DNA from: Hydrogenophilales bacterium 16-64-40
GTDB taxonomy: Bacteria; Pseudomonadota; Gammaproteobacteria; Burkholderiales; Thiobacillaceae
Direction of reading: 5' to 3'
Assembly: GCA_002256995.1 (NCBI GenBank)
Contig: NCGX01000002.1
Coordinates: forward strand, 167,508 to 231,507
Length of the DNA: 64,000 nt
Made by a program: the position numbers and the translations under genes. Positions 1 through 64,000 of this stretch are shown one piece after another. The notes below the pieces were generated by a model. That model saw only the letters and a program-made list of their open reading frames with translations. It ran no database searches and was not told the origin of the DNA. Numbering within the stretch: the first letter of the stretch is position 1; each line of letters starts with the position of its first letter.

Positions 1-1
1 A

Positions 2-199
2 CGTGAAACCGCCGGCGCGCTGATCGTCGATTCGCGGGCAGCGTCCGAGCAGGCTCGGGCGCTGGCACACGGCGTGCCGGTCGGCACAGCGGGCGGCGGC
101 GCGATTCGCGTTAAGGCGGACACGATCTGTCTGCACAGCGACACCCCCAATGCATTAAATATTGCCCGGGCCGTCCATGCGGCCCTCAATCACGGATAA
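2..199 (+). CDS. pxpA: 5-oxoprolinase subunit A (LamB/YcsF family), C-terminal part
   Basis: Only the last 65 residues are in the window; the gene starts before base 1 and ends at the TAA at 197-199. The tail contains GGGAIRVKADTICLHSDTPNA followed by an IARAV helix. This is the characteristic end of LamB/YcsF proteins, in which the KADTICLHGDTP strand is strongly conserved. PxpA works with PxpB and PxpC in ATP-dependent hydrolysis of 5-oxoproline to glutamate in the cytoplasm. The partner genes are not visible and would have to lie upstream. Identification rests on this one motif, so the family is fairly sure and the exact role is inferred. Confidence 0.8.
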   Translation, partial: RETAGALIVDSRAASEQARALAHGVPVGTAGGGAIRVKADTICLHSDTPNALNIARAVHAALNHG

Positions 200-204
200 T
201 CCCG

Positions 205-287
205 CCCCTAACCCCTAACCCCTAACCCCTAACCCCTAACCCCTAACCCCTAACCCCTAACCCCTAACCCCTAACCCCTAACCCCTA
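205..287 (+). repeat. Tandem heptamer array (CCCCTAA)11 plus a partial unit
   Basis: Eleven perfect head-to-tail CCCCTAA units run from 205 to 281, followed by CCCCTA at 282-287. The array fills nearly the whole gap between the pxpA stop (199) and the uup ATG (290). No Shine-Dalgarno sequence fits between the array and that ATG. The other strand reads TTAGGGG repeats and could form G-quadruplexes. A seven-base unit is typical of slippage-prone microsatellites. It lies outside the reading frame, so copy-number change would alter leader length and spacing but not frame. Confidence 0.97.
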
Positions 288-289
288 CT

Positions 290-2185
<1,896 letters not shown>

Positions 2186-2191
2186 CGCGGA

Positions 2192-2207
2192 TGTTTCACG
2201 TGAAACG
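2192..2207. promoter_or_regulatory. parS: parS centromere site (ParB binding)
   Basis: The sequence TGTTTCACGTGAAACG matches the universal chromosomal parS consensus TGTTTCACGTGAAACA at 15 of 16 positions, and its inner 14 bases are a perfect palindrome. It lies between uup and mnmG, about 3.4 kb from parB, as is usual for parS sites around parAB near the origin. ParB loads here as a CTP-dependent clamp and, with ParA, segregates the chromosome origin. Confidence 0.95.
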
Positions 2208-2234
2208 AAAGCCGGCAGCGGGTAAAATGCGCCC

Positions 2235-4154
2235 ATGAATTTTCCCGAGTCCTTCGATGTCATTGTCATCGGCGGCGGTCACGCCGGCACCGAAGCCGCG
2301 CTGGCTGCTGCGCGCTTGGGCGTGAAGACGCTGCTGCTGTCGCACAACATCGAAACCCTGGGCGCGATGTCGTGCAACCCGTCGATCGGTGGCATCGGCA
2401 AGGGGCATCTGGTCAAGGAGGTCGACGCGCTGGGCGGCGCGATGGCGCTGGCCACCGACGAGGCGGGGATCCAGTTCCGCACGCTCAACGCATCCAAGGG
2501 CCCCGCCGTACGGGCCACCCGGGCGCAGGCCGACCGCGTGCTGTACAAGGCGGCGATCCGCCAGCGTCTGGAAAACCAGCCCAATCTCACGTTGTTCCAG
2601 CAGGCGGTCGACGATCTGCTGCTCGACGGTGACCGCGTCGTCGGCGTGAAGACCCAGCTCGGGATTGTCTTCAGCGGCCGCGCGGTGGTGCTGACCGCCG
2701 GCACCTTCCTGGGTGGCCTGGTGCACGTCGGGCTGGAGAATTTCCAGGCCGGGCGCATGGGCGACCCGCCCTCGGTGTCGCTGGCCGCGCGCCTGCGCGA
2801 GCTAAATCTGCCGGTGGGCCGCCTGAAAACCGGCACCCCGCCGCGCATCGACGGTCGCACCATCGACTTCAGCCAGACCCAGGCGCAGCCGGGCGACGAC
2901 CCGGCGCCGGCGTTTTCCTTCATGGGCGACGCGGCGCGACATCCCCCCCAGCGCCCGTGCTGGATCACCCACACCACGGCGGAGACGCACGAGATCATCC
3001 GCGGCGGCCTCGACCGCTCGCCGATGTACACCGGCGTCATCGAAGGGGTGGGGCCGCGCTATTGCCCGTCGATCGAGGACAAGATCACCCGCTTTGCCGA
3101 CAAGACCAGCCACCAGATTTTCCTCGAACCCGAGGGGCTGACCACCCACGAGGTCTATCCCAACGGTATTTCGACCTCGCTGCCGTTCGACGTGCAGCTG
3201 GCGATCGTGCGTTCGATCCCCGGACTGGCGCGGGCGCATATCCTGCGCCCCGGCTACGCCATCGAATACGACTACTACGACCCGCGCAATCTCAAGGCTT
3301 CGCTCGAGACCAAGTCGATCGCAGGGCTGTTTTTCGCCGGACAGATCAACGGCACGACCGGTTATGAAGAGGCCGCGGCGCAGGGCTTGTTGGCGGGCAC
3401 CAATGCCGGTTTGCAGGTGCTGGACAAGGACGCGTGGCACCCGGGGCGCCATGAGGCCTATCTCGGCGTGCTGGTCGACGACCTCATCACGCGTGGCGTC
3501 TCCGAGCCCTACCGCATGTTCACCAGCCGTGCCGAGTACCGCCTGCAGCTGCGCGAGGACAATGCCGACATGCGACTGTCCGAAATCGGGCGAGCCCTCG
3601 GTCTGGTCGACGACGCACGCTGGGACGCCTTCAGCCGCAAACGCGATGCGGTCGCGCGCGAGACCGAGCGTCTCAAGGCAAGCTGGGTCAACCCCACGCT
3701 CCTGCCGGCAGAGGCGGCCACCCGGCTCATTGGCCAGCCGATCGACCATGAATACAGCCTGTTCGAGTTGCTGCGCCGGCCCGACCTGAGCTATGCGCAG
3801 GTGCTCGCACTGCCCGGCGGCGGGCCGGGGGAGGCCGACCCGCGCGTGACTGAGCAGGTCGAAATCGCCGCCAAATACCAGGGCTACATCGATCGTCAGA
3901 ATGACGAGGTCGAAAAGCAGCGCGGGCAGGAAGCCCTGCGGCTGCCGCCCGACCTCGATTACAGCCTGCTCACCGGGCTGTCGATGGAAGTGCGCCAGCG
4001 GCTGCAGAAGGCGCGTCCCGAAACGCTGGGGCAGGCGGCGCGGCTGCAAGGGATTACGCCAGCGGCCATTTCGGTGCTGCTGGTGTACGCCAAGCGCGGC
4101 TTCGCGCCAGACAAACCCCGCCTGAAGCCGGACGAACACAAGCAAAGCGCATGA
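2235..4154 (+). CDS. mnmG: tRNA uridine-5-carboxymethylaminomethyl modification enzyme MnmG (GidA)
   Basis: The 639-residue product starts with a Rossmann FAD motif ([11 protein letters not shown], from about residue 12) and the family hallmark [24 protein letters not shown]. The C-terminal half has the [22 protein letters not shown] block. Length agrees with other MnmG proteins (about 630). With MnmE it installs cmnm5 at U34 of several tRNAs, using FAD, NADH and methylene-THF; mnmE is not in the window. It overlaps rsmG by the ATGA tetranucleotide, so mnmG-rsmG-parA-parB is probably one translationally coupled operon. The parS site lies 27 bases upstream of its start. Confidence 0.97.
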
Positions 4155-4788
4155 CGGTCGAACAACAACTGAAGGCGGGCATCGCCGCCTTGGGCCTCAG
4201 CTTGCCAGACGGCGCCGAGGCAAAGCTGCTGGCCTATCTGGCACTGCTGGAGAAGTGGAACCGTGTCCACAACCTGACCGCGGTGCGCGGCGCCGAGCGC
4301 ATGGTCAGCCACCACCTGCTGGATTCGCTGGCGGCGGTTCCCTTCTTTCAGGGCGGCGGTTCTGATTCGATTCGTGTGCTCGACGTCGGCAGTGGCGGCG
4401 GCCTGCCGGGCATTCCGCTGGCGATCGCGCGGCCGGAATTGCAGGTGACGCTGATCGACAGCGTCGCCAAGAAGACCGCCTTTCTGCTGCAGGCCAAGGC
4501 CGAGCTGGGGCTGAACAATGTCAGGGTGGTCACCGGGCGGGTAGAGGATTTTCAGCTCGGGACGCATTTCGATGTCATCACGTCGCGCGCGTTTTCCGAC
4601 CTCAAGGCGTTCGTCACACTGACCCGCCACCTGCTTGAGCCGGCCGGGCGCTGGCTCGCGATGAAGGGATTGATGCCGCACGAAGAGATCGCTTACATGC
4701 CGGATTGGGTGAAAGTGAGTGCCAACCACGCGCTTGTTGTCCCGGGCCTGGAGGCGAGCCGCCATTTGATTGTTCTGGAGCCTGTTGA

Positions 4789-4792
<4 letters not shown>
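4151..4792 (+). CDS. rsmG: 16S rRNA (guanine-527-N7)-methyltransferase RsmG (GidB)
   Basis: The 213-residue product is the usual RsmG length. It has the AdoMet-binding loop [18 protein letters not shown] at about 75-92 and the family motifs [12 protein letters not shown] and [12 protein letters not shown]. It methylates N7 of G527 in 16S rRNA; loss gives low-level streptomycin resistance in many bacteria. Its start overlaps the mnmG stop, and its own stop overlaps the parA start (ATGA at 4789-4792). Confidence 0.96.
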
Positions 4793-5573
<781 letters not shown>

Positions 5574-5574
<1 letters not shown>

Positions 5575-6425
5575 TGGCCAAACTCAAAGGACTCGGACGC
5601 GGGCTCGACGCGCTGCTGGGCGGCGAAGACAACGCGGCGCCGCCGCAGGGCGAGTTGCGCATGATGAGCGTGACGCAACTGGCGCCCGGCAAATACCAGC
5701 CGCGCACCCAGATGGACAGCGAATCGCTGCAGGAGCTGGCCGATTCCATCCGCGCGCAGGGCCTGATGCAGCCGATTCTGGTGCGTGAAGTCGCGGGTGG
5801 CCACGAGATCATCGCCGGGGAACGCCGCTGGCGCGCCGCGCAAATGGTGGGGCTGGACGAAGTGCCGGTGCTGGTGCGCGAGGTCGGCGACGACGCAGTG
5901 GCGGCGATGACGCTGATCGAAAACATCCAGCGCGAAGACCTCAACGCCATCGACGAGGCGCACGGCATGCAGCGCCTGATTCACGAATTCGGCATGACGC
6001 ACGATGCGGTGGCGCAGGCGCTCGGCAAGTCGCGCGCGGCGGTGTCCAACCTGCTGCGCCTGCTCAATCTGTCGCATCCGGTGCGGGACATGCTCACCGC
6101 AGGCCTTATCGAAATGGGCCACGCGCGTGCGCTGCTGCCGTTGCACGCGGCCGCGCAGCGCGAGCTGGCGCACGAAATCGAAACCCGCGGCCTGTCGGTG
6201 CGCGAAGTCGAGCGCCGGGTGGCGCGGCTGAAAGACGTCGTCGCCGCGCCGGCCAAACAGGCCGTCTCGCGTGATGTGATCCGCCTGGAAGAGGCGCTGT
6301 CGGATGCGCTAGGGATGACCGCCCACGTGCAGGCCAACAGCAAGGGCAGTGGCCGGCTGACGCTGCATTTCGCCAGCGCGGACGAGCTGCAGGGCTTGCT
6401 GCAGCGCCTGGGCATCCTGCTGTAA
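5574..6425 (+). CDS. parB: Chromosome-partitioning CTPase ParB (Spo0J)
   Basis: I start this at the ATG at 5574, because the product then begins MAKLKGLGRGLDALLGG, the classic ParB N-terminus (GLGRGLDALL binds ParA and stimulates its ATPase). This gives 283 residues. The CTP-binding motifs (YQPRTQ, then AGERRWRAAQ at about 81-90, then ENIQREDLN) are intact. The HTH that reads parS follows (GKSRAAVSNLLRLL), and the C-terminal dimerisation domain ends the protein. The matching parS site is at 2192-2207. A longer open frame upstream is only read-through inside parA. Confidence 0.95.
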
Positions 6426-6486
6426 GGCAAGTCTCCGTTGCGGGGGCGCGCCAACAAAAACAGAACATCACTATGTACCGAAATTC

Positions 6487-6507
6487 ATCATCAAGCTGTT
6501 TGATGAT
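6487..6507. promoter_or_regulatory. Inverted repeat between parB and atpI
   Basis: ATCATCAA and TTGATGAT form a perfect 8-bp inverted repeat with a 5-base gap. It sits in the 119-base space between the parB stop and the atpI start. There is no T-tract on the plus strand beyond TTGC, so a Rho-independent terminator is doubtful. An operator or an attenuating hairpin before the ATP synthase operon is equally possible. Confidence 0.5.
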
Positions 6508-6544
6508 TGCATAGGGCGCACTGATTCAGTATCATCCGCGGCTA

Positions 6545-7898
<1,354 letters not shown>

Positions 7899-7947
7899 TT
7901 TCGATTCTAGTTTCTTGTCTTCAACTTTATTTTTAACTCAGGAGTAA

Positions 7948-8193
<246 letters not shown>

Positions 8194-8245
8194 TTCTAGG
8201 GTTGATGCAGATCCTCTCTAACCCCCGTCATTAAAAGGTGCGGAT

Positions 8246-8716
8246 ATGAATTTCAACGCAACTTTGATCGGCCAGTCCGTCACGTTCATTTTCTTCGTGT
8301 GGTTCTCCATGAAGTTTGTGTGGCCGCCGATCATGAACGCGCTCGAGGCGCGCAAGAAGCAGATCGCCGACGGCCTGGCCGCGGGCGACCGCGGCAAGCA
8401 CGAGCTGGAGCTGGCGGCCAAAAAAGCGGCTGACACGCTGCGCGAAGCCAAGGCGCAGGCTGCCGAAGTCATTGCCCAGGCAGACAAGCGCTCGGCTCAG
8501 ATCATCGAGGAAGCGAAAATGGCTGCCAAGGAAGAAGGCGAGCGTCAGCTTGCCGCAGCCCAGGCCAATATTGGACAGGAAATGAACCGTGCGCGCGAAA
8601 GCCTGCGTGAACAGGTGGCGGCGCTGGCCGTGGCCGGTGCGGAAAAAATCCTGCGTCGCGAAGTCAATGCGCAAACGCATGCTGACCTCCTGGGCCAGCT
8701 GAAAGCCGAGCTTTAA
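8246..8716 (+). CDS. atpF: ATP synthase F0 subunit b
   Basis: The 156-residue product has one N-terminal membrane helix ([21 protein letters not shown]) followed by a long charged, Ala-rich helix (residues about 35-150) that forms the right-handed coiled-coil peripheral stalk. There is one copy of the gene; no b-prime gene lies beside it, so the stalk is a homodimer. It ends 3 bases before atpH. Confidence 0.96.
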
Positions 8717-8719
8717 GTC

Positions 8720-9256
8720 ATGAGCGAACTGTCTACCCTGGCACGTCCCTACGCCGAGGCGGTATTCCGCATGGCGCAGGACGAAAACGACCTGGCTGGC
8801 TGGTCTTCGCGCATCGCCAGGCTCGCGGCCATTGTGTCCGATGCCCAGGTGGCGCGCTTGATCAGCGACCCCACGGTTTTGACCGAGCGTGTGGCTGGCC
8901 TCATCATCGACGTGGCCGGCAGTGATCTCGGCGAACGCGGCGCCAACTTCGTCAAGGTGCTGGCTGAAAACGACCGCTTGTCGCTGCTGCCGGAAATCGG
9001 TGTGCAGTTCGAGACCCTGAAGGCGAAAGCCGAAGGCATCCTCGAAGCGACCATCACCAGCGCGCAGGAACTGACGCAGACGCAGCTCGACGATCTGGTT
9101 GCCGGGCTTAAGGCCCGGTTCAGCCGCTCGGTGAACGTGCAGGTGGCAGTTGACCCCGAACTGATCGGTGGGGCCATCATAGCCATCGGCGACCAGGTGA
9201 TAGACGGCTCGGTGAAAGGGCGGTTGCAGCGCATGTCCTTTGCCCTGCAGGCGTAA
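8720..9256 (+). CDS. atpH: ATP synthase F1 subunit delta
   Basis: The 178-residue product has the standard OSCP/delta layout: an N-terminal six-helix bundle beginning with [15 protein letters not shown], and a C-terminal part with [21 protein letters not shown], the family signature. It joins the top of the alpha3-beta3 head to subunit b. It lies between atpF (3-base gap) and atpA. Confidence 0.96.
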
Positions 9257-9315
9257 GCCGCGGCCAGGCCCATCCAACTCATATTTATCGGAACCTCACG
9301 GTTCGGAGAACACAC

Positions 9316-10857
<1,542 letters not shown>

Positions 10858-10884
10858 TATAGACCGCGCTGATTAGGAGCCATT

Positions 10885-11757
10885 ATGGCAGCCGGAAAAG
10901 AGATACGAACCAAGATCAAGAGCGTGGAAAACACGCGCAAGATCACCAAGGCGATGGAGATGGTCGCCGCGTCCAAGATGCGCAAGGCACAGGAGCGCAT
11001 GCGGGCCGCGCGCCCGTATGCCGAGAAAATTGCAAATGTCGCCACTCACCTGGCATACGCGCACACGGAATACAAGCATCCCTTCGTGATCGCGCGTGAC
11101 ACCGTCAAGCGCGTCGGCGTCATCGTCATCACCTCCGACAAGGGCCTGTGCGGCGGCCTCAACACCAACGTCTTCCGTCTGGCGGTGAACCAGATGAAGC
11201 AGTGGGAAACCGCCGGCATCGCCATCGACGTCACCGCGTTCGGCAACAAGGGGCTGGGGTTCATGCAGCGCCTGGGCTCGAACGTGGTGTCGCAGCTCAC
11301 CGGCCTGGGCGATACCCCGCACATGGACAAGCTGATCGGCCCGGTCAAGGTCATGCTGGATGCCTATCTCGAAGGCAGGATCGATGCGCTGTACATCGTC
11401 TACAACCGCTTCATCAACACCATGAAGCAGGAGCCCACGCTGACCCAGCTGCTGCCGCTGGCGCGACAGGAAGACGAAGCGGAAGCGAGCCTGAAAAAGC
11501 ACTGGGATTATATCTACGAACCCGATGCCAAGCCGGTGGTCGACGAGATGCTGATGCGCTACATCGAGTCGCTGGTGTATCAGGGCGTTGCCGAGAACAT
11601 CGCGTGTGAACAATCGGCGCGGATGGTGGCGATGAAATCCGCTTCCGACAACGCCAAGGACGTGATCGGCGAACTGAAGCTGGTCTACAACAAGACCCGC
11701 CAGGCTGCGATCACCAAGGAACTGTCGGAGATCGTCGCTGGTGCGGCTGCGGTTTGA
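10885..11757 (+). CDS. atpG: ATP synthase F1 subunit gamma
   Basis: The 290-residue rotor shaft starts with the conserved N-terminal helix [29 protein letters not shown] and ends with the conserved C-terminal helix, including [21 protein letters not shown]. The central Rossmann-like part contains [14 protein letters not shown]. It couples c-ring rotation to catalysis. It sits 27 bases after atpA and 58 bases before atpD. Confidence 0.97.
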
Positions 11758-11806
11758 ACGTGCCCAATACACTGAATTGCGCGATCACAGAATTTAATCT
11801 TCTTAG

Positions 11807-13195
<1,389 letters not shown>

Positions 13196-13199
13196 GCAA

Positions 13200-13287
13200 G
13201 GGATCTGGGATCAGGATTCAGGTTCAGGGAAAAGCGCGGCGTAGCCGCACCACCCCTGATCCCTGACGCTTGATCCCTGACCCCTAA
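13200..13287. repeat. Inverted, diverged heptamer arrays in the atpD-atpC spacer
   Basis: The right half (13253-13287) parses into five seven-base units: CCCCTGA, TCCCTGA, CGCTTGA, TCCCTGA, CCCCTAA. The left half (13200-13229) has the same seven-base period in the opposite orientation (GGGATCT, GGGATCA, GGATTCA, then GGTTCAGGG). GGGATCAGG (13207-13215) and CCTGATCCC (13255-13263) are a perfect 9-bp inverted repeat. A small GCGGC-GTA-GCCGC hairpin (13236-13248) sits in the loop. The last unit is identical to the unit of the array at 205-287. Confidence 0.8.
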
Positions 13288-13299
13288 CGAGGTTTTAAA

Positions 13300-13722
13300 A
13301 TGGCCATGACCCTACGCGTCGACATCGTTAGCGCAGAAAAACTACTTTACTCCGGCACCGCCGAAGTGGTGATTGCTCCCGGCATGCGGGGTGAGCTCGG
13401 TATCTACCCGCTCCACACCCCGTTGTTGACCACGCTCAAAGCCGGTTCGGTACGGATCAAAGTGCCGAACCAGGCTGAAGAAGAGCTGGTCTACGTCTCC
13501 GGTGGCATTCTCGAAGTCCAGCCGCATGTCGTCACCATCCTGTCCGACACCGCCATTCGCGGCGCCGACCTCGACGAAGCCAAGGCCCTCGAGGCCAAGC
13601 GCGCCGCCGAGGACGCGATGAAAGACAAGGCCGCCACCATCGACTACGCGCAAGCGCAGGCCGAACTGGCCCAGGCGGTGGCCCAGTTGGCTGCGATCAA
13701 GAAGCTGCGCAAGCTGACCTGA
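13300..13722 (+). CDS. atpC: ATP synthase F1 subunit epsilon
   Basis: The 140-residue product has the N-terminal beta-sandwich ([38 protein letters not shown], seen from residue 5) and the C-terminal two-helix domain ([27 protein letters not shown]) that can inhibit ATP hydrolysis. GAGG at 13289-13292 is the likely ribosome binding site. It is the last atp gene, and a strong terminator follows 19 bases after the stop. Confidence 0.97.
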
Positions 13723-13740
13723 CCCACGGCAGGCGCTAAC

Positions 13741-13769
13741 AAAAAGGCAACCTTCGGGTTGCCTTTTTT
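13741..13769 (+). terminator. Rho-independent terminator of the atp operon
   Basis: AAAAAGGCAACC pairs with GGTTGCCTTTTTT across a TTCG tetraloop, followed by a T-run. The tract of A on the left makes it potentially bidirectional. The rest of the gap to 14020 shows no gene. It contains only a small TCAAGC/GCTTGA inverted repeat near 13865. Confidence 0.95.
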
Positions 13770-14020
13770 ATGGAAAAAAGGCGGCGGCGGCAACCATTCG
13801 GGCGGACGGGTCACAATGCAAAAGGCGGAACAAGGGTTGACTGAACGGATTATTGGACTAGTTTTCAAGCAGTAGCGCTTGATAAAAGCAATGGATGTTC
13901 AATGTGGATCGCGGATGAACGACGACGATTGTCGCGGGTTATCGATTCGATACCTGGTGCCGCCTAGTATCTTGGGAACACCATGGCGCGCCCCATTTTC
14001 AATGTTTATAGGAGCGTAAA

Positions 14021-14677
14021 ATGCGTACAACACCTTTTCTTGTCAGTGTCCTAGGCGCAACCCTGATGTCGATTGGGGCTGCAGCGGCATATGCGGAAGA
14101 TGCCCCTTTTTACAATCCGACCAATGCCGCCAGCCCGAGTGGCTATACCACCGGTTATGAGCTTTTCAGGACGATCGGCTGCCCGGGTCGTGAGCTTCTT
14201 GGCACGCCTTGTCCAGTGCCGCCGCCGCCTGCGCCGGTTGCCGAAGCGCCCGAACCCGAGCCTGCGGCTGCGCCGCCTGCACCAGAGGCAGCGCCTGAGC
14301 CCGCGCCGCTTGCGCCTGCGGCGGAACCCGTACCGGTCGCGACGCTGGTGCTGGAAGGCGTGAATTTTGATTTCGACAAGGCGGTCATCCGGCCGCAGGA
14401 TTACCCCATCCTCGACCAGAATATCGTCGCCCTGAAAGAATGGGGGGATGTGGATGTGGAGGTTGCAGGCCACACGTGCAACATCGGCACCGAAGAATAC
14501 AACCTGGGTTTGTCGCTGCGCCGGGCCGAGGCGGTTCGTAACTACCTGATCAGTAAGGGCGTCTCGGCAGATCGTCTGACCGTCAGGGGCTACGGAGAGT
14601 CCCGGCCGGCGGTTAGCAACGATACGCGGGAGGGCCGCGCCCAGAACCGTCGTGTCGAACTGGTACGTTACAAATAG
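14021..14677 (+). CDS. OmpA-family envelope protein with Asp-to-Cys change (paralog 1)
   Basis: The 218-residue exported protein has a signal peptide (residues 1-25, cleavage after AYA) and a short conserved N-terminal segment (YNPTNAAS...GYELFRTIGCPG). A Pro/Ala/Glu linker spans about 66-106, and a C-terminal OmpA/Pal-like peptidoglycan-binding domain covers about 110-218. There is no eight-strand barrel. The binding motif reads GHTCNIGTEEYN, so Cys153 replaces the Asp that normally holds diaminopimelate, while the NRRVEL arginine is kept. Cys54 and Cys64 are also present. It is a tandem paralog of the gene at 14969. It is probably periplasmic; anchoring to peptidoglycan may be weakened. Confidence 0.88.
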   Translation: MRTTPFLVSVLGATLMSIGAAAAYAEDAPFYNPTNAASPSGYTTGYELFRTIGCPGRELLGTPCPVPPPPAPVAEAPEPEPAAAPPAPEAAPEPAPLAPAAEPVPVATLVLEGVNFDFDKAVIRPQDYPILDQNIVALKEWGDVDVEVAGHTCNIGTEEYNLGLSLRRAEAVRNYLISKGVSADRLTVRGYGESRPAVSNDTREGRAQNRRVELVRYK

Positions 14678-14697
14678 CCAAGTTCCTGTTTGAACTG

Positions 14698-14726
14698 AAT
14701 ACGGGGACTACGGTCCCCGTATTTTT
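14698..14726 (+). terminator. Terminator after OmpA-like paralog 1
   Basis: AATACGGGGAC (14698-14708) pairs perfectly with GTCCCCGTATT (14713-14723) around TACG, then a T-run to 14726. The stem is nearly the same as the terminator after the second paralog, so it was duplicated with the gene. Confidence 0.93.
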
Positions 14727-14749
14727 GATACGTAGTAGAATCGTTCTTG

Positions 14750-14797
14750 TGTCGTATTTTTGCGACACGCAAATCGCACTCCGGCATGTATTTTGCA
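14750..14797 (+). promoter_or_regulatory. TGTC-N10-GACA dyad and sigma-54-like promoter before OmpA paralog 2
   Basis: TGTC (14750-14753) and GACA (14764-14767) with a 10-base gap match the enterobacterial GlrR operator exactly; the dyad extends to GTGTCG/CGACAC. Fifteen bases further, CGGCATG-tatt-TTGCA (14782-14797) has the GG-N10-GC spacing of a sigma-54 promoter, with a perfect -12 element and 5 of 7 matches at -24. The dyad is closer to -24 than usual for an enhancer site, so the assignment is tentative. Confidence 0.4.
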
Positions 14798-14895
14798 TGT
14801 CTTGAGCGACCGAGTTCGAAAATGCTGTGTTATGTTCGGTAACGCACAGAATCGGCGCGCGGTTTTAAGTATTCTCAATTGAACGTTATTACCCA

Positions 14896-14929
14896 ACATC
14901 CTGTGAAACACCATCAGTGTTCAGGATGT
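14896..14929 (+). promoter_or_regulatory. Leader hairpin upstream of OmpA-like paralog 2
   Basis: ACATCCTG (14896-14903) pairs with CAGGATGT (14922-14929), and inside it AACAC (14907-14911) pairs with GTGTT (14917-14921). This gives a 13-bp stem with a 3-base bulge and a CATCA loop. It ends 39 bases before the ATG at 14969, ahead of the ATAGGAGC ribosome binding site. It could be an mRNA-stability element, a small-RNA target or a dyad operator. Confidence 0.6.
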
Positions 14930-14968
14930 CCCTTGAATTTTGCTTGAGTTTTTTATAGGAGCTTTAAT

Positions 14969-15616
14969 ATGCGTACAACCCCTTTTCTTTTCAGCATCCT
15001 TGGCGCAACCCTGATTTCTGCCGGCGCGATCAGCGCTCACGCGGCTGAAGGCGTTTATTACGACCCGTCCAATGCCGCCAGCGCGGACGGCAAAACCGTC
15101 GGTTACGAGCTTTACAGGACGATCGGCTGCCCGGGCAAACAGCTTCTTGACGCACCGTGCAAGGTGCCGGCGCCCGCGCCCGAGCCCGAGAAGGTTGTTG
15201 CTGCTGAGCCCGTGGCCGCACCTGCGCCCGCGCCCGCTTATGTCGCACCGGCGCCCGCGCCCGAACCCGCAGCGCCGCAAAAACTGGTGCTCGAGGGCGT
15301 GAACTTTGATTTCGACAAAGCCACGCTGCGTCAGGAAGACATCGGCAGCCTCGACAATGACGTCGCGACGCTGAAAACATGGGGTGATGTGGACATCGAA
15401 GTTGCAGGCCACACAGACAGCATGGGCAGCGATGCATACAACATGAAATTGTCGCAGCAGCGCGCAGAAGCGGTCCGTAACTTCCTGATCAGCCGCGGTG
15501 TCGCTGCAGATCGCCTGACCGCCAAGGGCTATGGCGAATCGCAGCCGGTTGCGGATAACGCGACGGAAGAAGGTCGCTTCAAAAACCGTCGTGTCGAACT
15601 GGCACCGCTGAAGTAA
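14969..15616 (+). CDS. OmpA-family envelope protein (paralog 2)
   Basis: The 215-residue exported protein has a signal peptide ending near AHA (residue 25) and the same YDPSNAAS...GYELYRTIGCPG segment as paralog 1. A Pro/Ala-rich linker and a C-terminal OmpA-like domain follow. The peptidoglycan motif is intact here (GHTDSMGSDAYN, then NRRVEL). It lacks a transmembrane barrel, so it is probably a periplasmic or outer-membrane-associated protein bound to peptidoglycan. TAGGAG sits 6 bases before the ATG. The two paralogs share the first residues MRTTPF and the downstream terminator, which shows a gene-plus-terminator duplication. Confidence 0.9.
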   Translation: MRTTPFLFSILGATLISAGAISAHAAEGVYYDPSNAASADGKTVGYELYRTIGCPGKQLLDAPCKVPAPAPEPEKVVAAEPVAAPAPAPAYVAPAPAPEPAAPQKLVLEGVNFDFDKATLRQEDIGSLDNDVATLKTWGDVDIEVAGHTDSMGSDAYNMKLSQQRAEAVRNFLISRGVAADRLTAKGYGESQPVADNATEEGRFKNRRVELAPLK

Positions 15617-15635
15617 TCGCGTTTCCACGCTAGCC

Positions 15636-15663
15636 AATTACGGGGACTTCGGTCCCCGTAATT
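15636..15663 (+). terminator. Stem-loop terminator after OmpA-like paralog 2
   Basis: AATTACGGGGAC and GTCCCCGTAATT form a perfect 12-bp stem with a TTCG tetraloop. The T-tract is short (ATTGTTTG), but the stem is very stable and related to that at 14698. Confidence 0.85.
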
Positions 15664-15790
15664 GTTTGTGCGGCGGCCCAAGTGGTGGGCATGACAACAA
15701 GACATGCTGCCGCGCGCAGGCTTTATACTTGGCGCGCGTTTTGCACACTGATATGGCTGATGCGGTTCATTTTCCTGACGACTGACATGT

Positions 15791-17167
15791 ATGCATTCCA
15801 TGCTTGAAATCCTGATACTCGCTGCGGGCAAGGGCACCCGCATGCGCTCCGACCTGCCCAAGGTGCTGCACAAGCTGGCGGGCAAGCCCCTGCTCGGGCA
15901 TGTGGTGGACACGGCCCACCAACTCGGCGCGGCGCAGGTTTGCGTGGTGTATGGGTTTGGTGGTGAGGCCGTGCCGCGGTCGATGGCTGACGACAAGCTG
16001 ACGTTTGTGCTTCAGGCCGAACAGCACGGCACCGGCCATGCGGTGAAACAGGCGCTGCCGCAGCTGGCAAACGACAGTGTGACGCTCGTGCTCTATGGCG
16101 ACGTGCCGCTGACCCATGCGGCCACCCTGCAGCCGCTGGTGGCGGCCGCGCAGGCGGGCAAGCTGGGGCTGCTGACGGTGAGTCTGGCGCAGCCCGACGG
16201 CTACGGCCGCATCGTGCGCGAAAATGGCAAGGTCACCTGCATCGTCGAGCATAAGGATGCGTCGCCCGCCGAGCGCGCCATTCGTGAAGTCAACACCGGC
16301 ATCCTGGCGGTCGCGACCCGTCAACTTAAACGTTGGATAGACGAGCTGAAAAACGAGAACGCGCAGGGCGAGTACTACCTCACCGACATCATCGCGCTGG
16401 CAGTGCGCGACGGGGTCGAGGTGGACACTTACCAGCCGGCATTCGAGTGGGAAGTGCTGGGCATCAACAGCAAGGCGCAGCTCGCCCAGCTCGAGCGCGT
16501 CCATCAGGGCGAGATCGCGCAGGCGCTGCTCGACGCCGGCGTGACCCTGATGGATCCAGCACGGCTCGACGTGCGCGGCACGCTGACGTGTGGGCGCGAC
16601 GTCGTCATCGACGTCAACTGCGTGTTCGAAGGCCGGGTTGAATTGGGCGATGACGTGCAAGTGGGCGCCAACTGCGTGCTGCGCAACGTGACCGTGGCGA
16701 CGGGCACGCGCATCGACGCCTTCACCCTGATCGACGATGCGGCCATCGGCGAAGCCAACCGGCTCGGGCCGTTCTCGCGCATCCGCCCCGGGACCACGCT
16801 GGCGCGACACGTGCATGTCGGCAACTTCGTCGAGATCAAGAACAGCCAGATCGACGACGGCTCCAAGATCAATCACCTGTCCTATGTCGGCGACACCACC
16901 ATGGGCAAGCAGGTCAACATCGGCGCCGGCACCATTACCTGCAATTACGATGGCGCCAACAAGCACCGCACGGTGATCGAGGACGACGTGTTCGTCGGCT
17001 CCGACACCCAGCTGGTGGCGCCGGTCACCGTCGGCCGCGGCGCCACCCTGGGCGCCGGCACCACGCTGACGAAAGATGCGCCCGCAGGCGAACTCACCCT
17101 GTCGCGGGCGAAACAGCTCACCCTCAACGGCTGGAAGCGGCCGGTCAAACAGAAAAAGGAAGGCTAA
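15791..17167 (+). CDS. glmU: Bifunctional N-acetylglucosamine-1-phosphate uridyltransferase / glucosamine-1-phosphate acetyltransferase
   Basis: GlmU makes UDP-GlcNAc for peptidoglycan and LPS: the C-terminal half acetylates GlcN-1-P and the N-terminal half adds UMP. The N-terminus has the nucleotidyltransferase motif LAAGKGTRM and [18 protein letters not shown]. The C-terminal left-handed beta-helix begins near residue 250 and holds the [16 protein letters not shown] and [17 protein letters not shown] active-site segments. The call uses the ATG at 15791 (458 residues); the ATG at 15800 would give 455, closer to family length. Neither has a clear ribosome binding site. It is 2 bases from glmS, so both steps of amino-sugar synthesis are co-transcribed. 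Confidence 0.96.
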
Positions 17168-17169
17168 TC

Positions 17170-18999
17170 ATGTGCGGCATTGTCGGCGCGGTTGCGCAAC
17201 GTAACGTCGTTCCCATTCTGCTCGAAGGACTGCGGCGCCTCGAATACCGCGGCTACGATTCGGCCGGGCTGGTCATCATCAACGGTGGTCTGCAGCGGGT
17301 GCGCAGCGTCGGCCGCGTCGCCGGGCTGGCGGAGGCGTGCGCGGCGCAGCAGGTGCACGGCAATCTCGGCATCGCGCACACGCGTTGGGCCACCCACGGT
17401 GCGCCGTCGGAGGCCAACGCGCATCCGCACGTCAGCGGCAGGCTGGCGGTCGTGCATAACGGCATCATCGAAAACCACGAGGCGCTGCGCACCCGGCTCA
17501 AGGCGGCCGGATTTGTCTTCACCTCGGAAACCGATACCGAGGTGATCGCCCACCTGGTCGAACTGTATTACCGCCAATCGAAAGATCTGCTCGCCGCCAC
17601 GCGCACGGCGGTGGCCGAGCTCGAAGGCGCCTACGCCATCGGGGTGGTGAGCGAAGACTCGCCCAATCGGTTGATCTGCGCGCGCAAGGGCAGTCCACTG
17701 CTGATCGGTCTGGGCATCGAGGAAAACTTCATTGCCTCCGACGTCTCGGCCCTGCTGCCGGTGACCCAGCGCGTGATGTACCTGGAAGAGGGCGACGTCG
17801 CCGACATCGGCCTGTTGGCGGTGTCGGTATACGACGCCGCGGGCAATCCGGTCGACCGCAGCGTGCACATTTCCGAGTTGTCAGCCGACATGGCCGAGCT
17901 CGGCAATTACCGCCATTTCATGCAGAAGGAAATCCACGAGCAGCCGCGCGCGCTGACCGATACGCTGCTGATCGCGGTGGCGCAGGAGCATGTTCAGCCC
18001 GAATGGTTCGGCTTCGACGCTGCCGCGGTGCTGGGCAAGGTGAACGCGGTGACCTTCCTCGCCTGCGGCACCAGCTACCATGCGGCGAAAGTGGCCACGT
18101 ACTGGCTGGAAGCGATCGCGGGCATTCCGGCACGCGCCGAAATCGCCAGCGAATACCGCTACCGCACCTCGGTGCCCAACCCCGACGCGCTCATCGTCAC
18201 CATCTCGCAGTCGGGCGAGACGGCCGACACGCTGGCGGCGCTGAACCACGCCAAGGCGCTGGGCCAGGACAAGACGCTGACCATCTGCAACGTGCCGGAG
18301 TCGGCGCTCACCCGCGCCTCGCGCCTCAAATTCCTCACCCGCGCCGGGCCGGAAATCGGCGTCGCCTCGACCAAGGCCTTCACTACCCAACTCGCCGGCC
18401 TGTTCCTGCTGACGCTGGTGCTGGCCAAGCTGCGCGGGCGGCTCACCGCGGAGCAGGAAACCGCGTATCTGGCCGAACTGCGCAGCCTGCCGAGCAAGAC
18501 GCAGCAGGTGCTGGCGCTGGAGCCGCAGGTCGAGGCCTGGTCGCAGCGCTTCGCCAACAAGCATCATGCGCTGTTCCTCGGGCGCGGCGTGCATTACCCG
18601 ATCGCGCTCGAAGGCGCGCTGAAGCTGAAAGAGATTTCCTACATCCACGCCGAGGCCTATCCGGCGGGCGAGCTCAAGCACGGCCCGCTGGCGCTGGTGG
18701 ACGAGGACATGCCCGTCATCACGATCGCACCGAACGATCAGTTGATCGAAAAGCTGAAGTCGAACATGCAGGAAGTACGCGCGCGCGGCGGCGAGCTGTA
18801 CGTGTTCGCCGACGGCGACGTGCACATCGAGGAATCGACGTTCGTGCACGTCATCAAGCTGCCCGGCGGCAGCAACGGCGCGCTGTCACCGATCCTGCAC
18901 ACCGTGACGCTGCAGATGCTGTCGTATCACGCCGCCCTGCAAAAAGGGACCGACGTCGACAAACCCCGAAATCTGGCCAAGTCGGTCACGGTTGAGTGA
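17170..18999 (+). CDS. glmS: Glutamine-fructose-6-phosphate aminotransferase (isomerizing)
   Basis: The 609-residue product begins MCGIVGAV, where Cys2 becomes the catalytic N-terminal nucleophile after Met removal. It has the glutaminase motif [13 protein letters not shown], two SIS isomerase domains (ACGTSYHA and SQSGETADT in the first) and the C-terminal [11 protein letters not shown]. It forms glucosamine-6-phosphate from fructose-6-phosphate and glutamine, committing carbon to the cell wall. It is cotranscribed with glmU. No glmS ribozyme is seen, as expected outside Firmicutes. Confidence 0.98.
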
Positions 19000-19072
19000 T
19001 TTAGACGATTTCGGGGTTAGCGGCGGCGTCTGCGTTTCGATGCAGACTCATAAGCTTGATATGCAACTGTGT

Positions 19073-20416
19073 CTAGGAAACCAGGGGCGATCCACGTTTC
19101 GCTCTCGGCAATGTCAAACTCGCCTCCAATCCGCCCGTGGGGCGCTGTACCAGAGCGAGCGATCCCCCGCAGCGCTCGGTAACGGCAACAACGATAGCGA
19201 GCCCAAGCCCGCTGCCCCGGCCCGCGTCGCGCCGCCAGAAACGTTGCGTGACCCGGGTCAGTTCAGCCGGGGTGAGCCCCGGTCCGCTGTCGCACACGCG
19301 GAAACAGACGGTATCGTGCGCGGATTGAATCTTCAGTTCGACGCTGTGGTGTGCCGGCGCGTGACGCAGCGCGTTGTCGAGCAGGTTGCGCAGCGCGGTG
19401 ACGGCCAGCGCCTGCGGCAGCGCCAGTTCGACCGGGGGGTCGTCGCTTTCGAGCACGACGCGCTCGGGCGCATCGGGCGCTGCATCGCGCATGGCCAGAC
19501 AGGCGACTTCGTCGGTATACGTGCGCTGCGACTCGTCCCAGGAAAAGGGCCCTTCCACCTGCGCCAGCGTCAGCAGTTGCTGCAAGGTGTACTGCAGCCG
19601 CGACGCGCCTTCTTCCGCGTAATCCAGTGCCGTCTCGGCGTCCTTGCCGTGGGTGATGCGGGCCACTTGCAAGTGGGTTTTGAGCGCAGTGAGCGGCGTG
19701 CGCAATTCATGCGCGGCATCGCTGGTAAAGCGGCGTTCGCGGCTGATGGTCACGCGCATCCGCTCCAGCAACTGGTTGAGCGTTCCGACCAGCGGCTGCA
19801 ACTCGCGCGGCATCGGCGCATCGGGGATCGGCGTCAGCGCATCCGGCGCGCGGCGCGCGAGCGCCTGGCGCAGGCGTTCCAGCGGCACCAGACCGCTTCT
19901 GACCCCGATCCACAGCATCATCAGGCTACCGATCAGGGCGACCACGAACGGCACGATCGCGGCCGCCATCACGTCGCGCAGCAAGGTGTTGCGCTCGGCC
20001 AGGCGATCCGCCGTGGTGATGCGCAAACCGTGCGCTTCAACGGTGTAGCTGCGCCAGCGCTCGCCGTCGATTTCGCGCTCGGCAAAACCGGGCGTGGTCG
20101 TTGCGATGGCGGCGGACGTTGCGCCCGGGGTGCGCGCGAGCACCTCGCCTCGCAGCGAGCTGACCTGGCAGGCAAGTCCTTTTGCCGTCGCCGGTACGGT
20201 CAGCGTGGAGGCGCCGGCTGTCCCGCTGCGCGTGTCCCACGCGGCAGGGTTCTGCGAGATCAGCCCGGCCACCATGCGCGCCGACATCGCGAGACGCTGA
20301 TCCAGCGTGCGGCGCATTTCATCGTCCAGATCGCGCAGCATCCAGACCGCGACCCCGCCCCACAGCAGACTCAGCGATACGCCGATCATCAGCAGCAAGC
20401 GTAATCGCAGGCTCAT
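19073..20416 (-). CDS. Sensor histidine kinase, QseC/PmrB-like
   Basis: The 447-residue inner-membrane kinase has a first membrane helix at 6-26 and a periplasmic sensor of about 125 residues. A second helix lies at about 150-172, followed by a short HAMP-like linker, HisKA with the phospho-acceptor His236 in TSDAAHELRTPL, and an HATPase domain with N-box LRNLLDNALRH and G-box GRGSGLGLAIV. Its start overlaps the end of the adjacent response-regulator gene by 4 bases, so they are one operon. It faces away from dsbD and converges on glmS. The signal is unknown; the family senses small molecules, cations or quinone redox state. Confidence 0.9.
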   Translation of the reverse strand: MSLRLRLLLMIGVSLSLLWGGVAVWMLRDLDDEMRRTLDQRLAMSARMVAGLISQNPAAWDTRSGTAGASTLTVPATAKGLACQVSSLRGEVLARTPGATSAAIATTTPGFAEREIDGERWRSYTVEAHGLRITTADRLAERNTLLRDVMAAAIVPFVVALIGSLMMLWIGVRSGLVPLERLRQALARRAPDALTPIPDAPMPRELQPLVGTLNQLLERMRVTISRERRFTSDAAHELRTPLTALKTHLQVARITHGKDAETALDYAEEGASRLQYTLQQLLTLAQVEGPFSWDESQRTYTDEVACLAMRDAAPDAPERVVLESDDPPVELALPQALAVTALRNLLDNALRHAPAHHSVELKIQSAHDTVCFRVCDSGPGLTPAELTRVTQRFWRRDAGRGSGLGLAIVVAVTERCGGSLALVQRPTGGLEASLTLPRAKRGSPLVS

Positions 20417-21078
20417 GCGTCCCCCATGTTGAAACGGTAGCCGACCCCGCGCACGGTCTCGATCAGGTCGGCGCCGAGCTTGCGCCGCAGATGATGGATA
20501 TGCACATTGAGCGCATTGCTCTCGATCTCCTCGCTGAAACCGTACAGGCTGTCCTTGAGCTGGTCGACGCTGAGGATGCGCCCGCGCGCATGCAGCAACG
20601 CGCCCAGCAACGCCAGTTCGCGCCGCGACAACACCACCGGGCGGCCATGCAGGGAAACCTCGCCGCGCTCCGGGTCGAGGCGCAGCGCGCCCTGCTCGAT
20701 GGTCGCCACGCTGCGCCCGGCGGCGCGGCGCAGCAGCGCGTGAAGACGCGCGACCAGTTCGTCGAGATCGAAAGGCTTGAGCAGATAGTCGTCCGCCCCG
20801 GCACGCAGCCCGGCGACGCGATCTTCCACCGCGTCACGTGCGGTCAGCACCAGCACCGGCAGGGCCATGTCATCCGCGCGCCAGCGCTGCAGCAGACTCA
20901 TGCCATCCTCGTCGGGCAGACCGAGATCGAGAATCACCACGTCACAATGCACTGCCGACAGCGTGGTCTCGGCCTGCGCTGCGGTTTTCACACCGTCCAC
21001 TGTCAGGCCGCGCGCACGCAGGCCGGCCTGGATGCCGTGGGCAATCAGATCATCATCTTCAACCAGCAGTACCCGCAT
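20413..21078 (-). CDS. OmpR-family response regulator, QseB/PmrA-like
   Basis: The 221-residue protein has a receiver domain with acidic pocket EDD (7-9), phospho-acceptor Asp51 in VVILDLGLPDEDG and Lys101 (LLKPFD). A winged-helix DNA-binding domain follows, ending in HIHHLRRKLGADLIETVRGVGYRFN. It is the first gene of the two-gene operon with the kinase at 19073 and is transcribed divergently from dsbD (109-base gap). It may therefore control the redox cluster, although no clear operator repeat was found in the gap. Confidence 0.92.
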   Translation of the reverse strand: MRVLLVEDDDLIAHGIQAGLRARGLTVDGVKTAAQAETTLSAVHCDVVILDLGLPDEDGMSLLQRWRADDMALPVLVLTARDAVEDRVAGLRAGADDYLLKPFDLDELVARLHALLRRAAGRSVATIEQGALRLDPERGEVSLHGRPVVLSRRELALLGALLHARGRILSVDQLKDSLYGFSEEIESNALNVHIHHLRRKLGADLIETVRGVGYRFNMGDA

Positions 21079-21187
21079 AAATTGTTTTCTGTGCCTGGCA
21101 CGATTTAGTCGGTTGAGAATAGCATCGTTAATGCAGCCTTAATCAAGCCTCGCAAAGATGCGCGCTCACATTGATTTGGAGGCGCTC

Positions 21188-22972
21188 ATGCTGCGATCGT
21201 TCTGGTCGATTATCGTCCTTACCCTGTTGTGGGTGCCGCCGGTCCATGCCCAGGAAGATTTTCTGCCGGTGGAGCAGGCATTTCGTCTCAGCGTCAGCCA
21301 GGACGGTGACGGTCAGGTACGCCTGAACTGGAAGATCAGCGAAGGCTACTACCTGTATCGCAAGCAGGTGAAGGTCGAAGGTGACCCGACCGGCAGCGTG
21401 CAACAGGTCGCGATGCCTGCCGGCACCATCAAGAACGATGAGTTCTTTGGCGCATCCGAGGTTTATCACGATAAGTTGGCCGTTTTGGTTAAGGCACCTG
21501 CTGCTCAGGCGCTGAACGTCAGCTGGCAGGGCTGCGCCGACGCGGGAATATGCTACCCGCCGCAAACCCTGCGCGTGACGCTGACCGATGTCGCCGCCAC
21601 GCCCGACGCTGCATCGGGCGCGTCCGCAGGCGATGCAAAGCTGGCCCTTAACGGCGTACTCGGCGCCGACCAGGATCTGGCCGACCGCTTGTCGCGCACC
21701 AATCTGGGCTGGATGCTGGCGGTGTTCTTCGGCCTGGGCTTGCTGATGACCTTCACCCCCTGCGTGCTGCCGATGCTGCCGATTCTTTCCAGCCTGATCG
21801 CGGGCAGCGGGGCCAGCCCTCGACGCGGTTTTATCCTTTCGCTGGCTTTCGTGCTGCCGATGGCGCTGACCTATGCCGGGGTGGGCGCTGCGGCCGCGCT
21901 GGCCGGCGCCAATCTGCAGGCGACACTGCAAAACCCCTGGGTGCTCGGCACGTTCGGCCTGATGTTCGTCGCGCTGGCGCTGGCCATGTTCGGATTTTAC
22001 GAATTGCAGTTGCCGGCGGTGCTGCGCAACCGCCTGAACCACGCAAGCCAGGGCCAGCGCGGCGGCACGGTTGGCGGCGCCGCAACCATGGGCGTGCTGT
22101 CGGCGCTGCTGGTCGGGCCCTGCATGACCGCGCCGCTGGCGGGTGCGCTGCTCTATATCGGCAATACCGGCAACGTGCTGACCGGCAGTCTGGCCCTGTT
22201 TGCCATGGGACTGGGCATGGGCGCGCCGCTGGTGCTGGTGGGGACGCTCGGCGCCCGCCTGTTGCCGCGTCCCGGCGACTGGATGAACCGGGTCAAGGTG
22301 CTGTTCGGTTTTATTCTGCTCGGCACCGCGATTGTGTTCGTGTCGCGGGTGTTGCCGGCCGCGCTGACGCTGGGCTTGTGGGGCGCCTGGTTGCTGGCCA
22401 TCGCCCTCAGCCTGTTGATGCTGGTTCAACAGCTCGGCTGTCCGAAAGGCCGCTTGGTGTCGCGCTATCTCGCGCTGCTGCTTGGCCTGTGGGGTGGGGC
22501 GATGGTGCTCGGCGCGGCCGGCGGCGCACGCGACCCGCTGCAGCCGCTGGCCTTTGTGACGGCCTCCGCTGCGCCCGCGCAAACCGCCCTCGCGAATGAT
22601 TTCATGGCCCGCTTCGTTCCGGTCAAGACCGGGCAGGCGCTCGCCGCCCGGGTCGCCGAAGCCGGTCAGCGCGGTCAGTGGACGCTGGTGGATTTCTACG
22701 CCGACTGGTGCGTATCGTGCAAGGCGATCGAGCACGAAGTATTTGCCGACCCGCGCGTGCAGCAGGCGCTGGCCGACGTACAGCTGCTGCGTCCGGATGT
22801 CACCGCCAATGATGCGGACGACCAGGCCTTGATGCGCGCGCACCAGATTCTCGGCCCGCCGACGCTGCTGCTGATTGGCCCGGACGGCGAGGAACGTCGC
22901 GTCGAGCGCATCATCGGCGAACTCAGTGCGGACGCATTTCTCGCCCGTCTGGCACAGGCCAGGAAAGGCTGA
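21188..22972 (+). CDS. dsbD: Thiol:disulfide interchange protein DsbD
   Basis: I use the ATG at 21188, which follows GGAGG with correct spacing and gives the signal peptide MLRSFWSIIVLTLLWVPPVHA; the frame is open from an ATG at 21158. The 594-residue product has all three DsbD domains. The periplasmic alpha domain has the pair Cys116/Cys122 (GCADAGICYPP). The eight-helix beta domain has its cysteines in FTPCVLPM and GPCMTAPL. The C-terminal thioredoxin gamma domain has WCVSCK. It carries electrons from cytoplasmic thioredoxin to periplasmic proteins such as DsbC/DsbG and TlpA/CcmG types, two of which are encoded directly downstream. Confidence 0.95.
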   Translation: MLRSFWSIIVLTLLWVPPVHAQEDFLPVEQAFRLSVSQDGDGQVRLNWKISEGYYLYRKQVKVEGDPTGSVQQVAMPAGTIKNDEFFGASEVYHDKLAVLVKAPAAQALNVSWQGCADAGICYPPQTLRVTLTDVAATPDAASGASAGDAKLALNGVLGADQDLADRLSRTNLGWMLAVFFGLGLLMTFTPCVLPMLPILSSLIAGSGASPRRGFILSLAFVLPMALTYAGVGAAAALAGANLQATLQNPWVLGTFGLMFVALALAMFGFYELQLPAVLRNRLNHASQGQRGGTVGGAATMGVLSALLVGPCMTAPLAGALLYIGNTGNVLTGSLALFAMGLGMGAPLVLVGTLGARLLPRPGDWMNRVKVLFGFILLGTAIVFVSRVLPAALTLGLWGAWLLAIALSLLMLVQQLGCPKGRLVSRYLALLLGLWGGAMVLGAAGGARDPLQPLAFVTASAAPAQTALANDFMARFVPVKTGQALAARVAEAGQRGQWTLVDFYADWCVSCKAIEHEVFADPRVQQALADVQLLRPDVTANDADDQALMRAHQILGPPTLLLIGPDGEERRVERIIGELSADAFLARLAQARKG

Positions 22973-22974
22973 AC

Positions 22975-23802
22975 ATGCTGTCAGTGAATATTGGTCCCCT
23001 GGCGCTGCCCATCAGCGTACTGCTGTTGCTGGCCGCCGGGCTGGTCGCGGCGGGCGTGGGGCATCTGGTCGGGCGCCGCCAACAAATTGGCATCGTCAAC
23101 ACCATGAGCGACATGCTGCTCGCCGGGGTGCTGGCGGCGCGCCTCGCCTTTGTCGCGTTCTGGTTCGACACGTACCGCAGCGCACCGTTGTCGATGCTCG
23201 ATATCCGCGACGGCGGTTTCATGATTGGGCCCGGAATCGCGGCGGCACTGCTGGTCGCGCTCTGGCGCGGCTGGCGCCAGCCGGCCCTGCGCAAACCGCT
23301 GGGTGTGGGGCTGGCGGCAGGGGCGCTGGTGTGGGGCGCGCTGTTCGGCGCGCTGCGCATGACGGAGCCGCCGGCGTTGCCGACGCTTTCGTTGACGTCT
23401 CTTACCGGCGACCCGGTCAAGCTTGCTGCGCTGGCCGACGGCAAACCCCTGGTCGTCAATCTGTGGGCGAGCTGGTGCCCGCCGTGCCGGCGCGAAATGC
23501 CGGTGCTCGCCGCGGCGCAACAACGCGAAGCCGGGGTGAACTTCGTGTTCGTCAACCAGGGCGAGGACGGCGCGACGGCGCAGCGCTACCTCAGCGCGGG
23601 TCGGCTCGGTCTCGCTAACGTGCTGCTCGATCCCGGCGCCGCCCTCGGTCGCGAAGTCGGCTCGGGCGCGTTGCCCACCACCCTGTTCTACGACGCCAGC
23701 GGACGGCTGGTCGATACCCACCTGGGCGAGCTGTCGGCGGCTTCGCTGGCGAGCAAATTGAGCCCGTTGCGCGCGTCCGCCGCTGCGTCGGGCAAGGATT
23801 GA
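22975..23802 (+). CDS. Membrane-anchored TlpA-like thioredoxin with polytopic N-terminus
   Basis: The 275-residue product has about four hydrophobic segments in residues 1-128 (for example PISVLLLLAAGLVAAGVGHLV), resembling a truncated Lgt-like membrane region. A TlpA/ResA-type thioredoxin domain follows, with the active site WASWCPPCRRE (Cys168, Cys171) and the cis-Pro loop SGALPTTLFYD. The domain should face the periplasm. It starts 2 bases after dsbD, so DsbD is its likely reductant. The polytopic anchor distinguishes it from CcmG, which has a single helix. Its substrate is unknown; cytochrome maturation or sulfur enzymes are possible. Confidence 0.85.
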   Translation: MLSVNIGPLALPISVLLLLAAGLVAAGVGHLVGRRQQIGIVNTMSDMLLAGVLAARLAFVAFWFDTYRSAPLSMLDIRDGGFMIGPGIAAALLVALWRGWRQPALRKPLGVGLAAGALVWGALFGALRMTEPPALPTLSLTSLTGDPVKLAALADGKPLVVNLWASWCPPCRREMPVLAAAQQREAGVNFVFVNQGEDGATAQRYLSAGRLGLANVLLDPGAALGREVGSGALPTTLFYDASGRLVDTHLGELSAASLASKLSPLRASAAASGKD

Positions 23803-23807
23803 GACGC

Positions 23808-24290
23808 GTGAGCAAAAATCCCCAGGCATTCATTGCGGCGATGCCGGGCGCGATCCGGCGCGGCTGGCGTGGGCTGTCGGCACGCAAACGGACCTTCCTG
23901 GCGCTGGCGTTTTGGGTGCTGGCATGGCAGGGGGTGCAGGGCGGTCTGCGCCTGATGGAACGGCCGGCGCTGTCCGGCATGCCGATGACGCTGCTGTCCG
24001 GCGAATCGACCACCCTCGCCGCGCTGGCCGACGGCAAGCCCCTGGTCGTCAACCTGTGGGCGAGCTGGTGCCCGCCCTGCCGGCCCATTCAGCGTTACCT
24101 GTCCGCCAGCCGGCTCGATCTGGCGAATGTCATTCTCGATCGCGACACCCGGCTCGGTTTCGTCGCCGGCTCGGGCACCTTGCCCCTCACCCTGTTCTAC
24201 GACGCCGGCGGACGCCTGGTCGCCACCCACCTGGGTGCGCTGTCGGCGGCGTCGCTGGCGAGCAAATTAAACCCGTTGCGCGCGCACTGA
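23808..24290 (+). CDS. Shortened TlpA-like duplicate with internal deletion
   Basis: This is a partial copy of the preceding gene. The stretch ALADGKPLVVNLWASWCPPCR and the end LSAASLASKLNPLR are nearly identical in protein and DNA. After WCPPCR, about 28 residues present in the parent (from REMPVLAA to GEDGATA) are missing, and the text resumes at QRYLSASRLDLANVILD. That removes the first helix after the active site and the next strand of the thioredoxin fold. The N-terminus instead has one helix (FLALAFWVLAWQGVQGGL). The GTG at 23808 gives 160 residues; a TTG at 23799 is possible. The frame is intact and the CPPC motif kept, so it may be functional or a young decaying copy. Confidence 0.7.
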   Translation: MSKNPQAFIAAMPGAIRRGWRGLSARKRTFLALAFWVLAWQGVQGGLRLMERPALSGMPMTLLSGESTTLAALADGKPLVVNLWASWCPPCRPIQRYLSASRLDLANVILDRDTRLGFVAGSGTLPLTLFYDAGGRLVATHLGALSAASLASKLNPLRAH

Positions 24291-24322
24291 TTTCTCACTT
24301 CAACGTAAAGGAACGAAACACC

Positions 24323-25093
24323 ATGATTAAAAAACCCTCCCTCCTGTTTGCCGCCTGCCTGGCCGTGCTCGGCGCCCTGCCCCTGAATGCCCAGGCCAAA
24401 GACTGGCCGGCGCCGATCAAGGCGATCGAAGCCCAGGGGGTCGAGGTGATCGGCACGTTCAAGGCGCCCGGCGGGCTGACCGGCTATGCCGGCGTGATCG
24501 AGATGCAGCCGATCGCCATCTACCTGACTGCCGACGGCAAGCAGGCGATTGTCGGCTCCATGATCGACGCGAAAGGCAACAACCTGAGCCAGAAATCGCT
24601 GGAGAAGCTGGTCAGCAAACCGATGACCGACCGGGCCTGGAAGCAGCTTGAGCAAAGTACCTGGATAGCCGACGGCAAAAACAATGCGCCGCGCGTCATC
24701 TACACCTTCACCGACCCCAACTGCCCTTACTGCAACAAGTTCTGGAATGACGCCCGGCCCTGGGTCACGTCCGGCAAAGTGCAGTTGCGCCACGTCATGG
24801 TCGCCATCCTCGGACCCACCAGCCCCGGCAAAGCGGCAGCCATCCTCGCGGCCAAGGATCCGCAAGCGGCCCTGACCCAGCACGAACAGCAACATGCCAC
24901 GGGCGGCGTCAAACCGCTGGGCCAGGTGCCCGAGAAAATCGGCACGCAGCTCGACGCCAACCAGAAACTGATGCAGCAACTCGGCTCCTCGGCCACCCCC
25001 ACCATCTTCTACAAGGACGCCAGCGGCAAGCTGCAAAAGATGCAGGGCGCGCCCTCGGGCGAGATGCTGGCCAAGATTCTCGGCCCGCGCTGA
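24323..25093 (+). CDS. dsbG: Thiol:disulfide interchange protein DsbG
   Basis: I start at the ATG at 24323, with AAAGGA upstream and a good signal peptide ending LNAQA (residue 25). The 256-residue product has the DsbC/DsbG dimerisation domain at about 28-100, then the thioredoxin-like domain with FTDPNCPYCNKFW (Cys134, Cys137). The Thr in TDPNCPYC and the SATPTIFYKD loop agree with DsbG rather than DsbC. It protects single periplasmic cysteines from over-oxidation and is kept reduced by DsbD, encoded upstream. A longer open frame to 23912 is a reading artefact across the previous gene. Confidence 0.9.
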   Translation: MIKKPSLLFAACLAVLGALPLNAQAKDWPAPIKAIEAQGVEVIGTFKAPGGLTGYAGVIEMQPIAIYLTADGKQAIVGSMIDAKGNNLSQKSLEKLVSKPMTDRAWKQLEQSTWIADGKNNAPRVIYTFTDPNCPYCNKFWNDARPWVTSGKVQLRHVMVAILGPTSPGKAAAILAAKDPQAALTQHEQQHATGGVKPLGQVPEKIGTQLDANQKLMQQLGSSATPTIFYKDASGKLQKMQGAPSGEMLAKILGPR

Positions 25094-25107
25094 GCCTGAC
25101 AGGTTGA

Positions 25108-25124
25108 GTGACCAAACTGGTCAC
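25108..25124. promoter_or_regulatory. Palindrome after dsbG
   Basis: GTGACCA and TGGTCAC form a perfect 7-bp inverted repeat separated by AAC, 14 bases after the dsbG stop. No T-run follows. It could be a weak terminator or an operator for the DsrE-like gene that begins at 25231. Confidence 0.5.
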
Positions 25125-25230
25125 CCACCGTCCTGCCCCCCTTCGCAACACGAATGGATGGGCGACCGCAAACGACTGCCACAGCGTTTCGTGGCGGCAT
25201 ACGAAAAACCTGAACTAAAGGAAAGATGTG

Positions 25231-25638
25231 ATGAAGAAAGCCGTACTCGCACTGCTGCTGATTTTTGGTCTAACCGCGATGGTGTCGGCAGATGAACTGC
25301 CAGCGTCCGAGGGGGTGGTGGTTCAGGCGAATGGCGACAGAGCCGATTTCAAAAGAGCCTTGGTGCTGGCATCGAATATGCGCGAAGTCCTGCCCACGGC
25401 AAGGTTCGAAGTGGTGGTCTATGGTGCCAACGTGAAGCTGCTGACGGCTTTCAGCGATGAAGCACCGCTCATCCAGAAAGTTCTGGGCGAAGGCATCCAC
25501 GTTATCGCCTGTGGCCGTTCGCTCGAATCTGAACACGTAGTCGAGAGCGATTTGGCTTCCGGCGTGACGGTCGTGCCATTCGGGGCCGTCCATCTTGTGA
25601 ACCGCCAGAAGCAGGGCTGGCAGTACATCAAGGGATAG
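25231..25638 (+). CDS. Exported DsrE/DsrF-like protein
   Basis: The 135-residue product has a signal peptide (MKKAVLALLLIFGLTAMVSA) and a DsrE-like alpha/beta domain with FKRALVLASNMREVLP, FEVVVYGANVKLL and one cysteine in HVIACGRSL. The tail GVTVVPFGAVHLVNRQKQGWQYIKG is typical of the periplasmic branch of the family. Cytoplasmic DsrE proteins relay sulfur as persulfide; for exported ones the role is not known. AAAGGA lies before the ATG at 25231, and a GTG directly in front would add one residue. Its place after dsbD-tlpA-dsbG suggests a thiol or sulfur function, which is inference. Confidence 0.82.
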   Translation: MKKAVLALLLIFGLTAMVSADELPASEGVVVQANGDRADFKRALVLASNMREVLPTARFEVVVYGANVKLLTAFSDEAPLIQKVLGEGIHVIACGRSLESEHVVESDLASGVTVVPFGAVHLVNRQKQGWQYIKG

Positions 25639-25658
25639 CTTGATTGGCGGGATTCTTC

Positions 25659-25681
25659 GGCGGCTGACGTTGCGAGCCGCC
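25659..25681. terminator. Hairpin between convergent genes
   Basis: GGCGGCT (25659-25665) pairs with AGCCGCC (25675-25681) around a 9-base loop in the gap between the DsrE-like gene and the minus-strand regulator. It lacks a T-run in either direction, so it is a weak terminator candidate. Confidence 0.4.
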
Positions 25682-25713
25682 TAAGGGTGGCGCTGCCTTG
25701 AGTTGAAAGCGGC

Positions 25714-26346
25714 TCAGTGCCGCTTGTGGTCTTCCTTCAGCGCCAGGGTGGCGACCTGGACGCGGTTCCTGAGGCCCAGCTTTTCCATGATGTTGCGCAG
25801 GTGGTTGCGCACGGTATTTTCCGACAGGGTCATCTTGTAGGCGATGGCCTTGTTGGACAGGCCTTCTTTCACGTGGTTGACGATCTCCATTTCGCGCGCG
25901 GTCAGCGCCGACAAGGCGCTGTTGTTGAGCTCGCCGCGCGCCATCTTCTGCATGATGTTGAGCGGGAAGCTGCTCTGGCCGTCGCACACGCTGCGGATCG
26001 CTGCCAGCACCTGGTCGGGCTCGCTGGACTTGATGACATAGCCGTCGACGCCGGACGAGATCGCCTCGGAGATTTCCTCGTCGGAGTCGGCAATGGTGAG
26101 CATGATGACCTTGATGCCGAGGTCGCGCAGGTCGGACACGAGGTCGAGCCCGTCGGCATCGGGCAGCGAGCGGTCGAGCAGCGCGGCGTCGGCCGTGTTG
26201 CCCGCGGCCACCCAGGCGCGCAGTTCGGCGGCGTTAGCCAGCTGCGCGGTAAGCGTCAGATCCCGCTCCTGCTGGATGTAGCCCGCCACGCCCATGCGCA
26301 GCAGCGGATGATCGTCGATGAGGATGATGTTGAGGGGGGTGGGCAT
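25714..26346 (-). CDS. NarL/FixJ-family response regulator (orphan)
   Basis: The 210-residue protein has a receiver domain with the acidic pair IDDHP (10-13) and phospho-acceptor Asp58 in AALLDRSLPDADG. A C-terminal LuxR-type HTH follows (LTAREMEIVNHVKEGLSNKAIAYKM, then SENTVRNHLRNIMEKLGLRNRVQVA). No histidine kinase is next to it, so its partner lies elsewhere. It is 29 bases downstream of the SDR gene on the same strand. Target genes are unknown. Confidence 0.9.
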   Translation of the reverse strand: MPTPLNIILIDDHPLLRMGVAGYIQQERDLTLTAQLANAAELRAWVAAGNTADAALLDRSLPDADGLDLVSDLRDLGIKVIMLTIADSDEEISEAISSGVDGYVIKSSEPDQVLAAIRSVCDGQSSFPLNIMQKMARGELNNSALSALTAREMEIVNHVKEGLSNKAIAYKMTLSENTVRNHLRNIMEKLGLRNRVQVATLALKEDHKRH

Positions 26347-26375
26347 TGCTTCTCCGCTGTATTGACTAACGCTGA

Positions 26376-27164
26376 TCAGGTCGGCAGGCCGCGTGGCTTG
26401 CGCGGCGCCTTTTCGAATGCTGCATCATAAACCGGAATGGGCAGCCATTTCAGCAGCCGCGCGGCCCAGGCCATTTGCCAAGGGATGACGGCGTAGGCCC
26501 GGCGCCGCGAGATGCAGTCCGCCACTTTCGCCGCGGCCACCGGGGCACTCATTTTGAACGGCATCGCATAAGGGTTGATCTGCGTCATCGGCGTGTCGAT
26601 GTAGCCGGGCGCCACCGTGACCACGGCGATGCGGCGCGCTTTCAGCTCCAGCCGCAAGGCTTCGAGATAGACGGTGGCGGCGGCTTTCGAGGCCGAATAG
26701 GCGCTGCCGCCGGGCAGGCCGCGCACCCCGGCCACGCTGGAAATGCCGCACAGCACGCCGCCGCGGGTTTGCATGGGGGCGATGAAGGGCTGGAAGGTGT
26801 GGACCAGCCCCAGCACGTTGGCGTCCATCACCGCGCGAAACACCGCGGCGTCGTCCGCCTCCTCGGTCAGGGTGCCGACGCTGATGCCCGCGGCCGCGAT
26901 GACGATGTCGGGCGGGCCGACTTCGTTCAAGAACGCCGCGGCCGCCGCTTGCATGGCGGCGGCGTCGCGCACATCGGCCGCATACAGCCGCGCGTCCAGT
27001 CCGGCGCCCGCGTCCTGCAGGCCGTTGAGCCGGCGGCCGGCCAGCCCCAGTTGTGCGCCGAGCGCGCCGTAATGCCGCGCCAGCGCCGCGCCAAGGCCGG
27101 AACTGGCGCCGGTGATGAAAACCCGCAAGGGTTTATCCAAGACCTTGAGCGGGGCGGTCGGCAA
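26376..27164 (-). CDS. Short-chain dehydrogenase/reductase family protein
   Basis: The 262-residue Rossmann enzyme has the NAD(P)-binding motif TGASSGLG at 18-25, the NAG-equivalent AAAG near 90-93, catalytic Ser142/143, Tyr156 and Lys160 (YSASK), and a PGYIDTPM loop. An Arg in AGRR at about 43-45 suggests NADPH preference. The C-terminus has a basic amphipathic stretch (WQMAWAARLLKWLPIPVY) as in DltE-like membrane-associated SDRs. The substrate cannot be inferred. It is 5 bases downstream of dsbA and probably in the argS-SPOR-dsbA operon. Confidence 0.87.
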   Translation of the reverse strand: MPTAPLKVLDKPLRVFITGASSGLGAALARHYGALGAQLGLAGRRLNGLQDAGAGLDARLYAADVRDAAAMQAAAAAFLNEVGPPDIVIAAAGISVGTLTEEADDAAVFRAVMDANVLGLVHTFQPFIAPMQTRGGVLCGISSVAGVRGLPGGSAYSASKAAATVYLEALRLELKARRIAVVTVAPGYIDTPMTQINPYAMPFKMSAPVAAAKVADCISRRRAYAVIPWQMAWAARLLKWLPIPVYDAAFEKAPRKPRGLPT

Positions 27165-27169
27165 CAGCG

Positions 27170-27820
27170 CTACTTCGCGGACTTCTTGCTGCCGCGCTCG
27201 GCGCGTGCCTTGACGATCAGCTGGTCGAGCACTTCGAACAGCCGCGCCTGGCTGCCGGCCATCGACACCGAGGTGGTGTACTTGCCGTCGATGATGAAGG
27301 CGGGCACGCCGCTGATGGCGTAGGCAGTGGCCAGCTGCGCACCCTGGGTGGCTTTCGACTGGGTGGAGAAGGAGTTGTAGATGCCTTGGAATTTCTTGCG
27401 GTCGACACCTTGCTTCGCGATCCAGCCGCCCAGCACGCCTGGGTCGTTGAGATTGATGTTCTCCACGTGGTAGGCGTCGAACACCTTGTGGTGCAGGCGG
27501 TCGAGCAGGTTCATCTGCTCGAGGGTGTAATAGAGCTTGGCGCCCGGCATCCAGTCGTCACGGAACACCGCCGGCACGCGCCGCACCTGGGCGTCCCGGG
27601 GGAGGGTCTTCAGCCACGCATTGAGACCGGGTTCGAGCTGAAAGCAGTGCGGGCAGCGATACCAGAAGAACTCCAGCACCTCGACCTTGCTGCCGGTGGC
27701 GACCGGCTGCGGGTTTTTCAGGCGGGCGTATTCGTGCCCTTCGAAGGCTTCCGGGCCAGCGGCCAGGGCGGACAGGGAAAGGACGGTGGCGGCCAAAAAA
27801 GCCAGTGCGCGGGTGAACAT
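27170..27820 (-). CDS. dsbA: Thiol:disulfide interchange protein DsbA
   Basis: With the ATG at 27820 the product is 216 residues. It has a signal peptide ending ALAAG near residue 22 and the oxidase active site FFWYRCPHCFQLEP (Cys56, Cys59). The cis-Pro loop is SGVPAFIIDGKY. DsbA oxidises cysteines of proteins entering the periplasm. A TTG directly before the ATG extends the frame by one codon. The ATG overlaps the stop of the upstream SPOR gene by one base. No dsbB is nearby. The window thus holds both oxidising (DsbA) and reducing (DsbD/DsbG) branches. Confidence 0.95.
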   Translation of the reverse strand: MFTRALAFLAATVLSLSALAAGPEAFEGHEYARLKNPQPVATGSKVEVLEFFWYRCPHCFQLEPGLNAWLKTLPRDAQVRRVPAVFRDDWMPGAKLYYTLEQMNLLDRLHHKVFDAYHVENINLNDPGVLGGWIAKQGVDRKKFQGIYNSFSTQSKATQGAQLATAYAISGVPAFIIDGKYTTSVSMAGSQARLFEVLDQLIVKARAERGSKKSAK

Positions 27821-28350
27821 CAAGGCGTCTCCTGAGGGGTGGGAATTTCTTTGACCAGCGTGGAAGGGATATCGTTCTGCGTCAGCAGGCTGCGGGTGCG
27901 ATTCACTTCATCCATGGCGCCAAAGGGGCCGACGCGCACGCGATGGAGCACACCCTTGTCGGCGACCTCGCCGGTCTGGATCACGGCTTCGACGCCGAGC
28001 ATCGCCAGTTGCGCCTTCAGGTTGTCGGCGTCGTCCGCATTTTTAAACGCGCCCGCCTGCAGGTAATAGCGCGGCGCGGCCGCGGCGGGCGCGGTGGCCG
28101 GCGGCAGCACGCTTGGCGTGTCGCTCGGCAGGACCTTGTAGAAGTCGAAGCTGGGCGCGGCCTCGGGCGTGGCGGGCAGCGGCTGGCTGGGGGCCGTCGG
28201 CGGCGTGGCGGAGCTGAACGGATTGCTGCCGGTGATCCAGAGTGCCACGCCCACGGCGAGCACCGCGCCGACGGTGAGGCCGATCAGCACGCCGGTGAAA
28301 ATGGAATTGCCGCCGGAACGGCGGGTGTTGCGGGATGCGGGTTTTGCCAT
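27820..28350 (-). CDS. SPOR-domain membrane protein (FtsN-like)
   Basis: From the ATG at 28350 the product is 176 residues. It has a basic cytoplasmic tail, one membrane helix (FTGVLIGLTVGAVLAVGVALWI, about 18-39) and a Pro/Ala-rich periplasmic linker. A C-terminal SPOR domain begins at RYYLQAGAFKNADDADNLKAQL and ends with VRVGPFGAMDEVNRTRSLL. SPOR domains bind denuded glycan at the division septum. It is smaller than E. coli FtsN but shares its topology. Its position between argS and dsbA is common in betaproteobacteria. Confidence 0.88.
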   Translation of the reverse strand: MAKPASRNTRRSGGNSIFTGVLIGLTVGAVLAVGVALWITGSNPFSSATPPTAPSQPLPATPEAAPSFDFYKVLPSDTPSVLPPATAPAAAAPRYYLQAGAFKNADDADNLKAQLAMLGVEAVIQTGEVADKGVLHRVRVGPFGAMDEVNRTRSLLTQNDIPSTLVKEIPTPQETP

Positions 28351-28352
28351 GG

Positions 28353-30026
28353 CTACATTTTCTCCGGGGCGGACACGCCGAGCAAGGCGAGGCCGTTGAC
28401 GATCGTGATGCGGGTAGCGTCGGCCAGCGCCAGCCGGGCGAGTTTGGTCGCGGCATCCTCGACCAGGAATTTCTCGGCGTTGTACCAGGCGTGGAAGTCG
28501 CCCGCCAGCATTTGCAGGTAGTGCACCAGCAGGTGCGGCGCCAGGTCGCGCGCGGCACCGGCGACGACCTCGGGGTATTCGGCCAGGCGCTGCATCAGTG
28601 CGAGCTCGTGCGGCGCGGCCAGCGGCGCGAGGTCGACGGCGTCGAGTGCGGCGGGCGCATCGCCCCATTCTTCAAACACGCGGCAAATGCGCGCGTGGGC
28701 GTATTGCACGTAGAACACCGGGTTGTCGGTGTTCTTGGCGACCGCCAGATCGACGTCGAAGATGTATTCGGTGTCGGCCTTGCGCGAGAGCAGGAAGAAG
28801 CGCACCGCGTCCTTGCTGGTCCAGTCGATGAGGTCGCGCAGGGTGACGTAGCTGCCGGCGCGCTTGGAGATCTTCACCTCCTCGCCGCCGCGCATGACCC
28901 GGATCATCGTGTGCAGCAGGTAGTCGGGATAGCCCTCGGGGATGCCGACGTTGGCGGCCTGCAGGCCGGCGCGCACGCGGGCGATGGTGCCGTGGTGGTC
29001 GGTGCCCTGGATGTTGATCGCGCGCTCGTAGCCGCGCGCCCACTTGTCGATGTGGTAGGCGACGTCGGGCACGAAATAGGTGTAGGTGCCGTCGGACTTC
29101 TTCATCACGCGGTCCTTGTCGTCGCCGTAGTCGGTGGTCCGAAGCCACAGCGCGCCGTCCTGCTCGTAGGTCTTGCCGGCGTCGATGAGCTTCTGCACCG
29201 TCGCCGCGACGCGGCCGCTGGTGTACAGGCTCGACTCCAGATAGTAGTGGTCGAAGCGCACCGCGAAGGCCTGGAGGTCGAGGTCCTGCTCGTGGCGCAG
29301 GTAGGCGACGGCGAACTGGCGGATGCTGTCGAGATCGTCGACGTCGCCGCTCGCGGTGTATTCGCGGTCGTCCGACTTCACCGTCTTTTTCGCCAGAAAA
29401 TCCGCCGCGATGTCGGCGATGTAGTCGCCGTTGTAGGCGGTTTCCGGCCACGCGGCGTCGCCCGGCTTTGCACCCTTCGCGCGCGCCTGCACGCTGTTGG
29501 CCAAGGTCGCGATCTGCACCCCGGCGTCGTTGTAGTAGAACTCGCGATACACCTCCCAGCCCTGCGCCGCGTACAGGTTGCAGATCGCGTCGCCCAGCGC
29601 CGCCTGGCGGCCGTGGCCGACGTGCAGCGGACCGGTCGGGTTGGCGGAGACGAACTCGACCAGCACGCGGTGCCCGCGGCCCGCGTCGCCGCGGCCGAAT
29701 TGCGCGCCTTCGGTGCGGACGCGCCGCACGATGCCGTGCCAGGCCGCGGGCGTGAGGTGGAAATTGATGAAGCCGGCGCCGGCGATTTCGGTCCTGGCGA
29801 CCAGCGGGGAGGCTGGCAGTTCGGTCAGGATCAGCTGCGCCAACTCGCGCGGATTGCGCTTCAGCGGCCGCGCCAGCTGCATCGCGGCGTTGCTGGAAAA
29901 GTCGCCGTGGGCGGGATTCTTCGGGCGCTCGATCTCGAGGCTGACCGGGGCGTCGGGCGCCACCGTTTCGAGGGCTGCGCCGATCAGCAGGGCGATCTGG
30001 TCTTTGAGCGGATGGGTGTCGGACAT
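28353..30026 (-). CDS. argS: Arginine-tRNA ligase
   Basis: The 557-residue class I synthetase has the ArgS N-terminal Add1 domain, the HIGH-type motif HVGH at 135-138 ([14 protein letters not shown]), and VKISKRAG in the position of KMSKS. The C-terminal anticodon-binding helices end with [28 protein letters not shown], the usual ArgS end. It charges tRNA-Arg and, like all ArgRS, needs tRNA for amino-acid activation. The gene is 2 bases upstream of the SPOR gene and 83 bases downstream of priA. Confidence 0.97.
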
Positions 30027-30109
30027 GGGCTTACAAAGAGGACGCCAACCCGCACGCCTTCAGTGTTCGAAATGAGTAGCCCGCGATTATAAGCGCCGCG
30101 CGCGGGGCA

Positions 30110-32269
30110 TCAAAACAGCAGCGGGTCGACGTCGAGCGACCAGCGCGCCACGCGCGGCCGGATGCTGTCGAACTGCGGCCGCCAGTCGCGCACGAAGGCC
30201 TGCAGGGCCTGGCGCTGCGCCGACTGGATCAGCAGCTGCGCGCGCTCCAGATTGGCCACGCGCGCCATCGGCGCCGGGGTGGCGGCGAACACGCTGACGC
30301 CGGCGGTGGCGGGCGCCAGCGCCGCGGCGCGCTGCAGAAAGGCCAGCGCCGCGGCCATCGTCGGCGCTTCGGCGCGCAGCAGGACCTGGCGGGTGAACGG
30401 CGGCAGGTCGAGTTGGCGGCGCTGGGCCAGCAGTGCCCGCGCGTAGCCGGAAAAGTCGTGGCGCTGCAGGTAGCGGAACAAAGGATGGTCGGGGAAGGCG
30501 GTCTGGATCAGCACGCGGCCGGGTTTGTCGGCGCGGCCGGCGCGGCCGGCCACCTGCATCAGCTGGGCGAACAGGCGCTCGGTGGCGCGGAAGTCGGGGC
30601 TGTAGAGCGCGCCGTCGGTGTCGAGGATCAGCGCCAGCGTCATGTTGGGAAAGTCGTGGCCCTTGGCCAGCATCTGGGTGCCGACCAGGATGTCGATTTC
30701 GCCGCCGTGCACCGCCGCGCCGAGCTCGGCCCAGGCGCGCGGGCGCATGGTGTCGCGGTCGATGCGGCGGATGCGCGCGGCGGGCAGGCGCGCGGTGAGG
30801 GTTTCCTCCAGGCGCTGGGTGCCCTGGCCGAGCGGCTTTAAGTCCGGATTGCCGCAACTCGGACATTCGGTCGGGATGCGTGATTCCAGGCCGCAGTGGT
30901 GGCACTTCAGCCGGTGTGAGGTGCGGTGCAGCACCAGCCGCGCCGAGCAGCGCGGGCAGGGCGACACCCAGCCGCAGCTCGGGCAGTACAGCGCCGGCGC
31001 GTAGCCGCGGCGGTTGAGGAAGACCAGGCTCTGCTCGCCGCGCCCCAGGGTGTCGGTCAGCGCCTGCAGGGCGGGGCGGGTGAGGCCGTTGTCGAGCGGG
31101 ATGTGCTTGAGGTCGACCAGCTCGATGTCCGGCAGCCGCGCCTGGCTGATCGCGCGCTGCTTCAACTCGATCAGCTGATAGCGCCCGGAAAGCGCCTGCG
31201 CGTAGCTCTCCAGCGAGGGCGTGGCCGAGCCGAGCACCACCGGCACGCCGCGTTGCTTGGCGCGCGCAATCGCGACGTCGCGCGCCGAATAGCGCAGGCC
31301 GTCCTGCTGTTTGAACGAGGCGTCGTGCTCCTCGTCCACCACGATCAGCCCCAGCCGCGGCAGCGGCGCGAACACCGACAGCCGGGTGCCGAGCAGGACG
31401 TCGCACTCGGGCGCGGCAAGCCAGTTCTCCGCGCGCTCCTTCTCGCCCAGGCCGCTGTGCAGGGTGGCGAAGCGGCGCCCGGGAAAGCGGCGGCGGAAAT
31501 GCTGCTCCAGCTGCGGGGTCAGCGCGATCTCGGGGATCAGCACCAGTGCCTGCCGGCCGCGCGCCAGCACCGCATCGATCAGGCGCAGATACAGCTCGCT
31601 CTTGCCGCTGCCGGTGACGCCGTGGACCAGGTGGACGCCGAATTTCCCCAGCGCGGGCAGCAGCGCATCGAGCGCGGCCTGTTGCCCGGCGGTGGCCGGG
31701 GGCGACTCGGCCGTCCGAGGCGCGTCGGCTGTTGGGGGGGGAACGCTGGTCCACGCCGCCCAGCCGGCCGCCACCAGCGCGGCGGCGTGGCGGCCTTGCT
31801 TCTGCGCACGCAAGGCGTCGCGCGCCTGCGGCGCCGCCCGCAAGGCATCGAGCAGGGCGCGCTGCGCGCGGGCACGGGCGCCGGGTTCGGCGGCCTGCCC
31901 GGCTTCGGTCAGCACCAGCCAGGGCGTATCGGCGACAAAGGGCGTGGCGTTCTTCAGGCGCGGCGGCAGGGTGGCGAGCAGAATCGCGCCCAGCGGATAG
32001 TGGTAATAGTCGGCGCAAAACTGCGCCAGGCGGAGGATGTCGGGCGACAGCGCGGGGCGGTCGTCCAGCACGCGGATCACATCGCGCAGCTTGCCTGCCC
32101 CGACCGTGCTGTCGGCCACCGGCCCCAGCGCGATGCCGACCTGGCGGGTGCGACCGAACGGCACCTCGACCAGGCTGCCGGGCTGCACCGTGCCTGCGTC
32201 GTCCGGCAGGCGGTAGTCGAACAACCGGTGCAGCGGCGTATCGAGCGCGACCTGGAGGATGGACGGCAT
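30110..32269 (-). CDS. priA: Primosomal replication-restart helicase PriA
   Basis: The 719-residue protein has an N-terminal 3-prime-end-binding domain, Walker A GVTGSGKSELYLR, a DEAH-type box VVDEEHD, and helicase motifs such as QMLAKGHDFPNMTL. Eight zinc-ligating cysteines lie in CPSCGWVSPCPRC, CHHCGLESRIPTECPSCG. It reloads the replisome at collapsed forks. A run of eight G (31734-31741 on the plus strand) sits in the linker before the helicase core and is a potential slippage site. The upstream gap carries a perfect DnaA box. Confidence 0.95.
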   Translation of the reverse strand: MPSILQVALDTPLHRLFDYRLPDDAGTVQPGSLVEVPFGRTRQVGIALGPVADSTVGAGKLRDVIRVLDDRPALSPDILRLAQFCADYYHYPLGAILLATLPPRLKNATPFVADTPWLVLTEAGQAAEPGARARAQRALLDALRAAPQARDALRAQKQGRHAAALVAAGWAAWTSVPPPTADAPRTAESPPATAGQQAALDALLPALGKFGVHLVHGVTGSGKSELYLRLIDAVLARGRQALVLIPEIALTPQLEQHFRRRFPGRRFATLHSGLGEKERAENWLAAPECDVLLGTRLSVFAPLPRLGLIVVDEEHDASFKQQDGLRYSARDVAIARAKQRGVPVVLGSATPSLESYAQALSGRYQLIELKQRAISQARLPDIELVDLKHIPLDNGLTRPALQALTDTLGRGEQSLVFLNRRGYAPALYCPSCGWVSPCPRCSARLVLHRTSHRLKCHHCGLESRIPTECPSCGNPDLKPLGQGTQRLEETLTARLPAARIRRIDRDTMRPRAWAELGAAVHGGEIDILVGTQMLAKGHDFPNMTLALILDTDGALYSPDFRATERLFAQLMQVAGRAGRADKPGRVLIQTAFPDHPLFRYLQRHDFSGYARALLAQRRQLDLPPFTRQVLLRAEAPTMAAALAFLQRAAALAPATAGVSVFAATPAPMARVANLERAQLLIQSAQRQALQAFVRDWRPQFDSIRPRVARWSLDVDPLLF

Positions 32270-32606
32270 GTTAGCGGCGTATCCTGATCGGGTGTCGGGA
32301 AAAATTCACTAAGTGGCTGTTTGCCAAGCCTTATTTGGTGTTGTCCACGCAAGCTGTGGATAATTGTGTGGGCGGTTTGTGTTGACTGCCGTCAAACGCC
32401 CGTATTCAGGCGGACAGGCATCACAGGCTAAAAAGAAGGCAAACCAGCAAATCGTTGTTTATCAGAGACTTATAAACTTGGCTTGGCTGTCAAGCCATTG
32501 AAACAAAAAAAGTTCCTCTGCGCCAGAATTGTGCATAAGTCAATGCTTCTTCACTTGATTTTACAAGGCCTCGCGCGCCTAGCTGGTGCGCAAGGCCTTG
32601 TTCTTT
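32270..32606. other. Intergenic region upstream of priA with DnaA box
   Basis: This 337-base AT-richer gap contains a perfect DnaA box (TGTGGATAA, 32355-32363, that is TTATCCACA on the minus strand). An oppositely oriented weaker box TTGTCCACG lies at 32341-32349. A TGGCTTG/CAAGCCA hairpin lies at 32479-32497 and the larger stem-loop at 32563-32601. I see no gene in it. The priA promoter must lie here. Confidence 0.6.
32563..32601. terminator. Stem-loop downstream of the Tim44-like gene
   Basis: ACAAGGCC (32563-32570) pairs with GGCCTTGT (32594-32601), with further partial pairing (GCGC region) inside. It starts 6 bases after the Tim44-like stop on the minus strand. The T-rich side is on the plus strand, so as a terminator for the minus-strand gene it is imperfect. 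Confidence 0.5.
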
Positions 32607-33440
32607 CTAGCTTTGTTGCTGCTGGATCCCGGCAATGACCCAGCCGCCCTGGCCGCCGGCCGGTTTGGTGAGATGCCAGATTTCGTCGAGCGGCAGCACG
32701 TCCTGATCGGCGGCTTCGCGCACCTGGCCGGTGAAGCGCACGCTGACGACGTGGCGGTTGCCCTCGTCGACCGCTTCCAGCACCTCGGCGTCGAGCGCCA
32801 TGACGTCGGTGATCTGGGCGGCGTCGCCGCGTTCGGCCAACTGCATGCTGATTTCGGCGAACACTTCGGGCGAGGTAAAGGCGCGCAGGTCGTCCAGGTT
32901 GGCGGCGTCAAACGCCGCCTGCAGGCGGATGAAGTTGAGCTTGGCCTCGCGCGCGAAGGCGTCGGCGTCGAAACCGGGCGGGAAGGCGCCGACCGTGGCG
33001 CTGCCGCCACCCAGGGTCGCCGAGGGCTGGTCAAACGCGGCGGATCCGTGCTGCGGCATGCCGGCGTACTGCGTCGCGGGTGCCGGCGCATTGCGGCGCA
33101 TGAAGAAGCGGAACAGCATGAAGGCGGCCATCGCCAGCAGCGCCAGCATCAGGAAGCTGGCCATTTCTTCGCCCAGACCGAGATGGGAAAACAGCGCGGC
33201 CAGACCCAAACCGGCGGCGAGGCCAGCGATCGGCCCCATCCACGAACGCTTCTGCGGGGCGGTGGTCGGCGCGGTGCCGGTCTGCTGGCGCTGCGGCGTC
33301 GGCGCGACGTTCTGCTTGGCCGGCGCGGTGCGCTGCATGCCGAAGGATTTGCTGCCGCCCATGCGGCGCGCTTCGGCGTCCGGCACGATGAAGGAGAAGC
33401 CGATGAAGACGGCAAACAGGCTGATCAAAAAGGATTTCAT
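32607..33440 (-). CDS. Tim44-like domain protein, membrane-anchored
   Basis: The 277-residue product begins with a signal or anchor sequence (MKSFLISLFAVFIGFSFIVPDAEA), then a RRMGGSKSFGMQR segment common to this family. A Gly/Ala-rich pair of hydrophobic helices spans about 70-112 (GPIAGLAAGLGLAALFSHLGLGEEMASFLMLALLAMAAFMLFRFF). The C-terminal Tim44-like lipid-binding domain runs from about 150 to 275 (FAREAKLNFIRLQAAFDAANLDDLRAFTSPEVFAEI, WVIAGIQQ at the end). Function in bacteria is not established. The best-known member, mitochondrial Tim44, tethers the import motor, but these bacterial proteins are not import components. Confidence 0.85.
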   Translation of the reverse strand: MKSFLISLFAVFIGFSFIVPDAEARRMGGSKSFGMQRTAPAKQNVAPTPQRQQTGTAPTTAPQKRSWMGPIAGLAAGLGLAALFSHLGLGEEMASFLMLALLAMAAFMLFRFFMRRNAPAPATQYAGMPQHGSAAFDQPSATLGGGSATVGAFPPGFDADAFAREAKLNFIRLQAAFDAANLDDLRAFTSPEVFAEISMQLAERGDAAQITDVMALDAEVLEAVDEGNRHVVSVRFTGQVREAADQDVLPLDEIWHLTKPAGGQGGWVIAGIQQQQS

Positions 33441-33487
33441 GGCGTTTCCAGATGAATAAAAGTTAGGCGGGTGGCGAGGCTGAAAAA

Positions 33488-34555
33488 TCAGGCTGCGCGC
33501 ACCGCGCGGCTGTGGCTGTGCACCGCCTCGACCAGCACGCTGACGTTGTCCGGGTTGGTGAACTGCGAAATGCCGTGGCCGAGGTTGAACACGTGGCCGG
33601 GGTGGTTGCCGTAACTGTCGATGATGCGCGTGGCTTCGGTACGGATGCTCTCCGGCGTGCCGTGCAGGGCGCAGGGGTCGAGGTTGCCCTGCAGCGCCAC
33701 TTTATCGCCGACGCGCCGGCGCGCCTCGCCGATGTCGAGGGTCCAGTCCAGCCCCACCGCGTCGGCGCCGATGCCGGCCATCGATTCCAGCCAGTTGCCG
33801 CCGCCCTTGGTGAAGATGATGCTGGGCACGCGCCGGCCTTCGCGCTCCTTGATCAGGCCGGCGACGATGCGCTCCATGTAGTCGAGCGAGAATTCCTTGT
33901 ACGCGTGCGGGGTGAGACTGCCGCCCCAGGAGTCGAAAATCATCACCGCCTGCGCGCCGGCCTCGATCTGCGCGTTGAGGTAGTCGATCACCGCACGGGT
34001 GTTCACTTCGAGGATGCGGTGCAGGAGGTCGGGACGGCTGTACAGCATGGTCTTGATGTGGCGGTAGTCGTCCGAGCCGCCGCCTTCGACCATGTAGCAG
34101 GCCAGCGTGTAGGGGCTGCCGGAAAAGCCGATCAGCGGCACCGAGCCGTCGAGCGCGCGGCGGATCGAACGCACCGCGTCCATCACGTAGCCCAGTTTGT
34201 CGTGGGGGTCGGGTGCGGAGAGGTCGCGGATCTCCCACTCGTCGCGCAGCGGGCGCTCGAAGCGCGGGCCTTCGCCCTGCGAGAAATACAGGCCCAGGCC
34301 CATCGCGTCGGGCACGGTGAGGATGTCGGAAAACAGAATGGCGGCGTCGAGCGGATAGCGCGCCAGCGGCTGCAACGTCACCTCGGTCGCCAGGTCAGGC
34401 GTCTTGCACAGGGTCAGGAAATCGCCGGCGCGGGCGCGGGTGGCGTTGTATTCCGGCAAATAGCGGCCGGCCTGGCGCATCAGCCACATCGGCGTGTAAT
34501 CAGTGGGTTGGCGTTGCAGCGCGCGCAGGAAAGTATCGTTCTTGAGGGCAGACAT
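33488..34555 (-). CDS. hemE: Uroporphyrinogen decarboxylase
   Basis: The 355-residue product is the standard length. It has the signature [15 protein letters not shown] and the conserved FSDIL Asp, with [19 protein letters not shown] and the C-terminal FNLGHGI. It decarboxylates the four acetate side chains of uroporphyrinogen III to give coproporphyrinogen III in heme synthesis. It is monocistronic in appearance, 47 bases upstream of the Tim44-like gene. Confidence 0.98.
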
Positions 34556-34632
34556 GGGGCAGGCCAGGACGCAAAACCGTCATTTTAGCAGGCTTGGCGT
34601 GCCTGGCCGTGAGCAGGGGTGAGTCGTCGGGT

Positions 34633-35049
34633 TCAATTGAACCCTGAATTGTGGCCGTAGGCACCGCGGCGGACCTCGCGGTCATGCCTTTCCGCCCGAA
34701 TGTTGCGGCTGGCGATATTCAGCGCGCGATCGAGGCGCTTGAATTCGCGTGAGTTGATGACGCCATCGTCGCTGAAATAACGTTCCATTGCCCGGATTTC
34801 TCGTTGTTCGTGCATCAACTCGCGGAATTCGGCGCGGCGCAGGTTGCCTTCGCGCTTTCCGGCCTGGATGCGTTCCATCTGCCGATCCTGGCGCGCGTTG
34901 ATCTGCTGGCTGTACGCCTTGGTTTGCTGGTAAGTCTGCTTGTGGCCTTGGCCGCCACGGTCCCAGGCAGCCTGGGCACCGGTTGCCGCCAGGCCCAAGA
35001 TGCTCAGTGCCAGAATGCCGAAGGTTTTTTTCATTAGATTGCTTTTCAT
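34633..35049 (-). CDS. Small exported protein with EF-hand-like segment
   Basis: From the ATG at 35049 (AGGAG upstream) the product is 138 residues with a signal peptide MKSNLMKKTFGILALSILGLAATGAQA. The mature part is very basic and Gln/Arg-rich, mainly helical. It contains MERYFSDDGVINSREFKRLDRALN, which resembles the second half of an EF-hand loop (D-D-G-x-I-x-x-x-E-F) but lacks the first ligands. I do not recognise the protein further. It is divergently transcribed from the FadL-like gene. The EF-hand similarity is notable because three true EF-hand genes lie 2 kb away. Confidence 0.75.
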   Translation of the reverse strand: MKSNLMKKTFGILALSILGLAATGAQAAWDRGGQGHKQTYQQTKAYSQQINARQDRQMERIQAGKREGNLRRAEFRELMHEQREIRAMERYFSDDGVINSREFKRLDRALNIASRNIRAERHDREVRRGAYGHNSGFN

Positions 35050-35303
35050 GGTGTCGCTCCTGTTCAGTGGTGGGTGTCGCTGAGATTGCGGGGATTCAGC
35101 GGACAACTGCACTGTGGGCGCGCCGTGTAAGCGGCATGTTTGGGAGGGGTAACGAGGTGTAACGGTATGTAACCGCGAACAGGGCGCGAATGTTGCGGAA
35201 ATGTTTCCACTGCATCCTTCAGTTCGGGGTAATAAGGTACGTTAATAGGTTAGAATTTTCGACTTTTCTGAACTATCAACGAGATCTCTTGGAGGAGACC
35301 CCG

Positions 35304-36473
35304 ATGCAACTGAACAAACTCGCGGCCACGCTTGCCGCGGTGGGACTGGCTGTGCCCAGCCTGGCCATCGCCACCAACGGCATGGTGATGGAAGCCTATG
35401 GCCCGATCGCTGCGGGCATGGGCGGCGCCGCCATGGCCTATGACAACGGCACGGCCGCGATGGCGAACAACCCGGCCACGCTGGGCCTGATGGCGGACGG
35501 TAGCCGCCTCGACGTGATGGTGGGCTTCGTCGGCCCGGACGTGCAGACCCCCATGGGGACCTCCGAGGATGAAGCTTTTTACATGCCGGCGATTGGCTAC
35601 GTGAAGAAGCAGGGCAATCTCGCCTACGGCGTCGGCATCTACGGCCAAGGCGGCATGGGCACCAAATATGCCAACGGCGACAAGGCGCAGGTGAGCGTGG
35701 GCCGGGTGATCTTCCCGATCGCCTACAGCGTCAACGAGCGTTTCAACATCGGCGGCAGCGTCGACGTCGTGTGGGGGGGCATGGACCTGGTGGCCGACCT
35801 CAATCCCGCCTATCCGGGTAAAGAAATCGATTTCACCGACGACAGCGACTTCACCGGCGAGGCCAAGGGCTACAGCGTGGCGGCCAAGCTCGGCTTCACC
35901 TACAAGCTCAACGATGCGATCACCGTCGGCGGCGCCTACCAGACCGCAGGCAACCTGCCCGACCTCGAGGACGGCGCCTACACGGTGGATGGCTTCGACA
36001 TGCCGCCCGTCGTCGGTCTGGGCCTGGCCTGGCAGGCGAACGACCGTCTCATGGTCGCGGCCGACGTCAAGGACGTGATGTGGGGCAGCAGCATGAATAC
36101 CGTGACGATCTATAACAGCGACAATGGCATGGTTGTCCCGTTCAAGCAGGACTGGGACGACCAGATCGTGCTGGCGCTGGGCCTGGCCTACCGGTTCAGC
36201 GACGCCTTCAACGGCCGCGTCGGCTACAACCACGGCAAGAACCCGATCCCGGATCAGAACGTCAACTATCTGTGGCCGGCGATCGTCGAAGATCACTACA
36301 CGGTGGGCTTCGGCTATGCCTTCAACAAGCAGTCCGAGGTCAATTTCGGCCTGAGCTATGCGCCGGAAGTGTCGGTGACGGGAACAGGCCCCAACCCGCC
36401 TTACGGCAATGGCGGCATGACCATCGAGCACAGCCAGGTCAACTGGCAGTTGATGTACAGCCACACGTTCTGA
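35304..36473 (+). CDS. FadL/OmpP1-type outer-membrane channel
   Basis: From the ATG at 35304 (GGAGGAG upstream) the product is 389 residues with a signal peptide ending LAIA. It has the N-terminal hatch motif typical of FadL (GMGGAAMAYDNGTAAMANNPATLGLM) and alternating amphipathic strands up to the terminal aromatic residue (WQLMYSHTF), required for Bam assembly. FadL-type channels carry hydrophobic compounds (fatty acids, aromatics) across the outer membrane. There is no adjacent catabolic gene to suggest a substrate. The frame is open upstream to 35190 but without a better start. Confidence 0.88.
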   Translation: MQLNKLAATLAAVGLAVPSLAIATNGMVMEAYGPIAAGMGGAAMAYDNGTAAMANNPATLGLMADGSRLDVMVGFVGPDVQTPMGTSEDEAFYMPAIGYVKKQGNLAYGVGIYGQGGMGTKYANGDKAQVSVGRVIFPIAYSVNERFNIGGSVDVVWGGMDLVADLNPAYPGKEIDFTDDSDFTGEAKGYSVAAKLGFTYKLNDAITVGGAYQTAGNLPDLEDGAYTVDGFDMPPVVGLGLAWQANDRLMVAADVKDVMWGSSMNTVTIYNSDNGMVVPFKQDWDDQIVLALGLAYRFSDAFNGRVGYNHGKNPIPDQNVNYLWPAIVEDHYTVGFGYAFNKQSEVNFGLSYAPEVSVTGTGPNPPYGNGGMTIEHSQVNWQLMYSHTF

Positions 36474-36494
36474 CCGGCTGATGGCATGAACGTG

Positions 36495-36527
36495 AAAGGC
36501 CGGGCGCATCGCGCGCCCGGCCTTTTT
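36495..36527 (+). terminator. Terminator after the FadL-like gene
   Basis: GGCCGGGCGC (36498-36507) pairs with GCGCCCGGCC (36513-36522) around ATCGC, with flanking AAA and TTTTT. It is a strong intrinsic terminator and may act in both directions, since a minus-strand gene ends at 36543. Confidence 0.95.
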
Positions 36528-36542
36528 CATTGGCACGGCCGG

Positions 36543-36908
36543 TCACTGCGTTTGCTGGCCTTCTCCGAGTGGCTCGATCGTTTCGCCAGGCTGCGCCGGC
36601 GCTTCATCCGCATCCGCAGCCGGCGCGCCCGCCTCAGCTTCCGGCATGGGCTGGCTGGCGGCGTCGTCGTACAGCGGCCGATCCTGCATTCGCTGCTCGA
36701 TCTGTTCACCCGCCTGCTCTGCCGAGGCTTGGTTGTCGCAGCCGTTCAGGACCAGCAGGCTGGTCAGTACGCCCAGCACGGCGTAGGAGGCTCGCCAGGG
36801 ATGGGTGCGTTTCGACTTGGCCGGAATTGATGTGCCCCCGATTCCGGTCCCGCTCCATTCATACAATTGCATGTGCTCGTCGTTGAGGTGTGGCATGGCT
36901 TTGCTCAT
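36543..36908 (-). CDS. Hypothetical protein with internal lipobox-like sequence
   Basis: The 121-residue product has a polar N-terminus (MSKAMPHLNDEHMQLYEWSG, then GTGIGGTS and a basic KSKR). A hydrophobic segment follows (ASYAVLGVLTSLLVLNGC, about 40-57), then an acidic Ala/Pro/Gln-rich tail. The helix ends in LNGC, like a lipoprotein signal, but about 40 residues precede it, too many for a normal lipoprotein signal peptide, and no good internal start exists. It is probably a single-pass membrane protein. I do not recognise the family. TTCTCCT before the start (plus strand) is a usable ribosome binding site. Confidence 0.7.
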   Translation of the reverse strand: MSKAMPHLNDEHMQLYEWSGTGIGGTSIPAKSKRTHPWRASYAVLGVLTSLLVLNGCDNQASAEQAGEQIEQRMQDRPLYDDAASQPMPEAEAGAPAADADEAPAQPGETIEPLGEGQQTQ

Positions 36909-37038
36909 ATCGGTTCTCCTGAATTCATGTTGCCGGCTGTGAAGGATTCATCGCCGGCTGGCTGAGCGTCGGGCAATTGGCGTGCGATCAGCAAGTCGTT
37001 GCGGACCCCTTACGCCCGCGACGCAGAGCGCAGTCGCG

Positions 37039-37314
37039 TTAGGCGCTCGGCTTGCCCAGCTTGGCAAACTCAACTTGGCTCAGGCCCTTGTCCTGGTCGG
37101 CGTCGAGTTTGGTAAAGATCTGGTCATCTCCGCCCTGAGCCTTGAATTCCGCCAGGCTGATTTTGCCGTCGCCATTGCTGTCGACGCTTTGGAAGCTGGG
37201 GGCACCCGGGGCGGGGGCGGCCTCGGGCATGGGCTCGGCCAAGGCAGACGCCGAGGCGGCGCCCAGCAGGCCAGCGAGGGTGAGGGTCAGCAAGCGGGGG
37301 TGGATGGATTTCAT
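37039..37314 (-). CDS. Periplasmic EF-hand protein, copy 1
   Basis: The 91-residue product has a signal peptide (MKSIHPRLLTLTLAGLLGAASASALA) and a short Pro/Ala linker. Two EF-hand loops follow: DSNGDGKISLAE, which is canonical with Asp1, Asn3, Asp5 and Glu12, and DADQDKGLSQVE, which keeps Asp1, Asp3, Asp5 and Glu12 but has Lys instead of Gly at position 6. It should bind Ca2+ in the periplasm. It is the last of three tandem paralogs read from right to left. A related leader sequence (GGCTCCTATCGATGTAGTGGTTCAAC on the plus strand, given in part) precedes copies 1 and 2. Confidence 0.87.
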   Translation of the reverse strand: MKSIHPRLLTLTLAGLLGAASASALAEPMPEAAPAPGAPSFQSVDSNGDGKISLAEFKAQGGDDQIFTKLDADQDKGLSQVEFAKLGKPSA

Positions 37315-37363
37315 GTCTGGCTCCTATCGATGTAGTGGTTCAACAAAATGAATGCATAAGCAG

Positions 37364-37648
37364 TCAGTAGGGCTTGGTGCCGGACTTGCCTAGCTTGGCG
37401 AATTCGTCCTTGCTCAGGCCCTTGTCCTGGTCGGTGTCGAGTTTGGTGAAGCTCTGCTCGCTTTCGCCCTGAGCCTTGAATTCCGTCAAGCTGATTTTGC
37501 CGTCCTGGTTGCTGTCGACGCTTTGGAAGCTGGGTGAGCCCGTGGCCGGGGCGGCCTCGGGCATGGGCTGGGCCAGGACAGACGCCGAGGCGGCGCCCAG
37601 CAGGCCAGCGAGGGTGAGGGTCAGTAGGCGGGGTTGTATGGATTTCAT
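37364..37648 (-). CDS. Periplasmic EF-hand protein, copy 2
   Basis: The 94-residue product has the same signal peptide type (MKSIQPRLLTLTLAGLLGAASASVLA). Its EF-hand loops are DSNQDGKISLTE and DTDQDKGLSKDE. It ends in KSGTKPY rather than the KPSA of copy 1. It is 49 bases upstream of copy 1. Protein and DNA identity with copy 1 is very high over the signal peptide and first EF-hand, indicating recent tandem duplication. Confidence 0.87.
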   Translation of the reverse strand: MKSIQPRLLTLTLAGLLGAASASVLAQPMPEAAPATGSPSFQSVDSNQDGKISLTEFKAQGESEQSFTKLDTDQDKGLSKDEFAKLGKSGTKPY

Positions 37649-37723
37649 GTCTAGCTCCTATCAATGTAATGGTTCGACAAAATGAATACTCAAGCAGTCA
37701 GCAGGACTGGCTGCTGGACTTGC

Positions 37724-38008
37724 TTAACCGAGCTTGGCGAATTCGTCCTGGCTCAGGGACTTGTCCTGGTTGGCGTCGATTTGGGCGAAGACCTGCTCGT
37801 TTCCGCCCAGCGCCTTGAATTCCGCCAGGCTGATCTTGCCGTCCTTATTGCTGTCCACGCTTTGGAAGCTGGGGGCACCCGAGGCAGGGGCGGGGGCGGA
37901 GACTGCCGGGGCAGCTTCGGCCGTGGGCTGGGCCAGGACAGAAGCCGAGGCGGCGCTCAGCAGGCCGGCAAGCGTAAGGGTCAGAAAGTTGGGGTGAATG
38001 GATTTCAT
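37724..38008 (-). CDS. Periplasmic EF-hand protein, copy 3 (first in operon)
   Basis: The 94-residue product has signal peptide MKSIHPNFLTLTLAGLLSAASASVLA. Its linker is longer, and its EF-hand loops are DSNKDGKISLAE and DANQDKSLSQDE. AAGGAGCTGAAC before the ATG gives a good ribosome binding site. It is the promoter-proximal copy. A sigma-54-like promoter lies 55-70 bases upstream and two GlrR-type dyads lie further upstream, so all three copies may be under GlrKR control. Confidence 0.88.
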   Translation of the reverse strand: MKSIHPNFLTLTLAGLLSAASASVLAQPTAEAAPAVSAPAPASGAPSFQSVDSNKDGKISLAEFKALGGNEQVFAQIDANQDKSLSQDEFAKLG

Positions 38009-38062
38009 GTTCAGCTCCTTAATGGTTGAATGACGAATGCAGATGCACTCGAGGAGGGGTAT

Positions 38063-38078
38063 AGCGACGACCGTGCCA
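38063..38078 (-). promoter_or_regulatory. Sigma-54-like promoter of the EF-hand genes
   Basis: Read on the minus strand, the sequence is TGGCACG-gtcg-TCGCT. The -24 element is perfect, the -12 element differs from TTGCT at one base, and the GG and GC dinucleotides are exactly 10 bases apart, as sigma-54 requires. A start site about 12 bases on would give a leader of about 45 bases before copy 3. Confidence 0.65.
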
Positions 38079-38162
38079 GCTCTGTTTTTTCCAATAAAAA
38101 CAATAGGATGGATAATTCTTACGGGACGGGGTGCGGACTTGCGTCCGCTTGGGCGGGCGATA

Positions 38163-38180
38163 TGTCGCCTGTCGGCGACG
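38163..38180. promoter_or_regulatory. GlrR-type operator (TGTC-N10-GACG)
   Basis: TGTC-gcctgtcggc-GACG matches the enterobacterial GlrR operator TGTC-N10-GACA at 7 of 8 positions. It lies 85-102 bases upstream of the -24 element at 38078, a normal distance for a sigma-54 enhancer site. Confidence 0.55.
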
Positions 38181-38225
38181 GATCCGGATGGGCTTTGTTA
38201 GGCAGTTGTTCTGATTGAATTATTT

Positions 38226-38243
38226 TGTCGGCCATCGGCGACA
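38226..38243. promoter_or_regulatory. GlrR-type operator (TGTC-N10-GACA)
   Basis: TGTC-ggccatcggc-GACA is a perfect match to the GlrR operator. Its inner bases resemble those of the site at 38163 (both end TCGGC before GAC). It lies about 150 bases upstream of the EF-hand promoter. Confidence 0.6.
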
Positions 38244-38263
38244 GCTACGGAAAATAGGCAATC

Positions 38264-38290
38264 AAAAAGGGGAGGCAAGCCTCCCCTTTT
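38264..38290. terminator. Bidirectional intrinsic terminator
   Basis: AAAAAGGGGAGG and CCTCCCCTTTT pair around CAAG. On the minus strand it ends the DUF1328 gene transcript, 17 bases after the stop. Apart from this and the regulatory sites listed, the gap 38009-38306 shows no gene. Confidence 0.92.
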
Positions 38291-38306
38291 CTGTGCACCG
38301 GGCGTA

Positions 38307-38474
38307 TTACAGGGCTGGCGGGCGGCGGCCCGAGACCAGCAGCGCCAGAAATACCACCAGGCCGACGACGAACAGCACTTTGGCGATCCAGGCAGCGGTG
38401 CCCGCCAGCCCGGCAAAACCGAAAATGCCGGCGATGATTGCAACGATCAGAAACGTAACGGCCCATCCAAACAT
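38307..38474 (-). CDS. DUF1328 small membrane protein (YtjA-like)
   Basis: From the ATG at 38474 (GAGGAGAAC upstream) the product is 55 residues with two membrane helices: [49 protein letters not shown], given here by its start and end motifs [15 protein letters not shown] and [12 protein letters not shown]. The sequence is typical of DUF1328, whose members are often induced by envelope or general stress. A sigma-54-like promoter and a GlrR-type dyad lie upstream, next to glrR. Confidence 0.92.
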
Positions 38475-38527
38475 GGTGTTCTCCTCTTGGGGTTGATAAG
38501 CGCGCCAAAAGGCGGTATCTCTCCTAA

Positions 38528-38543
38528 AGCAGAGGCCGTGCCA
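38528..38543 (-). promoter_or_regulatory. Sigma-54-like promoter of the DUF1328 gene
   Basis: On the minus strand the sequence is TGGCACG-gcct-CTGCT. The -24 element is perfect, the -12 element has one mismatch (CTGC for TTGC), and GG-N10-GC spacing is exact. The expected start site is about 43 bases before the ATG at 38474, nearly the same leader length as for the EF-hand promoter. Confidence 0.65.
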
Positions 38544-38616
38544 ATCCATAAACGTGTTTTAAATCAAGCTGATGTCGTGATGGCACGGGAATCGGCTGCC
38601 TGCACGATAGGGAAGG

Positions 38617-38634
38617 CGTCGCTGATGCCTGACA
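38617..38634. promoter_or_regulatory. GlrR-type operator (CGTC-N10-GACA)
   Basis: CGTC-gctgatgcct-GACA matches the GlrR operator at 7 of 8 positions. It lies directly after the glrR stop codon and 74-91 bases upstream of the -24 element at 38543, the classic enhancer distance. Confidence 0.5.
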
Positions 38635-38635
38635 C

Positions 38636-39985
38636 TCATGCGTCGTCGCGGTCCTTGAACAGCGCGGGGGTGAGGCCATGGCGCTGGAGCAGCCGGTATA
38701 CCTCGGTGCGGTTGCGACCGGCCAGCCGCGCCACTTCGCTGACCTGGCCGCGGGTCAGCTTCAGCAGCGAAATCAGGTAATCGCGCTCGAACGTCGAGCG
38801 TGCTTCGGCCAGTGGCTGGATCTCGGCCGGCTTGTCGCGCAGGGCGCGCGCCACCAGGCTGGCCGGGATGGTCGAGGTGGTGCACAGCGCGACGCATTGC
38901 TCCAGCACGTTGTGCAACTGGCGGATGTTGCCCGGCCAGTCGGCCGCCGTCAGCATGTCGAGCGCGTCTGGCGCAAAGCCGTGGATGCGGCGGCGGTATT
39001 TTTCCGTCAGCACCGTCAGGAAATGCCGCGCCAGCAGCGGGATGTCCTCGCGCCGCTCGCGCAAGGGCGGCAGCGTCAGGGTGACAACGTTGAGGCGGTA
39101 ATACAGGTCTTCGCGGAATTCGCCGCTGGCGATCGCCTCCTCCAGATTGCAGTGGGTGGCCGACAAAATGCGTACGTCGACGGGCCGTGTTTCGGTCGCG
39201 CCGACCGGCCGAACTTCGCCTTCCTGCAGCACGCGCAACAGCTTGACCTGCAGCTGCGCGGGCATGTCGCCGATCTCGTCAAGCAGCACGGTGCCGCCCT
39301 CGGCGCTCAGGAACAGGCCGAGGTGGTCGCGCGCCGCGCCGGTGAAGGCGCCCTTCACATGGCCGAACAGTTCCGATTCGAGCAGTTCGGCCGGAATCGC
39401 GCCACAGTTGATCGCGACGAAGGGCTTGCCGTGACGCGGGCTGGCGCGATGAATGGCGCGTGCCAGCAGTTCCTTGCCGGTGCCCGACTCCCCTTGGATC
39501 AACACCGACGCATCGCTTTGCGCGGCCAGCCGGGCTTCGGCCAGCAGCACGTCCATTGCCGGGCAGGCCGTGATGATCTCGCTGCGCCAGCTGTCGCTGC
39601 CGGCTTCGGCGCTGCTGCCCGTCAGGCGGGTGGCGCGCTTCAGCAGACTGATCAGGGTGGCGGCGTCATAGGGCTTGGTGAGGTAGCCGAACAGCCCTTG
39701 CTGAGTGGCGGCCACCGCGTCCGGAATGGTGCCGTGTGCGGTCAGCACGATCACCGGCAACGCCGGGTCGCGCGCATGGATGGCGCGAAACAGCGCCATG
39801 CCGTCCATGCCATCCATCTGCATGTCGGTCAGCACGGCTTCGGGGCGCGCCAGCGCCAACTGCGTTAGCGCGGCTTCGCCGCTGTCGACCGCTTCGACCC
39901 TGAAGCCATTGGCCTCCAGCCGCAGCGTGATCAACTCGCGCAGCGACGCATCGTCGTCGACCACTAGGATGCAGGGTTTTTTCAT
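38636..39985 (-). CDS. glrR: Sigma-54-dependent response regulator GlrR (QseF)
   Basis: The 449-residue activator has a receiver domain (acidic VVDDD at 8-12, phospho-acceptor Asp54). The AAA+ sigma-54 interaction domain has Walker A GESGTGKE at 165-172, the sigma-54-contacting loop GAFTGA at 212-217 and LLDEIGDMP. A C-terminal Fis-type HTH follows (GQVSEVARLAGRNRTEVYRLLQRHGL). The neighbours QseG-like lipoprotein and kinase GlrK, in the order glrK-qseG-glrR, identify it. In enterobacteria it drives glmY through TGTC-N10-GACA sites; here matching sites flank the gene. It overlaps the lipoprotein gene by 4 bases. Confidence 0.92.
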   Translation of the reverse strand: MKKPCILVVDDDASLRELITLRLEANGFRVEAVDSGEAALTQLALARPEAVLTDMQMDGMDGMALFRAIHARDPALPVIVLTAHGTIPDAVAATQQGLFGYLTKPYDAATLISLLKRATRLTGSSAEAGSDSWRSEIITACPAMDVLLAEARLAAQSDASVLIQGESGTGKELLARAIHRASPRHGKPFVAINCGAIPAELLESELFGHVKGAFTGAARDHLGLFLSAEGGTVLLDEIGDMPAQLQVKLLRVLQEGEVRPVGATETRPVDVRILSATHCNLEEAIASGEFREDLYYRLNVVTLTLPPLRERREDIPLLARHFLTVLTEKYRRRIHGFAPDALDMLTAADWPGNIRQLHNVLEQCVALCTTSTIPASLVARALRDKPAEIQPLAEARSTFERDYLISLLKLTRGQVSEVARLAGRNRTEVYRLLQRHGLTPALFKDRDDA

Positions 39986-40461
39986 GGTGTCTTGTCGGGG
40001 ATGTTGCGCTGTTGCAGCGATTTTTCCAGCGCCTTGATCTGGTCGAGCTTGTCCTGCAATTCCTGCGTGCGCGCGGTCTGCTGCTTGAGTTCGATACGCG
40101 CCTTGAGCGACTTTTTCATCAGTTCGGCCAACGGTTGTGCGCGGGGATTGAGGTCGGTGATCGCCCCCAGTGTCTTCAGGCTGCGTTCGAGCGCCTCCAC
40201 GCTGTCCTCGCGCTCCAGCAGGGCGGCCAACTGAAAACGCCGGGCGTCGTCGAGGCGGCGCTCGCCCTCCAGCCCGGCCAGTTCACGGCGCCGCTGTTCG
40301 GGCGACAGCGATGCCACCCGCGACAACTCCCTCAGCAGCGCTGTGGCGCCCAGTCTGGCGGTGGTTGTCGCAGTGATAGCCGCTGGCGGGCGCTCGGGCA
40401 CGGCGGCACAGCCGCCCAGCATCAGCATCAGCCCGGCAAGAAAGGTGGATTTGAACGTCAT
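39982..40461 (-). CDS. qseG: QseG-like outer-membrane lipoprotein
   Basis: The 159-residue product has a lipoprotein signal (MTFKSTFLAGLMLMLGGC, lipid-modified Cys18). A helical domain follows with an N-terminal part TALLRELSRVASLSPEQRRREL and a coiled coil near the end (TARTQELQDKLDQIKALEKSLQQR). Position 2, between glrK and glrR, matches QseG/YfhG, which in enterobacteria interacts with the kinase QseE/GlrK and is needed for its activity. Similarity in sequence is modest, so the name rests largely on gene order, lipobox and coiled coil. Confidence 0.8.
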   Translation of the reverse strand: MTFKSTFLAGLMLMLGGCAAVPERPPAAITATTTARLGATALLRELSRVASLSPEQRRRELAGLEGERRLDDARRFQLAALLEREDSVEALERSLKTLGAITDLNPRAQPLAELMKKSLKARIELKQQTARTQELQDKLDQIKALEKSLQQRNIPDKTP

Positions 40462-40477
40462 TGCGGCATCGGACAGC

Positions 40478-41926
40478 TTAAACAGGCCAGGTTAAACGAA
40501 AACAGGTCGACCACGGCGGGCAATCGACCACCTCGACGCTGCCGCCCGCAGCCAGCATCGATTCGCGCACGATCGACAAGCCCAGTCCGCTGCCCTTGAC
40601 CGTGCTGGCGGGCTGGCGCGCGCCCTGGAAAAACGGCTCGAAGACGCGGCTGCGCTCGGCTTCGGGGATGCCTTCGCCCTGGTCGCACACCCACAGTGCG
40701 ACTGCGTCGTCGAGCGGCTCGCTCTTCACCAGGATGCGCCCTCCCTCGGGACTGAATTTGATCGCATTGGACAGCAGGTTGTCCAGCACGGTTTCGAGCT
40801 GGCTGCGATCGCAGTGCACGGTGGGGGCATCCAGCTGCGTCTCGACCTGAAAGCCGCGCGCGTCGAGTGCCAGCCGTTGTCGCGCCAGCGCGCCGGCGAG
40901 CACGTCTGCCAACGCGTGCTCGCTGGCGGGCCGCAGGGTGGCGTCGCGCATCATGCCGCTGTAACGGATCAGGTCTTCGATGCGTTTTTGCAGGTCGCGG
41001 CTGGCGCTGTCCATGATGGCGACAATGCTGCGCTGGCGCGCGTTGAGGCTGCCCGCCAGCTCGTCGTCCAGCAGCGCGACGCCTTCGCGCAGAGACGCCA
41101 GCGGCGTTTTCAGTTCGTGCGACACGTGGCGCAAAAAGCGCAGCTTCTGGTCCTCCAGCGCCTGCAGACGCTGGCGCAGCCAGTCGATTTCACGCCCCAG
41201 CTCGACGATGTCCTGCGGTCCGCTGATCGCCCGCAGCGGTCGCAAGTCGGCCTGGCCGAGCTGCTGGATCGAGGCCTTGAGCTGCTTGATCGGGCGGTTG
41301 ATCATCCAGGAAAACACCGCAGCCAGAAGCAGCGTCAGCGGAATCAGCGCCAGCGCCAGCACGATCAGCCGCTGGCGGGTGGCCTGCACGGTCGCTTCCA
41401 GCGCCTGCAATTCGCTTTGCACCGCGGCGTCGGCTTCGGCGAGCAGAGCACGGGTATCGACATGCAGCGCGTCGAACGAAGGCTCGAGCGCATTGAAGCG
41501 TTCGCTGTCGAGAAATGCGCCGGGTTGCAGCTGGCGGTACAGCGCGCGGCTGCGTGTGCCGAGCGCGGCCAGCGTGGCGCGTGCCGGCGCGTCGACGAGT
41601 TCGCCGTCGAGTTGCGCCAGCAGGGTTTGCAGTTCGCCGTAGCGGGTCCGCAGGGCGGGCGCAAATTCGGCGTCCTGCAACAGATGGTACTGCCCGGCAG
41701 TGCGCTGCAACTGGCTCACCGATTCGGCGATCTGCCGCACGTCGCGCGTGACGGCGAGGCTACTGCGGGTGAACTGGCGCTGGGTGTCGGCGACGCCCTG
41801 CAGCACGTGCACCGCGTTGATCAGGCCGCTCGCCAGCGGCACGATCAGCACGCCCATGGCGACGATGACGAGAATGGTGAAGGAACGCGGGTAATAAGGT
41901 CCGGAAAGCATGGGGGTGGGTGGCAA
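40478..41926 (-). CDS. glrK: Sensor histidine kinase GlrK (QseE)
   Basis: The 482-residue inner-membrane kinase has one helix at about 17-37 and a long helical periplasmic sensor (about 40-185). A second helix (LIVLALALIPLTLLLAAVFSWMI) is followed by HAMP, HisKA with phospho-acceptor His270 in LRHVSHELKTPLASL, and HATPase with LDNLLSNAIKFSPEGG and GSGLGLSIV. The sensor is of the four-helix type found in QseE. It is the first gene of the glrK-qseG-glrR operon, 16 bases before the lipoprotein gene. Confidence 0.9.
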   Translation of the reverse strand: MPPTPMLSGPYYPRSFTILVIVAMGVLIVPLASGLINAVHVLQGVADTQRQFTRSSLAVTRDVRQIAESVSQLQRTAGQYHLLQDAEFAPALRTRYGELQTLLAQLDGELVDAPARATLAALGTRSRALYRQLQPGAFLDSERFNALEPSFDALHVDTRALLAEADAAVQSELQALEATVQATRQRLIVLALALIPLTLLLAAVFSWMINRPIKQLKASIQQLGQADLRPLRAISGPQDIVELGREIDWLRQRLQALEDQKLRFLRHVSHELKTPLASLREGVALLDDELAGSLNARQRSIVAIMDSASRDLQKRIEDLIRYSGMMRDATLRPASEHALADVLAGALARQRLALDARGFQVETQLDAPTVHCDRSQLETVLDNLLSNAIKFSPEGGRILVKSEPLDDAVALWVCDQGEGIPEAERSRVFEPFFQGARQPASTVKGSGLGLSIVRESMLAAGGSVEVVDCPPWSTCFRLTWPV

Positions 41927-41948
41927 TGTCTTAGCGTGCCCCGAGTGG

Positions 41949-41981
41949 GCGGGCGCGATGGCTAAGCCGCCTCGCGCCCGC
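41949..41981. terminator. Stem-loop downstream of gltD
   Basis: GCGGGCGCGA (41949-41958) and TCGCGCCCGC (41972-41981) form a perfect 10-bp stem around 13 bases, just after the gltD stop on the minus strand and before the glrK promoter region. It lacks a T-run, so termination may be Rho-assisted. Confidence 0.55.
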
Positions 41982-41987
41982 CGTGGG

Positions 41988-47926
<5,939 letters not shown>

Positions 47927-48212
47927 GGTTCCGTATGCTCAGGCAACAGCGGCCTGCCCATGGGGCAAGCCGCAAAAAATTTAAGCGAAAAGTGCGGCAT
48001 TTTAATCCCTCAGGCCGCAGGCGGCAATGCGTGCCTATGCCAAGGCCTTGCCGGGGCAAGGGTTTTCGCGGCGTTCAGGCCTGAGTATGGGAGTGGCAGG
48101 GCGCGCGAAAATTCCAGCGATCCGAACGATGCGCCTACGCGGGGCCGCCTGCTGCGGTCCCCGTGCCACTGCCCGATTCGGTGCGTGCGGTGGCCTGGGG
48201 TAGGCTTGCGGC

Positions 48213-48725
48213 ATGACCGACGCGAACACACCGCCATCGCCCGCCCGCATTGACGCCCCCGAACCGCCGGAAATCGACGTGGTGATCGAAGTGCCGCGCG
48301 GCAGCTTTCTGAAACGCGGCGCCACCGGCCACATCGATTTCGTCGCGCCGCTGCCGTGTCCGTTCAACTACGGCGCGGTGCCGGACTATCTTGGGCTCGA
48401 GGGCGACCTGCTGGATGCGCTGGTGCTCGGGCCGCGCCTGCCGCTCGGCACCCGGATACGGGTCAAGGCGTGGGGAGCGATCACGCTGACCGACCGCGGC
48501 ATGGTGGACGACAAACTGGTTTGCAGCGTCCAGGCGCCAACCCCCGCAGAGAAGGACTTCGTGCTGCGGTTCTTCCACTTCTATGCCAAGTGCAAGGGCG
48601 TGCTCAATTTTCTGCGACGCCGTCCCGGGCGCAACGCCTGCGAAGGCTGGCTCACTGCCGCACAGGCCATTGCCCGTGCCCGGCCACGGCAGGATTCGTG
48701 GCAGGGCCCGCCGGTCAAATTCTGA
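48213..48725 (+). CDS. Divergent inorganic pyrophosphatase-family protein
   Basis: The 170-residue product shows the soluble family I PPase pattern: VVIEVPRGS, CPFNYGAVPDYLGLEGDLLDALV, TDRGMVDDKLV and FFHFYAKCKG. Several active-site residues survive (Glu26, Lys34, Tyr53, Asp65, Asp68, Asp94, Asp99, Lys101). However, the first Asp of the signature D-G-D-P-x-D is Glu63 and its Pro is Leu. The loop carrying E. coli Glu31 and Arg43 is about 7 residues shorter and lacks those residues. It could be a catalytically altered PPase or act on another phosphoanhydride. It is divergent from gltB across 286 bases that show no other gene, and 43 bases upstream of the next gene. Confidence 0.75.
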   Translation: MTDANTPPSPARIDAPEPPEIDVVIEVPRGSFLKRGATGHIDFVAPLPCPFNYGAVPDYLGLEGDLLDALVLGPRLPLGTRIRVKAWGAITLTDRGMVDDKLVCSVQAPTPAEKDFVLRFFHFYAKCKGVLNFLRRRPGRNACEGWLTAAQAIARARPRQDSWQGPPVKF

Positions 48726-48768
48726 TCGGGTTTGCCTATCCTAAAGAAGCCAATCGGACGGGCATACC

Positions 48769-49617
48769 ATGAAGCTGCTGAGCTGGAACATCCAATGGGG
48801 ACGCGGTATGGATGGCCGGGTCGACCTGTCGCGCATCCTGCGCACGATTCGCGCATTGGGCGATTTCGACCTCATCTGCCTGCAGGAAGTCGCGGTCAAC
48901 TTCCCCGGCCTGCCCGGCAGTTGCGGCGAGGATCAGGTCGCCGAACTGTCCGCCGGCCTGCCCGGCTATACGGGCATCTACGGCGCGGCGACCGATGTGC
49001 CCGACGGCCGCGGCGGCCGCAGCCAGTTCGGCAACGCCCTCTTTTCCCGCCTGCCGGTCGGCCAGGTGTGGCGGCACCCGCTGCCGTGGCCGGCCGAGCC
49101 CGACGCGCCCAGCATGCAGCGGGTGCTGGTCGAAGCCGTGGTCACCGCCGATATCGGCCCGCTGCGCGTGATGACCACCCACCTTGAGTACTACTCGCAG
49201 CGCCAACGCGAAGCCCAGATCGACGCCATCCGCCACCTGCATGCCGAGGCCTGCGCCATGTCGGCACGCTCGCCGCGGGCAGAAGAGCAGGGCGGCGCCT
49301 TCGAGGTGTTCCCCCGGCCCGCCGACGCGCTGTTGTGCGGCGACATGAACTTCCCCGCCTCGGCGCCCGAGCGCTTGCAGTTCCTTGCGCCGTTTGCCGG
49401 CGGCGAACCAGGCTTTCGCGACGCCTGGGAGGTGCTGCACCCCAATGAGGCGCACGCCCCCACCGTCGGCATCCACCCGGTGGGTTTTGTTGACCAACCT
49501 GAGTGCTTCGATTTCGTCTTCGTCACCGAGGGGCTTTCAAACCGCCTCAAGGCGCACGACATCGATGCTGCGACCGAGGCGTCGGACCATCAGCCGGTGT
49601 GGGTCGAGCTGGCCTGA
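48769..49617 (+). CDS. Endonuclease/exonuclease/phosphatase-family protein
   Basis: The 282-residue product has the EEP fold motifs in order: SWNIQWG (metal-side Asn), LICLQEV (catalytic Glu), the THLEYYS His, LLCGDMNFP (Asp-Met-Asn), FDFVFVT and the terminal SDHQPVWVEL (Asp-His pair). No signal peptide is seen, so it is cytoplasmic. The family includes AP endonucleases, DNases and phosphodiesterases; the substrate cannot be told from sequence. It is probably cotranscribed with the PPase-like gene. Confidence 0.88.
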   Translation: MKLLSWNIQWGRGMDGRVDLSRILRTIRALGDFDLICLQEVAVNFPGLPGSCGEDQVAELSAGLPGYTGIYGAATDVPDGRGGRSQFGNALFSRLPVGQVWRHPLPWPAEPDAPSMQRVLVEAVVTADIGPLRVMTTHLEYYSQRQREAQIDAIRHLHAEACAMSARSPRAEEQGGAFEVFPRPADALLCGDMNFPASAPERLQFLAPFAGGEPGFRDAWEVLHPNEAHAPTVGIHPVGFVDQPECFDFVFVTEGLSNRLKAHDIDAATEASDHQPVWVELA

Positions 49618-49806
49618 TTGGAGTCGAGAGGGGGGCTGGAATAGACTGATATCGGCCATGAAACGGACGGCCATGGAATGAAAAAACGGTCGAGAATCAA
49701 CCGCCCATCAACAAATCAAGAACAAAAAAACCCTTAATTATCAAATTGATATTGTTTTTTTTGGTCGGCATCCCGATGCACAGTCAACGACCCGTCAACG
49801 AAATCG

Positions 49807-51273
49807 CTACGCCCAGAATGGCACGTACTTTCTGAGTTTGGTCGCGGCGGCTTCGTCGTGGAGCTTGATTGCGCCATCTTCAAGAGCTTCCCGAATATAA
49901 CGGGACACCATGGATTTATTGGCAGGCTCAATTCCTAACCGCTCCCGCAGAGAGGTATTGGTCATGTATTCCCCGTTCACATACTTCAAACAGGCGTGGA
50001 GATAACAGGTCCGGACACGATCCGCTTTATCCATTCGGTTCAAAGGGCGGTGCGCGAAAAGCACCGCTCGGACCGAGTCGACGGTGCTTTCAAACTTGGG
50101 CGCTGGCAACTGGTAGTACTCAGTCTGGAAGACTACCTTGTCAATCCCACTACCACGCTCCTCGCAGATGCCAACCCGACGCAGCAGAGAGGCCAGTGCC
50201 TCATTACGCGATTTAGGCGGGGAGTCAACGAATCGCTGCGTGTCTACGAGAGGTAGACCAGGATTGGTAATCTCGATACGGTCGTCGAATATCTCCACCA
50301 TTGGGCCGGAGCCAGTTATAAAGAAGTCTTGGTGGATAAGCGCATTCGCCACGAGCTCTCGTACCGCTAATTCAGGATACATGGGTACAGTTTTGCGCAG
50401 CGCCTGCTCGATTACCTCATTGGAGGGCAGCAGTCCGTTGATGAAGCCAATTAACCCTTCAAAGCCGTTGGCATAACCCTTGGCCCCAACCTGTTCCTTG
50501 ATTGTTTCGACACGGCTGCTGCCTCGGTACTGAATCACACGCATGGCCTTGCGCTTAAGGGAGCGGAAATCATCCAGCCGCTTGGCGAACAGAATCGCCC
50601 CTAGATTGGTGATGTTCCATTTTCCAGATTCGGATGGACAGATTAGGTCATCCATCTTCAAGGCATCCAGGATTCCCTGCTTGCTGTCCGGTAGTGGACG
50701 CCCCAGTAGCTCGAAGTAAGCCGGGTAATCCACTAATTTGAGGACGTCATCGCTAGTCTGGTCGCTGGCGGCGACCATCGCCTCGAACGGCGTTTGGTCA
50801 AAGATGCGCCATAGCGCCCGCTCCTTTTCCGGGAAGTCCTTCAACTTCTTTTTGTAGGAACCCACCCGAATGAACTCTTGGTTCTGAAACTGCACGGGGT
50901 GGCGGAAGGCGCGGCCAATCTCCAGCAGCACTAGCGGATATCCATCTACCTCTACGGGGTGAAAGTGGAAATGAATCTTGGGTGATAGGGAGCGCAGCAG
51001 CCAATTTTCCAGTTCCTCCCCGCCCACCTTGGCCGCCTGAGGGCTGAAGGTGGTGCCGACCAGGGTGTGCGCTCCGTCCTCCACACCCCAGACCAAATAG
51101 GCGAAGGCCTTGCCGCACAGAGCCGCCGAGTTGGCTAGGGCAGAGAGGTATTCGCCGATTTCCTGGGGCTCTGCATTGTTCTGTTTGAACTCAAGCCACT
51201 CGGTCTCGGCGGGTTGCTTGCACAATTCACGCACGAGGCCGGCCAGGTAATCGTTGCTGCGGTCAGTGGTCAT
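49807..51273 (-). CDS. AlbA_2/Schlafen-type ATP-binding protein of the restriction-operon class
   Basis: The 488-residue product begins with an AlbA_2 domain (EWLEFKQNNAEPQEIGEYLSALANSAAL, about 25-130). A GHKL-type ATPase region lies at about 285-395 (ELAVRELVANALIHQDF, FDDRIEITNPG, EERGSGIDKV), and the end is probably winged helix. Such proteins often sit between hsdM and hsdS of type I restriction loci, where their role is unclear. Base composition is visibly lower in GC than its neighbours. It lies between tRNA-Ala and core genes and is probably transferred. Its ATG is 2 bases after the stop of a truncated frame (51276-51395). In 49618-49806, downstream of it, no gene is seen. Confidence 0.82.
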   Translation of the reverse strand: MTTDRSNDYLAGLVRELCKQPAETEWLEFKQNNAEPQEIGEYLSALANSAALCGKAFAYLVWGVEDGAHTLVGTTFSPQAAKVGGEELENWLLRSLSPKIHFHFHPVEVDGYPLVLLEIGRAFRHPVQFQNQEFIRVGSYKKKLKDFPEKERALWRIFDQTPFEAMVAASDQTSDDVLKLVDYPAYFELLGRPLPDSKQGILDALKMDDLICPSESGKWNITNLGAILFAKRLDDFRSLKRKAMRVIQYRGSSRVETIKEQVGAKGYANGFEGLIGFINGLLPSNEVIEQALRKTVPMYPELAVRELVANALIHQDFFITGSGPMVEIFDDRIEITNPGLPLVDTQRFVDSPPKSRNEALASLLRRVGICEERGSGIDKVVFQTEYYQLPAPKFESTVDSVRAVLFAHRPLNRMDKADRVRTCYLHACLKYVNGEYMTNTSLRERLGIEPANKSMVSRYIREALEDGAIKLHDEAAATKLRKYVPFWA

Positions 51274-51275
51274 GC

Positions 51276-51395
51276 CTAGGCCTCCTCGGCGATGGCGTCG
51301 TCGCCCAGGTCATGTACGACTGATTCTGGAGAATGATTTTGGCCTGATTGACTGGCACTAGCTAGCAATGAATCCAGGCGGGGCCGGACCGTTGA
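51276..51395 (-). pseudogene. C-terminal remnant of a gene upstream of the AlbA_2 gene
   Basis: A 39-codon frame without a plausible start ends in TAG 2 bases before the AlbA_2 start. It reads from STVRPRLDSLLASA to VVHDLGDDAIAEEA, a protein-like acidic tail. An in-frame TGA lies just before it and the tRNA gene begins 24 bases further. By position it could be the end of hsdM from a type I restriction operon cut at the tRNA junction. The identity of the parent gene is inference. Confidence 0.45.
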
Positions 51396-51418
51396 TCAGG
51401 AAGTGCTTTATGTGTGTG

Positions 51419-51494
<76 letters not shown>

Positions 51495-51504
51495 GACGTG
51501 GCGA

Positions 51505-51510
51505 ATTATA
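51505..51510 (-). promoter_or_regulatory. -10 element of tRNA-Ala
   Basis: The minus strand has a perfect TATAAT 10 bases before the first base of the tRNA. No good -35 hexamer is seen 16-18 bases further; that stretch overlaps the end of the VanZ-like gene. Confidence 0.6.
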
Positions 51511-51513
51511 GCT

Positions 51514-51891
51514 TTAGCGATGCGGCGCGGGAAGTATCGTGCGGCGCGCGGCGAGACGCGCGGGGAGATTGGGCAGCAGACGTGCGGCGAGCCAGCCGAG
51601 CATGACGCCGCCGCTGTTGGCCAGCGCGTCGAGCAGGTCGGGCTGGCGGGCGGGGGTGAGGCCTTGCAGCAGTTCGATAATGATGCCGAACAGCACCACC
51701 GCGATTGCGAGTTTCCAGCGCTGCCGGGTGACGAGCTGCGCCCACCAGAATGTCAGCACGGCATAGCCCGCCAGGTGGACGATCTTGTCGGCGTGGCCGC
51801 CGCTGGTGTCCAGCGCGGGCGGCATCAGCGAGACCACGAGGGTGAGGGCGATGCCGAGCCAGCCGAGCACGCGCCATGTTTGCTCGATCAT
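51514..51891 (-). CDS. VanZ-like family membrane protein
   Basis: From the ATG at 51891 the product is 125 residues with four hydrophobic segments. The VanZ-like motifs are [33 protein letters not shown] and [30 protein letters not shown], where the conserved D-K-x-x-H and E-x-x-Q residues are kept. The function of the family is uncertain; VanZ itself gives low-level teicoplanin resistance. The ATG overlaps the lgt stop (ATGA), so it is translationally coupled to lgt. Confidence 0.87.
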
Positions 51892-52685
51892 GCCCGGCCC
51901 GCCATGGGTTGACGCTGCGCCCAGCGCAGCATGATGACGCCGGCAACGATCATCGGCAGGGAGAGCCACTGCCCCATGGAAAGTCCCAGTCCCAGCAGGC
52001 CGAGGAAGCTGTCGGGTTCGCGGGCGAATTCGGCGAGGAAGCGGAACGCGCCGTAGCCGATGAGGAAGACGCCGGAGACGGCGCCGACCGGGCGCGGCTT
52101 GTGCGCAAACCACCACAGGATGGCGAACAGCAGCAGGCCTTCGCCGGCAAACTGGTAGAGCTGCGAGGGGTGGCGCGCAATGCCGTCGCCCGTCTGCGGG
52201 AACACCATGCCCCACGGCAGGTCGGTGGCGCGTCCCCACAACTCGCCGTTGATGAAGTTGCCGAGCCGCCCGGCGGCCAGCCCCAGCGGCACCAGCGGGG
52301 CGATGAAATCGGTGACGGCGAGCCAGCGCAGCTTGTGGCGGTGCGCGAACAGCGCCATCGCGATGATGACGCCCAGGAATCCGCCGTGAAAACTCATGCC
52401 GCCTTCCCACAGCTTGAAGATGTCGAGCGGGTTGGCGAGGTACTCCATCGGCTTGTAGAACAGCACGTAGCCGAGCCGCCCGCCGAGGATGACGCCGAGC
52501 ACGCCGTAGAACAGCACGTCGTCGAGCATGCTCACGGTCCAGCCGGACCACGGCCGGTGCGCGATGCACCAGCGCCCGAGCAGGATGACCTGCAGAAACG
52601 CGAGCAGGTACATGAGGCCGTACCAGTGGATGGCGACGGGGCCGAGTTGCAGGGCGACGGGATCGAATTGCGGATGAACGAGCAT
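51888..52685 (-). CDS. lgt: Prolipoprotein diacylglyceryl transferase
   Basis: The 265-residue inner-membrane enzyme has seven hydrophobic segments and the essential motifs MSFHGGFLG (His-Gly-Gly) and [26 protein letters not shown], including the Lgt signature. It transfers diacylglycerol from phosphatidylglycerol to the lipobox cysteine of prolipoproteins, such as the QseG-like protein in this window. It is divergent from the ilvD fusion gene. Confidence 0.97.
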
Positions 52686-52780
52686 GTTTTAGGAGCTGGG
52701 GCCAGGAGGTAGGGGCTATGGATTTGGTGAAGCGCCCGGGTAAAATGGTCGACTGATTATAGATTGCTTGAGTGACCATC

Positions 52781-55558
52781 ATGCCTGACTACCGTTCCTG
52801 GACCACCACCCGCGGCCGCAACATGGCCGGAGCCCGCGCGCTGTGGCGCGCCACCGGCATGAAGGATGGCGACTTCAACAAGCCGATCATCGCGATCGCC
52901 AACTCGTTCACCCAGTTCGTTCCGGGCCACGTGCACCTGAAGGACATGGGCCAGCTGGTCGCGCGCGAGATCGAGGCGGCGGGCGGCGTGGCGAAGGAAT
53001 TCAACACCATCGCGGTCGACGACGGCATCGCGATGGGGCACGGCGGCATGCTGTATTCGCTGCCTTCGCGCGACCTCATCGCCGACTCGGTCGAGTACAT
53101 GGTCAACGCGCATTGCGCCGACGCGCTGGTGTGCATTTCCAACTGCGACAAAATCACGCCGGGGATGGTGAACGCCGCGCTGCGGCTCAACATCCCGACG
53201 GTGTTCGTCTCCGGCGGGCCGATGGAGGCGGGCAAGGTGGTGTGGGAATCCAAGGTCATCAAGCTCGACCTGGTCGACGCCATGGTGTCGGCGGCGGATG
53301 CGGCCTTCAGCGACGCGAAGGTCGATGAGCTGGAGCGCTCGGCCTGCCCGACCTGCGGTTCGTGCTCGGGCATGTTCACCGCCAACTCGATGAACTGCCT
53401 GACCGAGGCGCTGGGGCTGTCCCTGCCCGGCAACGGCTCGCTGCTGGCGACCCACGCCGACCGCAGGAACCTGTTCCTCGCCGCCGGCCGCCTGATCGTG
53501 CGGAACGCCCGCCGTTACTACGACGACGGCGACACCAGCGTGCTGCCGCGCGCGATCGCCAGCTTCGACGCGTTCGAGAACGCCATCACGCTCGACATCG
53601 CCATGGGCGGCTCGACCAATACCGTGCTGCATCTGCTGGCCGCCGCGCACGAGGCCGGCGTCGATTTCACCATGGCCGACATCGACCGCATGAGCCGCCG
53701 CGTGCCGCACCTGGCGAAGGTGGCGCCGTCGATCCAGATCTATCACATGGAAGACGTGCACCGCGCCGGCGGCGTGATGGCGATCCTCGGCGAGCTCGAT
53801 CGCGGCGGCCTGATCCACCGCGACGTGCCGACCGTGCTGACGAAGACGCTGGGCGAGCAGATCGACACCTACGACATCCGCCGCACCACCAATAAAGATG
53901 TGAAGGATTACTTCCGCGCCGCGCCCGGCGGCGTGCCGACGCAGACCGCGTTCTCGCAGGACCGCCGCTTCGCCAAGCTGGACGACGACCGCGTGAACGG
54001 CTGCATCCACGACATCGAGCACGCCTACTCGAAGGACGGCGGGCTGGCGGTGCTGTACGGCAACCTCGCCGAGGACGGCTGCATCGTCAAGACCGCCGGG
54101 GTCGACGAACACATCCTCAAATTCTCGGGACCTGCGCGCGTGTTCGAATCGCAGGACGCTGCGGTCGAAGCGATCCTCGGCGACAAGATCGTCGCCGGAG
54201 ATGTGGTGGTGATCCGCTACGAAGGCCCGCGCGGCGGCCCCGGCATGCAGGAAATGCTGTACCCGACCAGCTACATCAAGTCGAAGGGCCTGGGCAAGGC
54301 CTGCGCGCTGGTCACCGACGGCCGCTTCTCCGGCGGCACCTCGGGTTTGAGCATCGGCCACGCCTCGCCGGAAGCGGCCGAAGGCGGCACCATCGGCCTG
54401 GTCGAGGAAGGCGACACGATCGAGATCGACATCCCCAAGCGCAGCATCAACGTTGCGGTGAGCGAGGCCGAACTCGAACGCCGCCGCGCGGCGATGGACG
54501 CCAAGGGCGCGCAGGCGTGGAAGCCGGTCAACCGCGTGCGCGCGGTGTCGGCCGCGCTGCGCGCCTACGCGGCGATGACGACGTCAGCCGCGTTCGGCGC
54601 GGTGCGCGACGTCAGCCAGGTCGAACACCCGACCGAGGCGCAGGCGCACGCCGACCCGCTGGCGCGCTTCGCGATCCCCGGCGAGCTGGGCTTTCGTACC
54701 GGCGCCGGCGGCCTGACCTATGTCGACATCGACAACCACGGCGGCCGCGCGACGATCTGTCTGCAGGGCGCCCACGTGGTGAGCTTCCGTCCCAAGTCGC
54801 AGCAGGAACCGGTGGTATGGGTGTCCGACGCCGCCGCCTTCGTGCCGGGCAAGTCCATCCGCGGCGGCGCGCCGGTATGCTGGCCGTGGTTCGGCGCGCA
54901 CGCCGCCGAGGCGAGCTATCCCGCGCACGGTTTCGCGCGCACCGTGGCCTGGGAAGTCACCGGCACGCGCCGCCGCAACGACGCCAAAACCGAGATCACG
55001 CTGCAACTGGTCGACACCCCGCAGACCCGCGCGCAGTGGCCGCATCCCACGCGGCTGACGCTGACCGTGGTGGTGGGAGACAAGCTCGAAATGCAGCTGG
55101 CCACCACCAACCTGGGCGATGCCCCGATCCAGCTCGGCGAGGCGCTGCACACCTACCTGCACATCAGCGACATCGGCGCGGTCAAGGTCACCGGCCTCGA
55201 AGGCAGCAGCTACCACGACAAGGTCGGCGAGACCGCGCGCAGGACGCAGCGCGACGCGATCGCCTTCGAGGGCGAGGTCGACCGCGTCTACGTCGACACC
55301 CCCGCCGACTGCGTGGTTGAGGACGCTGGCTTCAAGCGCCGCATCCGCATCGCCAAGACCGGCTCGCTGTCCACCATCGTGTGGACGCCGTGGATCGGCA
55401 AAGCCGAGAAGATGGGCGACTTGGGCAAAGGAAAATCCGGCGCCGGCTGGCGCGAAATGGTCTGCGTCGAATCGGCCAACGCGATGGACAACGTCGTCAC
55501 GGTGGCGCCGGGGGAGACGCACACGCTGGCGGTGACGTACAGCGTGGAAGCGTTGTAG
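52781..55558 (+). CDS. ilvD: Fusion of dihydroxy-acid dehydratase (IlvD) and a D-hexose-6-phosphate mutarotase-like domain
   Basis: From the ATG at 52781 (a GTG lies 9 bases earlier) the frame runs 925 codons without a stop. Residues 1 to about 613 are a complete IlvD, from [21 protein letters not shown] to [23 protein letters not shown], where normal IlvD proteins stop. It has Fe-S cysteines 122 (NCDKITPG) and 195 (CPTCGSCSG). Residues about 630-925 form a full aldose-1-epimerase/YeaD-like domain with [13 protein letters not shown] (about 693-704), His716 in AHGFAR and Glu897 in REMVCVE. IlvD makes 2-keto acids for Val, Ile and Leu; the mutarotase domain would interconvert hexose-6-phosphate anomers. 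No start codon suitable for a separate second gene exists near the junction. Confidence 0.9.
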
Positions 55559-55576
55559 CCGACAGGGAGAGCAAGC

Positions 55577-56182
55577 ATGCGCGTGATTCTGGTGGCCAAT
55601 CCCAAGGGCGGAAGCGGCAAGACCACGCTGTCGACCAATCTCGCCGGCTATCTGGCCTCGACCGGCGAGCGCGTGGCGATGCTGGACCTGGACCGGCAGA
55701 AGTCCGCCACCCACTGGCTGGCGATGCGCGACATGGTGCTGCCGGACATCGAGTTGCTGCGGGAAGGGCAGAAGGACGACAGCGACTGGCTGGTGATCGA
55801 TTCACCCGCCGGGCTGCACGGCAAGAATCTCGAACGCGCGCTGAAGCTCGCGCACAAGGTGGTGGTGCCGATCGCGCCCTCGCTGTTCGATATCCGCGCC
55901 AGCCAGGAATTTCTGGCCGCGCTGCATGCCGAGAAAGCGGTGCGCCGCGGCCACGCCTTTATCGGCGTGGTCGGCATGCGCGTCGATCCGCGCACCCGCG
56001 CCGGGGTAACCCTGGAGCAGTTCATGGAGCAGCAGGATCTGCCGGTGCTGGCATATCTGCGCAACACCCAGCATTACGTCAACGCCGCATTCGAGGGCAA
56101 GAGCCTGTTCGACCTGCCGCCCCACATCGCAGCGCGCGATATCGAGCAGTGGCAGGAATTGATCGACTGGCTGGACCGCTGA
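55577..56182 (+). CDS. Orphan ParA/MinD-family ATPase
   Basis: The 201-residue ATPase has the deviant Walker A KGGSGKTT at 10-17 (signature Lys10, Lys15), MLDLDRQKSATHWL as the switch region and WLVIDSPAGL as Walker B. It lacks the HTH and is shorter than chromosomal ParA. There is no parB or parS next to it. Single-domain ParA proteins of this size position other cargo (chemoreceptors, carboxysomes, conjugation or flagellar parts). It lies 18 bases after the ilvD fusion, so the two may be cotranscribed, but no functional link is evident. Confidence 0.82.
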   Translation: MRVILVANPKGGSGKTTLSTNLAGYLASTGERVAMLDLDRQKSATHWLAMRDMVLPDIELLREGQKDDSDWLVIDSPAGLHGKNLERALKLAHKVVVPIAPSLFDIRASQEFLAALHAEKAVRRGHAFIGVVGMRVDPRTRAGVTLEQFMEQQDLPVLAYLRNTQHYVNAAFEGKSLFDLPPHIAARDIEQWQELIDWLDR

Positions 56183-56191
56183 ACACGCCCC

Positions 56192-56214
56192 TGTAGGAGC
56201 GGCGTCCACGCCGC
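56192..56214. repeat. REP-like palindromic element
   Basis: The sequence begins with GTAG and contains GCGGCG (56199-56204) and CGCCGC (56209-56214) separated by TCCA. GTRG plus a GC-rich hairpin is the hallmark of REP elements mobilised by RAYT transposases, and TGTAGGAGCGGC is a form well known in pseudomonads and xanthomonads. It lies 9 bases after the orphan ParA stop. I saw no other copy in this window. Confidence 0.65.
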
Positions 56215-56268
56215 GATTTTCGCACCCCAGCAATCACCACCCCATCGGGCCGGGGGCGGCCCACAAAT

Positions 56269-56847
56269 TTAGTGCGTGTTCGGCTTCAGCAGGTTGACCA
56301 CCTGCGGCTTGACCACGCTCTTGGTCGACGAGCACGAGCCGTCTTCCTGCACACCCAGCTGGCGCTCGGCTTCGTTCAGCAGGTTGATCACGTCGACGTA
56401 GAACTTGTCGTTCGCCATCATGCGCGCGGTGCGGCCGCCCTCGTTGGTGGCGAGCACGTCGGCGCCGTTGTTGATCAGCCATTCCACCACCGGGGCGTCG
56501 CCGCCGCCGGCCGCCAGCATCAGCGGCGTGATGCCGAAGAAGATGCGGTCGTCGAGCGTGGCGCCCGCCTCGTGCAGCACCTCGATGACCTCGACGTAGC
56601 CGCGATCGGTGTCGCCGTTGTAGGCGGCCTTGGCGAGCGCGGTCCAGCCGTGCGGCGATTTGGCGTTGACGTCGGCGCCGGCTGCAATCAGTACCTGCAC
56701 CGCCGCGACATGGCCGCTGCGGGCGGCATGCATCAGCGCGGTTTCGCCGGCCTCGTCAGCGGCGGCGTGATCGGCGCCGGCCTCGAGCAGGCTTTTGACT
56801 TGAGCGGCATCGCCCGACTGGGCGGCAGCGAATAATTCCTGGGACAT
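56269..56847 (-). CDS. Ankyrin-repeat protein
   Basis: From the ATG at 56847 (CAGGAGC upstream) the product is 192 residues with about four ankyrin repeats: LFAAAQSGDAAQVKSLLEAGA, ETALMHAARSGHVAAVQVLIAAGADVN, a longer one with an insertion around GDTDRGYVE, and ITPLMLAAGGGDAPVVEWLINNGADV. A non-repeat tail with one Cys follows. No signal peptide is seen. It probably mediates protein-protein contact; the partner is unknown. Confidence 0.88.
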   Translation of the reverse strand: MSQELFAAAQSGDAAQVKSLLEAGADHAAADEAGETALMHAARSGHVAAVQVLIAAGADVNAKSPHGWTALAKAAYNGDTDRGYVEVIEVLHEAGATLDDRIFFGITPLMLAAGGGDAPVVEWLINNGADVLATNEGGRTARMMANDKFYVDVINLLNEAERQLGVQEDGSCSSTKSVVKPQVVNLLKPNTH

Positions 56848-56935
56848 GGTGCGCTCCTGCTGTTGTATGAGAGTGTGGCAAGCGTACAATTGTTGACTGA
56901 TTTAATCAACTATTAGCCGCCAGGCGTCACCCATC

Positions 56936-58951
<2,016 letters not shown>

Positions 58952-59033
58952 GCGACCGATCAGCATTTGCTATTTGGAACCCGCGGCGGCACCTGCTATC
59001 TAAAAAGCAGTCTGTTTGTCATCGGGAGTCATC

Positions 59034-59831
59034 ATGAGCACGCACACCGAACCCGCCGTTTTCCATCCCCGGGCATCCGAAATGAATCTGCCGGGCATCC
59101 GCAAGGTGACATTCGCCCAGCCGTTTCACTGGTTGCGAGCAGGCGCGCAGGACCTGGTCCGTGCCTGGCCGCTGAGCCTGTTCTATGGCGTCATCTTCGC
59201 GCTCCTCGGCTATGGCCTGGTGCACGGCGCGTGGGGCAATGCCCATCTGGCGATGGCGCTGACCTCCGGCTTCCTCTTCGTCGCGCCGCTGCTGGCCACG
59301 GTGTTTTACTTCCTGAGCCACCGGCTGGAACACCACCACAAGCTGCCCAATCTGTTTGTTCCCTTGCTGTCGTGGCGCGCCAACCCCGCCTCGCTGGGGC
59401 TGTTCGCCGTGATGCTGGTGTTCGTCCTGATCTCATGGGAGCGTCTTTCGGCGATTCTGGTCGGCCTTTTTCTCGGTGGATCGGGCATTGGCGGCCTCTC
59501 CGACCTGCTGACGCTGGATGCGGTGCGGCAACATACCAATTTCGTGCTGGCCTACCTGGCCTTCGGCGGCGTGCTGGCGCTGATGATGTTCAGCCTCTCG
59601 GTGGTGTCGCTGCCGATGATGCTGCATCGCAAGGTCGACTTCGCCACCGCGCTGGTCACCAGTTTCATGGCGACGCGGCACAATTTCCCGGTGATGCTGC
59701 TGTGGGGGGTGGTGATCGCGGCCCTGGTCGCGGTCGGGGTGGCGACCAACTTCATCGCCATGCCGGTGATTTTCCCCTGGCTGGGACACGCCAGCTGGCA
59801 CGCCTACCGCGGACTGGTCGAACGCGAATAG
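59034..59831 (+). CDS. DUF2189 integral membrane protein
   Basis: From the ATG at 59034 (CGGGAG upstream) the product is 265 residues. The N-terminal part is cytoplasmic. Six or so membrane helices follow (for example WPLSLFYGVIFALLGYGLVHG, LFAVMLVFVLISWERLSAIL). It also has the family segment SRRLEHHHK-like SHRLEHHHKLPN and SLPMMLHRKVDFATALVTSFMATRHN. DUF2189 proteins are common near respiratory genes in proteobacteria, but their function is unknown. A cytochrome c gene follows. Confidence 0.88.
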   Translation: MSTHTEPAVFHPRASEMNLPGIRKVTFAQPFHWLRAGAQDLVRAWPLSLFYGVIFALLGYGLVHGAWGNAHLAMALTSGFLFVAPLLATVFYFLSHRLEHHHKLPNLFVPLLSWRANPASLGLFAVMLVFVLISWERLSAILVGLFLGGSGIGGLSDLLTLDAVRQHTNFVLAYLAFGGVLALMMFSLSVVSLPMMLHRKVDFATALVTSFMATRHNFPVMLLWGVVIAALVAVGVATNFIAMPVIFPWLGHASWHAYRGLVERE

Positions 59832-59966
59832 GTTCGAAACATAAAGTGCTAGTGGGTTTGGTAGCAAAAAACCAAGTACTTATATTGCGCGTGGCGGGTT
59901 TTCCCTGAATACTGCAGGCATATTGAAGTGCCTTGATCAACCCGACCCCTCCACGGAGAATTTGTG

Positions 59967-60278
59967 ATGATGAAACTGATGATGACTGCAGCGTCTGCTG
60001 CGCTGTTGCTGATGTCCGGCGCAGCTTCCGCCGACCAGGCATTGGCCCAGAAGAACGCCTGTATGTCCTGCCACGGCGTCGACAAGAAAATCGTTGGCCC
60101 GGCCTTCAAGGAAGTGGCAAAAAAATATGCCGGCGACAAGACTGCGCATGACCGGCTGGTTGCCAAGGTGAAAACCGGCGGCAAGGGCGTGTGGGGTCCC
60201 ATTCCCATGCCGCCGAGCCCGCAGGTCAAGCAGGAAGATGCCAGCAAGATCATCGACTGGGTGCTGAGCCTGAAGTGA
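59967..60278 (+). CDS. Class I c-type cytochrome (c551/c552-like)
   Basis: From the ATG at 59967 (GGAGAA upstream) the product is 103 residues with a signal peptide ending AASA. The single heme motif is CMSCH (Cys32, Cys35, His36). The likely axial Met is Met81 in WGPIPMPPSP, the loop typical of cytochrome c551/c8. It is a small periplasmic electron carrier, for example to a cytochrome oxidase or nitrite reductase. It is monocistronic, with its own terminator. Confidence 0.94.
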   Translation: MMKLMMTAASAALLLMSGAASADQALAQKNACMSCHGVDKKIVGPAFKEVAKKYAGDKTAHDRLVAKVKTGGKGVWGPIPMPPSPQVKQEDASKIIDWVLSLK

Positions 60279-60296
60279 TCTGACCCGGCATCAAGC

Positions 60297-60322
60297 AAAG
60301 GCCGACGCATGCGTCGGCCTTT
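60297..60322. terminator. Terminator after the cytochrome c gene
   Basis: AAAGGCCGACGC and GCGTCGGCCTTT form a perfect 12-bp stem with an AT loop, flanked by A and T runs. It separates the cytochrome gene from the symporter. Confidence 0.93.
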
Positions 60323-60395
60323 GTCGTTTTTGCCGGCACGTTTTCGCCCTAAGTTTGATATTGTTGCGGGCAATAACAATTCAGGGGAAACACAG

Positions 60396-61910
60396 GTGGC
60401 GATTCATCCTTACTTATTCGTCTTGGCCGCTGGCCTGTTTCCGCAACTTGCGCTGGCCGCCGAACCCGGCCGCATCGATTCCTTCTTCGGCACCCTCAAC
60501 GCTTATCTCGCCAGCGTCATTTTCTATGACATCTTTCCCGGCGAGGCGGTGATGCCCTTCATCGTCGCCTGGCTGATCGTCGGCGCGGTCTATCTCACCT
60601 TCCGCTTCAGCTTCGTCAACCTGCGCATGATGCGGCACGGCTTCAGGGTGCTGCGCGGCAAATACCGCACCGCCGACGACAAGGGCGAAGTCAGCTCGTT
60701 CCAGGCGCTCACCACGGCGCTCTCCGCCACCGTCGGGCTGGGCAACATCGCCGGCGTGGCGATCGCGATTTCCATCGGCGGTCCGGGCGCCACCTTCTGG
60801 ATGATTGTGGCGGGCTTTCTCGGCATGACCACCAAGTTTACCGAAGCCACGCTGGCGCAGCGCTACCGCGAAGTGCGTCCGGACGGCCGCATCATGGGCG
60901 GCCCGATGGAATACCTGTCCAAGGGCTTCGCCGAATTCAATCTGCCGCGCACCGGCAAGCTGCTGGCCGGCATGTTCGCCGTCTTCACCGTGCTGGGCTC
61001 GTTCGGTGCCGGCAGCGCGTTCCAGGTGAGCCAGTCGCTCGGCGCGGTGCAGGAGCAGATTCCTTTCTTCAACGACACGCCGATCGCCTACGGCCTCATC
61101 GTCGCGCTGGCGGTGGGTGTGGTCATCATCGGCGGCCTGCGCCGCATCGCGCACGTCGCCGAGGCGGTGGTGCCGACCATGATCCTGATTTATCTTTCCG
61201 CCTGTTTGTGGATCGTACTTAGCAACGTCGAGCAGGTGCCGCAGGCGCTGGCCATGATTTTCACCGAAGCCTTCGCCCCGATCGCGGTCGTGGGCGGCAT
61301 GGTGGGCGCGCTGGTGCAGGGCTTCAAGCGCGCGGTGTTTTCCAGCGAGGCCGGCCTGGGGTCGGCGGCCATCGTGCACTCGACCGCTTCGGTCAAGTAT
61401 CCGATCCGCCAGGGCATGGTCGCGCTCTACGAACCCTTCATCGACACCATCGTCATCTGCACCATGACCGCGCTGGTGATTGTCATCACCGGCGTCTACA
61501 ACGACCCCGCCACCCTGGCGCTGCGCGAAGCCAGCAAGGGCGCGGCATTGACCTCGGTGGCGTTCGCCACCGTGTCCGACTGGTTCCCGATCATCCTCAC
61601 CGTGTCGGTCGTGCTGTTCGCCTATAGCACCATGATCTCGTGGTCCTACTACGGCGAACGCTGCTGGACCTATCTGTTCGGCGAGCGCGCCTCAATGGTC
61701 TACCGCGTGCTGTTTTTGCTGTTCATCGTCGTCGCCTCGGTGGCGAGCGCGGCCAACATGCTCGACTTCACCGACCTGCTGGTGCTGGCGATGGCCTTCC
61801 CCAACCTGATCGGGCTCTACCTCTTGAGCGGCAAAGTGCGCCGCATGCTGACGGATTATCAGGACAAGCTGAAGAGCGGCGAACTCGATCGCGAGAAGCA
61901 GCCGGGCTAA
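60396..61910 (+). CDS. Sodium:alanine (AGCS) family symporter
   Basis: I start at the GTG at 60396, with AGGGGAAA upstream; an ATG at 60309 lies inside the terminator and is unlikely. The 504-residue protein has about ten membrane helices and the AGCS motifs TALSATVGLGNIAGVAIAISIGGPGA, GGPMEYL and RAVFSSEAGLGSAAIVHSTA. It imports alanine or glycine with Na+. An N-terminal hydrophobic segment ending LALAAE looks like an extra signal or helix. The substrate is inferred from the family. Confidence 0.9.
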   Translation: MAIHPYLFVLAAGLFPQLALAAEPGRIDSFFGTLNAYLASVIFYDIFPGEAVMPFIVAWLIVGAVYLTFRFSFVNLRMMRHGFRVLRGKYRTADDKGEVSSFQALTTALSATVGLGNIAGVAIAISIGGPGATFWMIVAGFLGMTTKFTEATLAQRYREVRPDGRIMGGPMEYLSKGFAEFNLPRTGKLLAGMFAVFTVLGSFGAGSAFQVSQSLGAVQEQIPFFNDTPIAYGLIVALAVGVVIIGGLRRIAHVAEAVVPTMILIYLSACLWIVLSNVEQVPQALAMIFTEAFAPIAVVGGMVGALVQGFKRAVFSSEAGLGSAAIVHSTASVKYPIRQGMVALYEPFIDTIVICTMTALVIVITGVYNDPATLALREASKGAALTSVAFATVSDWFPIILTVSVVLFAYSTMISWSYYGERCWTYLFGERASMVYRVLFLLFIVVASVASAANMLDFTDLLVLAMAFPNLIGLYLLSGKVRRMLTDYQDKLKSGELDREKQPG

Positions 61911-61988
61911 GCCGCCATCAGCCGCCAGGGGTGAGTAGGAGGCCCGCCCCGGGCCGATTGCGGACGGTTGCGCGGTGCGATCGCGGGT

Positions 61989-62582
61989 TTAGCGGGTGTG
62001 GTTCGAGTTGAAGCGGTACAGCTGGCGCTCGGTCAGCACCGCGTCGAGCGGCATGTCCCAGGGCTCGTGTGGCAGCGCGTCCACCCGCTGGCATTCGTAG
62101 GCAATCCCCACCAGGCGCGGCTTGCGCCACAAGCGCCGGTGCCGCATGAAGGCCAGCGTCGCGTCGTAAAAACCGCCGCCCATGCCGAGCCGGTTGCCTT
62201 CGAGATCGAACCCCAGCAGCGGCATCAGCAGCAGGTCGAGCTGGCGTGCGCGCAGGGGGGTTGCATCGACGGGCTCGGGGATGCCAAAACGGTTGGGCTT
62301 CATGCGCGTGTTGCGGCCCAACCGTCCGAACCGCATCACCCGCCCGCGCCGCGGCAGCACCGGCAGATAGCACTCGCGCTGCATCCACAAGGCCTGGTTG
62401 AGCAGGGGGTGGGCGTCGAATTCGCCGCCCTGCGGCAGATAAAAGCCGATCCGCTGCGACCGCAGCAACAGGCCGTGGCGCTGCGCCAGCCGCAGGGCGG
62501 CGCGCGCGGCATGGCGGCGCTCGGCCGGCTTGAACGCGTTGCGCGCAGCCTTGAGCTGACGTCTGAGGGTGGATTTGTTCAT
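61989..62582 (-). CDS. ygfA: 5-formyltetrahydrofolate cyclo-ligase
   Basis: The 197-residue product has the family motif RLGMGGGFYDATLAF and LLLMPLLGFDLEGNRLG. An N-terminal basic helix (STLRRQLKAARNAF) and a QGGEFD segment match 5-FCL enzymes. It converts 5-formyl-THF to 5,10-methenyl-THF with ATP. It lies directly downstream of the 6S RNA gene, as in E. coli, where the two are cotranscribed. Confidence 0.94.
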   Translation of the reverse strand: MNKSTLRRQLKAARNAFKPAERRHAARAALRLAQRHGLLLRSQRIGFYLPQGGEFDAHPLLNQALWMQRECYLPVLPRRGRVMRFGRLGRNTRMKPNRFGIPEPVDATPLRARQLDLLLMPLLGFDLEGNRLGMGGGFYDATLAFMRHRRLWRKPRLVGIAYECQRVDALPHEPWDMPLDAVLTERQLYRFNSNHTR

Positions 62583-62593
62583 GAAAAGAAGGG

Positions 62594-62778
62594 TTCCCCG
62601 CCTGTGCCGTGCTGGCCGCTGACTCTTGAACCTGGGTCCAAGACGGCCGCGCTCAAAGACGCTTTGGGCACATGAAACGTGTCACGCGCACACCCGCATC
62701 GGAATAGATCGCAGCCTTGCACGTATGCATTGGTTCAGAGAAATAGCAACCAGCCTCGAACACCGCAGGGAACAACGC
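62594..62778 (-). ncRNA. ssrS: 6S RNA
   Basis: The gap between zapA and the 5-FCL gene, on the same strand, is the conserved position of 6S RNA. On the minus strand it begins near GTTCCCTGCGGTGTTCG and ends near CAGCACGGCACAGGCGGGG. CCCTGCGGTGT and GCACAGGCGGGG form the closing stem, and the middle is a large open region flanked by GC-rich arms (GTGCGCGTGACACG). 6S RNA mimics an open promoter and sequesters sigma-70 RNA polymerase in stationary phase. Ends are estimated to within about 5-10 bases. Confidence 0.85.
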
Positions 62779-62782
62779 CAGT

Positions 62783-63085
62783 TTAGAAGAGTTTGTCCTG
62801 ATCTTCCAGTACTGTATCCAGCAGCGCGTTGCAATGCGTCAGCCGTGCGCGTGTTTCCTCGCTTCGGCTGCCGCCGCCCTGGGTCAGCAGTTCGTGCGCC
62901 AGGTTGAGCCCCGCCATGATGGCGATGCGCTCGGCGCCGATCACCTTGCTGCTTTCGCGGATTTCGCGCATTTTTTCGTCCAGATAATCGGCCGCCGCAA
63001 GCAGCGCCGATTCCTCCTCGCGCGAGCACGCCACCTTGTAGGCGCGGCCCAGGATGTGGATTTCGATCGAGCGGGGGCCGGCCAT
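62783..63085 (-). CDS. zapA: Cell division protein ZapA
   Basis: From the ATG at 63085 the product is 100 residues. The N-terminal domain is IEIHILGRAYKVACSREEESALLAAADYLDEKM, followed by GAERIAIMAGLNLAHELL and a C-terminal coiled coil, as in ZapA. It bundles FtsZ filaments at midcell. Its start overlaps the stop of the ZapB-like gene by one base, and the 6S RNA follows. Confidence 0.94.
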   Translation of the reverse strand: MAGPRSIEIHILGRAYKVACSREEESALLAAADYLDEKMREIRESSKVIGAERIAIMAGLNLAHELLTQGGGSRSEETRARLTHCNALLDTVLEDQDKLF

Positions 63086-63282
63086 CAGACGTCCTCCGGC
63101 AGAGTGTCGAGCAGCGTCTGCAGGCGCGTCTTGGCGGCCTCCAGCCGGGTCGTCAGCTGCTTGTTGTCCCGCTGCGCGGTCAGCACCTGCTGACGCAAGG
63201 CGATATTTTCCTGCCGCAGCGTATGGCACAGCTCGGCGACCTGGCGGATTTTGGTTTCGAGGGTATCGAGTTCAGCTTGCAT
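63085..63282 (-). CDS. ZapB-like small coiled-coil protein
   Basis: From the ATG at 63282 the product is 65 residues and almost entirely coiled coil (from MQAELDTLETKIRQVAELCHTL to LEAAKTRLQTLLDTLPEDV). It is placed just before zapA in many beta- and gammaproteobacteria and fits the TIGR02449/ZapB-like group. By analogy it would link ZapA-FtsZ to the nucleoid or stabilise the Z-ring. The assignment rests on size, coiled coil and position. Confidence 0.8.
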   Translation of the reverse strand: MQAELDTLETKIRQVAELCHTLRQENIALRQQVLTAQRDNKQLTTRLEAAKTRLQTLLDTLPEDV

Positions 63283-63371
63283 GGCGGGACTATAGGGGGC
63301 GATGTGCGGGCGGTCAATCGGTCGCCAAGGCGCGCGCACGCGGCGCCTGCAGCTTATTTGTGCCCTCTGGG

Positions 63372-63377
63372 TATAAT
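63372..63377 (+). promoter_or_regulatory. -10 hexamer before the cobalamin riboswitch
   Basis: A perfect TATAAT lies 8 bases before the first paired base of the riboswitch. No convincing -35 hexamer is present 16-18 bases upstream. Confidence 0.6.
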
Positions 63378-63384
63378 GCGCGGC

Positions 63385-63562
63385 TTCAGGTGCCGACGCG
63401 GCTTTCCGCCGCCGAGGATAAACGGGAAACAGGTGCGTGGCTGCAAGCCATCATGCCTGTGCTGCCCCCGCAACGGTAAGCGCTAAACGGTCCATCACAC
63501 CGCCACTGGGTTCGCTCGGGAAGGCGATGGTCTTCAAGCGCGAGCCCGGATACCGGCCTGAA
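63385..63562 (+). promoter_or_regulatory. Cobalamin (AdoCbl) riboswitch
   Basis: The conserved blocks are present in order: GGGAAACAGGTG, the B12 box core GCTGCCCCCGCAACGGTAAG, CCACTGG, GGGAAGGCG and GCGAGCCCGGATACCGGCCTG. TTCAGG (63385-63390) pairs with CCTGAA (63557-63562) to close P1. Downstream, GCGGCG/CGCCGC (63571-63584) and GCGCC/GGCGC hairpins near 63599-63622 could mask the ribosome binding region. It should repress the TonB receptor gene when cobalamin is plentiful. The rest of the gap 63283-63640 holds nothing else recognisable. Confidence 0.96.
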
Positions 63563-63640
63563 CCCTGTCGCGGCGAACGCCGCGCAGCGGATCGTGCAAC
63601 GCGCCCGCGGGGAAGCAGGCGCCCAATTCGGAACTTCATC

Positions 63641-64000
63641 ATGCGTCAAACCACCCTTACGCTCGCCCTGGGCGTCGTTTTTTCATCGTTCGCGTATGCG
63701 GAATCCCTGCCTGAATTTGTCGGCGAAACCATCGTCGTCACGCCCACGCGCACACCGCTTGCGGATGTGGATGCACCGTTCGCTTCCGAGGTGCATACCC
63801 GGCACATGATCGAGCAATCCGGCGCGACCACGCTCTACGATTATCTGGCGCAGCATACCTCGCTGCTAGTTTTGCCGAGTTACGGCAACAAGGCCAGCCC
63901 TAAAATCGACATGCGGGGATTTGGCATCGGCGACGGCTATCAGAATATCGTCGTGTCGCTGGATGGCCGTCGCCTGAACAATATCGACATGAGTTCGCAG
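63641..64000 (+). CDS. btuB: TonB-dependent cobalamin receptor, N-terminal part (BtuB-like)
   Basis: The 120 codons in the window encode a signal peptide (MRQTTLTLALGVVFSSFAYA), a TonB box near the mature N-terminus (ETIVVTPTRTP) and the start of the plug domain (TTLYDYLAQHTSLLVLPSYGNKASPKIDMRGFG, then QNIVVSLDGRRLNNIDMSS). The gene continues beyond base 64000. The cobalamin riboswitch in its leader points to vitamin B12 or cobinamide uptake through the outer membrane. Confidence 0.9.
   Translation, partial: MRQTTLTLALGVVFSSFAYAESLPEFVGETIVVTPTRTPLADVDAPFASEVHTRHMIEQSGATTLYDYLAQHTSLLVLPSYGNKASPKIDMRGFGIGDGYQNIVVSLDGRRLNNIDMSSQ

Follow-up and report, generated by a model that had tools for sequence, protein, structure and literature searches.

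The window, the whole stretch of DNA analysed here, covers 64,000 nucleotides of contig C60 in a genome of 3.1 Mb. On its minus strand lie, in order, the genes for a sensor kinase, a small lipoprotein, the response regulator GlrR, a DUF1328 peptide and three EF-hand proteins. Among named genomes, the closest GlrR sequences are from a Thiobacillus MAG (92% identity) and T. thioparus DSM 505 (89%). The genome has one match to RpoN and 11 strong matches to sigma-54 activators. The features of the locus are as follows.

40478..41926, minus strand: glrK-like sensor kinase (Pfam HAMP, HisKA and HATPase; 32% identity to E. coli GlrK)
39982..40461, minus strand: small lipoprotein in the QseG position (ORF; lipobox LGGC by direct reading)
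38636..39985, minus strand: glrR, sigma-54-dependent response regulator and proposed activator (Pfam receiver and Sigma54_activat; HTH in common with E. coli GlrR, 55% identity)
38617..38634, no strand: GlrR-type dyad (7/8) of the DUF1328 promoter (motif scan; dyad and promoter kept together in 15 of 20 loci)
38562..38574, plus strand: IHF-like box AATCAAGCTGATG (1 mismatch to the consensus used)
38529..38543, minus strand: DUF1328 -24/-12 promoter TGGCACGGCCTCTGC (direct reading and script)
38503..38514, minus strand: short hairpin CGCC-TTTT-GGCG near the predicted 5' end of the DUF1328 transcript (varies between species)
38307..38474, minus strand: DUF1328 membrane peptide of 55 aa (Pfam PF07043, E 5.2e-14)
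38265..38290, no strand: inverted repeat AAAAGGGGAGGC-AA-GCCTCCCCTTTT between the DUF1328 and EF-hand units (direct reading; absent from the scan output)
38226..38243, no strand: distal GlrR-type dyad (8/8) of the EF-hand promoter (motif scan, alignment)
38163..38180, no strand: proximal GlrR-type dyad (7/8) of the EF-hand promoter, 63 bp from the distal one (motif scan, alignment)
38064..38078, minus strand: EF-hand -24/-12 promoter TGGCACGGTCGTCGC (direct reading and script)
38034..38051, minus strand: conserved, hairpin-capable palindrome at the predicted 5' end of the EF-hand transcript (alignment)
37724..38008, minus strand: periplasmic EF-hand protein 1 (Pfam EF-hand; signal peptide by eye)
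37364..37648, minus strand: EF-hand protein 2 (Pfam EF-hand)
37039..37314, minus strand: EF-hand protein 3 (Pfam EF-hand)

The inverted repeat at 38265..38290 is a possible two-way terminator between the two units. Elsewhere in the window, Rfam matched a 6S RNA (62591-62774, minus strand), a cobalamin riboswitch (63371-63575, plus strand) and a tRNA (51422-51494, minus strand).

Promoters and dyads behind glrR

An earlier note on this DNA had proposed two -24/-12 promoters with leaders of about 44 bases, three dyads of the TGTC-N10-GACA type and an end of glrR at 38636, and each of these was located. Both promoters lie on the minus strand (38078-38064 and 38543-38529), with a TGGCAC-type -24 element and exact GG-N10-GC spacing, and an RpoN gene is present in the genome. 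With +1 placed 12 nt past the C of the -12 GC, the predicted 5' ends fall at 38052 for the EF-hand transcript and at about 38517 for the DUF1328 transcript; the predicted leaders are then 44 nt (ATG at 38008) and 43 nt (ATG at 38474), respectively. The dyads were found at 38226 (8/8), 38163 (7/8) and 38617 (7/8), a single arm base being changed in each 7/8 dyad, and glrR spans 38636-39985. The two EF-hand dyads stand 147 and 84 bp before the -24 box.

The note had also argued that a perfect dyad is expected only about once per 65 kb. This argument is weak alone: the window contains three perfect TGTC-N10-GACA dyads (the other two at 14750-14767 and 16878-16895), and a lone perfect dyad is therefore little proof. 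We searched 300 dinucleotide-preserving shuffles of the window for the pattern TGGCAY-N7-GC with upstream dyads. The promoter pattern by itself matched 11 times in the window, compared to a shuffled mean of 11.5. A promoter with at least two dyads was expected 0.007 times and observed once, and 2 of the 300 shuffles contained one. For a promoter with at least one dyad, the expectation was 0.57 and the observed number two, a number reached by 32 of 300 shuffles. The EF-hand site is unusual in the window alone, whereas the DUF1328 site stands out from chance only once conservation is added. Since a single-dyad promoter is not rare by chance, the verdict leans on the comparison across genomes.

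Conservation among Thiobacillus loci

We aligned 20 loci of the genus that span the end of glrR and the downstream DNA (the window genome and 19 relatives) and scanned them in the correct orientation. The earlier note had staked its reading on conservation of the dyads and -24/-12 elements in close relatives, and this expectation was borne out. The EF-hand promoter was present in all 20 loci, and the DUF1328 promoter with its dyad in 15, at near-constant spacing; it was missing only where the gene is missing beside glrR. Two EF-hand dyads of at least 7/8 were observed in 19/20 loci (G012 has one only), with centres 62-64 bp apart in those 19. From the end of the second dyad to the -24 box, the distance is 84-86 bp in 19/20 loci (74 in G004). 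A pattern search located an EF-hand loop behind the promoter in 19 loci, and a protein search did so in G008, the remaining one.

In the EF-hand alignment, identity was 0.947 in the dyad arms and 0.982 at the -24/-12 positions; it fell to 0.70 in the dyad cores and to 0.57-0.64 in the spacers. The motif columns were 0.96 identical versus 0.62 elsewhere, a value equalled by none of 20,000 random column sets. Chance matches combined with ordinary conservation among close relatives, with no functional promoters, would agree with the unremarkable number of TGGCAY-N7-GC matches in the window. However, conservation is much higher in the motif columns than in the spacers, and the same architecture recurs in other families; we consider such an origin hardly credible.

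The five loci without the DUF1328 promoter comprise G010, G014, G015 and G018, in which no DUF1328 match was found, and G019, whose copies lie on another contig. The DUF1328 site was accepted because it is conserved with its promoter in the loci that have the gene beside glrR. GlrR might instead control the EF-hand unit only, with DUF1328 expressed by readthrough from glrR or from another promoter and its dyad incidental. The chance expectation of 0.57 for such a composite would allow this, as would the genome-wide result: the pattern of one dyad plus promoter gave 113 hits in 25 genus genomes versus 132 in the reversed control, so it is unenriched and was dropped as evidence, and single-dyad sites rest on position and conservation. 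Some unlinked DUF1328 copies also carry perfect dyads that lack a -24/-12 element. Against this stands the retention of promoter and dyad in 15/15 loci with the adjoining gene and their absence from the other five, which makes control of the EF-hand unit only quite unlikely.

We examined 15 of 16 DUF1328 copies away from glrR, and none had a TGGCA-type promoter with dyads. Upstream of the unlinked copy, G012 and G021 have a TGGAATG element of lesser strength and, over 300 bp beyond it, a 7/8 dyad. Five of the 15 (L248, L260, L262, L263 and L264) have perfect dyads 150-165 bp upstream with no -24/-12 element; the dyad alone is therefore not specific, and the control is clean for the composite only. 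These five dyads are mostly of the form TGTCAG-N6-CTGACA and perhaps belong to another regulator.

G006 (99% complete), which has no GlrR ortholog, showed no DUF1328 match, no EF-hand match and no tandem site, and its sole bactofilin match is 81 residues long, with no promoter or paired dyads seen upstream. Co-loss in G006 was discarded as proof, since glrR, DUF1328 and the EF-hand genes are neighbours elsewhere and one deletion could explain it. In the incomplete assemblies G007 (82% complete) and G021 (79%), sites are present and no glrR ortholog was found. One draft genome carries two glrR-linked loci of the EF-hand/DUF1328 type (G001:C23 and G001:C50), reflecting either duplication or contamination.

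The leader of the EF-hand transcript contains a palindrome just past the predicted start, usually GAGTGC-N4-GCATTC, which is hairpin-capable in 19/20 loci (not in G012) and whose pairing is kept in 92% of alignment cells. It was rejected as a covarying RNA: the pairs are kept, but shuffles score equally and there is no excess covariation. The palindrome may be a hairpin that protects the mRNA 5' end or a DNA site.

Boxes were scored against what we take to be the IHF consensus. IHF-like boxes in the two promoter spacers of the genus loci had mean mismatches of 1.25 versus 2.6 and 1.33 versus 3.0 in mononucleotide shuffles, and the best boxes in the spacers of the window have 2 and 1 mismatches. 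Those between the two dyads were equally good (1.4 versus 2.7), and the placing of the IHF-like boxes is therefore not specific.

Identity of the regulator and its probable operator

Of the 11 activators of the genome, the window regulator matched E. coli GlrR best, at 55% identity and 479 bits; the runner-up reached 306 bits. The window regulator consists of a receiver domain, a sigma-54 AAA+ domain with GAFTGA and a Fis-type HTH, the last assigned from the alignment (Pfam reported none). The GlrR model was the best-scoring NCBIfam model, but at 581 bits it fell below the cut-off of 763; we therefore do not claim the formal equivalog label, and the ortholog status leans on the other criteria. 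The gene order kinase-lipoprotein-regulator is that of GlrKR (QseEF) operons. The lipoprotein showed no detectable similarity to QseG by BLASTP (E 0.61); its lipobox and position fit. The window regulator and E. coli GlrR have the recognition helix AGRNRTE[V/F]Y[R/K]LL in common, and the RNRT motif was absent from the other sigma-54 activator loci of the genome (17 match loci checked).

The published site of QseF/GlrR is TGTN12ACA, with three such sites at glmY, where IHF assists QseF in E. coli (accessible part of PMC6075780). Our scan of E. coli glmY found 8/8 dyads at distances of 185, 152 and 89 bp upstream of the -24 box, the last two 63 bp apart. The assignment of the dyads in the window to GlrR, made in the earlier note, is consistent with the published site and with the occurrence of the E. 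coli recognition helix in GlrR only among the activators of the genome. Both systems combine TGT-N12-ACA sites, including a pair 63 bp apart, with a -24/-12 promoter at a comparable distance, and both adjoin a kinase-lipoprotein-regulator operon; IHF is involved at glmY, and a role is proposed for it here. They differ in that glmY has three sites upstream of glrK and encodes a small RNA, whereas the sites here lie downstream of glrR and before protein genes. At Rfam gathering scores, GlmY was not found in the window, and among five sources only the E. coli control gave a match.

The sigma-54 promoters could be real and the dyads bound by another enhancer-binding protein such as PrsR, a separate protein in this genome and one of its 11 strong activators. 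The PrsK/PrsR regulon of PEP-CTERM genes also involves an NtrC-family response regulator, sites before -24/-12 promoters and surface-related targets, and PrsR sites likewise lie about 63 nt before the promoter (PMC1569441, accessible part). However, the 17-nt PrsR site published there ends in TTTACA, whereas our aligned promoters have GTCG..GACA blocks, and the recognition helix of PrsR differs too. Furthermore, the helix of E. coli GlrR occurs only in GlrR among the sigma-54 activator matches of the genome, and the sites track the presence of GlrR, often right behind glrR. Binding by another activator is therefore very unlikely, and GlrR remains our preferred candidate.

Occurrence across the order and a putative envelope regulon

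The order-wide sample comprised 160 genomes of at least 90% completeness, in 71 of which GlrR was called at E <=1e-120. The strict tandem pattern was found in 33 genomes, with 46 hits among the matches listed. It was present in 31/71 GlrR-positive versus 2/89 GlrR-negative genomes (Fisher p 2.8e-11, with relatedness ignored) and missing in 40/71 GlrR-positive genomes. The reversed control gave 0 hits in all 160 genomes; since the control rate of the looser pattern predicts a few reversed hits, we preferred the GlrR-negative genomes as the control. In the 25 genus genomes, that less strict tandem pattern yielded 59 hits versus 30 for its control, and in 16 other genomes both counts were 11; its total was disregarded, and it was used for its recurrence at matching orthologous positions. 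In 19 genomes, representing 10 families, glrR is followed on its own strand by a tandem site no more than 600 bp away.

We sought the first ORFs behind 37 sites (36 of the strict pattern and G040:C2 from the less strict one) and ran family searches on 11 products. EF-hand proteins were found behind tandem sites in G151 and G040, an EF-hand plus BON protein in G060, and BON proteins in G056 and G139; at loci L053, L055 and L362, a single protein encoded behind a GlrR-type promoter joins an EF-hand domain to a BON domain. Glycine-zipper proteins follow the site in G103, G032 and G035 (G059 by resemblance), and a bactofilin in G133 (G062 by resemblance). OpgH/MdoH, which functions in periplasmic glucan synthesis, follows it in five genomes, G102 and G110 by family model and G066, G105 and G177 by resemblance (loci L360:499-2301, L374:429-2282, L361, L383 and L384), and in G066 and G110 it stands directly behind glrR. 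The other first ORFs encode unrelated or unclear products. In one search, 3 of 10 sequences had no Pfam match: two incomplete OpgH pieces and one short protein.

Behind glrR, EF-hand genes with such a site were also observed in a Hydrogenophilales MAG, in Wenzhouxiangella and in an unclassified proteobacterium. Among 36 ortholog loci near glrKR, mostly gammaproteobacterial, 19 had the composite in varying strength and 16 lacked it; the remaining locus broke off ahead of the HTH. In four genomes of one family (L363, L364, L365 and L366), a short protein resembling a single membrane span and starting with MK(R/K)FD follows a tandem site directly behind glrR; the one searched had no Pfam match.

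The earlier note had called the regulon local. This description suits the glrR-linked part, but the restriction to the locus does not stand, as unlinked bactofilin genes have the same architecture. At all of the best 20 bactofilin loci of the genus (L301-L320), at least one dyad of at least 7/8 was found within 520 bp upstream, and 16 of these 20 have paired dyads 76-88 bp apart. The -24 element is of the TGGCA type in 9 and TGGCCC, TGGCTC or TGGAAC in 11, with the same GG-N10-GC spacing.

Taken together, the segment very probably carries two sigma-54 promoters that would be activated by the product of the adjoining glrR and would be part of a wider envelope regulon, a reading based on sequence comparison. 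GlrK, with the small lipoprotein as its partner, would phosphorylate GlrR on an envelope signal. GlrR would then bind one dyad at DUF1328 and two dyads 63 bp apart at the EF-hand genes, IHF could bend the spacer between dyads and promoter, and the AAA+ domain of GlrR would open the RNA polymerase held by RpoN at -24/-12. The genes switched on in this way would encode a small membrane peptide and three periplasmic EF-hand proteins, which probably serve to maintain the envelope.

The comparison suggests that the glrR locus is the linked part of a wider envelope regulon, which includes bactofilin genes elsewhere in the genus, and that the GlrKR pair widely controls cell-envelope genes. A broader proposal, for and against which we weigh the chances equally, is that GlrKR in Betaproteobacteria, perhaps ancestrally, governs a regulon of the periplasm and outer envelope (calcium-binding EF-hand and BON proteins, glycine-zipper proteins and OpgH/MdoH, in many cases encoded immediately behind glrR, and distant bactofilins), with GlmY a later target of the same circuit; the EF-hand outputs would hint at divalent-cation or osmotic periplasmic stress as the natural signal. 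What is known of GlrKR/QseEF mainly concerns virulence in enterobacteria and the activation of GlmY, a small RNA, and of rpoE. The comparison adds candidate protein-coding envelope targets in many betaproteobacterial families, which opens the older role of GlrKR to direct tests in harmless laboratory strains. It also offers a handle on little-understood envelope genes, namely those of periplasmic EF-hand and BON proteins, DUF1328 and bactofilins.

In the literature searched, which left most subscription journals outside, we met no envelope regulon of GlrR beyond the enterobacteria and no paper linking GlrR or QseF with EF-hand proteins; the matches listed contained none linking DUF1328 with RpoN, and combinations of EF-hand, sigma 54 and bactofilin gave no paper on GlrR, as judged by the listing. 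Control of the bacterial exterior by sigma-54 is, by its title, the theme of PMC3162934, which is similar in general; its accessible text lists a QseF-like activator class, and a text search of it gave no EF-hand, DUF1328 or OsmY. The kinase-lipoprotein-regulator cluster (qseEGF) has been described in Gamma- and Betaproteobacteria and Acidithiobacillia (PMC12691602), although that study, in its accessible part, concerns QseG-QseE activation and not targets outside enterobacteria. For Acidithiobacillia, sigma-54 systems with GlrR/GlrK and GlrR_2/QseE groups and predicted sites for some activators have been reported (PMC12194929). In the accessible part of that paper, the predicted sites are named for HupR, NtrC, NtrX and TspR, not GlrR, and its main text has no EF-hand.

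A third recurrent site (G000:C10 and the orthologous places) precedes different genes in different species. The class 'c' hits (G000:C64:240947, L165), found ahead of a formate dehydrogenase-like gene, were left out, since they probably belong to a nearby activator gene; G000:C64:240947 combines a -24/-12-like promoter and one dyad with another activator gene near it, and also occurs in G020. A recurrent tandem site was observed before differing genes at L163, L168, L169, L176, L177 and L212, and the membrane proteins of L168 and L212 are 43% identical between two families.
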